Positions 1 through 44,676 of a DNA stretch of 44,676 bases are shown here, piece by piece; within the stretch, counting starts at the first letter, position 1, and every line of letters starts with the position of its first letter. The stretch comes from Nitrosomonadales bacterium (GTDB lineage Bacteria > Pseudomonadota > Gammaproteobacteria > Burkholderiales > Gallionellaceae). The stretch is taken from positions 1 through 44,676 of the forward strand of contig JAHFRC010000007.1 of assembly GCA_023259015.1 (NCBI GenBank). Reading direction: 5' to 3'. Below the pieces are notes generated by a model. The model was given only the letters and a program-made list of their open reading frames with translations, did no database searches and had not been told where the DNA came from. The position numbers and the translations under genes were made by a program.

Positions 1-3000
1 CCGCCACCGTGCCCACGCCGACTTCCGACACCAGCTTCACCGAAATGGAAGCCTGCGGGTTGGCATTTTTCAAATCATGGATGAGCTGTGCCAAGTCTTC
101 GATGGAATAAATGTCGTGATGCGGCGGCGGCGAAATCAGCCCCACGCCCGGCACCGAGAAGCGCAGTTTGGCGATATATTCGCTGACCTTTTCGCCCGGC
201 AACTGGCCGCCTTCGCCGGGCTTCGCGCCCTGCGCCATCTTGATCTGGATCTGGTCGGCGCTGGTCAGGTATTCCGCCGTCACGCCGAAGCGGCCAGAGG
301 CGACTTGTTTGATGCGCGAGCGCAACGAGTCGCCCTCCTGCATCACGAGGTCGGCGGCGATGCGTTTCCTGCCGATGATGTCGGACAGCTTTTCGCCCGC
401 TTTTAAAATGCGTGAACGGTTCGCGTCTTCGCCGCCCTCGCCGGTGTTGGATTTGCCGCCGAGGCGGTTCATCGCAATCGCCAGCGTGGTGTGCGCCTCG
501 GTGGAAATCGACCCCAGCGACATTGCGCCGGTGACGAAACGTTTGACGATTTCTTTGGCCGGTTCGACTTCATCCAGCGGCACCGGCTTGCCGGCGGGCT
601 TGATGTCGAACAGGCCGCGCAGCGTCTTCAGCTTCTGGCTCTGGTCGTTGATGAGCCTAGCGTATTCCTTGAAGGTAGCGGCGTTGTTGGCGCGCGTGGC
701 GTGTTGCAGCTTGGCGATGGAATCCGGCGTCCACATGTGCTCCTCGCCGCGCACGCGGTAGGCGTATTCGCCGCCCGCCTCCAGCGCATTGGACAGCACC
801 GGGCTGTCGCCGAACGCATCGCGATGCATGTTGACGGCCTCCGCCGCCACTTCGGCCAAGCCGATGCCTTCGATCTGCGTTGCAGTGCCGGTGAAATATT
901 CCGCGACGAATTCCGCATTCAGGCCGACAGCCTCGAAAATCTGCGCGCCGCAATACGACTGGTAAGTCGAGATGCCCATCTTGGACATGACTTTGAGCAA
1001 GCCCTTGTCCACGCCCTTGATGAAGCGCTTCTTGGCTTCCTTGGGGTCGATGCCGCCGGGCAACTGGTCGGCAATCGACACGATGGTGTCGAATGCCAGC
1101 CACGGGCATATCGCCTCCGCGCCATATCCGGCGAGCAGCGCGAAGTGATGCACCTCGCGCGCCGAGCCGGTGTCCACCACCAGCCCGGTGCTGGTGCGCA
1201 AACCGGCGTGCACCAAGTGATGATGCACACCCGATGTCGCGAGCAATGCGGGAATCGCCACACGCTCGCGCGACACATTGCGGTCGGACAGGATCAACAC
1301 GTTGAAGCCGTCCGCCACGGACTTGCCCGCCGCCTTGCGCAAGGCTTGCAGCGCCGCCGCACAGCCCTTGGCGCCCTGCTTGGCGGGGTAGGTAATGTCC
1401 AGCACCAGCGATTTGTACTGGCCATCGGTCAGCTTGCTTATGTTGCGCAGCCTGGCGATGTCGTCATTCGACAGCACCGGCTGATGCACTTCCAGGCGCA
1501 ACGGCGGATCGGTTTCGTCGATGCCGAGCAGGTTGGGCCGGGGGCCGATGAACGAGGTCAGCGACATCACGATCTCTTCGCGGATCGGGTCGATCGGCGG
1601 GTTGGTCACCTGCGCGAACAGTTGCTTGAAGTAGTTGTAAAACACCTTGTTCTTGCTGGACAGCACCGGCAGTGCGGCGTCATTGCCCATCGAGCCGATC
1701 GCTTCCTTGCCCGTGGCGATCATCGGCAGCAGCAGGAATTTCACATCCTCCTGCGAATAACCGAAGGCCTGCTGCGTGTCCAGCAGCGATGCCTGCAATG
1801 CGGGCTTGTCGGTGACCTCGGGCAAGTCCGCGAGAAAATAGCGCGACTGGTCGATCCATTTGCGGTAAGGCTTGGCGGTGGCGAGTTGCTGCTTCAGCTC
1901 ATCGTCCTCCACGATGCGTCCGGCCTGCATGTCGATCAGGAACATCTTGCCCGGCTGCAAGCGCCACTTCTTCACGATCTTGTGTTGCGGAATATCCAGC
2001 ACACCCATTTCCGACGCCATCAGCACCATATCGTCGTCGGTGATTAAATAGCGCGCCGGGCGCAGGCCGTTGCGGTCCAGCGTCGCGCCGATCATGCGGC
2101 CGTCGGTGAAAGCCACGGCGGCGGGGCCGTCCCACGGCTCCATCAGCGCGGCATGGTATTCGTAGAAGGCGCGGCGCTCCTCGTCCATCAGCGGATTGCC
2201 CGCCCACGCTTCGGGGATCAGCAGCATCATCGCGTGCGGCAGCGAATAGCCGCCCATCACCAGCAGTTCCAGCGCGTTATCGAAACACGCGGAATCGGAC
2301 TGGCCTTCCACGATCAGCGGCCACAGTTTGTCCAGGTCTTCGCCGAGCAGTTTGGACGACATCGCGGCATGGCGCGCGGCCATCCAGTTCACGTTGCCGC
2401 GCAGGGTGTTGATCTCACCGTTATGCGCAATCATGCGGAACGGATGCGCGCGGATCCAGGTGGGAAATGTATTTGTGGAGAAACGCTGATGCACCAGCGC
2501 CAGCGCGCTGGCTACACTCTTATCCTGCAAATCGAGGTAATACTTGCCGACCTGGTCGGCCAGCAGCATGCCCTTGTAGACAATGGTGCGCGCGGACAGC
2601 GAGGGGATATACAAACCATGAGGCACCGGCAGACCCCGCACTGCATGCTGCACCGTTTTGCGTATCACGAACAGCTTGCGTTCGAAGCTGTCTGCATCCT
2701 TGCAATTCTTTCCGCGCCCGATAAATACCTGGCGCACGATGGGTTCAGCCGCCTTTACGCTCTCGCCCAGGCTGGAGTTGTCTACCGGCACATCGCGCCA
2801 GCCCAGCAACTGCTGGCCTTCGGCAGCGATCTTTTCAACGAGGATTTTCTCGCAAGCCGCGCGGATTGCGGCATCGCGCGACAGGAATAACATCCCTACG
2901 CCGTATTCTCCTGCTGCGGGTAACGTCACGCCCTGCGCCGCACATTGTGCGCGCAAAAATGCATCGGGGATCTGCAACAAAATACCCGCGCCGTCGCCCG

Positions 3001-3199
3001 CCAGCGGGTCGGCGCCAACCGCGCCGCGATGGGTGAGATTCACCAGAATCTGTAAACCATGGCGCACCATGTCATGGCTCTTCTTACCCTTGATGTGCGC
3101 GACAAAGCCCACGCCGCACGCATCGTGCTCCTGGCGCGGATCATACAAACCTTGTTGGATTGGCAATCCTGCCTGGATGGGCGACGAAGGGGGATTCAC
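1..3199 (-). CDS. gltB: Glutamate synthase (NADPH) large subunit, 5' part; truncated by the window edge
   Basis: Makes glutamate from glutamine and 2-oxoglutarate together with GltD; cytoplasmic. About 1,066 codons are visible of a family length near 1,500. The N-terminus carries the class-II glutamine amidotransferase domain with its nucleophile in [13 protein letters not shown] (Cys28 if the GTG start is right). This Cys would become residue 1 after propeptide removal. Central and synthase domain motifs follow, for example [20 protein letters not shown] and [15 protein letters not shown]; the Fe-S region lies beyond the edge. I chose GTG at 3199 because AAGGA sits seven bases upstream and no ATG precedes the conserved [10 protein letters not shown]. 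It runs divergently from cheY. Identity is secure; the start is fairly secure. Confidence 0.95.
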
Positions 3200-3607
3200 A
3201 CGTAATTCCTTATCAAACTCTTTAATTAAAAACCGTAAAAAAAGTGGCGACTCAGGCCGCCGGAAATAGTAACGCAAAAGGGCGCGAATTTTACCTTGTC
3301 TGAACGGGCAGGGCAATTAGCAGGAAGGGGATAGAGGTATTTACCCCGAATCATCTTGCCGGTAGTGGAGTAGGGGCGGCCATTTCTAGCCGTTCAGTCA
3401 AGTGGTGGTGCAAGGCTTGTTCGCCTGCCCGGTTAACCGGACAGCTTAATGCAATTTGACATGGAAACTGCCGCGGGTAAAGCGCGAAGCGCAAACCTTA
3501 CCCCTTCATTTATCCTTGTTTAAGCAAACCCTCCAAGATAAGATATACTCTGCTCTTAACCGTGTAATTGTAAGTGGTTATCTCATCATTTATTGGAGTA
3601 CGAAGCT
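3200..3607. other. Divergent intergenic region gltB / cheY
   Basis: 408 bases with no credible gene. It must hold both the gltB promoter (minus) and the chemotaxis operon promoter (plus). A TATACT hexamer at 3544-3549 could be a -10 for cheY, but the nearest TTGTTT (3516-3521) is 22 bases away, so I do not call a promoter. No good sigma-28 or sigma-54 site was seen by eye. A CCGGTTAACCGG-like inverted repeat lies near 3430-3440. Confidence 0.5.
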
Positions 3608-3973
3608 ATGGCAAAAACTATTCTCAGCGTTGACGATTCCAGCTCCATCAGACAAATGGTGGCGTTCACCCTCAAGGGCGCAGGCTATGAGGTGATAGAA
3701 GCAGTGGATGGTCAGGAGGGCCTGGACAAGGCCAAGACAAAGACGGTAGACATGGTGCTGACTGATCAGAATATGCCGCGCATGGATGGATTGACGCTGA
3801 TCAAGAGTTTGCGCGCCATGCCTTCCTACAAGAGTGTGCCCATCCTGATGCTTACCACCGAGTCCGGCGACGCCATGAAGGCGCAAGGAAAAGCAGCGGG
3901 CGCAACCGGCTGGCTGGTAAAACCGTTTGACCCTGCAAAACTGCTGGAAGTGACCAAAAAAGTAATCGGCTGA
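3608..3973 (+). CDS. cheY: Chemotaxis response regulator CheY
   Basis: Single receiver domain of 121 residues that takes phosphate from CheA and binds the flagellar switch. Visible are the acidic pocket Asp9/Asp10 (SVDDSSS), phospho-acceptor Asp53 (LTDQNMPRMDG), Thr83 (MLTTESG) and Lys105 (LVKPFD). The switch aromatic position is Trp (GWLVKPF) rather than the Tyr or Phe more usual in enteric CheY. The ATG at 3608 has GGAG at 3595-3598 with a nine-base spacer; the TTG at 3593 sits on that ribosome site and is rejected as start. First gene of the chemotaxis operon, 41 bases before cheA. No cheZ phosphatase gene is present in the window. Confidence 0.95.
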   Translation: MAKTILSVDDSSSIRQMVAFTLKGAGYEVIEAVDGQEGLDKAKTKTVDMVLTDQNMPRMDGLTLIKSLRAMPSYKSVPILMLTTESGDAMKAQGKAAGATGWLVKPFDPAKLLEVTKKVIG

Positions 3974-4014
3974 TCTTTCGGCGCCACCTGTTTTTAATCT
4001 GACGGTACCTTGCC

Positions 4015-5922
4015 ATGGCAATTGACCTGAGCCAGTTCTATCAAGTTTTTTTCGAGGAAGCCGCCGAACACCTTGCGGCGATGGAGTCCCTGTTGCTCGG
4101 CCTTGATGTGAACAATCCATCAATGGATGACTTGAATGCGATTTTCCGCTCCGCCCATTCAGTCAAGGGAGGAGCAGGTACTTTCGGCTTCACCGACATG
4201 ACCGAAGTGACGCATGTCCTGGAAACGTTGCTCGACAAGTTGCGCAAGCAAGAGATGACCCTGACCGACGAAATGGTTACTGCCTTTCTCGAGGCGGGCG
4301 ACGTAATCTCCATGCAGTTGGCCGCGCATCGCGGCGAAGGTGAAGTGGATGAGAGAGCGGTAAGCGAAGTGCGCGAGAAACTGGAACGTTTGACTGCCGC
4401 GCCGCAATCCTCACCCCCAGAAGCCGCGCCAGAGATAGATGAAAGCCCTGTCGCCTTGCCACCGCAAGACCCTGGCTATGGTTTTTTCGATGACTTGCCC
4501 GAAACTCCCGCAGCCGTGGAAGAAGACCAGGGTTACGGGTTCTTCACGGAAACCCCGGCCATGAAAGCCGAAGCGGAAACCAAGCAGGGTTATGGTTTCT
4601 TTGAAGAGCTGCCGAAACCCCAGCCGGCCACAATTGCCGCACCTACTGCGGCATCGCAGGAAGCCAGCCGCCGCAAGAAAGAAACCTCTGCTACTCCTGC
4701 CGCAGGGACGGGAGATGAAATAACTTTCGGCAAACGCGTCACCGACAGGGCGGCGGCAACGGCTGAAACATCCTCTATCCGGGTAAGCGTGGAAAAAGTT
4801 GACCAGTTGATCAACCTGATGGGCGAACTGGTCATTACCCAGTCCATGCTGGCGCAAGCCGCTATGAATATCGACGGCACCGTCGATGAAAACTTGCAGC
4901 GCAACCTGCACCAGCTTGAGCGCAATACCCGCGGCATGCAGGAAGCGGTGATGTCTATCCGCATGATGCCTATTTCCTTCGTGTTCAGCCGCTTTCCACG
5001 TTTGGTGCGCGAATTATCCGGCAAGCTCAACAAGCAGGTGGAAATGAAAATGGTGGGCGAGAGCACCGAACTGGACAAGGGATTGATTGAAAAAATTTCC
5101 GACCCCATGACACACCTGGTGCGCAACAGTCTGGACCACGGCATCGAATCGCCGGAAAAACGCATAGCGGCAGGCAAGAATCCGTGCGGCACCCTTACGC
5201 TCAAGGCTTCCCATCAGGGCGGCAACATAGTGATTGAAGTGTCCGATGACGGCGGCGGGTTGAACCGCGGCAAAATATTGCAGAAAGCCAGAGAAAAGGG
5301 CCTGCCAGTGCGTGATGACATGTCTGACCAAGAGGTGTGGGCGTTAATCATGGAACCCGGTTTTTCCACTGCGGAAGTAGTGACCGACGTATCCGGGCGC
5401 GGCGTAGGTATGGATGTGGTAAGGCGCAACATCGCCGAGCTCGGCGGCCGTGTCGAGCTTGATTCGGTGGAAGGACATGGATCGCGCGTCATCATCCGCC
5501 TGCCGTTGACGCTGGCTATTCTGGACGGGCTGTCGGTTTCGGTCGGGCATGAAACCTATATCATCCCGCTGAACGCCATCATCGAATCGTTGCCCGGCGC
5601 CGCCGCCGATATCAAGACAGTAAGCGGGCAGGGCCACCTGTTGCGGGTGCGCGGCGAACACCTGCCGATAGTTGCATTGCACCAGGTGTTCGGTGTTGAA
5701 ACAAAAATCACCGAGCCGGAAAAAGGCATCCTGGTATTGATGGAGGCGGAAAGCAGGAAAATTGCATTATTTGTGGATGAATTGGTCGGCCAGCACCAGG
5801 TGGTCATCAAGAGCCTGGAATCCAACTACCGCAGGGTACCTTGCGTTTCCGGCGCAACCATCATGGGTGATGGCCGGGTGGCGCTCATACTGGATGTGGG
5901 TGCGTTGATCCGCATTAAATAG
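4015..5922 (+). CDS. cheA: Chemotaxis histidine kinase CheA, with GYGFF repeats in place of a P2 domain
   Basis: 635-residue cytoplasmic kinase that phosphorylates CheY and CheB in the receptor-CheW array. P1 Hpt domain about 1-105 with phospho-His48 ([13 protein letters not shown]). P3 dimerisation about 253-325 ([19 protein letters not shown]). P4 ATPase with N box NSLDHGIE, G1 VSDDGGGLN and G2 [12 protein letters not shown]5 CheW-like from about 500. Between P1 and P3 there is no recognisable P2 (CheY/CheB-binding) domain. Instead an acidic, Pro/Ala-rich linker holds three GYGFF motifs at residues 154, 173 and 192, exactly 19 apart. Other features are typical. Same operon as cheY and cheW. 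Confidence 0.96.
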
Positions 5923-5951
5923 CAACCAAAATAAACCAGTGGAGGAGAATC

Positions 5952-6449
5952 ATGGCATCGAATCAGGAAGCACCAGCAGGCAGCCACTCGGCTGTCAGCA
6001 ATAACGAATTCCTTACCTTCACGCTGGGCAAGGAAGAATACGGCATCGACATCCTGCGCGTGCAGGAAATCCGCGGCTATGATGCCGTCACCGCCATCGC
6101 CAACACGCCGGAATTCATCAAGGGCGTGATCAACCTGCGCGGCGTCATCGTCCCCATCGTGGACATGCGCATCAAGTTCAAGCTGGGCAAGGTCGAATAC
6201 AACCAGTTCACCGTGGTTATCATTCTCAATCTTTCGCACCGCGTGGTAGGCATGGTGGTGGACGGCGTCTCAGACGTGATTACGCTGACCGCTGAGCAGA
6301 TCAAGGCCGCGCCCGAATTCAGCTCTGCGCTGGATACCCAGTACATTATGGGGCTGGGGGCGGTGGATCAGCGCATGATCATCCTGATGGACATCGAAAA
6401 ACTGATGTCCAGCCGCGACATGGACCTCATCGACCGCGTTGCGGCATAA
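5952..6449 (+). CDS. cheW: Chemotaxis coupling protein CheW
   Basis: 165 residues, one CheW SH3-like domain that bridges receptors and CheA-P5. Typical motifs are [19 protein letters not shown] near residues 20-38, [19 protein letters not shown] near 56-74 and [11 protein letters not shown] near 101-111. A strong GGAGGAG ribosome site lies upstream of the ATG. It follows cheA by 29 bases and precedes the receptor gene by 54, which fits one transcription unit. Nothing unusual. Confidence 0.95.
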
Positions 6450-6503
6450 CCGGCAACTTTAATCTTGAAATCAAGCACCACTTAAGTTATTTGGAGAATC
6501 AAA

Positions 6504-8225
6504 ATGTTTAAGAACCTTAGCATTAAATCCCGCCTGATCTTCATCATTTCCTTCCTGTCAGCCCTCCTGCTGGCAATTGGCGCATTCGGCTTGACTGGAA
6601 TGAGCAAGGCTAATGAAGGAATGAGAGCCACCTATGAAGAATATCTTCTTCCACTCGAACAAGTAGAAACCATCCAGGCAAAGCTGTTGCAGAACCGGCT
6701 CTTTATTGCGATTTGCCTGGTTACCCCCACATCGGAAGTCATCAAGGAGAGAACCGGGCAGGTAGAGCAAAATATTGCGGACATCACCAAGACTTGGGAT
6801 GTTTTCACCGCGACCCCTCAGTCGGCAACTGAGAAGAAACTGGCCGACAAATTTGCCGAGGATCGCAAGAAATTCGTCACCGAAGCGCTAAAGCCCGCCG
6901 TCGCCGCCTTGCGCGCAAACAACATCAAGGAAGCCGACAGGATAGTGGTGGAGCTCATGCGTCCATTGTACAAACCGGTCGAGGATGGCATCGTAGCGCT
7001 TACCAAGCTGCAAACGGAAGAGGCCAGAAAAGAATATGAAGAATCAATGGCGCGTTACACGACTATCCGCAACATATCCATTGCTGCGATAGCCATTGGC
7101 TTGGCGCTAGCCGCATGGATCGGCTTCATGCTCATCCGCGCCATCGTCCGTCCGCTCAACGAAGCGGTGACCGTCGCCAATGCCGTTGCTTCCGGTGACT
7201 TGACCAGCAAGATCGAGGTTGCCACCAAAGATGAGACAGGTCTCTTGCTGCAAGCCTTGAAGACAATGAACGAAAACCTGGCCAGGCTGGTGGGGGATGT
7301 GCGCAGCAGTGCGGAAACCATCGCCACAGGCGCCGGCCAGATTTCTGCGGGCAACAGCGACCTGTCGCAACGCACCGAGGAACAGGCTGCCTCGCTGGAA
7401 GAAACCGCCGCCAGCATGGAAGAATTGACCTCTACCGTGAAACAGAATGCCGAGAACGCCAAGCAGGCCAACCAGCTGGCGCGGGGCGCCAGCGATATTG
7501 CCTCGAAAGGCGGTGAGGTTGTGGGCCAAGTGGTAGGCACCATGAGCTCGATCAATGAGTCTTCGCGCAAGATCGTGGACATTATTTCCGTCATTGACGG
7601 CATCGCCTTCCAGACCAACATTTTGGCGCTGAATGCCGCCGTGGAAGCGGCGCGTGCCGGCGAGCAGGGGCGCGGCTTCGCGGTGGTAGCCGCCGAAGTG
7701 CGCAACCTGGCGCAGCGCAGCGCAGCCGCGGCGAAGGAAATCAAGACGCTGATCGGCGACTCGGTGGGCAAGGTGGAAGACGGCACTAAGCTGGTGGATG
7801 AAGCCGGCAAGACCATGGAAGAAATCGTCAATGCGGTGAAGCGCGTGACCGACATCATGGCGGAAATTTCCGCCGCATCGAACGAGCAAAGCACCGGCAT
7901 CGAGCAGATCAACCAGGCCGTTACCCAGATGGACGAGGTGACGCAGCAGAACGCAGCGCTGGTGGAAGAAGCCGCTGCCGCCGCCGAATCGCTGGAAGAG
8001 GAAGCGCAGCACCTGGAGCAATCGGTCAGCGTGTTCAAGCTGGACGGCATGGGAAGCGTCCCACAAGCACGGCGTGCTCCGGTAGCGCGCCAAACGCGTC
8101 CGGTAGCGGCCAAGCCACCTGCACCCAAGCATGAAGCGGCTGCCCCGGCAAGGAAACTGGCCCCCGCGCACAAGGCCCTTGCCAAAAAAGAGGGCGATGG
8201 TGAAGAGGAATGGGCGGAGTTTTAA
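6504..8225 (+). CDS. Methyl-accepting chemotaxis protein, Tsr/Tar-like, with CheR/CheB tether
   Basis: 573-residue inner-membrane receptor. TM1 is about 11-31, a periplasmic four-helix-bundle-like sensor about 35-188, TM2 about 191-211, HAMP about 212-264, then the long cytoplasmic coiled coil. The hairpin tip is the standard [20 protein letters not shown]. Low-complexity Ala/Pro/Arg linker follows and the protein ends EEEWAEF, matching the xWxxF pentapeptide that tethers CheR and CheB in high-abundance receptors. The ligand cannot be read from the sequence. The ribosome site is TTGGAGAAT before ATG 6504. Sitting inside the che operon, this is likely a principal receptor of the pathway. Confidence 0.93.
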
Positions 8226-8354
8226 TCCAGACGGATGCGGCATGCAGGTTGGGAAAGGCTTGTCAGGATTTAGAGAAACGCAGATTTAACTGCTCCGTTT
8301 GCTCTGAAATTCGCGGGATATTTTTGATGACTGATTCTTAATGTTTATTCCGGT

Positions 8355-8380
8355 CATGGTTCGACAGGCTCACCGCGAAC
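8355..8380. repeat. Possible REP-like dispersed repeat fragment
   Basis: The stretch around GGTTCGACAGGCTCACC resembles a short dispersed repeat, often seen as TTCGAC(A/C)-GGCTCACC, that I know from many beta- and gammaproteobacterial intergenic regions. Only one copy was noticed here, in the 276-base mcp-cheR gap, so the call rests on memory of the motif rather than on repetition in the window. The rest of this gap shows nothing clear. Confidence 0.35.
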
Positions 8381-8501
8381 AGGATAAATCCGCGCTCCTT
8401 AAGGGCGTTGCATGCGGTTTACGACAAGCCGCCAGTCGCGCATGGGTGATATTTTTGTGCATGCCACGATAAGACGGAATATATCCAATACGTAAAATAT
8501 C

Positions 8502-9359
8502 ATGACAGAAGCTTCCAGAAGAGGTGAAAAATCCCGCGAGTTTCACTTCACCGAAAAAGATTTTGAACGCGTCAGCAAGCTGATTTACGACCACGCCGGC
8601 ATTTCCCTCAGCAGCAGCAAACAGGAACTGGTATACAGCCGCCTGTCCCGACGCCTGCGGGCAACCGGCATCAGCACCTTTGATGAATACCTGGCGTATC
8701 TTGATAGGGATACCAGCGGAAATGAATGGGAGGCATTCACCAATTCACTTACCACCAACCTGACATCTTTTTTCCGCGAGGCGCATCACTTTCCCATTCT
8801 TGCCGAACATTTGCTCAAAATGAAGGGCAAGCACCCGATAACAATATGGTGCTCGGCTTCATCCACGGGCGAGGAGCCATATTCGATAGCCATGACAGCG
8901 GTGGATGCTTTTAATAATTTCAAGCCGCCAGTTACTATCCTGGCGACCGATCTCGATACCAAGGTGCTGGAAACGGCCAAGGCGGGCGTTTATGCGGAAG
9001 AGAGGATAGCCAAGCTCGATCCTGCCCTGGTCAAGAGGTTTTTCCTGCGCGGCACAGGCAATCAGGCCGGGTATGTCAAGGTGCGCCAGGAGCTGCGCGA
9101 CATGATCACTTTCCGCCAATTAAACCTGCTGGATAACAACTGGCCGATCCGCCCGCCGCTGGATGCGATATTTTGCCGCAATGTGATGATCTATTTCGAC
9201 AAGCCTACGCAATATGCGATCCTGAAGAAATTTGTACCGTTGCTGGCTGCGGATGGCCTGTTGTTCGCCGGCCACTCCGAAAGTTTTTTTCATGCGGAGG
9301 AGCTGTTCAAGCTTCGCAGCAAGACAGTGTATGAGCTCGCCCGCAAAACCGGGGTCTGA
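8502..9359 (+). CDS. cheR: Chemoreceptor methyltransferase CheR
   Basis: 285 residues; transfers methyl groups from S-adenosylmethionine to receptor glutamates. N-terminal all-alpha CheR_N about 15-75, then the SAM-binding Rossmann domain. Motifs: TNLTSFFREAHHF (85-97), the glycine-poor SAM loop WCSASSTGEEPYSIA (116-130), ATDLDTKVLE, and FCRNVMIYFD (224-233). Its partner tether EEWAEF is on the receptor just upstream. The ATG at 8502 has only a weak ribosome site, and the gap to mcp is 276 bases, so a separate promoter is possible. It is followed by cheD after 118 bases. Confidence 0.95.
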   Translation: MTEASRRGEKSREFHFTEKDFERVSKLIYDHAGISLSSSKQELVYSRLSRRLRATGISTFDEYLAYLDRDTSGNEWEAFTNSLTTNLTSFFREAHHFPILAEHLLKMKGKHPITIWCSASSTGEEPYSIAMTAVDAFNNFKPPVTILATDLDTKVLETAKAGVYAEERIAKLDPALVKRFFLRGTGNQAGYVKVRQELRDMITFRQLNLLDNNWPIRPPLDAIFCRNVMIYFDKPTQYAILKKFVPLLAADGLLFAGHSESFFHAEELFKLRSKTVYELARKTGV

Positions 9360-9477
9360 CAAAACGAGTTGGCGCAAAAAATAGAAAGCTGTTTCATCGT
9401 TGGTTTTGTGTAATTTCGAGCGGAGAGAGACGGGTTTTTAAGATGGGACACTATGGGTATATGGAGATGATATAGCA

Positions 9478-10089
9478 ATGAAGCATGCGGATTATGCGGA
9501 AGTTGTCGCCCCTAACTTGTATTACGACAAAAAATTCGAGATCGATGCAGTCAAGATCATGCCGGGCGAATATTATGTAACGGCACGCGACATGGCCATG
9601 GTTACTGTGCTGGGATCATGCGTCGCGGCGTGTATCCGCGACCGCACCAGCGGCATCGGCGGCATGAACCATTTCATGCTGCCGGGCAACGTGGGTGATG
9701 ACGTCAGCATATTGAGCCCCTCCATGCGTTACGGCACATACGCCATGGAAATAATGATCAACCAATTATTCAAGATGGGCGCAAAGCGCAGCAACCTGGA
9801 AGCCAAGGTGTTCGGCGCCGGCAATGTGCTGAACGGCCTCACCATATCCAATGTAGGAGAACGCAATGCCGATTTTGTGCTCGACTACTTGCGCACGGAA
9901 AATATTGCACTGACGGGCCAGGACTTGCTCGATATCCATCCGCGCAAGGTTTATTTCTTTCCGCGCACGGCACGGGTCCTGGTGAAAAAACTGCGTGGCA
10001 TCCATAATGACACCATTCTCGAACGCGACAAACAATACCTTTCCCGCCTCAATGTGGCCGAGGTGCAGGGCGATGTGGAGCTATTTTAA
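9478..10089 (+). CDS. cheD: Chemoreceptor glutamine deamidase CheD
   Basis: 203 residues; converts receptor glutamines to glutamates and, in some bacteria, interacts with CheC. Catalytic Cys48 lies in [13 protein letters not shown] and His65 in GGMNHFMLP. The following [20 protein letters not shown] and KVFGAGNVL segments are typical. GGAG lies about 12 bases before the ATG. The stop overlaps the cheB start (TAATG), which points to translational coupling. No cheC is seen in the window, so CheD probably acts only as deamidase here. Confidence 0.94.
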
Positions 10090-11174
10090 TGAATAATGCA
10101 ACACCGGCCCGCAAAATCAATGTGCTGATCATCGATGATTCGGCATTGATCCGCAGCATCCTCAAAGAAGTGATCAATAGCTACCCGGACATGGAGGTGG
10201 TGGGCGCAGCATCGAACCCGCTGCAGGCACGGGAGATGATCAAGACGCTCAACCCGGATGTGCTGACGCTGGATGTGGAAATGCCGGAGATGGACGGGCT
10301 TACCTTCTTGGAGAAATTGATGCGCCTGCGCCCCATGCCGGTGCTGATGATTTCCAGCCTGACCGAACGCGGCTCGGATGCGGCGTTGCGTGCGCTGGAA
10401 CTGGGGGCGATCGATTTCGTGGCCAAGCCCAAGATGGGCATCGTCGATGGCCTGCAGGAATATGGTGACGAAATCGCGGAAAAAATCCGGGTGGCGTTCA
10501 AGGCGCATATCACGCCGCGCAAGGTATCCACGACGCAAACCAGCGGGGTGCTGCCCGCAGTGGGCAACCGCATCACCACGACCGAAAAAATCATCGTGGT
10601 GGGCTCATCCACAGGCGGTACCGAAGCAATCAAGGAATTCCTCATCCGCATGCCGCCGGACTCACCGGGTATCTTGATTGCGCAGCACATGCCGGAGGCG
10701 TTTACCAAGTCTTTTGCCAACCGTCTGGATGGCTTGTGCAAGATCAGGGTGACAGAGGCCGAGGGCAAGGAGCGGGTATTGCCCGGCCATGCCTATATTG
10801 CGCCTGGGCATTCGCACTTATTGCTCAAACGTAGCGGCGCGAATTACATGACCGAGCTAAGCCAATCCGCACCAGTCAACCACCATCGCCCTTCGGTGGA
10901 AGTGCTGTTCCGCTCCGCCGCGCAAAATGCAGGCAAGAATGTCACCGGCGTGATGCTTACCGGCATGGGCAAGGACGGCGCAATCGGCATGCTGGAGATG
11001 CGCCAGGCCGGTGCTTACAATCTGGCGCAGGACGAGGCCACTTGTGTGGTGTTCGGGATGCCGCGCGAAGCGATTGCGGTGGGTGCGGTGGACGAGATTG
11101 TTCCCATACAGGATATGGCACAGCGGGTATTGGAAAGGCTGAGGAAAAGCGGCGGCGCAAGCAATAGGGTATAA
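10089..11174 (+). CDS. cheB: Protein-glutamate methylesterase CheB
   Basis: 361 residues; removes receptor methyl groups when phosphorylated by CheA. Receiver domain about 10-130 with phospho-acceptor Asp62 ([12 protein letters not shown]). The C-terminal methylesterase domain from about 165 carries the triad Ser174 ([10 protein letters not shown]), His200 ([13 protein letters not shown]) and Asp296 ([11 protein letters not shown]). Its start overlaps the cheD stop by one base. It is the last gene of the chemotaxis operon. A 264-base gap follows, holding a small inverted repeat AGGGC/GCCCT at 11346-11360 and otherwise nothing clear. Confidence 0.96.
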
Positions 11175-11438
11175 CCTGTCAACGATAACGTATCCGTTGC
11201 GGGTGCGCTTAAGGGTCATTTCTTGGCAGCTTGGCGAAATGGCTGATTTTGTGCCACGCATAAATGAAGTTGTTCGAGTGCAATAAACAACACATAACAA
11301 TGAAGCATATAATGCGCGCATGGCGCTAGTAGTTTCTTCAGTCAGAGGGCTGATGGCCCTACCAGCCGGGATCAGAAGTGGGCTTTTAGAGGCGCCCGTA
11401 GAATTGGGTTAATTTGGCATAACTTTAAGGAGAGCAGC

Positions 11439-11747
11439 ATGATGAATATCAATGTATCGACATCCGGGCCGGTAGCAACCATGCACATGACCGGGCGGTT
11501 TGATTTTAACGCGCACCGTGCCTTCAAGGAGGCATACGATCCGCTGTTGCAGCAAAAAGGGGTTTCCAGCATAGATATCAACCTGTCCGGCGTGGAATAT
11601 ATGGATAGCTCGGCATTGGGAATGCTGTTGTTGTTGCGGGAACGCTCGGAGACAGAGGGCAAGGCTGTCGTGCTGGTGCGCCCAAACAATACCCTGATGC
11701 AGATTCTCGATATTGCCAACTTCAAGAAACTGTTTACCATCCGCTGA
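11439..11747 (+). CDS. STAS-domain anti-anti-sigma factor, HsbA-like
   Basis: 102 residues, a single STAS domain. The phosphorylatable site is in YMDSSALGMLLLLRE (Ser57/Ser58 after Asp56), as in SpoIIAA and HsbA. In the partner-switch scheme the unphosphorylated form binds a kinase or anti-sigma partner and is reset by a PP2C phosphatase. The start ATG 11439 has AAGGAG at 11427-11432 with a six-base spacer. The next gene encodes phosphatase and kinase domains in one chain, the same arrangement as Pseudomonas hsbR/hsbA, where HsbA binds FlgM or HsbD. The family call is firm; HsbA equivalence is inferred from context. Confidence 0.88.
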   Translation: MMNINVSTSGPVATMHMTGRFDFNAHRAFKEAYDPLLQQKGVSSIDINLSGVEYMDSSALGMLLLLRERSETEGKAVVLVRPNNTLMQILDIANFKKLFTIR

Positions 11748-11760
11748 GTTTTCAAAGCAC

Positions 11761-13542
11761 GTGAATCTTGTCGCCGACCCGATGCCGGCTATGGCAAAGT
11801 GCCTGAGTATCCTGGTTGTGGATGACGCGCCGGAAAACATCCTGGTGCTGTCCACCATGCTGCATAAAATGGGGCACACAGTCGTGTCGGCGCGCAGCGG
11901 TGAAGAAGCGCTGGGCATGTTCTTGCAGCAGCGGCCGGATTTAGTCCTGATGGATGTCCTGATGCCCGGCATCGGCGGCTACGAAACGGTGCGTGAAATG
12001 CGCCGCATCGCCGTGGAATGGTTTCCCATAATCTTTACTACCATTGCGGGAAAGTCGGATGATATTGTACACGGCATCGAGGCCGGGGGCGACGAATACC
12101 TGATCAAGCCAATTGATTTCAAGATATTGCAGGCTAAGATCAATTCCCTGTACGAGCGCTTGCGTCTTGGCCGGCAGATCGCCGAGCAAAACCAGTTGCT
12201 GCAGGATTACCATGCGCGCAACGAGGAAGATCAGCGTATCGCGCTTGGGTACATGCAGCAATTGATAGCGTTGGACAAGCTGCATGATCCCGCAGTGCAG
12301 TTTTACCTGAAATCCGCCGAAAATTTCTGCGGCGACCTGATCGCGGTGGCACGCACCCCTGGCGGACAATTGCATGCAATGCTGGCGGATAGCACGGGGC
12401 ATGGTTTGTCTGCCGCACTTGCCGGGATGCCTGCGATACAAACGTTCTATTCCATGGTGGAGAAGGGTTTTGATATCTCAGCCGTCGCCAGGGAAATGAA
12501 CATCAAGGTGCGGCATTCCCTCACGGTCAGCCATTTTGTCGCGGCCATCCTGGTTTCCATCGACCCGGTTATCCGGATGATTAAAGTCTGGAACGGTGGC
12601 TGCCCTTCAGCAGTGATGTTGAATGCCGAAGGGCGTGAGGTTTGCCGGTTCAACTCCCGTCATCTTGCCTTGGGTATTTTGCCGGCGGAGCAATTCGATG
12701 CCACGGTGGAGCACTACTCTTGTAACAATGATGATTGCAGCCTGCTCATGTTTTCCAAAGGCGTGGTCGAACTCGAGAATCGGAGCGGCAAACAGTTTGG
12801 CCTGGAGCGGCTATTGCGTGCAGCGCGTTCTTCTGCACCGCCTGACCGCTGGCACAGCGTGAAGGCGGCTATCGAAGAATTTTCCGCCGGCAAGGTGTCT
12901 GTACATGATGACATTGCAATCATGATGGTGCAGTGCGAAAAGGTGCAGGAGCAAGAACTGGAACTGGAGCAAGCGCAAGAACAAGTTCAAGGGCAGGCTC
13001 AAGGGCAAACTTCATGGCAATTTTCGCTCAGCTTATCCATGCCGCAAATTAAAAGTATGGATGTGGTGCCCCTGTTGCTGGAAGTGATTAACCAAATTGA
13101 AAACGATAGCAAGCGCAAGGGTGAGATATTCCTGATCTTGTCAGAATTGTTCAACAACGCAATGGATCATGGTTTGCTGAAACTGGATTCAACCATGAAG
13201 CACCATCCGGATGGCATGGATAACTACTTCGACGAGCGCGCCAGGCGCTTGGCCAGTGCACAATTTGGAAAAATAGACATAAACCTGGAAAAAATAGAGT
13301 ATGCCGGGGATGGTGCACAACTGAAAATCCGCGTGCGTGACAGCGGCGATGGCTTCGATTGCCAGCGCATGGGAAAGCTGCCTGCAACCGAGACCCAGCG
13401 GCATGGACGGGGAATCGCATTGCTGCATAACCTGTGCAGCTTCGTGCAATTCATTGGTAATGGCTCAGAGGTGCTGGTTTACTTCAATCTTTCTTCCTCG
13501 GCTGTTTCAAACACACAAACCGAATCAGCCAGCCAGGGCTGA
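11761..13542 (+). CDS. Receiver-PP2C phosphatase-HATPase regulator, HsbR-like
   Basis: About 593 residues from GTG 11761. Receiver domain about 15-130 with phospho-acceptor Asp65 (LVLMDVLMPG), then a helical linker. The SpoIIE/RsbU-type PP2C domain spans about 180-390 (LADSTGHGLSAALAG). A Gln/Glu-rich spacer (about 394-418) follows. The C-terminal RsbW-like HATPase kinase domain carries its N box in ELFNNAMDHG near 461. One protein can thus phosphorylate and dephosphorylate the STAS partner encoded 13 bases upstream, with the receiver setting the balance. The start is uncertain: GTG 11761, ATG 11782 and ATG 11791 are in frame and none has a strong ribosome site. The cognate histidine phosphotransfer protein is not in the window. 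Confidence 0.88.
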   Translation: MNLVADPMPAMAKCLSILVVDDAPENILVLSTMLHKMGHTVVSARSGEEALGMFLQQRPDLVLMDVLMPGIGGYETVREMRRIAVEWFPIIFTTIAGKSDDIVHGIEAGGDEYLIKPIDFKILQAKINSLYERLRLGRQIAEQNQLLQDYHARNEEDQRIALGYMQQLIALDKLHDPAVQFYLKSAENFCGDLIAVARTPGGQLHAMLADSTGHGLSAALAGMPAIQTFYSMVEKGFDISAVAREMNIKVRHSLTVSHFVAAILVSIDPVIRMIKVWNGGCPSAVMLNAEGREVCRFNSRHLALGILPAEQFDATVEHYSCNNDDCSLLMFSKGVVELENRSGKQFGLERLLRAARSSAPPDRWHSVKAAIEEFSAGKVSVHDDIAIMMVQCEKVQEQELELEQAQEQVQGQAQGQTSWQFSLSLSMPQIKSMDVVPLLLEVINQIENDSKRKGEIFLILSELFNNAMDHGLLKLDSTMKHHPDGMDNYFDERARRLASAQFGKIDINLEKIEYAGDGAQLKIRVRDSGDGFDCQRMGKLPATETQRHGRGIALLHNLCSFVQFIGNGSEVLVYFNLSSSAVSNTQTESASQG

Positions 13543-13737
13543 ATTTTCCAATCAGGGCAATTACACCGGAAAAACAGCCCTGTTTGCTGCATTGTTTTCC
13601 CCTTATTTGTTGATAATTGCCATGACAACCGCCCCATCACGATAGGGATAGGCCCTCTAGTGAAAGAAGGACGGTTGCGGCAGTTCCCGCAGGCTGGCTG
13701 AAAGCCAGTTAATGTGTCGCTGCCGCAAGAGTGAATC

Positions 13738-14883
13738 ATGGCGGAAGATAGCGATCTCGAACGAACAGAACAGCCCTCGCAGCGGCGCCTTGACCAGGCG
13801 CGCGAAGAGGGGCAGGTAGCGCGTTCGCGCGAGTTATCCACTTTTGCCGTATTGTGGGCGGGCGGCGCCGGGTTGTGGGTTATGGGGTCTGCGCTGTATA
13901 CGCAGTTGACCAAGCTGTTGCATGACGGCCTTACCCTGGATACTAAGCTGGCATTTCATACCGATTTGCTGTTGCCGCGCTTGTATACCCTGTCGATGGA
14001 AACTCTGGTGGCGTTCTTGCCGTTCCTGCTGTTGCTGCTTGCCACTGCGGCGCTATCTCCGTTATTGCTCAACGGCTGGTTGTTCAGCCTGAGGCCGCTA
14101 ATTCCCAATTTTTCAAAACTCAATCCGGCAGCCGGCATCGGCCGCATGTTCTCGACCCATGGATTGGTTGAGCTGGCCAAAGCTATCGGCAAATCTCTGG
14201 TAGTGGGAGGTGTGGGTGCGTGGGCGATCTGGCATAACAAGGATGCGGTGATGTTGCTGGTGACGCAACCGGCAGCCGTTTCCATACCGCATCTTGGATA
14301 TCTGATGTGGATGAGTTTCGCCGCCATCATGGGCGGCATGTTGCTGATTGTGGCGGTGGATGTGCCGTTCCAGTTATGGGATCACAACAGCAAGCTGAAG
14401 ATGACCAAGGAAGAAGTGCGCCAGGAGGCAAAAGAATCCGAGGGCGATCCGCAGGTCAAGGGCCGCATCCGCAGCATGCAGCGTGAAATGGCGCGCCGCC
14501 GCATGATGGCAGAAATCCCGACTGCTGATGTGGTGGTGACCAACCCGACACACTACTCCGTGGCTTTGCGTTATAGCGAGGGGGGCATGAAGGCTCCTGT
14601 GGTGGTGGCCAAGGGTTCTCATTTGCTCGCCGCGCGTATCAAGGAAATCGCCATCGCGAATAATGTGCCTATCCTCGAAGCACCGCCGCTGGCGCGCGCC
14701 CTGCACAAGCATACCGAACTGGGGCAGACCATACCGGAAGCGTTATATACCGCCGTGGCGGAAGTGCTGGCCTACGTCTACCAGTTGCGCCGTTACCGGC
14801 AAGGCGGCGCTGCCATGCCGGAGGAGCCGCGCGATTTGCCGGTACCGCCGCAGCTTGACCCGGCAACCAATGCAATTGCGTAA
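13738..14883 (+). CDS. flhB: Flagellar export apparatus protein FlhB
   Basis: 381 residues; inner-membrane component of the flagellar type III export gate and specificity switch. N-terminus DLERTEQPSQRRLDQAREEG is typical. Four hydrophobic segments lie near 35-52, 88-112, 145-175 and 185-210. The cytoplasmic domain has the self-cleavage site Asn269-Pro270-Thr-His (VVVTNPTHYSVALRY). A Pro-rich tail ends the protein. A 195-base gap separates it from the HsbR-like gene, with no promoter I can name. It starts the flagellar export and assembly-control block. Confidence 0.96.
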   Translation: MAEDSDLERTEQPSQRRLDQAREEGQVARSRELSTFAVLWAGGAGLWVMGSALYTQLTKLLHDGLTLDTKLAFHTDLLLPRLYTLSMETLVAFLPFLLLLLATAALSPLLLNGWLFSLRPLIPNFSKLNPAAGIGRMFSTHGLVELAKAIGKSLVVGGVGAWAIWHNKDAVMLLVTQPAAVSIPHLGYLMWMSFAAIMGGMLLIVAVDVPFQLWDHNSKLKMTKEEVRQEAKESEGDPQVKGRIRSMQREMARRRMMAEIPTADVVVTNPTHYSVALRYSEGGMKAPVVVAKGSHLLAARIKEIAIANNVPILEAPPLARALHKHTELGQTIPEALYTAVAEVLAYVYQLRRYRQGGAAMPEEPRDLPVPPQLDPATNAIA

Positions 14884-15207
14884 TGCACCCCCTTTCTGCC
14901 ATCTGCTTCTGTTTCCACATATTGCATCGTTACCACGCAGGAGCGTAATAAACACCGCCCTGATTCTGGGTGGGGCGTTCGGACAATGGCTTGGCAAGGG
15001 TTGCTTGTTTGCCTGTCCGGGAGGCCGGCAGTTTCATCAGTAACTACATCAGGCCGCCACACTCCGGAGTCTGCGTAACTGGCAAATAGAGGAATAAACC
15101 CCTCCTATTCGCCCCATCACTTGAACGCCAAATCCAGATAATAGGCATTACACAAGGGATCATTCGTGCTGGTTTGAGTGGCACAGGATTATGAAGTGAG
15201 GTGCATG
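14884..15207. other. Intergenic region flhB-flhA
   Basis: 324 bases without a credible gene. I looked for a sigma-54 site around TGGCTTGGCAAGGGTTGC (about 14989-15006), but neither GG/GC pair has the required spacing. No terminator-like GC hairpin with a T tract is evident. The length suggests flhA may have its own promoter. Confidence 0.4.
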
Positions 15208-17295
15208 ATGGATTTTCTATTGAAGATACAAGAATTGATCAAGCGCACCGGCTTGCGCACTCTGGCCGGGCCGGTACTGATCGTGATGATACTGGCGATG
15301 ATGGTTCTGCCCCTGCCGCCGATACTGCTCGATATCCTGTTCACTTTCAATATCGCGCTCGCCGTCATAGTGTTGCTGGTGAGCATGAATACCACCAAGA
15401 CGCTGGATTTCTCGGTGTTTCCAACGGTGCTGCTGATTACCACATTATTGCGCCTGTCGCTCAACGTGGCTTCTACCCGTGTGGTATTGCTGCAAGGCCA
15501 TACCGGACCGGCCGCCGCAGGTAAAGTGATCGAGTCATTCGGCCATTTCCTGGTGGGCGGTAATTACACCGTCGGCATCGTGGTGTTCGCCATCCTGGTG
15601 GTGATCAATTTTGTGGTCATCACCAAGGGCGCAGGGCGTATCGCCGAAGTGGGCGCGCGTTTTACTTTGGATGCGATGCCGGGCAAGCAAATGGCGATCG
15701 ACGCCGATCTCAATGCCGGCTTGATCGGCGAGGATGAGGCACGCCGCCGCCGCGCCAACATCGCGCAGGAGGCAGATTTTTACGGCTCCATGGATGGTGC
15801 CAGCAAGTTCGTGCGCGGCGACGCAGTGGCCGGCATCATGGTCATGCTGATCAACGTGGTCGGCGGGCTGATAATCGGAGTGGTGCAGCACAATATGGAT
15901 CTTGCCGCCGCCGCGCAAAACTACACTTTGCTGGCCATCGGCGACGGTCTGGTCGCGCAGATTCCCGCATTGGTGATCTCCACAGCGGCAGGTCTGGTGG
16001 TGAGCCGTGTGTCCACGGAAGAGAATGTCGGCGAGCAGATGGTGGGGCAGTTGTTCAACCAGCCGCAGGTGCTCATGTTGACTGCGGGCATCATCGGCAT
16101 GATGGGGTTGATTCCCGGCATGCCGCATCTTTCCTTCCTGCTGCTTGCTGCCGTGCTGGGCGGGCTGACTTATTTCATCCTGCGGCGTACCAGGCAAGTG
16201 GCCGAGAAACCTGAGGCTGCAGGCGTTGCTGCGCCGGCAGCAATGGAAGCGCCGGAAGCCAGCTGGGAAGATGTTTCACAAGTGGATGTGCTTGGGCTGG
16301 AAGTCGGCTATCGCCTCATCTCGCTGGTGGACAAGGCTCAGGATGGCGACCTGCTGCGCCGCATCAAGGGCATACGCAAGAAATTTACCCAAGACATCGG
16401 TTTTTTGCCGCCGGCAATACACATCCGCGACAATCTTGACCTGAAGCCGAATGCTTACCGTATTACCCTGAAGGGGGCGGAAATCGGCACGGGCGAGGCC
16501 TATCCCAATATGCTTCTGGCCATTAACCCGGGCAGTGTCAGCGGTGTGCTGCCAGGTATGCAGACGCGAGACCCGGCATTCGGGCTGGAGGCTGTGTGGG
16601 TGGAAACGACGATGCGCGACCAGGCGCAAGCGATGGGTTATACCGTGGTGGATGCAAGCACCGTCGTCGCTACGCACCTGAGCCATCTCATCCATACACA
16701 TGCCGCGGAACTGCTGGGACGCCAGGAGTTACAACAGTTGCTGGATCATCTCGCCAAGTCCGCGCCCAAGCTTACCGAGGACCTGATCCCCAAGCTGCTG
16801 CCCCTTGCCACGGTGCAGAAGGTTTTGCAAAACCTGCTTGACGAGGGTATGCACATACGCGACATGCGCACCATTCTTGAGTCGCTGGCGGAATATGCCG
16901 TGCAGACGCAGGATGCCTACCAGCTTACCGGTTTGGTGCGGGTAGCGCTGGGCCCTGCCATAGTGCAGCAGTTTTATCCGTCGGCCCAGGAATTGCAGGT
17001 TATCGGCATGAACAAGGAACTGGAATATATCCTGATGCAGGCCATGCAGGCAGGCGGCGGCGCCCAGGCCATCGAACCGGGGTTGGCCGACACGCTGTTG
17101 CGCGAAGCGCGCAATGCGGCACAGGCGCAGGAACAATTGGGCTTGCCCACAGTGTTGCTGGTGCCAGGACAGTTACGCGATTTGCTGGCGCGTTTCCTGA
17201 AGCGCGCATTGCCGCAACTCAAGGTTATTTCGCATGAAGAGGTGCCAGACTTCAAGGCAATACGGGTGACATCAATGGTTGGAGGGAGAGCATGA
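15208..17295 (+). CDS. flhA: Flagellar export gate protein FlhA
   Basis: 695 residues; forms the nonameric gate of the flagellar export apparatus. The N-terminal half has about eight membrane segments (GPVLIVMILAMMVLPLPP onward). It contains the FHIPEP-family loop GRIAEVGARFTLDAMPGKQM and ADLNAGLIGEDEARRRR. The C-terminal cytoplasmic domain begins near 340. I prefer ATG 15208 because GAGG at 15198-15201 is six bases upstream; ATG 15205 is the alternative, and GTG 15178 would add ten residues. Its stop overlaps the flhF start (ATGA). Confidence 0.96.
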   Translation: MDFLLKIQELIKRTGLRTLAGPVLIVMILAMMVLPLPPILLDILFTFNIALAVIVLLVSMNTTKTLDFSVFPTVLLITTLLRLSLNVASTRVVLLQGHTGPAAAGKVIESFGHFLVGGNYTVGIVVFAILVVINFVVITKGAGRIAEVGARFTLDAMPGKQMAIDADLNAGLIGEDEARRRRANIAQEADFYGSMDGASKFVRGDAVAGIMVMLINVVGGLIIGVVQHNMDLAAAAQNYTLLAIGDGLVAQIPALVISTAAGLVVSRVSTEENVGEQMVGQLFNQPQVLMLTAGIIGMMGLIPGMPHLSFLLLAAVLGGLTYFILRRTRQVAEKPEAAGVAAPAAMEAPEASWEDVSQVDVLGLEVGYRLISLVDKAQDGDLLRRIKGIRKKFTQDIGFLPPAIHIRDNLDLKPNAYRITLKGAEIGTGEAYPNMLLAINPGSVSGVLPGMQTRDPAFGLEAVWVETTMRDQAQAMGYTVVDASTVVATHLSHLIHTHAAELLGRQELQQLLDHLAKSAPKLTEDLIPKLLPLATVQKVLQNLLDEGMHIRDMRTILESLAEYAVQTQDAYQLTGLVRVALGPAIVQQFYPSAQELQVIGMNKELEYILMQAMQAGGGAQAIEPGLADTLLREARNAAQAQEQLGLPTVLLVPGQLRDLLARFLKRALPQLKVISHEEVPDFKAIRVTSMVGGRA

Positions 17296-18491
17296 GCATG
17301 AAAAAATTTGTTGCAAAAACATCACGCGAAGCATTGCAGAGGGTGCGTGCTGAATTGGGGCCGGATGCGGTTATACTGGCTAACCGGAAGTTGGATGACG
17401 GTGTCGAGATTACGGCTTTGTCCAATGACGAATTTGCCGGGTTGGCACAAGAATGCAAGACAGTGCCAGTTGGGCGGGCGCCGGCAGAACAGCCTGCTGT
17501 TGCGCAAAAACCTGTTCCACCCGCACCCACGCCAACCGTTGTTCTGGAGCAGCAAGGTATTCTCAGCGAGATAAAATCCATGCGTGACATGATGCAGGAG
17601 CAGGTTGCCTGCCTGTCGTGGTCTGATATGCAGCAGCGCGACCCGCAGCGCACGCGGATGCTGCGCGGCTTGATTAATGCAGGGTTCAGCCCGGCGCTGT
17701 CGCGCCAGTTGATCGACAACATGCCGGCAAATGCCGATTTTTCATGGGTGCGCAAGGCATTGGGGCGCAACCTGCACGTCGCCGGACAGGAAGAGGATAT
17801 CGTGACGCGCGGCGGAATATATGCGCTCATCGGCCCTACCGGTGTCGGCAAGACCACCACCACAGCCAAGCTGGCGGCACGCGCGGTAGTGCGCTACGGC
17901 GCCGACAAGGTGGCGCTGGTTACCACAGACAGTTACCGTATCGGCGCGCACGAACAGTTGCGTATTTATGGAAAGATACTCGGCGTGGCGGTACATGCGG
18001 TTCGCGATACCGATGACCTGCGCCTTACCTTGTCGGGGCTGAAACACAAGCACCTGGTGCTGATCGATACCATGGGCATGGGACAGAGGGACAAGCGTGT
18101 GGCTGCACAGACAGAGATGTTCAATGCAACCGGGGTGCAGCGCCTGTTGCTGCTTAATGCTACCAGCGGCGGCGATACACTGGATGATGTGGTGCGCATG
18201 TATCACGGTGCAGGTGTGGTGGGCTGCATTCCCACCAAACTGGACGAAGCGGCAACCCTGGGTGCGTTGCTGGATGTGGTTGTGCGGCACAAGCTGGTGT
18301 TGCATTACGTTACCAACGGGCAGCGCGTACCGGAGGACTTGCAGGAAGTGAACATGGAATATCTGCTGCACCGGGCATTCAAGGCGGCCGCCAAAACGGC
18401 GCCGTTTGTTCTGAAAGAAACGGAGTTTCCTGTATTGATGGCGGGTTTGGGCACGGTGGTCAGGGGAGAGCCATGCCGTTTGAACGCATAA
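17292..18491 (+). CDS. flhF: Flagellar SRP-type GTPase FlhF
   Basis: 399 residues; directs placement and number of flagella at the pole. Short basic N-terminus, a Pro/Ala-rich linker (about 60-85), then the NG domain. The G1 P-loop is GPTGVGKTTT (181-190), G2/G3 region TTDSYRIGAHEQ and DTMGMGQRD (259-267), and G4 TKLDE (315-319). The G3 motif reads DTMG rather than the common DTAG/DTVG. It starts in an ATGA overlap with flhA after a GGAGGGAG ribosome site and overlaps flhG by 19 bases, so the three are likely translated together. Confidence 0.95.
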   Translation: MSMKKFVAKTSREALQRVRAELGPDAVILANRKLDDGVEITALSNDEFAGLAQECKTVPVGRAPAEQPAVAQKPVPPAPTPTVVLEQQGILSEIKSMRDMMQEQVACLSWSDMQQRDPQRTRMLRGLINAGFSPALSRQLIDNMPANADFSWVRKALGRNLHVAGQEEDIVTRGGIYALIGPTGVGKTTTTAKLAARAVVRYGADKVALVTTDSYRIGAHEQLRIYGKILGVAVHAVRDTDDLRLTLSGLKHKHLVLIDTMGMGQRDKRVAAQTEMFNATGVQRLLLLNATSGGDTLDDVVRMYHGAGVVGCIPTKLDEAATLGALLDVVVRHKLVLHYVTNGQRVPEDLQEVNMEYLLHRAFKAAAKTAPFVLKETEFPVLMAGLGTVVRGEPCRLNA

Positions 18492-19363
18492 CCGACCAGG
18501 CTGAAGGGTTGCGCCGCCTCCTGGTGCGCTTTTCAACGCGCGTGGTCACGGTGGCTGCCGCGCGCGCCGGTTTGGGTGCGACCAGCGTGGTGGTGAACTT
18601 GGCTACGGCTTTGGCGCAGGCCGGCAAGGACGTGCTGGTGCTGGACGAGAATCTTTCGCACGACAATGTTTCGAATATGCTGGCATTAAAGCCGCGCTAT
18701 GATTTGCTGAGCGCCGTGCGGGGCGATAAATCGTGGCGCGACATCATGCTGCACGCGCGGCGCGGCGTGCGCATACTTCCGGTGGCGCGCGCCATCCAGA
18801 TGTTGCCGAAACTATCCGTGCCGGAGCGGGAGTGTTTGCTGGAATGCATGACGGAAGCGTCACGTAGCGCAGACGTGGTGCTGGTGGATGCGGCGGTATG
18901 CGAAAAGCGTTATATTTCTGCCAGCATAGCGCCCGACCAGCCCCTGTTGCTGGTGCTGAACCCGACCGCTTCAGCCATCACCGAAAGCTATGCCCTGATC
19001 AAGCGCATGTCCATCCAGGACGGGCGGCAAAGCTTCGAGATTGTGGTTAACAAGGCGCGCGATGAGCGGGAAGCGCGGGCCATATTTGGCAATGTTGCAC
19101 AGGTGGCGCGCCGCCATTTGAATGTGCGTGTAGAATATCTGGGCCATGTTCCGGTTGATAAAAAACTTAAGCGCGCGACACAATTATGCCGCCCGGTAGT
19201 CGAGGCATTCGCAACTGCACCGGCCGCGCTGGAGTTTGGTGAGCTGGGGCGCAACTTGATGTTGTTGCCCGCAGCCGGGGATAATGGGGCTGGAGGATTG
19301 CCTGATGTGGTGCAACGGTTGATACGGCAGGCATGTTCGCCGAATGTGGCGTGTGTAAACTAA
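18473..19363 (+). CDS. flhG: MinD/ParA-like flagellar number regulator FlhG/FleN, with degenerate Walker A
   Basis: 296 residues; the family limits flagellar number together with FlhF. Alignment by eye to FlhG shows VVTVAAARAGLGATSVVVNL where MinD-type ATPases have GGKGGVGKT. The signature Lys is Arg31, the second residue is Ala32 and the P-loop Lys is Ala36. Asp58 (VLVLDEN) and the Walker-B-like VVLVDAAV remain, without the usual following Gly. The later segment ITESYALIKRM matches the family's ITDAYALIK. The position between flhF and fliA confirms identity. ATP binding is doubtful. The stop overlaps fliA (TAATG). Confidence 0.88.
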   Translation: MPFERITDQAEGLRRLLVRFSTRVVTVAAARAGLGATSVVVNLATALAQAGKDVLVLDENLSHDNVSNMLALKPRYDLLSAVRGDKSWRDIMLHARRGVRILPVARAIQMLPKLSVPERECLLECMTEASRSADVVLVDAAVCEKRYISASIAPDQPLLLVLNPTASAITESYALIKRMSIQDGRQSFEIVVNKARDEREARAIFGNVAQVARRHLNVRVEYLGHVPVDKKLKRATQLCRPVVEAFATAPAALEFGELGRNLMLLPAAGDNGAGGLPDVVQRLIRQACSPNVACVN

Positions 19364-20082
19364 TGAACATTATGTACACAGCAAACGGGCTTGGCGACAA
19401 GGAACAGTGCATCAAGGAATATGCGCCGCTGGTAAAGCGTATTGCGCATCATTTGATGGCGCGGCTGCCCAGCAGCGTGCTGGTGGATGACATCATCCAG
19501 GCCGGCATGATTGGTCTGCTTGAGGCAGCCGGACGATATGATGAACTGCGCGGCGCGCAGTTCGAGACTTTTGCCGCCCAGCGCATCCGTGGTGCGATGC
19601 TGGACGAGCTGCGCCAGGCCGACTGGATGCCGCGTAGCGTCCGCAGGGATATGCGCCGCATCGAAGCGGCGATAAGCCAATTGCAGCAGCGCCTGGGTAA
19701 TCCCCCAGCCGAGTCTGAAATTGCCAAAGAGCTGGGTATACCGCTCGTGGAATACCAGCAGATGCTGTTTGAGTCGCGGGGCGCGCAACTGATGTATTAC
19801 GAGGATTTTTATGGTGAAGGCGACGAGGATTTCTTCGATCGCCATGATGTCGACAACGAAACTGATCCGCTTGGCCAGTTGCAGGATGAGCATTTCCGCG
19901 AGGCGCTGATAAAGGCCATAGATAACCTGCCGGAGCGCGAGCGCATGGTGATGGGCATGCATTACGAGCAGGAAATGAACTTGCGCGAGATCGGTGAAGT
20001 GATAGGTGTGAGCGAATCGCGCATATGCCAGTTGCACAGCCAGGCCGTAGCCCGCTTGCGCAGTTCGTTAAAAGGGTATTAA
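19363..20082 (+). CDS. fliA: Flagellar sigma factor FliA (sigma-28)
   Basis: 239 residues from ATG 19363, which overlaps the flhG stop; ATG 19372 is a close alternative. Directs RNA polymerase to late flagellar and chemotaxis promoters and is held by FlgM. Sigma region 2 (YAPLVKRIAHHLMARLPSS, then DDIIQAGMIGLLEA), region 3 (RSVRRDMRRIEAAISQLQQR) and region 4 (LPERERMVMGMHYEQEMN, then GVSESRICQLHSQAV) are all present. FlgM is not in this window. The HsbA-like protein upstream is a plausible regulator of its availability. Confidence 0.97.
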   Translation: MNIMYTANGLGDKEQCIKEYAPLVKRIAHHLMARLPSSVLVDDIIQAGMIGLLEAAGRYDELRGAQFETFAAQRIRGAMLDELRQADWMPRSVRRDMRRIEAAISQLQQRLGNPPAESEIAKELGIPLVEYQQMLFESRGAQLMYYEDFYGEGDEDFFDRHDVDNETDPLGQLQDEHFREALIKAIDNLPERERMVMGMHYEQEMNLREIGEVIGVSESRICQLHSQAVARLRSSLKGY

Positions 20083-20084
20083 TT

Positions 20085-20825
20085 GTGGACAAGCTAAGCA
20101 TTTTCGGCCTGTTGATCGGTATTGGAGGCATTATTGGGGGGCAACTGATCGAGGGCGGGGCTGTTTCCATCCTGTTTCAGGGCGCAGCTTTCCTTATTGT
20201 GTGCGGCGGTACGCTGGGAGCGGTAATGCTGCAACACCCGTTCAGTATTTTTGTGAATGGAATAAAAATGGGTCGCTGGGTATTTATCACGCCGCAGCTA
20301 TCTTCAGGGAAGCTGGTGTCCCAAATTATTGGATGGAGCAGTTTGGCGCGTAGGGACGGTATATTGGCGCTGGAACCGCAAGTTGCTGCGAGCCGTGACC
20401 CGTTTATGAAAAAAGGGCTGCGGTTGCTGGTTGATGGTAACAGCCCGGAAAAAGTCCGCGAGGCCATGGAGGTGGATATGCAATCGTATGAACAATTACA
20501 TTTCCAGTACGCCAGGGTATGGGAATCGGCAGCAGGTTATTCCCCTACTATTGGAATCCTGGGGGCCGTGCTTGGCTTGGTCCAGGTCATGCAACACTTG
20601 AGCGAGCCCTCAAGGCTGGGTGCGGGCATTGCGGTTGCGTTCATTTCCACCATTTATGGCGTGGGACTCGCAAACCTGGTATTCCTGCCGATAGCCGGAA
20701 AGCTGAAATTATTGATCACGCGCCAGATGATGATGCAAGAAATTCTGGTGGATGGGCTGGTAGGCATTGCCAGCGGGGATAATCCACGCATCATCGAGAA
20801 CAAGCTGCAGGGGTATGTTTTCTGA
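20085..20825 (+). CDS. motC: Flagellar motor stator protein, MotA family (MotC-type)
   Basis: 246 residues from GTG 20085, two bases after fliA; no ATG fits. Proton- or sodium-driven stator subunit with four membrane segments: two near the N-terminus (LSIFGLLIGIGGIIGGQL and SILFQGAAFLIVCGGTLGA) and two late (YSPTIGILGAVLGLVQVM and GAGIAVAFISTIYGVGLANL). The cytoplasmic loop between them includes the expected MKKGLRLLVDG. The fliA-motC-motD order and short length fit the MotC/PomA branch. A second stator pair would be expected elsewhere in the genome. Confidence 0.93.
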   Translation: MDKLSIFGLLIGIGGIIGGQLIEGGAVSILFQGAAFLIVCGGTLGAVMLQHPFSIFVNGIKMGRWVFITPQLSSGKLVSQIIGWSSLARRDGILALEPQVAASRDPFMKKGLRLLVDGNSPEKVREAMEVDMQSYEQLHFQYARVWESAAGYSPTIGILGAVLGLVQVMQHLSEPSRLGAGIAVAFISTIYGVGLANLVFLPIAGKLKLLITRQMMMQEILVDGLVGIASGDNPRIIENKLQGYVF

Positions 20826-20826
20826 T

Positions 20827-21615
20827 ATGGCACGTTTGCGTAAGTTAAGGCGCTATGAATACGAGAACCATGAACGCTGGTTGATCTCATACGCCGACTT
20901 CATAACCCTTTTGTTCGCATTCTTCGTGGTGATGTATGCCATTTCTTCGGTAAATGAGGGAAAGTACAAGGTATTCAGCGCATCGCTGATTACTGTATTC
21001 GGCGAAAATGGTAAGGCAAAATCGGAGTCCGTGGTGGCGCTCGGCGAGCAAGAGGCGTTGCTGAAGGCATTGCTGGACCGCAGGAACTACAGGCAGGCCG
21101 AAGAACGGCAACGCAAACAGCAGGAATTCATGCAGGTTGTCGCCAAAAATCTCAATCGGGTCATGACACCCTTGGTAAACAGCGGGCAGGTCAACATTGC
21201 CACTACCAAACGCGGCATCGAGCTGGAAATAAATGCCAGCGTACTATTCAGGGAGGGTGAGGCGGGACTGCAGGACGATGCGGCAAAAATACTTGCCGAG
21301 GTGGCCCAGGTGCTGGTGCAGAGCGACCAAGCCATCGAGGTTGAAGGGCATACCGACAGCACTCCCATCAATACTCCGCAGTACCCATCCAATTGGGAAT
21401 TGTCATCGGCACGCGCCTGCAGCGTAGTGCGCTTGTTCATTGAGCGGGGAGTGGCGGCAACGCGACTGACGGCCGTGGGCTCTGCCGACAACCTGCCGGT
21501 TGCATCCAACGACATACCGGATGGGCGCGCCCGCAACCGCAGGGTCACGGTCACTATCCTGGCACCTGGAGCCGAGCGCCTGGCGCAGCATCCGGCGCAG
21601 ATTCAAGGTGACTAG
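20827..21615 (+). CDS. motD: Flagellar motor stator protein, MotB family (MotD-type)
   Basis: 262 residues from ATG 20827. Single N-terminal membrane helix with the ion-binding Asp24 (LISYADFITLLFAFFVVMY). A linker and plug region rich in Gln and charged residues (about 70-110) follows. A C-terminal OmpA-like peptidoglycan-binding domain spans about 135-255 (VEGHTDSTPINT, NWELSSARACSVVRLF, RARNRRVTVTI). ATG 20815 is possible but a ribosome site would nearly touch it. It follows motC by one base. Last gene of the flagellar block; 193 bases separate it from the polysaccharide genes. Confidence 0.94.
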   Translation: MARLRKLRRYEYENHERWLISYADFITLLFAFFVVMYAISSVNEGKYKVFSASLITVFGENGKAKSESVVALGEQEALLKALLDRRNYRQAEERQRKQQEFMQVVAKNLNRVMTPLVNSGQVNIATTKRGIELEINASVLFREGEAGLQDDAAKILAEVAQVLVQSDQAIEVEGHTDSTPINTPQYPSNWELSSARACSVVRLFIERGVAATRLTAVGSADNLPVASNDIPDGRARNRRVTVTILAPGAERLAQHPAQIQGD

Positions 21616-21808
21616 GCCAGCCCAGGAAAACCGGATTGAGCGGTAGGTGGCGCCGTGCCATTGCGAATATGGTTTGATTCGCTGCCAGGATGGCTGCTCG
21701 CGCAAACTCTGGAAAATTTACCGCTTGGCACAAGGCGTACCGGTAAGATAAAAGCACGTGTGAATTCTCACTAGGACAAATTGCTGCATACCGAAAACAA
21801 GCAACAAC

Positions 21809-23032
21809 ATGAACTGCCGCCATTGCCATCATCCGCTAAAACATATATTTCTCGATTTGGGATTTGCGCCGCCGTCCAATGCCTATCTCAGCGCTGCAGA
21901 GCTGAATAAACCGGAGCGTTACTACTCGCTCAAACTGTTTGTCTGCGAGTATTGTTGGCTGGTGCAAACCGAGGATTACGCCCAGGCAGACGAGTTGTTC
22001 GGCCACGACTACGCCTATTTCTCATCGGTCTCGCAAAGCTGGCTGGCGCATGCAGCACGCTATACAGCAATGATTACTCAGCGCCTCGGGTTGAATAAAG
22101 ACAGCCGCGTTATCGAGGTGGCGTCGAATGACGGTTATTTGCTGAAAAATTTTGTTGCGGCAGGCATTCCCTGTTTGGGCATAGAGCCTACCGCCAGCAC
22201 TGCCGCCGCAGCCGAGAAACTGGGTATTCCTGTTCTGCGTGAATTTTTCAGCCAGGTATTGGCGCAACGGCTCACGGCGGAAGGAAAACAGGCCGATCTC
22301 ATTCTGGGCAACAACGTGTATGCACATGTGCCGGATATCAATGATTTCACGGCCGGCCTTAAAACTGCGCTGAAACCCGGCGGCACGATAACGCTGGAAT
22401 TCCCACACCTGATGCGGTTGCTGGAGCAAACCCAGTTCGATACGGTATATCACGAACATTTTTCCTATTTCTCTCTTTACTCTGTCAACCGGATTTTCGT
22501 GCGGGCCGGCTTGCGCGTATTCGATATTGAGGAGTTGCCCACACACGGCGGCAGCCTGCGCGTCTACGGTTGCCATGCGGATGATATGCGTATCACCTCA
22601 CCCGCAGTTGAAACCATGTTGGCACAAGAATCTCGTAGCGGGATGCGCAGCATTGAAACCTACCAGGTATTTCAATCGCGCGTCGACCGGCTGAAGGACG
22701 ATTTTCTTTTGTTCCTGATCGAACAGAAGCGTGCAGGGAAACGTATTGCGGGCTATGGCGCTGCGGCCAAGGGCTGCACCCTGCTGAATTACGCCGGTGT
22801 CAAGACAGATCTGTTACCCTACGTGTGCGATGCCGCGCCTTCCAAGCAAGGCAAGTTTCTGCCTGGGTCGCATGTTCCTATCTTGCATCCGGATGTTTTG
22901 CGCGAACGCAAGCCGGATATCATTCTGATCCTGCCATGGAACATTCAGGCGGAAGTCATGCAGCAGATGACGCATATCCGCGGATGGGGCGGGAAATTTG
23001 CGGTGGCGATTCCATCCATCAAGGTGTGTTGA
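21809..23032 (+). CDS. NDP-hexose C-methyltransferase (TylCIII/NovU-type)
   Basis: 407 residues with the three-part layout of sugar C-methyltransferases. N-terminal zinc-binding segment with Cys3, Cys6, Cys46 and Cys49. SAM-binding domain with VIEVASNDGYLL at 101-112 and a YHEHFSYFSLYSV segment typical of the family. C-terminal domain with GYGAAAKGCTLLNY and PWNIQAEV. Enzymes of this group methylate carbon 3 of a 4-keto-6-deoxy sugar nucleotide. The following RmlC- and RmlD-like genes would handle the same substrate. The exact sugar is not readable. No rmlA or rmlB lies nearby. Confidence 0.85.
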   Translation: MNCRHCHHPLKHIFLDLGFAPPSNAYLSAAELNKPERYYSLKLFVCEYCWLVQTEDYAQADELFGHDYAYFSSVSQSWLAHAARYTAMITQRLGLNKDSRVIEVASNDGYLLKNFVAAGIPCLGIEPTASTAAAAEKLGIPVLREFFSQVLAQRLTAEGKQADLILGNNVYAHVPDINDFTAGLKTALKPGGTITLEFPHLMRLLEQTQFDTVYHEHFSYFSLYSVNRIFVRAGLRVFDIEELPTHGGSLRVYGCHADDMRITSPAVETMLAQESRSGMRSIETYQVFQSRVDRLKDDFLLFLIEQKRAGKRIAGYGAAAKGCTLLNYAGVKTDLLPYVCDAAPSKQGKFLPGSHVPILHPDVLRERKPDIILILPWNIQAEVMQQMTHIRGWGGKFAVAIPSIKVC

Positions 23033-23033
23033 A

Positions 23034-23573
23034 ATGCAGTTTATCCCTACCATTTTCGACGGCGCATATCTGATCGAACCAGAGCTGGTTATTGATGAGC
23101 GCGGCTTCTTTGCGCGCACTTGGTGCCAGAATGAATTTGCGTCCAAAGGGCTGAAGACCAATCCGGTGCAGTGCAGTATTTCCTACAATAAAACATGCGG
23201 CACGTTGCGCGGCATGCATTTCCAGCGCCAGCCGAATGCCGAGGCAAAGCTGGTGCGTTGCACCGCAGGCGCCATTTACGACGTGATAATAGACTTGCGC
23301 CAAGGGGCGCGGACTTTTCTGAAATGGGCTTCTTTCGAGTTAACAGCGCATAACCACAGGACGCTATACATTCCCGAAGGGTTTGCCCACGGATTCCAGA
23401 CACTGGCAGATGATACAGAGGTGCTCTACCAGATGTTCAATTTCTTTGCGCCGGAAAGCGCGGCCGGCTTCAGGTGGAATGACCCGGCTTTCCACATCAA
23501 ATGGCCGCTGGATATTTCCATCATGTCTGACAAGGATCGAGCCTATCCGGATTTCGACGGGCTCTTGCCTTGA
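23034..23573 (+). CDS. rfbC: dTDP-4-dehydro-6-deoxysugar 3,5-epimerase (RmlC family)
   Basis: 179 residues, one cupin fold. Family marks are DERGFFARTWCQNEF, the His-bearing GTLRGMHFQRQP, YDVIIDLRQGARTF and YIPEGFAHGFQTL. Converts a 4-keto-6-deoxyglucose nucleotide toward the L-series. It starts one base after the methyltransferase gene and its stop overlaps the next start. Because a C-methyltransferase precedes it, the substrate may be a 3-C-methyl sugar rather than the plain rhamnose precursor, as for antibiotic-pathway epimerases of this family. The symbol names the family, not a proven rhamnose role. Confidence 0.85.
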   Translation: MQFIPTIFDGAYLIEPELVIDERGFFARTWCQNEFASKGLKTNPVQCSISYNKTCGTLRGMHFQRQPNAEAKLVRCTAGAIYDVIIDLRQGARTFLKWASFELTAHNHRTLYIPEGFAHGFQTLADDTEVLYQMFNFFAPESAAGFRWNDPAFHIKWPLDISIMSDKDRAYPDFDGLLP

Positions 23574-24457
23574 ATATCCTGCTGATCGGAAAAACCGGGC
23601 AATTGGGCGGCAGCATCCTGGCCGAACAGGTGTCGCACCGGGTTTTTGCGCCAGGCCGCAGCGAACTTGACATCGAATCCAAAGAGTCGTGTGAACGTGC
23701 AATAGCCGGATTTCTCCCAGATGTCGTCATCAATACCGCTGCATTCCATGATGTTCCGCAATGTGAAGTGGAGCCGCATCGCGCATTTGCCGTGAATTGC
23801 CAGTCGGTTCGGGATTTGGCGCTTATGTGTAAAAGAGCCGGCGCCCTTTTGGTTACGTTCAGCACGGACTATGTGTTCGGTGGCGGACAAAATACGCCAT
23901 ATCGGGAAGAGGATTGCCCCAAGCCGCTGCAAATGTATGGCATCTCGCGGCTTGCCGGAGAAATGGCTGCCTTGGCTGCAGCACCGGAACATTGCGTGAT
24001 TATCCGGACTTGCGGCCTATATGGCTTGAGCGGCGCGGTTTCCAAGGGCGGAAATTTCGTGGACAAACGCATTGCTGATGCACAAACAAACAGCGTGCTG
24101 GAAATGGGCTGCGACCAGATTGTTTCGCCTACCTATAGCGGCGACCTTGCACAAGCCGTGCTGAAACTCATCGAACACCCGCAACTTACTCCCGGAATCT
24201 ACCATCTGGTGAATGAGGGTGCATGCACATGGTTCGAGTTCACCAAGGCGATTTATGAACTTATGGGTATCAATGCAAGCGTTCACCCGGTTGACCGCAG
24301 AGGAGTGAGCGGAGAAATGCGGCGTCCGCTTTATTCAGTGCTTGCCAATACCAGGGCGCGGGCACTGGGGATTATGTTGCCGCACTGGCGCAATGGCCTG
24401 GAGAGGTATCTGCGGCAGAAGTACAATTCACCCATGAAAATAAGCCAAAAAAGTTAA
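23570..24457 (+). CDS. rfbD: dTDP-4-dehydro-6-deoxysugar reductase (RmlD family)
   Basis: 295 residues; NAD(P)H-dependent 4-keto reduction, last step of 6-deoxysugar nucleotide synthesis. The NAD-binding motif is LIGKTGQLGGSI at the N-terminus, then FSTDYVFGG and the catalytic-type YGISRLAGE (Tyr and Lys/Arg region near 124-132). The start is TTG 23570 inside the preceding stop (TTGA), because the Rossmann motif begins immediately and no ATG exists before it. In many RmlD proteins the catalytic pair reads YxxxK; here the fourth residue after Tyr is Arg (YGISR), which is worth noting. Confidence 0.87.
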   Translation: MNILLIGKTGQLGGSILAEQVSHRVFAPGRSELDIESKESCERAIAGFLPDVVINTAAFHDVPQCEVEPHRAFAVNCQSVRDLALMCKRAGALLVTFSTDYVFGGGQNTPYREEDCPKPLQMYGISRLAGEMAALAAAPEHCVIIRTCGLYGLSGAVSKGGNFVDKRIADAQTNSVLEMGCDQIVSPTYSGDLAQAVLKLIEHPQLTPGIYHLVNEGACTWFEFTKAIYELMGINASVHPVDRRGVSGEMRRPLYSVLANTRARALGIMLPHWRNGLERYLRQKYNSPMKISQKS

Positions 24458-24572
24458 CATGCGCATAATGCGCGCTTGCTGCCGCGCAAGAATGCTTTTC
24501 TGCGCACGCCGCAAGTTAAATGTATTCAGGCAACCGTTGTAAACAAACGACCATGAAGGCAGGCGGAAATAC

Positions 24573-25403
24573 ATGAGTGCAACACAACAGGTGTTGATAA
24601 TTGAGGCAGGCCGCTCGGAGCGGCATTACTGGCGAGACCTGTGGAATTACCGCGAACTGTTTTTCTTTTTGGCTTGGCGCGACATCCTGGTTCGCTACAA
24701 GCAAACTGCAATTGGAACGATGTGGGCATTGGGGCGCCCATTGCTCATCATGCTGGTATTTACCCTGGTTTTCAGCAAACTGGCAAAACTGCCTTCCGAG
24801 GGCGTCCCCTACCCGATACTGGTGTTTGCGGCGCTGCTGCCCTGGCAATTTTTTGCCAGTGCATTTAGCGGCGCCGGCGATAGCCTGGTCAGCAATTCCG
24901 GAATGATTTCGAAGGTTTACTTCCCGCGTTTGGTTGTTCCTGCCGGTGCGGTGATCGTCAGCTTCGTGGATTTCCTTATTTCGGCGGCCATTCTGGTTGG
25001 ATTGATGGTCTGGTATGGGTTTGCGCCAAGCTTGCGCATGCTTGCCCTGCCCTTGTTTGTTTTTGTGGTCTTTGCCGCTGCCATGGGTGCAGGGCTATGG
25101 GTTGCGGCACTCAACGTCAAATACCGTGATTTCCGCATCATCGTCCCATTCATGGTGCAATTCGGGTTATACATTTCACCGGTCGGGTTCAGCACCGCCA
25201 TCGTTCCTGAGCAATGGCGCCTGCTCTATTCCTTAAACCCGATGGTGGGCGTGATAGATGGTTTCCGCTGGGCCATTTTGGGCGGCAATACACAGCTTTA
25301 CTGGCCGGGGTTCCTGCTCTCCCTGTTTCTGGTAATGGTGATACTGATTACGGGAATAGTTTATTTCCGTAAAACGGAAAAAACCTTTGCGGATGTAATC
25401 TGA
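24573..25403 (+). CDS. wzm: Polysaccharide ABC exporter permease (Wzm family)
   Basis: 276 residues, ABC-2 type permease with about six membrane segments. The amphipathic start YWRDLWNYRELFFFLAWRDI and VRYKQTAIGTMWALGRPLL are hallmarks of O-antigen or teichoic-acid exporters. It would move a lipid-linked polysaccharide across the inner membrane with the ATPase encoded next. Its stop overlaps the next start (TGATG). A 115-base gap upstream contains the inverted repeat GCGCATAATGCGC near 24462, so a separate promoter is possible. Confidence 0.93.
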   Translation: MSATQQVLIIEAGRSERHYWRDLWNYRELFFFLAWRDILVRYKQTAIGTMWALGRPLLIMLVFTLVFSKLAKLPSEGVPYPILVFAALLPWQFFASAFSGAGDSLVSNSGMISKVYFPRLVVPAGAVIVSFVDFLISAAILVGLMVWYGFAPSLRMLALPLFVFVVFAAAMGAGLWVAALNVKYRDFRIIVPFMVQFGLYISPVGFSTAIVPEQWRLLYSLNPMVGVIDGFRWAILGGNTQLYWPGFLLSLFLVMVILITGIVYFRKTEKTFADVI

Positions 25404-26677
25404 TGCCATCTGTTATCTCTGCCGAAAATCTCTCGAAGAAATACATCATCGGCCACCAGAAGCGGGAACGCTATACTACTTTGCGCGACGTTTTGGCAAA
25501 TGGCGCCAAGCGTTTCACCAACAAACTGTTCCATCCTTTTGCCGCACGGGCAAACGGCCACACGCTCGAAGAATTCTGGGCTCTCAGGGATGTGGGCTTC
25601 GATATTCAGCAGGGGGATCGGGTGGGGATCATCGGGCGTAATGGCGCGGGTAAATCTACCCTGTTGAAAATCCTTTCGCGCATTACCGAACCCACTTCCG
25701 GGCAAGCAAGAATCTGCGGCCGCGTGGCCAGCCTGCTTGAGGTCGGCACAGGTTTTCATCCGGAACTCAGCGGGCGAGAAAACATTTATCTTAATGGCGC
25801 CATCCTCGGCATGAGCAAAGCCGAGATCATGAGGAAGTTTGATGAAATCGTGGCCTTTGCGGAAGTGGAAAGATTTCTCGACACCCCTGTCAAGCATTAT
25901 TCGAGCGGCATGTATGTGCGACTGGCGTTTGCTGTGGCCGCCAATCTGGAGCCGGAGATATTGATTGTTGACGAGGTGCTGGCAGTAGGCGATGCCCAGT
26001 TCCAGAAAAAATGCCTCAGCAAAATGGAGAATGCAGGCAAGGAAGGGCGTACTGTGATACTTGTCAGTCATAGCATGCCAACTGTTACATCGCTTTGTGG
26101 CAGGGCAATCCTGCTGGAATCTGGTCGGGTTGTGAAGGACGGCCCGACTTCTGAAGTGGTAATGCACTATTACACCAGTGGGCAATCTTCTCCGGCCAGC
26201 GCCGATTTTTCAAATAAATATGTGGGTGACGGTAAGGTGCGCTTGCTGAAAGGAGGCATTAAAAATGGCAAGGGTGCGGTAGCGCTAGAAGTCGGCATAA
26301 CCGAGCCATTAACTGTGGAAATGATCTTTGAAGTTCTACATGATGATTGTGTTTCACTTGTTCCGAATTTCCATTTTTATACAGCGGGAGGGGAGTGTGC
26401 TTTTGTCTCGCACGACACACAGAAACACCCCTGCCAAAAAGGTAAATTTGTTTCCCAGTGTTATATACCGGCTAACTTTTTGAATGAGGGTGGTTATTTT
26501 GTTGGATTGGCAGTATCTTCATTCGATGCAGGAATTGAAGTACATTTTTATGAGAAGAACTGCCTGTCATTTAATGTGGTAGATTCACACAACGGGATGG
26601 TTGGCAGGCCAAATCATTCTCACCCTATTCCCGGTGTTGTCCGGCCACTTTTGGATTGGAAGTTACAAATACTTTGA
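25403..26677 (+). CDS. wzt: Polysaccharide ABC exporter ATPase with C-terminal glycan-binding domain (Wzt family)
   Basis: 424 residues. ATPase domain about 1-250 with Walker A GRNGAGKST (78-86), signature YSSGMYVRLA (166-175) and Walker B ILIVDE (186-191). The remaining 170 residues resemble the Wzt C-terminal beta-sandwich that recognises the non-reducing end of a finished O-antigen (PNFHFYTAGGECAFVSHD, IPANFLNEGGYFVGLAV). That domain implies that the exported chain carries a terminal mark, often a methyl group. The methyltransferase encoded next could supply it. Base composition becomes AT-richer in the 3' part. Confidence 0.93.
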   Translation: MPSVISAENLSKKYIIGHQKRERYTTLRDVLANGAKRFTNKLFHPFAARANGHTLEEFWALRDVGFDIQQGDRVGIIGRNGAGKSTLLKILSRITEPTSGQARICGRVASLLEVGTGFHPELSGRENIYLNGAILGMSKAEIMRKFDEIVAFAEVERFLDTPVKHYSSGMYVRLAFAVAANLEPEILIVDEVLAVGDAQFQKKCLSKMENAGKEGRTVILVSHSMPTVTSLCGRAILLESGRVVKDGPTSEVVMHYYTSGQSSPASADFSNKYVGDGKVRLLKGGIKNGKGAVALEVGITEPLTVEMIFEVLHDDCVSLVPNFHFYTAGGECAFVSHDTQKHPCQKGKFVSQCYIPANFLNEGGYFVGLAVSSFDAGIEVHFYEKNCLSFNVVDSHNGMVGRPNHSHPIPGVVRPLLDWKLQIL

Positions 26678-26912
26678 GGGCAAGTTTTTTCCGCAGGCTA
26701 GAAACACCCGACGGCGAAAAAACGCATTAATAGCCAAACCCTGTGTGTTGCCAATGGAAGTGGGCGGTAAACACCAAGATGGTCGCCGCTTCGCGGCTAC
26801 GCCACCGCTGTTCCAACTGCGTCCTTCGGGCTCGGTGTTGTGCCGGTGGTGCCGCTCAACTGCGCTCCGTTCGGCCCCAAAGAAGCCAGCAATTCTAAAA
26901 TAGACTTAAGTA
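26678..26912. other. Intergenic GC-rich stretch between AT-rich genes
   Basis: 235 bases, no supported gene. Positions about 26760-26880 are much richer in G and C than both flanks and include the small hairpin GCCGCTTCGCGGC. The tract could be decayed coding DNA or a dispersed repeat fragment; I cannot tell which. No terminal inverted repeats were seen. Confidence 0.35.
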
Positions 26913-27875
26913 ATGATTAAGACGCTACAACAACTCTATCAGGAACATCAAGGCAAGGTATCAGATAAATGGTCGATATACCTTGCCGAATATGATCAAG
27001 CCCTTACATTTTATCGGAATCAAAGCATTCGCCTACTGGAAATCGGCATCCAAAATGGGGGCTCGCTCGAAATCTGGTCAAAGTATTTTCCTAACGCCGT
27101 GAAATTGATTGGGTGCGATAGAAATTCAGGCTGTCGTCGTCTGACGTATGATAATTCAATAATCACTGTGGTTGTCGCTGACGCCAATCTTGATGAAACT
27201 GAGAAAATCATTCTCGATCATGCGCAAACCTATACCCTAATTATAGATGATGGATCGCACCGGTCTTCCGATATAGTCAAATCCTTTGCCCGCTATTTTC
27301 CGCATCTGGAAGATGGAGGGCTATTCGTTGTAGAAGATTTGCACTGCAGTTACTGGCAGGAATTCGAGGGCGGTATATTTGACCCATACTCTTCAGTCGC
27401 TTTTTTCAAGCGGCTGGCGGATATTATTAATCATGAGCATTGGGGTGTAGCCAAGTCACGCAAGGAATTGCTTTCCGGATTTGCTAGAAAATATGGCGTT
27501 TCATTTAACGAAGAGGTTCTGGCGCACGTCCATTCCGTTAAGTTCATTAATTCGATGTGCATTATTAGCAAGGCCGCAATGGATCAAAATCAGCTCGGTC
27601 ATAGGGTCATCGCGGGAACGCACACCCAGGTTGAAGATGTTTCTAATGAGTTTTATGAATTTTGCGTCTCCCCAGACCAAACCCCCAACCCTTTTGGTGC
27701 CGGCTGCATGCAGCGTGAAGAAGACATTCTCAAGCTTCTTAGCGAGTTGGCAGAGCAAACCAGGAAGCTTCAAGAAATGGATCGGCAAATTCGGCAATTG
27801 CTTAGTTCCAGAAGCTGGAGAATTACCAAGCCATTGCGCTGGGCAAGAAGTTTCTTTGCGAACCTGAAAAAATGA
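26913..27875 (+). CDS. SAM-dependent methyltransferase with C-terminal coiled coil
   Basis: 320 residues. The N-terminal class I methyltransferase domain shows RLLEIGIQNGGSLEIW (motif I, about 39-54), IGCDRN, TLIIDDGSHRSSD and LEDGGLFVVEDLH. This pattern is common in polysaccharide and cephalosporin-hydroxylase-like methyltransferases. A heptad-like tail (about 270-300, EEDILKLLSELAEQTRKLQE) is followed by LLSSRSWRITKPLRW, a short end motif often attached to glycosyltransferases of O-antigen loci. Base composition is AT-richer than the flagellar genes, suggesting acquisition by transfer. A role in capping the glycan recognised by Wzt is inference only. Confidence 0.8.
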   Translation: MIKTLQQLYQEHQGKVSDKWSIYLAEYDQALTFYRNQSIRLLEIGIQNGGSLEIWSKYFPNAVKLIGCDRNSGCRRLTYDNSIITVVVADANLDETEKIILDHAQTYTLIIDDGSHRSSDIVKSFARYFPHLEDGGLFVVEDLHCSYWQEFEGGIFDPYSSVAFFKRLADIINHEHWGVAKSRKELLSGFARKYGVSFNEEVLAHVHSVKFINSMCIISKAAMDQNQLGHRVIAGTHTQVEDVSNEFYEFCVSPDQTPNPFGAGCMQREEDILKLLSELAEQTRKLQEMDRQIRQLLSSRSWRITKPLRWARSFFANLKK

Positions 27876-27972
27876 CAGGGTGCATCTCCTTAAAGGAAAT
27901 GTTGATGCGTAACTTGATGTTTTCGAACAGGCCGGCACATAGTCATATGCGGGACAGGCCGTATAGGAATTC

Positions 27973-28875
27973 ATGAGTGAACCGATGAAGGAGCTTTGTG
28001 TTGTCCATTTGGTGCGAGCTCAAAATGGTATTGAGCCTTTCCGGAGGTTTCTTGAGTCTTATCGGGTGAATTCTGGCGCGATCGAGCACGACTTGTTGGT
28101 CGTATTCAAGGGATTCGCACGGCAACAAGACACCGAGGAGTACCTTGGAATGCTCACTCCGTTTTGCCATATCTCATTTTATGTTCCAGATAAGGGTTTT
28201 GACATTACGGCTTATTTTGCTGTGGTTATGCACTATTCGGAGCATTACCGGTATTTTTGCTTTCTGAATTCATACAGCGTGATTCTGGATCATGAGTGGC
28301 TGAAAAAACTACACAAAAACATAACCAGGCAGGACGTTGGCCTGGTAGGGGCAAGCGGCTCGTGGGGTAGCCGCTTGCCCCTGAATAAATACTTTTCGCT
28401 GCCGCCTCTTGCATCACCGAAAAAGCGCAGGCCTCTTTACAAAAAGTTATTGCTGCCTTGGCTTATGTTCCCATTCAGGGTGGCTCATAATATTCATCAT
28501 CGAATATATTTCGTTTCATTTCCCAATTACCACATACGAACTAATGCTTTCATGATTTCGGGCAAGCTAATGAAAACACTTAACTGCCAGCCCATTAAAA
28601 CCAAAAGGGATGCCTACCGGTTTGAGAGCGGAAGGAAAGGGCTTACAAAGCAGGTTCTGGATATGGGTAAAGAAATTTTCGTTGTCGGAAAAGACGGCAG
28701 TGGCTATGAAATGAAAGAATGGAGCGAAAGTAAGACATTCTGGAAATATGAGCAGGAAAACTTGCTGGTCGCAGATAATCAAACTTGTGATTACCAAGAT
28801 GGGTCACCAGAAAGAAGACGCTATCTAACCGCTTTTGCGTGGGGCGATGATACCGCAGAAAACGTCAAAAAATAA
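27973..28875 (+). CDS. Putative polysaccharide-cluster protein, possibly glycosyltransferase-like
   Basis: 300 residues, not confidently recognised. It begins with ELCVVHLVRAQNGIEPFRRF and has DLLVVFKGF, then YVPDKGFDITAYFAVVMHY and RYFCFLNSYSVILDHEWLKK. The alternation of short beta strands with an Asn-Ser pair before the middle resembles GT-A-type donor-binding halves in O-antigen clusters, but no clear DxD is present. No signal peptide or membrane helix is obvious. It is AT-rich like its upstream neighbour, lies 97 bases after it and is probably co-transcribed with it. Confidence 0.65.
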   Translation: MSEPMKELCVVHLVRAQNGIEPFRRFLESYRVNSGAIEHDLLVVFKGFARQQDTEEYLGMLTPFCHISFYVPDKGFDITAYFAVVMHYSEHYRYFCFLNSYSVILDHEWLKKLHKNITRQDVGLVGASGSWGSRLPLNKYFSLPPLASPKKRRPLYKKLLLPWLMFPFRVAHNIHHRIYFVSFPNYHIRTNAFMISGKLMKTLNCQPIKTKRDAYRFESGRKGLTKQVLDMGKEIFVVGKDGSGYEMKEWSESKTFWKYEQENLLVADNQTCDYQDGSPERRRYLTAFAWGDDTAENVKK

Positions 28876-28901
28876 AACTGTTTTAGTTTTTTTGTTAATT
28901 A

Positions 28902-28924
28902 AGAACTTGTCCGTAAATAATCCA
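28902..28924 (+). repeat. Left terminal inverted repeat of the MITE-like element
   Basis: Perfect inverted match over 23 bases to 29149-29171. It begins AGAACTTGTCC and reads outward to inward. Confidence 0.85.
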
Positions 28925-29079
28925 ACTATGCGACAGTGCCGACTTTAAGATGCAGTCCACGAAGCAAGACGCGCGGTTGTGTCATTCACAACAAGCGGCT
29001 TGCGACGCAGGAATTCGCTTAAATCGGCCTGTCCCTCCGGGTTGTGGCCAAAAGCGGCGTCTGCTGCGTTACTCGGCTT

Positions 29080-29100
29080 GCCAATGGAACGACCATTGGC
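29080..29100. repeat. Hairpin inside the MITE-like element
   Basis: Eight-base perfect stem GCCAATGG/CCATTGGC with loop AACGA. It lacks a T tract, so a terminator role is not indicated. It may be a structural part of the element. Confidence 0.6.
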
Positions 29101-29148
29101 TTCACCTCGCGCCTTGCATTCATCCGTTTTTGGCCAGCAACGCATGGG

Positions 29149-29171
29149 TGGATTATTTACGGACAAGTTCT
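29149..29171 (-). repeat. Right terminal inverted repeat of the MITE-like element
   Basis: Perfect inverted match over 23 bases to 28902-28924. It ends GGACAAGTTCT on the plus strand. Confidence 0.85.
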
Positions 29172-29542
29172 AACTTCCGATGTATCACCCTCAATATGCG
29201 CCCACTCGCGCAAGACAAGGAGTTGGTTTTTTGACTTTGGTTATGCGGATATGAATTCATTTTTGTATGGTTAATATTCTGCGATAATGCAGTTGCGCTT
29301 GATGCCAGTAACTTAAAATGGCAAATTCAAGAGCCAAGCGCAACAGCCAACACTTGGCAGCAGTTTCAGCCAATTCCACATTATGCAGGAGTTCGCTGCA
29401 ACTCTTTGCCGGTGATGTGAACCAGACCAACTGCCTGATAGCGCATTATGCAGAACTGCAAAAACAGGCTCTCGCTACAAGCGGGGGTTTGGCTATAATT
29501 TTCCGGTTGCTATTCGAAGTGATTTGATAAGGTTTAATTGAA
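29172..29542. other. AT-rich intergenic region upstream of the first GT41 gene
   Basis: 371 bases. A 69-codon open frame (29318-29527) has no recognisable similarity and no good ribosome site, so it is not called. Inverted repeat GTTGCGCTT (29292-29300) / AAGCGCAAC (29336-29344). CATTATGCAG occurs twice, near 29378 and 29443. The region most likely carries the promoter of the downstream genes. Confidence 0.45.
29494..29499 (+). promoter_or_regulatory. Candidate -10 element TATAAT for the first GT41 gene
   Basis: Exact consensus TATAAT, 43 bases before the ATG at 29543. The position expected for -35 (29471-29476, CTCGCT) is poor, so any promoter here would be weak or activator-dependent. Confidence 0.35.
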
Positions 29543-31723
29543 ATGGCGAGCATAAAGCCGGGAAAAGGCGACCCATGCTCCTGCGGTAGCGGGAAGACAT
29601 TTGAAAAATGCTGCATGGAATGGTACGAATCCGCCAAGCCTAAAGTTGCCGGGAAGAAAGCGGCGCCCACCGCAGCCGAATGCAACCAGCTTGAAGCCTT
29701 GTTTAGCGCCGGACGCCTTGCAGAGCTGGAGGGCCGTGCGCGCTTGCTGCTTGAGAAGTATCCGGAATCCGGATTTGTCTGGAATTTATTGGGCGCATCC
29801 CTTCAGATGCAGGGCAAGGATGGCTTGGCTGCATTGCAGAATGCCACGAAATTTTTGCCTAATGATGCCGATGCGCACAGCAATCTGGGCAACGTCCTCG
29901 GCGATCTGGGTCGGCTGGACGAGGCCGAGGCCTGTTACCGGCGGGCGTTGCGGATCGATCCGCACAACGCCAATGTGCTCAGCAACCTGGGCATCACCCT
30001 CGGCGACTTGGGTCGGCTGGACGAGGCCGAGGCCTGTTACCGGCGGGCACTGAAAATTAAACCCGCCATCGCTGAGGTGCATATCAACCTGGGCAAAATA
30101 CTCGGTGACTCGGGTCGTCTTGCTGAGGCCGAGGCCTGTTACCGGCGCGCGCTAAAAATCAATTCCGGCATTGCCGAGGCGCATGGCAATTTGGGCAATA
30201 TATTCCGGAAACTGGGCCGGCTGGACGAAGCCGAGGCATGTTACCGGCAGGCGGTCAGGATCAAACCGAATTACGCCGAGGCACATCACAATCTGGGCAA
30301 CATCCTCAGGGATATGGAGCGGCTGGACGAGGCTGAAGCATGCTGTCGACGGGCTCTGGAGATCAAACCCAGTTACGTTGAGGCATATCACAATCTGGGT
30401 AATGTCCTGCAAAAGTTAGGGCAACTCGATAAAGCAATAGCATGCTATCGTCGCACCTTGGAGATTAAGCCCGATTACGTCGAGGCGTATAATAACCTGC
30501 TTTTCGGCAGCAATTATCTGCCAAACCAGTCACCGGCGCAGTTGCTGGCCGAGGCGCGGCGCTATGGCGAACTGGTGGCGCGGCAAGCACGCCCATACAA
30601 GGCGTGGAACTGCGTTCCAGACCCGGCCCGCTGCTTGCGCGTGGGCATAGTGTCCGGCGATCTGCGCGCGCACCCGGTTGGCTATTTTTTGAAAAGTGCG
30701 CTGGCGGCGCTGTCTGCACACGCCGCAGGCCGACTGGAATTATTCGCCTACCACAATAATATTCGCGCAGATGCGGTAAGCGAGCGGATCAAGGCCTGCT
30801 GCCGTGACTGGCATACTGTGGCGGCGCTTTCCGACGAAAACCTTGCCCGGCTGATACACGACGACGGCATCGACATCCTGCTCGACCTCGCCGGCCATAC
30901 TGCCCATAACCGGCTGTCTGTTTTCGCCTGGAAACCCGCCCCCATACAGGCTGCATGGCTCGGCTATTTAGCTACTACCGGGGTGGCAGCCATGGATTAC
31001 CTTATTGCCGATGCATGGACGCTGCCGGAAACCGAGGAGGCGCATTTCACCGAAAAAATATGGCGCCTGCCGGAAACCTACCTGTGCTTCACCCCGCCGG
31101 ATGTGGAAGAGAAAGTCGCCCCGCTTCCCGCGCTGGCTAATGGTTACGTCACCTTTGGTAGCTTCAACAACCTGACCAAGATGAATGATGACGTAGTGGC
31201 GCTATGGGCGCGCGTGCTTGCGTCGATACCGAACAGCCAGCTGTTCCTCAAAACCAAGCAATTTGAAGAAGCGTCGGTGCGGCAAAGCACCGTGGAGCGC
31301 TTCGCCGTGCACGGCATCGGCGCCGACCGGCTGGTTCTGAAGGAACCCGTCCCGCGCGCGGAATATCTGGCGCCCTACCGGCAGGTGGACATCGCCCTCG
31401 ATCCGTTCCCTTATCCGGGCATCACTACCAGCGTCGAGAGCTTGTGGATGGGTGTGCCGGTGCTGACTCTGACAGGAGAAAGCTTCATGTCGCGCCAAGG
31501 AATCGGCCTGCTGATGAACGCCGGCCTGTCCGAATGGATCGCAATTGATGCCGACGACTATGTGGCCAAGGCTATAGCGCACGCGGGCGACTTGCAACGG
31601 TTGGCGGCCTTACACAACGGGCTGCGGCAACAGGTTGTGGCGTCACCGATCTTTGACGCCCTGCGCTTTGCCAAAAATTTCGAAGCCGCCTTGCGCGGCA
31701 TGTGGCAAAAATGGTGCGGGTAA
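29543..31723 (+). CDS. SEC-C/TPR/GT41 glycosyltransferase, copy 1
   Basis: 726 residues. A SEC-C zinc motif lies at the N-terminus (DPCSCGSGKTFEKCC, Cys12, 14, 23, 24). A spacer follows, then six full 34-residue TPRs plus a half repeat (about 109-325). The GT41 domain, the O-GlcNAc transferase type, covers about 350-720. Motifs matching human OGT include LIHDDGIDILLDLAGHTAHN, KPAPIQAAWLGYLATTG, SFNNLTKMNDDVVALWARVL, DIALDPFPYPGITTS and ASPIFDALRFAKNFEAAL. GT41 enzymes glycosylate Ser/Thr (or Asn for HMW1C types) of proteins. Target unknown; proximity to flagellar genes makes flagellin a candidate. Ten bases before its paralogue. Confidence 0.9.
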   Translation: MASIKPGKGDPCSCGSGKTFEKCCMEWYESAKPKVAGKKAAPTAAECNQLEALFSAGRLAELEGRARLLLEKYPESGFVWNLLGASLQMQGKDGLAALQNATKFLPNDADAHSNLGNVLGDLGRLDEAEACYRRALRIDPHNANVLSNLGITLGDLGRLDEAEACYRRALKIKPAIAEVHINLGKILGDSGRLAEAEACYRRALKINSGIAEAHGNLGNIFRKLGRLDEAEACYRQAVRIKPNYAEAHHNLGNILRDMERLDEAEACCRRALEIKPSYVEAYHNLGNVLQKLGQLDKAIACYRRTLEIKPDYVEAYNNLLFGSNYLPNQSPAQLLAEARRYGELVARQARPYKAWNCVPDPARCLRVGIVSGDLRAHPVGYFLKSALAALSAHAAGRLELFAYHNNIRADAVSERIKACCRDWHTVAALSDENLARLIHDDGIDILLDLAGHTAHNRLSVFAWKPAPIQAAWLGYLATTGVAAMDYLIADAWTLPETEEAHFTEKIWRLPETYLCFTPPDVEEKVAPLPALANGYVTFGSFNNLTKMNDDVVALWARVLASIPNSQLFLKTKQFEEASVRQSTVERFAVHGIGADRLVLKEPVPRAEYLAPYRQVDIALDPFPYPGITTSVESLWMGVPVLTLTGESFMSRQGIGLLMNAGLSEWIAIDADDYVAKAIAHAGDLQRLAALHNGLRQQVVASPIFDALRFAKNFEAALRGMWQKWCG
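29907..30048 (+). repeat. Near-identical DNA repeat between adjacent TPR units
   Basis: A 40-base tract at 29907-29946 recurs without change at 30009-30048, exactly 102 bases (34 codons) later. A third, diverged copy begins near 30110. This is internal to the first GT41 gene and suggests recent TPR duplication or gene conversion between repeats. Confidence 0.85.
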
Positions 31724-31733
31724 TAACATTGAG

Positions 31734-33812
31734 ATGGCGGGCATGAAACCGGAAAAAAACGACCCATGTCCCTGCGGCAGCGGCAAAACATATGAAAAAT
31801 GCTGCCAGGAATGGTACCAGTCCACCAAGCCAAAATTTGCCGAAAAAAAAACTGCACCCACCGCAGCAGAGTGTAGCCAGCTTGAAGCTTTATTGAAGAC
31901 CGGGCATTCGGCGGAGCTGGAAAGACAGACCCGCTTATTGCTTGAGCAATATCCAGAGTCCGGATATGTTTTGAATTTGTTGGGTGTATCTCTTCAGATG
32001 CAAGGTAAAGACAATCTATTTGCCTTTGAGAAAGCGGCGAAGTTCTTGCCCAATGATGTCAATGTACTTAACAATTTAGGCAACGCCCTAAGCGACCTGA
32101 ACCGGCTGGACGAGGCCGAGGCTATTTACCGGCGGGTGCTGCATAATAACCCGCTTAACGCTATGGCACTCAGCAACATGGGAGCCGCACTCAGGTGTAT
32201 GGGCAGGCTAAACGAAGCCGAAGCCATCTGTCGGCGAGCGTTACAGATCAAGCACGATTTCGTTGAGGCGCATAATAATCTTGGCAATATCCTTGAAGAT
32301 CAGGGTCGCATATCCGAAGCTGAAGCAAGTTACAGAAGGGCGCTGGAAATCAGGCCAAATCAAGTTGACGCACATAATAATCTGGGCAACCTGTTTTTGA
32401 GATTGGGCCAGTTTTTCAAAGCAGAAGCATGCTATCGGCGGGCGCTGGAGATCAAACCGGATTGTATCGAGGCGTATGGCAATCTGGGCAATGTCCTGCA
32501 AAGTCTCGGAAAATTCGATGAAGCGGTGTTGAGCTATCAACGTGCGCTGGAGATCAAACCCGATTTTGCTGATGCACTCAGCAACCTGCTCTTTATCTAC
32601 AACCTTTTGCCTGACCAACCCCCGGCAAAGTTGCTGGCTGAAGCGCGGCGTTATGGTGAACTGGTGGCGAGGCAAGCACGTCCATACAAGTCATGGAATG
32701 GTGTGCCAGATATTGCGCGGTGCTTGCGCGTAGGATTGGTTTCCGGCGACCTGCGCGAACACGCGGTTGGTTTTTTTCTTGAGGGTGCGCTGTCTGCGCA
32801 CGCCGCAGGCCGGCTGGAATTTACTGCCTATTCCAATCACCATTGCATTGATGCAGTAACCGGGCGGATCAAGAAAAGCTGTCGTGGCTGGCATTCCGTA
32901 GCAGCGCTTTCAGATGAAAATCTTGCCCGGCTGATTCATGACGACGGCATTGACATCCTGCTTGACCTCTCCGGCCATACCAGCCATGACCGGTTGCCGG
33001 TATTCGCATGGAAGCCCGCACCCATTCAGGTCGCTTGGCTGGGTTATTTTGCCACCACCGGCGTGGCGGCTATGGATTACCTCATCGCCGACCCGTGGAC
33101 GCTGCCGGAAACGGAAGGAATTTATTTCACCGAAAAAATCTGGAGACTGCCTGAAACCCGGCTTTGCTTCACTCCTCCCGACACAGATGTGGCAGTTGCA
33201 CCGCTTCCCGCGCTGACTAACGGTTACGTCACTTTTGGTTGTTTCAACAACCTGGCCAAGATGAACGATAACGTAGTGGCGCTATGGGCGCGTGTGCTTG
33301 AATCCGTGCCGGGCAGCCGCCTGCTCCTGAAAGCCAAACAGCTCAATGAAATTGTGGTGCGGCAAAGTGTCGTCGAGCGGTTTGCGGCCCACGGCATCGG
33401 CGCCGACCGGATACTGCTGGAGGGCTCAGAGGCAAGGGCGAAATACTTTGCCGCCTACCATCGCGTGGATATTGCCCTCGATCCATTTCCCTTTACGGGC
33501 GGCACCACGAGTGCCGAAGGTTTGTGGATGGGTGTGCCGGTGCTGACCCTGGAGGGGGAACGTTTCCTGTCGCGCCAGGGAGTTGGCCTGCTGATGAACG
33601 CCGGCCTGCCCGAGTGGGTTGCAGCCGATGCCGACGATTATGTGACCAAGGCAATATCACACACGGGCGACTTGCAACGGCTGGCGACCCTGCGTAGCGG
33701 GCTGCGGCAACAGGTACTGGCATCACCGATCTTCGATGCCCCGCGCTTTGCCCGTAATCTTGAAGCCGCATTGCGCGGCATGTGGGCGCAGTGGTGCGAC
33801 CAACAACAATGA
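31734..33812 (+). CDS. SEC-C/TPR/GT41 glycosyltransferase, copy 2
   Basis: 692 residues from ATG 31734, which starts ten bases after copy 1; earlier in-frame starts lie inside copy 1. Same layout: SEC-C motif DPCPCGSGKTYEKCCQEW, five full TPRs plus a half repeat, and the GT41 domain (IHDDGIDILLDLSGHTSHD, KPAPIQVAWLGYFATTG, CFNNLAKMNDNVVALWARVL, DIALDPFPFTGGTTSAEGL). It is 34 residues shorter than copy 1, the length of one TPR. The GT domain is highly alike, while the TPRs differ more. This suggests a shared reaction with different protein targets. Tandem duplication is evident. Confidence 0.9.
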   Translation: MAGMKPEKNDPCPCGSGKTYEKCCQEWYQSTKPKFAEKKTAPTAAECSQLEALLKTGHSAELERQTRLLLEQYPESGYVLNLLGVSLQMQGKDNLFAFEKAAKFLPNDVNVLNNLGNALSDLNRLDEAEAIYRRVLHNNPLNAMALSNMGAALRCMGRLNEAEAICRRALQIKHDFVEAHNNLGNILEDQGRISEAEASYRRALEIRPNQVDAHNNLGNLFLRLGQFFKAEACYRRALEIKPDCIEAYGNLGNVLQSLGKFDEAVLSYQRALEIKPDFADALSNLLFIYNLLPDQPPAKLLAEARRYGELVARQARPYKSWNGVPDIARCLRVGLVSGDLREHAVGFFLEGALSAHAAGRLEFTAYSNHHCIDAVTGRIKKSCRGWHSVAALSDENLARLIHDDGIDILLDLSGHTSHDRLPVFAWKPAPIQVAWLGYFATTGVAAMDYLIADPWTLPETEGIYFTEKIWRLPETRLCFTPPDTDVAVAPLPALTNGYVTFGCFNNLAKMNDNVVALWARVLESVPGSRLLLKAKQLNEIVVRQSVVERFAAHGIGADRILLEGSEARAKYFAAYHRVDIALDPFPFTGGTTSAEGLWMGVPVLTLEGERFLSRQGVGLLMNAGLPEWVAADADDYVTKAISHTGDLQRLATLRSGLRQQVLASPIFDAPRFARNLEAALRGMWAQWCDQQQ

Positions 33813-33858
33813 GATAACACATGGTTGTCGAATGGAATGAACAACCATTCAAATGGAC

Positions 33859-35790
33859 TTACTTTGCTGCCTCATCGCTTAATGTGCGGTCAGCACAATT
33901 AGCTTCAGCACCTGCCGCTTCTTTTAAGCGCCTGGTTTTCTTGTATACCGTTGACAGCAGACAATATGCCCGCAATTCGGGTGGCGTTTGTTCCAATGCG
34001 GCGCGTAGCGGGGCTTCCGCTTTGGCAACATACCCGCTGCCCATCAAGGCCAGGCCCAAATTATAGAAGGCTTGTCCGCGCATGGGTTCTGGGAGGCGCT
34101 GTGAATCAACAGCGGCGCGCAGATGGACTATTGCATTTATATATCTCCTGTCTTCCGCCATCCATAGCCCGGCGTTGTAGCGCACCGAAGCATTGTCGGG
34201 AAATTGCTTGGCCAAAGAATCCCATTGTGCCGCAAAAATATCCCTGCAACGCCCCCACATGCTGCTTATAGGGGGATTCCATTTGGCTTGAACAGGCGGC
34301 TTATTCAGGGCAAGCCCCAGTTTATTGAGCAGGGCCACTACTTCCCCGGGTCCGCCGGTAGCATTGGCTACCGCATAGTCTGCATCTATCAGCCTAACCG
34401 TGATATCCTGGAGCTCAGGGGTGGTTATACTATCGGCTGTATCCCTTGCTTCGCGAAGCAATCCTTGCGGCAACTGGACTGAAAATATTTTATAGATGGC
34501 GGGCGCGTAGTATCCGGGAAAGGCGCGGAAGTCGCTATCTACAAGCACCTCATGGCTAAACCAGTCACGTGGCCGTTCCATATTCTGGAAACCCCATGAC
34601 AAAGCGATGGTGAGCAACAGAATGGCGCGCGGCACGGGTTTCAAACGCCAGGACAGGACGGTCAGCAGCATTACGGCCGGCCACGCCGCAAGAGCTAGCC
34701 ATCGGTCTGAAACAAGCGAGGGTGCAGCAAAAGGAATCAGTTGAATGTAGGGCAGGCAGAGCAGAAAAAAACTGGCCACTGCAAAACTTTCCATGGAACG
34801 TTTGCGCAAAAACATTATTGTGCCGGCCACAGCCGCTGCCAGAGTTGCCACTCCCAGCACGATCATGGCTGGAAGGTATGTATCCTCAAGCACCGGGTAA
34901 AAAAAATGGCGGCTTTCCGGACTGACGGAAAGGCGGGCCAGCCACCCAAGCACAGCCAGAGTTCGTGAGACTGCCTCAATTCCAAAATAATAGCTCAACC
35001 TTTCCGTGCTGCCCCATTTGCTGGCAATAAAAACCAGGTTCAGTAAAACGGCCAGAAGCAATATGGCGAAGAGCCACAGCAAATGGGAGTGGCGCCGGTA
35101 CGTTGCAGGGATGTCGAGCCAGAACGCCAGCCAGAGCAGGGCAATGACTGGTGCTACAGTGACATAGGATGTTTTCGAGAGCATCACTGCCAAAAAAGCC
35201 ACCAGCGTTGCGGCGGCATAGGGTGCTGAAAGCCCGAGCTCCCGCTTTGCGCGCAGGGCAAACCAGAGCGCAAGCATTGAAAACAGGCTGGCAAGCAAGT
35301 ATTTGCGCCCGCTGATCCACACTACAGGTTCGATCATGATGGGATGCAGCGCAAATAATGCGGTGGTTGCCGCCGCAGCCCAAGGTGCGCTTGCAATATC
35401 CGCCGGGTGGAAGTAGCGCCACAGGCCTGATGTCACGGCGTATAGCAGCGGCAGGCAGAGCAGATACAGGATGATGTTGTGCAACCGGAACGCAGCAGGA
35501 TTCAACCCGAACAATGTCATGTCGAGCCAGTAGGAAAGATCACGCAACGGAAGGAACTCAGAAAAAACATTGTATGGCTTGGTAAAGAGACGCCATAGCT
35601 CGGTCAGGTGCAGCCCCGCCAGTCTGGTATTCTTGGTGATGTAGTATCCATCATCAGAAATAAACGGGTAGTTGAGCGCCTGCATGTAGGCGGCAACTGC
35701 TGCCGCAACTGCGGCCAATACCAGCGCTATGGGTGCAAATCGCCGCATGCGCACATGCGAGGAAGACAGATTCTTTTCTTCAGGCTTCAT
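33859..35790 (-). CDS. TMTC-like GT-C membrane glycosyltransferase with C-terminal TPRs
   Basis: 643 residues. About ten to twelve membrane segments fill residues 18-430. The first outer loop has the GT-C acidic pair in NYPFISDDGYYITKN. The FALHPIMIEPVVWISGRKYL segment matches the conserved FxxHPxxxExVxxxxGRxxL pattern of TMTC O-mannosyltransferases and their bacterial relatives. The C-terminal 150 residues hold TPR-like helices (ASVRYNAGLWMAEDRRYINA, GQAFYNLGLALMGSGYVAKA). These enzymes use lipid-linked sugars on the periplasmic side. It converges on the GT41 pair. Substrate and donor unknown; function inferred from family only. Confidence 0.75.
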   Translation of the reverse strand: MKPEEKNLSSSHVRMRRFAPIALVLAAVAAAVAAYMQALNYPFISDDGYYITKNTRLAGLHLTELWRLFTKPYNVFSEFLPLRDLSYWLDMTLFGLNPAAFRLHNIILYLLCLPLLYAVTSGLWRYFHPADIASAPWAAAATTALFALHPIMIEPVVWISGRKYLLASLFSMLALWFALRAKRELGLSAPYAAATLVAFLAVMLSKTSYVTVAPVIALLWLAFWLDIPATYRRHSHLLWLFAILLLAVLLNLVFIASKWGSTERLSYYFGIEAVSRTLAVLGWLARLSVSPESRHFFYPVLEDTYLPAMIVLGVATLAAAVAGTIMFLRKRSMESFAVASFFLLCLPYIQLIPFAAPSLVSDRWLALAAWPAVMLLTVLSWRLKPVPRAILLLTIALSWGFQNMERPRDWFSHEVLVDSDFRAFPGYYAPAIYKIFSVQLPQGLLREARDTADSITTPELQDITVRLIDADYAVANATGGPGEVVALLNKLGLALNKPPVQAKWNPPISSMWGRCRDIFAAQWDSLAKQFPDNASVRYNAGLWMAEDRRYINAIVHLRAAVDSQRLPEPMRGQAFYNLGLALMGSGYVAKAEAPLRAALEQTPPELRAYCLLSTVYKKTRRLKEAAGAEANCADRTLSDEAAK

Positions 35791-35899
35791 GGTGCTGTTT
35801 CTTCATTAGGGGCATTCTTATGGCGGACGGCTTTGGCATGCATCGGTTTTTCAAACTAATTGGCCAACTTATTTATTTCCGAGAACGTGTAAAACACAC

Positions 35900-35972
35900 G
35901 CAAGCACGATTGCAACTGTTTCAATGCAGTGTATAGCGGGGCTTCTGCTTTAGCAATATACAGACCCGCCAT
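35900..35972 (-). pseudogene. Decayed fragment of a second TMTC-like gene 3' end
   Basis: The plus-strand bases at about 35919-35972 match 33988-34043, inside the TMTC-like gene, at roughly 70-75% by eye; both contain AGCGGGGCTTC and a following GCTTT-GCAA. Minus-strand translation gives YIAKAEAPLYTALKQL against YVAKAEAPLRAALEQT in the intact gene. The reading then drifts and stops. A second copy, now mostly lost, must have existed upstream of the intact gene in the same orientation. Confidence 0.6.
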
Positions 35973-35987
35973 GCATGCAGAGGGGCG

Positions 35988-36433
35988 TACACTAAAACGA
36001 ACGTACGTTGATTCAAGCTAAACTCCAGCAAGGATTCAAGCCTGCCGCAATTACAGCAAACATGGAGCGGCTTCATTCTTGTATTTCACGTGGATTGGTC
36101 CGTAATAGCTGGAAGGCGTTGTGGAACAAAGCCAGTGCTGGCCAGCAACAGGGCTTGTCGCCTGAGCAGATAACCGGTGCACAGGAGCATGCGAATGAAC
36201 TTGTCTGGCTGTGTCACGAAATTATTTGCCAAGCAATCTACGCGATGCCAAAAGGCCCATACCTACCCGTTTTCTCACAGTCACGGCCCGATAGCATTGC
36301 ATGGAAACTCAGCACACGGCCCAGAAAATCGCTAAACTGGAGGTGTCCAGCAGAGCGCTTCCTTTATGAAGATGCTTTTGGCCTTAAATCTTTCTGGGCT
36401 GATAAACTTAACTTTGTTGCGCCTGGATATTGA
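35988..36433 (+). pseudogene. IS30-family transposase remnant
   Basis: The translation NERTLIQAKLQQGFKPAAIT, a decayed SCISRGLVRNSW (compare STISREIRRN), GLSPEQITG and CHEIICQAIYAMPKG follow the order of IS30 transposase N-terminal motifs (HTH, SRE, LSPEQI, SHETIYQAIY). A stop codon interrupts the beginning (about 35991). Spacing between motifs is shortened, and the DDE catalytic domain is absent. After about 36270 the frame no longer resembles a transposase. No terminal repeats were found. It lies between the TMTC-like fragment and the helicase gene. Confidence 0.7.
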
Positions 36434-36457
36434 AACCGCCCAGTTTTATTTTTCTCC

Positions 36458-39400
36458 ATGTCACTTGCCCACTCTTACACCATCACCGATGTAACGCATT
36501 GGTACAACATGCATGAAATCCAGAAAGCCAAGGCTTATCTGAATTCGATTGGTGATCTGGAAATTCAACCTGACAAGATTGTCGCGCAGGTAAAAGGGTC
36601 TGCGTCCCGCCCTTATCAGGTGGAAATATTTTTTGAGGCTGACAAGGATGGCAACCTGCATATTGACCCAACGTGCAGTTGCCCGGTGCACTGGAAATGC
36701 AAGCACACCGCCGCAGTTTTGCTTTCAGTGTTATCTTTGCCGCGCGCACCTGCCGTTAACCAAGCCGTTCTCGATTGGGTTGCATCTTTCCGGCGTGCGG
36801 CGCAAACCCCGCAGAAGAAAAAAACCAAGCCTGTATCGAAGCCGGAGCGTTTATGCTATGCGCTCACCAAATCTTTCAACACGGGCGGTTATGCCATCGG
36901 TATCTACAAGGGCAAGGTGGACGCCGAGGATAAGTTTCTGGGTAAGCTGGATGAATGGAACAGCATAGAACGCGCCCTGATAAAGCCGCCGCAATTCGTG
37001 GCTGAGGAAGACCTTGCCATCTTCCGCCTGCTGTGGGCACAACGCGATGCATATGGCGGATTTTCCGTCATGGGTGCGCAGGGTGATGAAATCCTGGCGC
37101 GATTGCTGGGCTGCGGGCGGTTGTTTTTCAAGGAACGAATCGCGGGCAACCGGTGTTACCTGACGGAGTTGATTCAGCTCAGGCAGGGCGAAGCTCGCGA
37201 TGCACGGCTGGATTGGGGAGCCGATGAATCCGGCAAGATGGTTCCCACGATAATCCGCAGCGGCACGGCGGTGGACGTGCTGCCGCTAAATGAAGCCACA
37301 TGGTACATGGATGGCGGTGCAGGCGAGATCGGCTTGTTGAAACTTGCCCAGACACCGGAGCAAGTCGCGCAGTTGCTGAGCATGCCGCCGCTGGACGAAA
37401 TTGATGTGCCGGTGGTGTCCGAGGCGTTGCGCGAAGTGATCCCTGATTTGCCGCCGCCCAGCACAGACAGGTTGCGCACCGTTGCAAGCCCCTTAGTTCC
37501 GATGCTGGTGCTTGGCACATCGGCGCCGTTATGGCTGGGCAGCTTTCGCTCTTATACGCCGGGCAACCATGAGCTGGATTTTGCGCGCATCAAGTTCCGT
37601 TATGGCGAGGCCGTATTGTCCGTCAAACACGCGAGTGATTTCGCCATGTTGCCAAGCGGTGAAACGGTGCGGGTAATCCGTGACAAGGAAGCTGAAACAA
37701 AAGTAGTCAGGGATATTGGCAATTATGGCTTGGAAGAGGTGCCCAGTTATATCGGGTCTGCTGGCGGCATTCCGGAACGCCCAGTTTACGGGCTGGAAAG
37801 CAAAAAGGCCTGGCCCCTTTTCATGCAGCAAGTGATCCCGCAGATGCGTAAAGCGGGATGGGAGATTGTCATTCCGCAAGGCTTCCGCCACCACATACTG
37901 GAAGTGGAAGCATGGGAGGCAGAATTCGGCGAAGAAGAGGACGGCTGGTTCAGCCTGAACATGGGCATCGTAGTCAATGGCCAGCGCTTGCCATTGGCGC
38001 CGCTGCTGCATGAATTGTTCAGGGTCGACCAGCGCTGGCTGGATGTCCACAGGCTGGAAAAAATGGATGACAAGGAACTCATTGAATTGTTGCTCCCTAG
38101 TGGCGGCAGGGTGAATGTTCCTGCGGAGCGAATCAAGCCATTGGCGCAAATCCTGATCGAATTGTTCGACGAAAAGGCAGGCGATGAAATTCGCCTGTCC
38201 CGTTACGATGTGGCGCGCATTGACGCATTTTCCGCGATGGAGCGCTGGCAGTTCAAGGGCATGGGCGCAATAAAGAGCCTTGCCGACAAGCTCAGGAATA
38301 CGGCTGGCATCAAAGCGGTATTCGCGCCGGAAGGCTTCGCGCTGGAACTGCGCCCCTACCAGTTGGAAGGATTGTCCTGGTTGCAATACCTGCGCGAACA
38401 TGAACTCTCCGGGATACTGGCCGATGACATGGGCTTGGGCAAAACCGCGCAGGCCTTGGCGCATCTGCTGCTCGAAAAACACAGTGGCCGCATGGACAGG
38501 CCATCGCTGGTGGTGTTGCCCACCTCGCTCATTTTCAACTGGAAACGCGAGGCGCAGCGTTTTGCCCCGCAGCTCACGATGCTATCCCTGCACGGCAAGG
38601 CAAGGGCAGAGCACTTCCAGGCGATTCCGAAATACGATGTCATCCTCACCACCTACCCGCTGCTGTGGCGCGACGAAGAAGCCCTGGCGGAACATGAGTA
38701 CCATTTGCTGATTTTGGACGAGGCGCAAACGGTGAAAAATGTTTCCAGCCAAGCTGCGCAAGTGGTGCGCAAACTGAGCGCACGGCATCGCCTGTGCCTC
38801 ACCGGCACGCCGCTGGAAAACCATCTGGGCGAACTGTGGGCGCAGTTTGATTTCCTGCTGCCAGGATTATTGGGTGAGGCCAGGGAATTCACCAAAATAT
38901 GGCGCACCCCGATTGAAAAATACGGCAACAAATCGCGCCGTGACCTGCTGGCCAGGCGCGTCAAGCCTTTCATCCTGCGCAGGCGTAAGGAAGACGTCGC
39001 GCAAGAGTTGCCGCCCAAGACATTCATTATCCGCACCGTCGAACTGGAAGGCGGGCAGCGCGACCTTTACGAAACGGTGCGCATTGCCATGGATCAGCGC
39101 GTGCGTGAAGAAGTCGCCGCCAAGGGTTTTGCGCGCAGCCACATCATCATTCTCGACGCATTGCTCAAGTTGCGCCAGGTGTGTTGCGACCCGCGCCTGC
39201 TGAAATTGACCAGCGCCAGGAGAGTGAAAGAGCGCGCCAAGCTCGACTTGCTCATGGAAATGTTGCCGGAGCTGGTCAGCGAAGGCAGGCGTATACTGGT
39301 GTTCTCGCAATTCACTTCCATGCTTGAGTTGATGGAAGAGGAACTGGCAAATGAAAAGCTGGGATACGTAAAACTCACTGGCGATACGCAAAACCGCGAA

Positions 39401-39760
39401 GAAGTGGTGCGCCGTTTCCAGGATGGCGAAGTGCCGATATTCCTCATCAGCCTCAAGGCGGGCGGTGTAGGGCTGAACCTGACCGCCGCCGACACGGTGA
39501 TCCACTATGACCCATGGTGGAACCCCGCCGTGGAAAACCAGGCCACGGATCGCGCGCACCGCCTCGGGCAGACGAAAAATGTGTTTGTGTACAAACTGGT
39601 CGTGGCAGGCAGCATCGAAGAAAAAATACTTGCTCTGCAAGAGAAAAAAGCCGAGCTTGCCGCCGGCATCCTGTCCGAAGATGTCAACGGTTTGGTTAAG
39701 TTCGGCGAAGCCGATATTGCCGCGTTGCTGGCGCCACTGCCGGATGATGACACCCCATAG
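36458..39760 (+). CDS. SNF2-family DNA translocase/helicase with SWIM zinc finger
   Basis: 1,100 residues. The SWIM motif DPTCSCPVHWKCKHTAAVLL (Cys73, Cys75, Cys81, His83) is near the N-terminus, followed by a long middle region about 130-620 of unassigned fold. The SNF2 ATPase follows: LRPYQLEGLSWLQYL near 630, Walker A DDMGLGKTAQ near 655, DEAQ near 754, TGTPLENHLGELW, and helicase C with LISLKAGGVGLNLTAA and TDRAHRLGQTKNVFVYKL near 1,005-1,050. It likely moves along duplex DNA or acts on RNA polymerase or protein-DNA complexes, like other bacterial SWIM-SNF2 proteins. No methylase, nuclease or phage-defence partner is adjacent. Confidence 0.9.
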   Translation: MSLAHSYTITDVTHWYNMHEIQKAKAYLNSIGDLEIQPDKIVAQVKGSASRPYQVEIFFEADKDGNLHIDPTCSCPVHWKCKHTAAVLLSVLSLPRAPAVNQAVLDWVASFRRAAQTPQKKKTKPVSKPERLCYALTKSFNTGGYAIGIYKGKVDAEDKFLGKLDEWNSIERALIKPPQFVAEEDLAIFRLLWAQRDAYGGFSVMGAQGDEILARLLGCGRLFFKERIAGNRCYLTELIQLRQGEARDARLDWGADESGKMVPTIIRSGTAVDVLPLNEATWYMDGGAGEIGLLKLAQTPEQVAQLLSMPPLDEIDVPVVSEALREVIPDLPPPSTDRLRTVASPLVPMLVLGTSAPLWLGSFRSYTPGNHELDFARIKFRYGEAVLSVKHASDFAMLPSGETVRVIRDKEAETKVVRDIGNYGLEEVPSYIGSAGGIPERPVYGLESKKAWPLFMQQVIPQMRKAGWEIVIPQGFRHHILEVEAWEAEFGEEEDGWFSLNMGIVVNGQRLPLAPLLHELFRVDQRWLDVHRLEKMDDKELIELLLPSGGRVNVPAERIKPLAQILIELFDEKAGDEIRLSRYDVARIDAFSAMERWQFKGMGAIKSLADKLRNTAGIKAVFAPEGFALELRPYQLEGLSWLQYLREHELSGILADDMGLGKTAQALAHLLLEKHSGRMDRPSLVVLPTSLIFNWKREAQRFAPQLTMLSLHGKARAEHFQAIPKYDVILTTYPLLWRDEEALAEHEYHLLILDEAQTVKNVSSQAAQVVRKLSARHRLCLTGTPLENHLGELWAQFDFLLPGLLGEAREFTKIWRTPIEKYGNKSRRDLLARRVKPFILRRRKEDVAQELPPKTFIIRTVELEGGQRDLYETVRIAMDQRVREEVAAKGFARSHIIILDALLKLRQVCCDPRLLKLTSARRVKERAKLDLLMEMLPELVSEGRRILVFSQFTSMLELMEEELANEKLGYVKLTGDTQNREEVVRRFQDGEVPIFLISLKAGGVGLNLTAADTVIHYDPWWNPAVENQATDRAHRLGQTKNVFVYKLVVAGSIEEKILALQEKKAELAAGILSEDVNGLVKFGEADIAALLAPLPDDDTP

Positions 39761-39899
39761 AAGGTTTTGTGCTGGTATCGTTGCGAATATGGGCGTGGCG
39801 TGGAGCGGGTAAGTAAAAAATTTGGTCGCGGCCTTCGGCAATTTGGCCGTCTTGACCGGAATGTTTGTCACAACGATACAGATGATGAAGAAAATTTAA

Positions 39900-40448
39900 A
39901 TGAACCTGAAAGAAACACGTATCAGTTCCGAGGTCGCCTATGACGGCGGTTTCATCAGGGTGCTCAAGGATAAGGTGCGTTTGCCGGACGGCAGCACCAG
40001 CACACGCGAGCATATCTCGCATCCCGGCGCGGTGGCGGTGTTGGCTCTGCAAGATAACGGCAAGCTGGTGATGGAGCGCCAGTTCCGCTATGCGCCGCAA
40101 CGTGAATTCATTGAAGTTCCCGCAGGCAAGATAGACCACGGCGAAGACATCCTGCTTTGCGCGCAACGCGAGCTGCTGGAAGAGACCGGTTATGTCGCCA
40201 GCGAGTGGACACACTTGGCCACAGCTTGGCCATCCATCGGTTATGCCGACGAACGCATCGAATACTTCCTGGCGCGCGGCCTTGTCCATCAAGGTGCTCA
40301 ACTCGACGATGGCGAATTCCTCGAAGTGTTCGAGCTATCGCTTACCGAGGCAATGGAATGGATCAGGCAAGGGAAAATCAATGACAGCAAGACCATCGTT
40401 GGCCTGTTCTGGCTGGAGAAGGCACTGAAGGGGTGGGGGCAGGGATAG
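39900..40448 (+). CDS. nudF: ADP-ribose pyrophosphatase (Nudix hydrolase)
   Basis: 182 residues. The Nudix box is complete: GKIDHGEDILLCAQRELLEE followed by TGY, matching Gx5Ex7REUxEExGU. The upstream RQFRYAPQREFIEVPAGKI segment is typical of ADP-ribose pyrophosphatases, which hydrolyse ADP-ribose to AMP and ribose phosphate. ATG 39900 is preceded by GATGAAGAAAATTTAA, a weak ribosome site. Gap of 139 bases after the helicase gene. Substrate choice within the family is inferred. Confidence 0.88.
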   Translation: MNLKETRISSEVAYDGGFIRVLKDKVRLPDGSTSTREHISHPGAVAVLALQDNGKLVMERQFRYAPQREFIEVPAGKIDHGEDILLCAQRELLEETGYVASEWTHLATAWPSIGYADERIEYFLARGLVHQGAQLDDGEFLEVFELSLTEAMEWIRQGKINDSKTIVGLFWLEKALKGWGQG

Positions 40449-40586
40449 AGAGATTGCGGCCGGTTCGGATACATTAATGCAGGAGCGTGCTGCAAGTTCC
40501 TCAGACAAATTTCAACTGCTTTTACGGACAATTCATGACCAGCGCTTCCTTCATTTGGATGCCTCAATAATTGAACCGCCTGCAAC

Positions 40587-40979
40587 ATGTCCATTGCTGA
40601 CCTCATTCTCGTCACGCATGCCTTGTTCGTGGCGTTTGTCGTTTTGGGTCTGGTTGCGATCCTGCCTGGGAAATATTGGCGTTGGGGCTGGGTCAGGAAC
40701 GGGTGGTTCAGGGTTATCCACCTTTTGGCAACAGGAATCGTGATAGTGGAATCATGGATGGGCTGGGTATGCCCGCTTACCGAGTGGGAGAACCGATCAA
40801 GGGTGGCGGCGGGCAGCAGCGCCTATGCAAGCCCCTTTATCCAGCACTGGCTGCATGAAATTCTGTTCTATGATTTTGCCCCTTGGGTTTTTACGGTTAC
40901 TTACACTGCATTTGGAATCTTTGTGGTAATTGCCTGGCTGTTTGTGCCGCCGGGGCATGTACGAAGTCCAAAGATTTAA
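40587..40979 (+). CDS. DUF2784 integral membrane protein
   Basis: 130 residues with three to four hydrophobic segments (about 4-25, 40-58, 100-123). The motifs HALFVAFVVLGL, RVIHLLATGIVIVESWMGWV, CPLTEWENRSR and FIQHWLHEILFYDF match the DUF2784 family, whose function is not established. The conserved His, Cys, Glu and Trp residues sit at membrane borders and could bind a cofactor; that is speculation. It stands alone between nudF and tal. Confidence 0.85.
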   Translation: MSIADLILVTHALFVAFVVLGLVAILPGKYWRWGWVRNGWFRVIHLLATGIVIVESWMGWVCPLTEWENRSRVAAGSSAYASPFIQHWLHEILFYDFAPWVFTVTYTAFGIFVVIAWLFVPPGHVRSPKI

Positions 40980-41044
40980 AAGAGGCGTATTATCATCGGA
41001 CAAAATTCTGCGGGGCATCAATGCATAAACTTTAAGGGAAAGAT

Positions 41045-41995
41045 ATGGCCAGCCTGCTGGAACAACTGAAATCCATGACTACCATCGTGGCGGATACGGG
41101 CGACATCGAAGCGATTCGCCATCACCGGCCGCAGGATGCGACGACCAATCCCTCTTTGCTGCTCAAGGCAGCCACGCTGCCGGAGTATGTGCCGCTTATC
41201 GTCGATTCGATTGCATGGGCCAAGGCGCAAAGCGGCGATCGCGGGCAGCAAGTGCGCGATGCCATGGACAAGCTGGCAGTGGGTGCCGGCCTGGAGGTGC
41301 TCAAATCCATTCCGGGGCGTGTTTCCACCGAAGTGGATGCGCGGCTTTCTTTCGATACCGGCGCCACCCTGCGTAAGGCACGCAAACTGATCGGGCTATA
41401 CAATGAAGCCGGCGTGGATAACAGCCACGTATTAATCAAGATCGCCTCCACCTGGGAAGGCATCCGGGCTGCGGAAATTCTCGAACGCGAAGGCATCAAC
41501 TGCAACCTTACGCTGATGTTTGGTTTTGCCCAGGCACGCGCCTGCGCCGAGGCAGGCGTGACGCTGATTTCCCCCTTCGTCGGCCGCATCCTCGACTGGC
41601 ACAAGGCACACAGCGGGCGCGATTTTCTGGCGGAGGAAGATCCGGGCGTGTTGTCGGTGCGCCAGATTTATGCGTACTACAAGGAACATGGTTACAAGAC
41701 CATCGTCATGGGCGCGTCATTCCGCAATATGAGTGAAATCCTGGCGCTTGCCGGATGCGACCGGTTGACCATTGCCCCGGCCTTGCTGAAAGAATTGGAT
41801 GCCGCCCAAGGGCAATTGGAGCGTCGCTTGGCCAATCAAGGTGCGTCCAAGCCGCGTCCTGCGCCGATGACGGAAGCGGAATTTCGCTGGGAGATGAACG
41901 AGGATGCCATGGCCACGGAAAAACTGGCCGAAGGCATCCGGGGTTTTACCGCCGACCAGATCAAGCTGGAAAAGGTGCTGGCGGAAAAGCTTTAG
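41045..41995 (+). CDS. tal: Transaldolase
   Basis: 316 residues, TalB type. Transfers a dihydroxyacetone unit in the non-oxidative pentose phosphate pathway. Motifs: [12 protein letters not shown] near 31-42, [13 protein letters not shown] near 95-107, and the Schiff-base Lys in [13 protein letters not shown] near 131-143. [20 protein letters not shown] and [11 protein letters not shown] follow. Start ATG 41045 after TTTAAGGGAAAGAT, a good ribosome site. It ends 11 bases from the convergent DUF5610 gene, with no clear shared terminator. Confidence 0.96.
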
Positions 41996-42006
41996 CGTCG
42001 GCTGGA

Positions 42007-42627
42007 TTATGCGCCGGTTTTCGCGGGCTGCTGGGTATCTTGCTTATCAGGGCGCGGATAGTTGTCTACGAACGATTTCAGGCCAGATTGCACCAACTCA
42101 TAAGTCTTGTCGATATTGGATGCAATATCCCCTTGCAGCACGTTCAAGCCTTGGAGAATATTGCGCGCCTCGGCAAAGCCCTGGTCAATGCCGTCGCCGA
42201 TTACCTTGGTAAAATCTTTCAGCGCCGTTTCCAGGTCTTTTTCAGGATGCTTCTCCTGATATTTGGCGAAGAATGCGGTGCTCAAGGAAACAATACGGTC
42301 GGCAGTGGCTTGCGGACTCATATCTACACCGGAGGCGGCGGCGTTCTGGATGGCGTTGGGGCCGAGATCGGGTTCCAGAGCTTGGTTGATATGTTCGATA
42401 GCGGACTTGAGAAGCAAGCTAAGGGATTTATCGCCGGCACTTAGAGACACCGACATTGTGGCTTCCAGAATTGACTTGTTGAGCGCCTGCTTGGAAGCGA
42501 TGATACCCGACTTGTCGGTTTCTGCCTGCTTGGTAACGCGCCCTTCGCTTTGGACGGCAGCGTCCTGCTTGCCTTTGGGAAGTTTGGCGGAAGAACTGGT
42601 TTCTTGGCTTATGGATTCCACTTTCAT
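42007..42627 (-). CDS. DUF5610-domain protein
   Basis: 206 residues. The N-terminal 45 residues are polar and low-complexity. The DUF5610-like core (about 48-190) contains LNKSILEATMSVSLSAGDK, LSLLLKSAIEHINQALEP, LGPNAIQNAAASG and TADRIVSLSTAFFAKYQ. No signal peptide or membrane helix. AAGGAG lies eight bases before ATG 42627. Function unknown; family members occur in flagellated proteobacteria. It is divergently arranged with a FliD-N-like gene, sharing a 207-base upstream region, so the pair may be co-regulated. Confidence 0.75.
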   Translation of the reverse strand: MKVESISQETSSSAKLPKGKQDAAVQSEGRVTKQAETDKSGIIASKQALNKSILEATMSVSLSAGDKSLSLLLKSAIEHINQALEPDLGPNAIQNAAASGVDMSPQATADRIVSLSTAFFAKYQEKHPEKDLETALKDFTKVIGDGIDQGFAEARNILQGLNVLQGDIASNIDKTYELVQSGLKSFVDNYPRPDKQDTQQPAKTGA

Positions 42628-42780
42628 CGCAGTGACTCCTTAAAAGTTAAGTTAGGCATCTTGTTACCGCTATCGACAGTTGGCGGCAAAACTTTAGGCT
42701 ACATCCAAACAATAAATCGAATTGTTTTCGCATAAGCAAAAAGACAGCCAGAATGGGTAGGGGCAATACCATCATTCTCA

Positions 42781-42809
42781 TTGATTATTATTGGAAAAAA
42801 GTATATATT
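42781..42809 (+). promoter_or_regulatory. Candidate sigma-70 promoter of the FliD-N-like gene
   Basis: TTGATT at 42781-42786 and TATATT at 42804-42809 with a 17-base spacer, in a strongly A+T-rich stretch 26 bases before ATG 42835. It is the best promoter by eye in the window. It does not resemble a sigma-28 site. Confidence 0.5.
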
Positions 42810-42834
42810 AAATTAATAAAAAAGGGAGTTGGTA

Positions 42835-43581
42835 ATGGCCATCTCAAGCGTCAATTTGTCGCTCAGCCCCGTCGGCGCTACAACTACTCAGGTGCAGGTC
42901 GGGTTTGACCCGAAAACCTCTCCCCTTGCGCTGCAATCCAAAGAAAACAATGCACTTGCACAGTTGAGTGCTTTTGGGCAAGTCAAGATGTCCCTTGCCG
43001 ACTTGCAGAATAAAGCGCAGGCGCTCAAGGATTTCAGCAAGCCTCCCACCTTTCAGGATTTTCAGCTGGTCGTGCAAAGTTTTGTGCAGTCGCTCAATTC
43101 GCTTAACAGAAATATCAGCCAATTGGCGACAAGGCAAGACGCCACCAGCGCTGACAATCGTCCCGGACAGGCATTAAACAGCGTGCGCAAGGCAGTGGAA
43201 GGAAACAACCAAAACACGCTTTCCGCGATGCAGAAAATGGGGGTTTCGCAGCAGGCCGGCGGCATGTTCTCCATCAACCAGGGACAATTGGAAAAGTCTT
43301 TTCAGGGCAACCGGCCTGGCGCATTAGCCACCATGCATGAAGTCGCTAATCGCGTCGCACAAGTGGCGGATAAACAGCTTACCGTTAACGGATATATCGG
43401 AAAGCAGGCAATTAACTTGAGTACGCGCATCAACGATTTTGGAAATACGCGCAGCACGGCACAGGTTTATTCCAGTAAACAGCAGGCATTCCGGCAAGCG
43501 TCGCCAGCGCAACAGTCCAGCGCAGGAAGCAACACAGCGCGTATCGCAGTAGCCAATTACACCACCATAGCGGCGCTTTAA
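42835..43581 (+). CDS. Hypothetical protein, FliD N-terminal-like
   Basis: 248 residues from ATG 42835, which has GGGAG six bases upstream; TTG 42829 is rejected. Rich in Gln, Asn, Ser and Ala, with few Cys and no signal peptide, like axial flagellar proteins. The segment LAQLSAFGQVKMSLADLQNK (about 42-61) resembles the FliD N-terminal motif (LxxLGxLKSALSSFQ). The C-terminal half has helices with regular polar spacing (MHEVANRVAQVADKQLTV). It is shorter than FliD (about 450 or more residues) and lacks its C-terminal domain. Its role is unknown; a secreted flagellum-associated protein is a reasonable guess. Confidence 0.6.
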   Translation: MAISSVNLSLSPVGATTTQVQVGFDPKTSPLALQSKENNALAQLSAFGQVKMSLADLQNKAQALKDFSKPPTFQDFQLVVQSFVQSLNSLNRNISQLATRQDATSADNRPGQALNSVRKAVEGNNQNTLSAMQKMGVSQQAGGMFSINQGQLEKSFQGNRPGALATMHEVANRVAQVADKQLTVNGYIGKQAINLSTRINDFGNTRSTAQVYSSKQQAFRQASPAQQSSAGSNTARIAVANYTTIAAL

Positions 43582-43626
43582 TATTCCGGCTTCATTGGCT
43601 AATTCCCGCTGAACTGCGACTGATTG

Positions 43627-44565
43627 CTATACTCCGGCCTGCTGCGCCTGCTCATCCGCAAAATAACTGCTGCGCACCATCGGCCCGCAGGCAGCATTTA
43701 AAAATCCCATCTCCAGCGCGGCTTGCTCAAACATCCTGAAAATATCCGGATGGACATAGCGCAGTACAGGCAGGTGGTTATTTGAAGGTTGCAGATATTG
43801 TCCCAATGTAAGCATCTCCACATCATGAGTGCGCAGGTCGCGCATCACTTGCAGCACTTCATCATCAGTCTCACCCAGCCCCAGCATCAGGCCGGACTTG
43901 GTCGTCACTTTGGAGAAGCGCGCCTTGAATTGCTTGAGCAGCATGAGCGAATGGGCGTAGTCCGCGCCGGGGCGCGCCAGCGCATACAGGCGCGGTACGG
44001 TTTCCAGATTGTGGTTGAACACATCGGGCAAGCTGCCGGAAAGCGCTTCCAGCGCAGGTTCCATGCGGCCACGAAAATCCGGCACCAGCGTTTCCACTTT
44101 GGTATGCGGCGAGCAGGTACGGATGGCGGCAATGCAAGCGGCGAAATGTTGCGCGCCGCCATCGCGCAAGTCGTCGCGATCCACGCTGGTAATGACCGCA
44201 TATCTCAGCTTGAGCAACGCGATGGATTGCGCCAGCCGCGCGGGTTCGCCGGCGTCCGGCGGCAGCGGCTTGCCGTGCGCCACATCGCAGAACGGGCAGC
44301 GCCGCGTACACACATCGCCGAGGATCATGAATGTGGCAGTGCCCTTGCCGAAGCATTCGCCGATGTTGGGGCAGGATGCTTCCTCGCACACCGTATGCAG
44401 ATCGTGTTCGCGCAACAACCGCTTCACATCGTGATAACCCTGCCCACTGCCGGACTTGACGCGTATCCATTCCGGCTTGCGCAGGCGCTGCTGCAAGGGA
44501 ATGATCTTGATAGGATTGCGCGCGGTTTTGGCGGCGCCGGTTTGTTTGTGTTCACTGTTGCTCAT
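43627..44565 (-). CDS. lipA: Lipoyl synthase (radical SAM)
   Basis: 312 residues; inserts two sulfurs into octanoyl groups on lipoyl-dependent enzymes. The auxiliary 4Fe-4S ligands are Cys60, Cys65 and Cys71 ([15 protein letters not shown]). The radical-SAM cluster is Cys86, Cys90 and Cys93 ([10 protein letters not shown]). The conserved end RSSYFADEQ supplies the Ser ligand. Start ATG 44565 with AAAGAGA upstream, overlapping the stop of the preceding minus-strand gene (ATGA). It lies 45 bases from the convergent FliD-N-like gene. Confidence 0.97.
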
Positions 44566-44676
44566 GTTGATCTCTTTTTTCGATTGGATTTTGCGGCCTC
44601 TGCGGGCAGCAAGCTTGTGAGTTGCTGGTAGCGATCAAGTGAAGATTGTACAGGCTGCACGGCGGCGTGTGGAGGT
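44562..44676 (-). CDS. C-terminal fragment of the gene upstream of lipA, truncated by the window edge
   Basis: 37 codons are open from the right edge to TGA at 44564-44562, ending [18 protein letters not shown] and then a basic SNRKKRST tail. The TGA overlaps the lipA ATG as ATGA, the classic coupled junction, which supports real coding. In many proteobacteria lipB (octanoyl transferase) precedes lipA, so this may be a lipB tail. The fragment is too short to identify. Confidence 0.5.

Follow-up and report, generated by a model that had tools for sequence, protein, structure and literature searches.

The DNA analysed here, a stretch of 44,676 nucleotides hereafter called the window, corresponds to contig C70 of a Nitrosomonadales genome of 1.79 Mb (94 contigs, 73% complete). 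It harbours two tandem genes, A and B, each coding for a protein with a SEC-C motif, a TPR array and a GT41 domain (Table 1). This composition, which an earlier sequence-only reading of the window had proposed, was borne out by the open reading frames, by Pfam for the TPR and GT41 parts and by a SEC-C search of the genome, with scores above the cut-off for both proteins; Pfam also listed SEC-C for B. The Glyco_transf_41 signature of Pfam gave E-values of 4.9e-49 for A and 9.4e-44 for B (167.4 and 150.0 bits, respectively, for a cut-off of 25). We placed the start of B at the ATG codon at 31743, as the alternative TTG at 31635 is disfavoured by its overlap with A. The two GT domains share 76% identity over 393 residues, short of the near identity that had been claimed for them. 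The TPR parts do differ, as had also been stated, by ordinary substitutions and by one repeat fewer in B. It is possible that the two enzymes divide targets between them.

Table 1. Genes A and B, their domains and the neighbouring genes in the window.
Feature	Position	Strand	Basis or remark
Upstream sugar/export genes	21809..28875	+	Family matches, others by inspection
rmlD-type gene	23570-24457	+	Upstream of A
Wzt-type ATPase	25403-26677	+	Upstream of A
Gene A: SEC-C + TPR + GT41 (SPINDLY-like), 726 aa	29543..31723	+	ORF, Pfam, structure model
Shared front end of A, 87.6% DNA identity to front of C19 methyltransferase gene	29552..30090	+	
SEC-C motif of A (CSCGSGKTFEKCC)	29570..29617	+	PF02810, 29.7 bits, cut-off 20.4
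TPR array of A, six full repeats	29867..30499	+	Pfam, A/B alignment
GT41 domain of A, two matched stretches	30593..31678	+	PF13844
Gene B: SEC-C + TPR + GT41, 689 aa	31743..33812	+	ORF, Pfam; 19 nt past A stop
SEC-C motif of B (CPCGSGKTYEKCC)	31758..31808	+	PF02810, 37.9 bits, above cut-off
TPR array of B, five repeats	32061..32567	+	A/B comparison
GT41 domain of B, two matched stretches	32682..33761	+	PF13844
Multi-spanning membrane protein, weak C-terminal TPR	33859..35790	-	Downstream of B

The description of the pair as lying beside a flagellar locus is a loose one: flagellar and chemotaxis ORFs, named by inspection, are present in the window, but they stop at position 21615, approximately 8 kb before A. 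The intervening region contains sugar, ABC-exporter and methyltransferase-like ORFs, an ABC permease and the methyltransferase-like ORFs being recognized by inspection. The neighbours of A and B are polysaccharide-type genes, and we counted this against the explanation that we favour below. The membrane protein encoded downstream of B has two homologues on contig C7 of the same genome (L019 3912-5864 and 9160-11091), with mutual identities of 61-62%. These TPR membrane proteins, TMTC-like by inspection, recur beside SEC-C+TPR genes, and family searches returned no family name for those of the window and of C7. The C7 stretch (L019 3912-13269) is flanked by two SEC-C genes and harbours the two TPR membrane proteins together with GT2-type and sulfotransferase-like ORFs (by inspection); it resembles the A/B locus.

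An AlphaFold2 model of A, with 22 relatives in the alignment, has a pLDDT of 91.1, with lower values for the SEC-C knuckle (65-80) and for linker residues 32-38 (below 50). It shows a GT-B fold and a TPR array that match those of SPINDLY and OGT. The best matches of A in sequence and fold are SPINDLY structures, followed by human OGT and Thermobaculum OGT, with 462.7 bits for SPINDLY versus 396.9 bits for the best OGT. The catalytic Lys is conserved, as K546 of A aligns with K665 of SPINDLY, and this site is kept in both A and B. The preference of SPINDLY for GDP-fucose is reported to involve K689, A731 and Y744, where human OGT has L866, R904 and C917 (PMC10027727). The corresponding residues are Lys, Pro and Tyr in A and Lys, Ala and Phe in B, and the site of R904 is therefore devoid of Arg in both (Pro and Ala, respectively). 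Both also have Glu at the E752 site of SPINDLY. Some fucose contacts are not kept, with Pro (A) or Ala (B) at the S496 site and Ile (A) or Gly (B) at the T747 site, and consequently the sugar may not be fucose. Of the 22 enzymes in the alignment, 8 have Lys at the K689 site and 14 have another residue, so donors probably differ among enzymes.

SPINDLY, an Arabidopsis protein O-fucosyltransferase of the GT41 family, thus shares with A and B the TPR-GT41 organization, Lys at the K689 and K665 sites and Glu at the E752 site. It differs from them in lacking SEC-C in its matched part and in the S496 and T747 positions, and the donor and acceptor of A and B are predicted. Human OGT, XcOGT and TtOGT belong to the same superfamily and have the same fold, but they have other donor-pocket residues and lower scores, and OGTs are devoid of SEC-C. 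The term 'OGT-type' used in the sequence-only reading is accordingly correct at the superfamily level, but the donor pocket resembles that of SPINDLY and not that of OGT. A plain OGT identity was rejected on the grounds of the higher SPINDLY score and of pocket residues unlike those of human OGT. Judging from its residues, the nucleotide pocket of A and B would fit a GDP-sugar better than UDP-GlcNAc. We infer that the two enzymes likely modify proteins and that their donor is likely a GDP-linked sugar; that this sugar is fucose is not certain. The source genome codes for a GDP-mannose dehydratase (600.8 bits, cut-off 415).

All four ligands of the SEC-C motif (CxC...C[C/H]) are present in A, in B and in 61 of 61 front-end matches of relatives (see below), which supports the earlier proposal that SEC-C is a genuine additional module. 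The conservation of its cysteines among close homologues, on which the sequence-only reading had staked its proposal, is seen wherever SEC-C occurs, but the eight other GT domains of the A/B clade are without SEC-C. Iron is reportedly a metal ligand of SEC-C, and iron dependence is an attractive idea in a family of iron oxidisers. The motif with its four ligands is also found in YecA/AscA, in YchJ and in the C-terminal metal-binding domain of SecA. It is C-terminal in SecA, including the SecA-type copy of the source genome, and in YecA, whereas in A and B it is N-terminal, precedes the TPR array and has lost basic residues. In 7 of the 10 front-end copies of the source genome, including A and B, a KTFEK-like sequence is found where the SecA of that genome has KKYKQ, and the charge of the SEC-C core is +2 in A and +1 in B versus a mean of +4.2 in 55 copies from elsewhere. 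The basic KKYK pattern is kept in most copies of relatives.

The metal-binding domain of SecA is reported to bind SecB and ribosomes, and its basic surface has been proposed to mediate ribosome binding (PMC6620043); such a surface is not found in A or B. Other SEC-C proteins have been listed in a review as possible accessories of Sec (PMC8076867). SecB was not found in the source genome at its 73% completeness, but it is present in 13 of the 15 genomes searched; G014 (99% complete) has a SEC-C GT41 gene, and SecB was not found in it. Given that the basic residues are kept in most relatives but lost in most copies of the source genome, docking to the ribosome or to SecB appears possible for the front-end family and less so for A and B. 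A loose precedent might be the mycobacterial protein pair Rv0613c/MSMEG_1285, which combines SEC-C and TPR in one protein and is reported to bind and display a surface protein (PMC6032435). It is actinobacterial, however, and the available portion of that paper describes no transferase back end for it.

The source genome contains 12 SEC-C matches, the highest number among 200 genomes of the order (next, 9 and 7). One falls in a 903-aa frame with a SecA-type motif and another is C-terminal in a protein of 256 residues. The remaining ten are located at the N terminus and followed by TPR, and their proteins have back ends of at least seven kinds. These comprise three GT41, one GT9-like, one PrmA/PRMT-like and two other methyltransferase domains, one B12-binding radical SAM domain, one SGNH-like domain (motif only, by inspection) and one back end cut by a contig end. 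The radical SAM fusion is a protein of 1032 residues (L026 2456-5554). The first 539 coding bases of the C19 methyltransferase gene are 92.0% identical to those of the SGNH-like gene and 87.6% identical to those of A, and in both comparisons similarity stops there. A and B, although sisters by their GT domains, share 73% identity in their front residues. The GT domain of the third SEC-C GT41, on C7, is only 28.5% identical to that of A, compared with 43.7% for a SEC-C-less GT41 on C94. The fronts of the three GT41 proteins, of both non-PRMT methyltransferases and of the SGNH-like protein form one clade in the front tree (support 100). Exchange of fronts between genes is the simplest reading of these sequences, gene conversion being an equivalent one. 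Three congeneric genomes (96, 85 and 99% complete) gave no front-end match at E 1e-10 and no GT41 match at 1e-40, indicating that the trait is patchy.

To survey relatives, we built a profile, A1, from eight fronts of the source genome and used it to search 150 genomes of the family at E<=1e-13. At least 95 of them yielded matches, many of which are TPR-only fronts. Among the matches listed, we took all those outside the source genome that start at profile position 5 or earlier, which gave 61 proteins leaning towards the fronts from which the profile was made. We then worked with a set of 65 proteins, namely the 10 copies of the source genome, 4 from named contigs and 51 from fetched stretches. 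It includes 50 of the 61 matches; two duplicate named contigs, and nine were missed by the motif/TPR expressions, although their ligands were still checked. The back ends, whose types are backed by Pfam searches of representatives, are GT41 (29), sulfotransferase (16), C19-type methyltransferase (8), GT9-like (2), C64-type methyltransferase (2), SGNH-like (1), PRMT-like (1) and radical SAM (1), with one masked and four too short.

Between genomes, the median front identity is 50.7% for pairs with the same back end and 50.4% for pairs with different ones (545 and 1163 pairs, respectively), and front similarity is therefore independent of the back end. A tree of 60 fronts with eight back-end labels requires 19 changes, for a minimum of 7 and a mean of 27.7 after shuffling, and none of 200 shuffles was as low. 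Swapping is thus not free, with back ends partly inherited with the fronts and partly swapped. In a tree of GT41 domains restricted to proteins with readable N termini, 34 of 58 have SEC-C, as identified with a motif expression that covers the C-H ending of the L217 copy. This label requires 12 gains or losses, at least 11 of them forced by starred branches (shuffled mean 18.8). A and B are sisters (100) in a ten-member clade, and the eight remaining members have no SEC-C, indicating that the motif is dispensable for that enzyme type. Both trees were built by a quick method and have long branches.

Beyond the family, SEC-C and TPR are encoded together with GT41, Sulfotransfer_3 and methyltransferase back ends on contigs titled Thiobacillus, Acetobacteraceae and Proteobacteria bacterium. 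In a profile search covering 398 genomes from the phylum, with the best ten candidates of each taken, no match from profile position 5 or earlier was obtained outside the source genome. We also inspected ten genomes of the order that were selected by their 5 to 9 SEC-C matches and thus provide no frequency; five of them, from five other families, have SEC-C before TPR. The ten C-terminal pieces from these families correspond to GT41 (5), Sulfotransfer_3 (2), GT9 (2) and TPR only (1); two of the proteins have an uncertain start codon, with SEC-C deep within the frame. We therefore rejected the idea of a front restricted to a single family. In G661, two SEC-C+TPR pairs are found in tandem, and in another family of the order a 186-aa frame has two SEC-C motifs (G635:C35:65516-65968). 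We found no description of SEC-C + TPR + glycosyltransferase fusions in the open-access literature, and a term search of the main text of a Gallionellaceae pangenome paper for 'SEC-C' or 'TPR' was negative (PMC10734462). SEC-C/TPR/GT41 is a new combination of known parts.

The neighbourhoods of SEC-C-TPR-GT41 fusions, a survey of which the sequence-only reading had suggested, were examined in relatives. In G162, G088 and G138, the genes for flagellin, FliD and FliS, one more ORF and a YcgR-like gene are followed by the SEC-C GT41 gene, whose end overlaps a sugar-aminotransferase gene by 4 nt in G162 and G088; FliS scored above its NCBIfam cut-off and flagellin above its Pfam cut-off, and FliD, YcgR and the aminotransferase fell below theirs. 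Flagellin is 16 kb away from SEC-C GT41 in G085 and 22 to 30 kb away in G135. Altogether, 4 of the 10 SEC-C GT41 genes counted (including three from the source genome) lie within 20 kb of flagellin, with P 8e-6 for uniform placement, a rough value because the genomes are related. This count leaves out four genes on contigs under 6 kb and six in genomes whose flagellin match did not reach 1e-30, none of the six being close to such a match; adding the latter six gives 4 of 16 (P 7e-5). In G155, a GT41 gene without matched SEC-C is located 6 kb from flagellin, and the linkage may thus be a trait of GT41 rather than of SEC-C. The K689 site of flagellin-linked GT41 enzymes is occupied by Gly in G162 and G085 and by Gln in G138.

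G135 (L326/L327, G135:C1:312900-325200) harbours one SEC-C GT41 gene adjoining cysC and, consecutively, manC, gmd, an fcl-type gene (446 bits, cut-off 500), a second SEC-C GT41 gene and a SEC-C sulfotransferase gene. Putative makers of GDP-fucose and PAPS would thus be encoded beside enzymes that could use them. The GT41 enzymes beside manC-gmd-fcl have Val at the Y744 site, which argues against a simple reading.

We propose, with an even chance of being right in our estimation, that A and B are SPINDLY-like protein glycosyltransferases in which the TPR superhelix selects the acceptor and SEC-C serves as a docking tag on a swappable front. In the cytoplasm, they would move a sugar from a nucleotide donor, predicted to be of the GDP type, to protein side chains. 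The N-terminal SEC-C knuckle, on its flexible linker, would lie outside the catalyst, and SEC-C with the first repeats would form a front end moved by recombination between glycosyl-, sulfo- and methyltransferases. Of this proposal, the domain anatomy, the homologies, the conserved ligands and the sharing and swapping of fronts are seen in the sequences. The repeated transfer of this front onto different modifying enzymes suggests a common docking handle. We conjecture that one partner, with the ribosome, SecB or another chaperone as candidates, may be served by different modifying heads.

Several other explanations were weighed. SEC-C might be a passenger or a structural knuckle (a TPR cap, a dimer contact or a metal sensor) spread by easy recombination of 5' ends and not by selection for docking. 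This is somewhat unlikely in our opinion. In its favour, the motif is gained and lost within GT41 clades, its cysteines persist in the seven copies of the source genome that have lost basic residues, and gene conversion of repeat-rich 5' ends would yield the same front identities, but the four ligands are invariant in the matches of relatives when the rest of the front is approximately 50% identical, and SEC-C recurs before TPR with the same back-end types in the five other families. It is unlikely that A and B make a surface polysaccharide or O-antigen instead of protein glycans, with the TPR array organizing other enzymes. Although rmlD, the Wzt-type ATPase and the ABC permease are among their neighbours, and sulfotransferase, GT9 and FkbM families such as those found as back ends are frequent in glycan loci, TPR superhelices bind polypeptides, and the GT41 members described in PMC9715652, PMC10027727 and PMC7591256 act on proteins.

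The two readings that link the pair to particular clients both appear quite doubtful. The first, in which SEC-C would bring the enzymes to SecB, SecA clients or ribosomes for the glycosylation of Sec-exported proteins, is in line with the binding properties of the SecA domain, with the mycobacterial pair and with the KKYK pattern of most relatives. It is at odds with the loss of this pattern in A and B and with the failure to find SecB in the source genome and G014. Moreover, flagellin is not a Sec substrate, and Sec export therefore fits badly where a SEC-C GT41 gene adjoins flagellin. The second reading, in which A and B would glycosylate flagellin as an FlmG-like pair, draws on the flagellar genes of the window and on the flagellin loci of G162, G088, G138 and, at 16 kb, G085. 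However, no flagellin was matched in the window, and those of the source genome are on contigs C85 and C90. A and B belong to a GT clade other than that of the G162, G088 and G085 genes, no flagellin, fliD or fliS match was found in the 15-20 kb around seven relatives of their clade (G148 in two pieces), and SEC-C GT41 genes occur in the 99%-complete G065, G103 and G075 genomes, which gave no Flagellin_N match. As a target of A and B, flagellin is thus unsupported by co-location in the source genome and by the neighbourhoods of clade relatives. FlmG of Caulobacter, a TPR glycosyltransferase reported to bind flagellin through its TPR part, resembles the SEC-C GT41 proteins in its two-part organization and, for some relatives, in the flagellin link; it differs from A and B in using pseudaminic acid, in having no SEC-C named in the available portion of the paper and in that A and B are unlinked to flagellin (PMC7591256).

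The wider finding, beyond A and B, is that modifying enzymes share a SEC-C+TPR front end that recombines. To our knowledge, target finding in bacterial cytoplasmic O-glycosylation is poorly understood, and the recurrence of a metal knuckle on transferases that are chemically unrelated suggests a recruitment step common to them. The swaps constitute natural experiments, with one head found with and without SEC-C and one front with different heads. With its manC-gmd-fcl, cysC, SEC-C GT41 and sulfotransferase genes, the G135 locus makes donor and acceptor directly testable, and it could be a bacterial equivalent of protein O-fucosylation in plants. A bolder version of the docking idea, which we hold to be improbable, is that SEC-C+TPR is a plug-in handle by which unfolded proteins at the ribosome or a chaperone would meet interchangeable heads. 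Surface proteins, flagellin included, would in this way be fucosylated, sulfated or methylated before export, with recombination within the genome exchanging the heads.

Two further observations concern GT41 genes. Some genomes harbour arrays of GT41 matches, up to 12 in one genome, and open frames of 1400-1800 aa with two GT41 matches each (G109:C1:1165607-1168765, G091:C2:280046-283201 and G129:C183). On contig C72 of the source genome, a SEC-C-less GT41 gene is found near an ORF resembling MshL, the MSHA pilus secretin, by inspection (L021 1508 and 5833), and its target may be a pilin.
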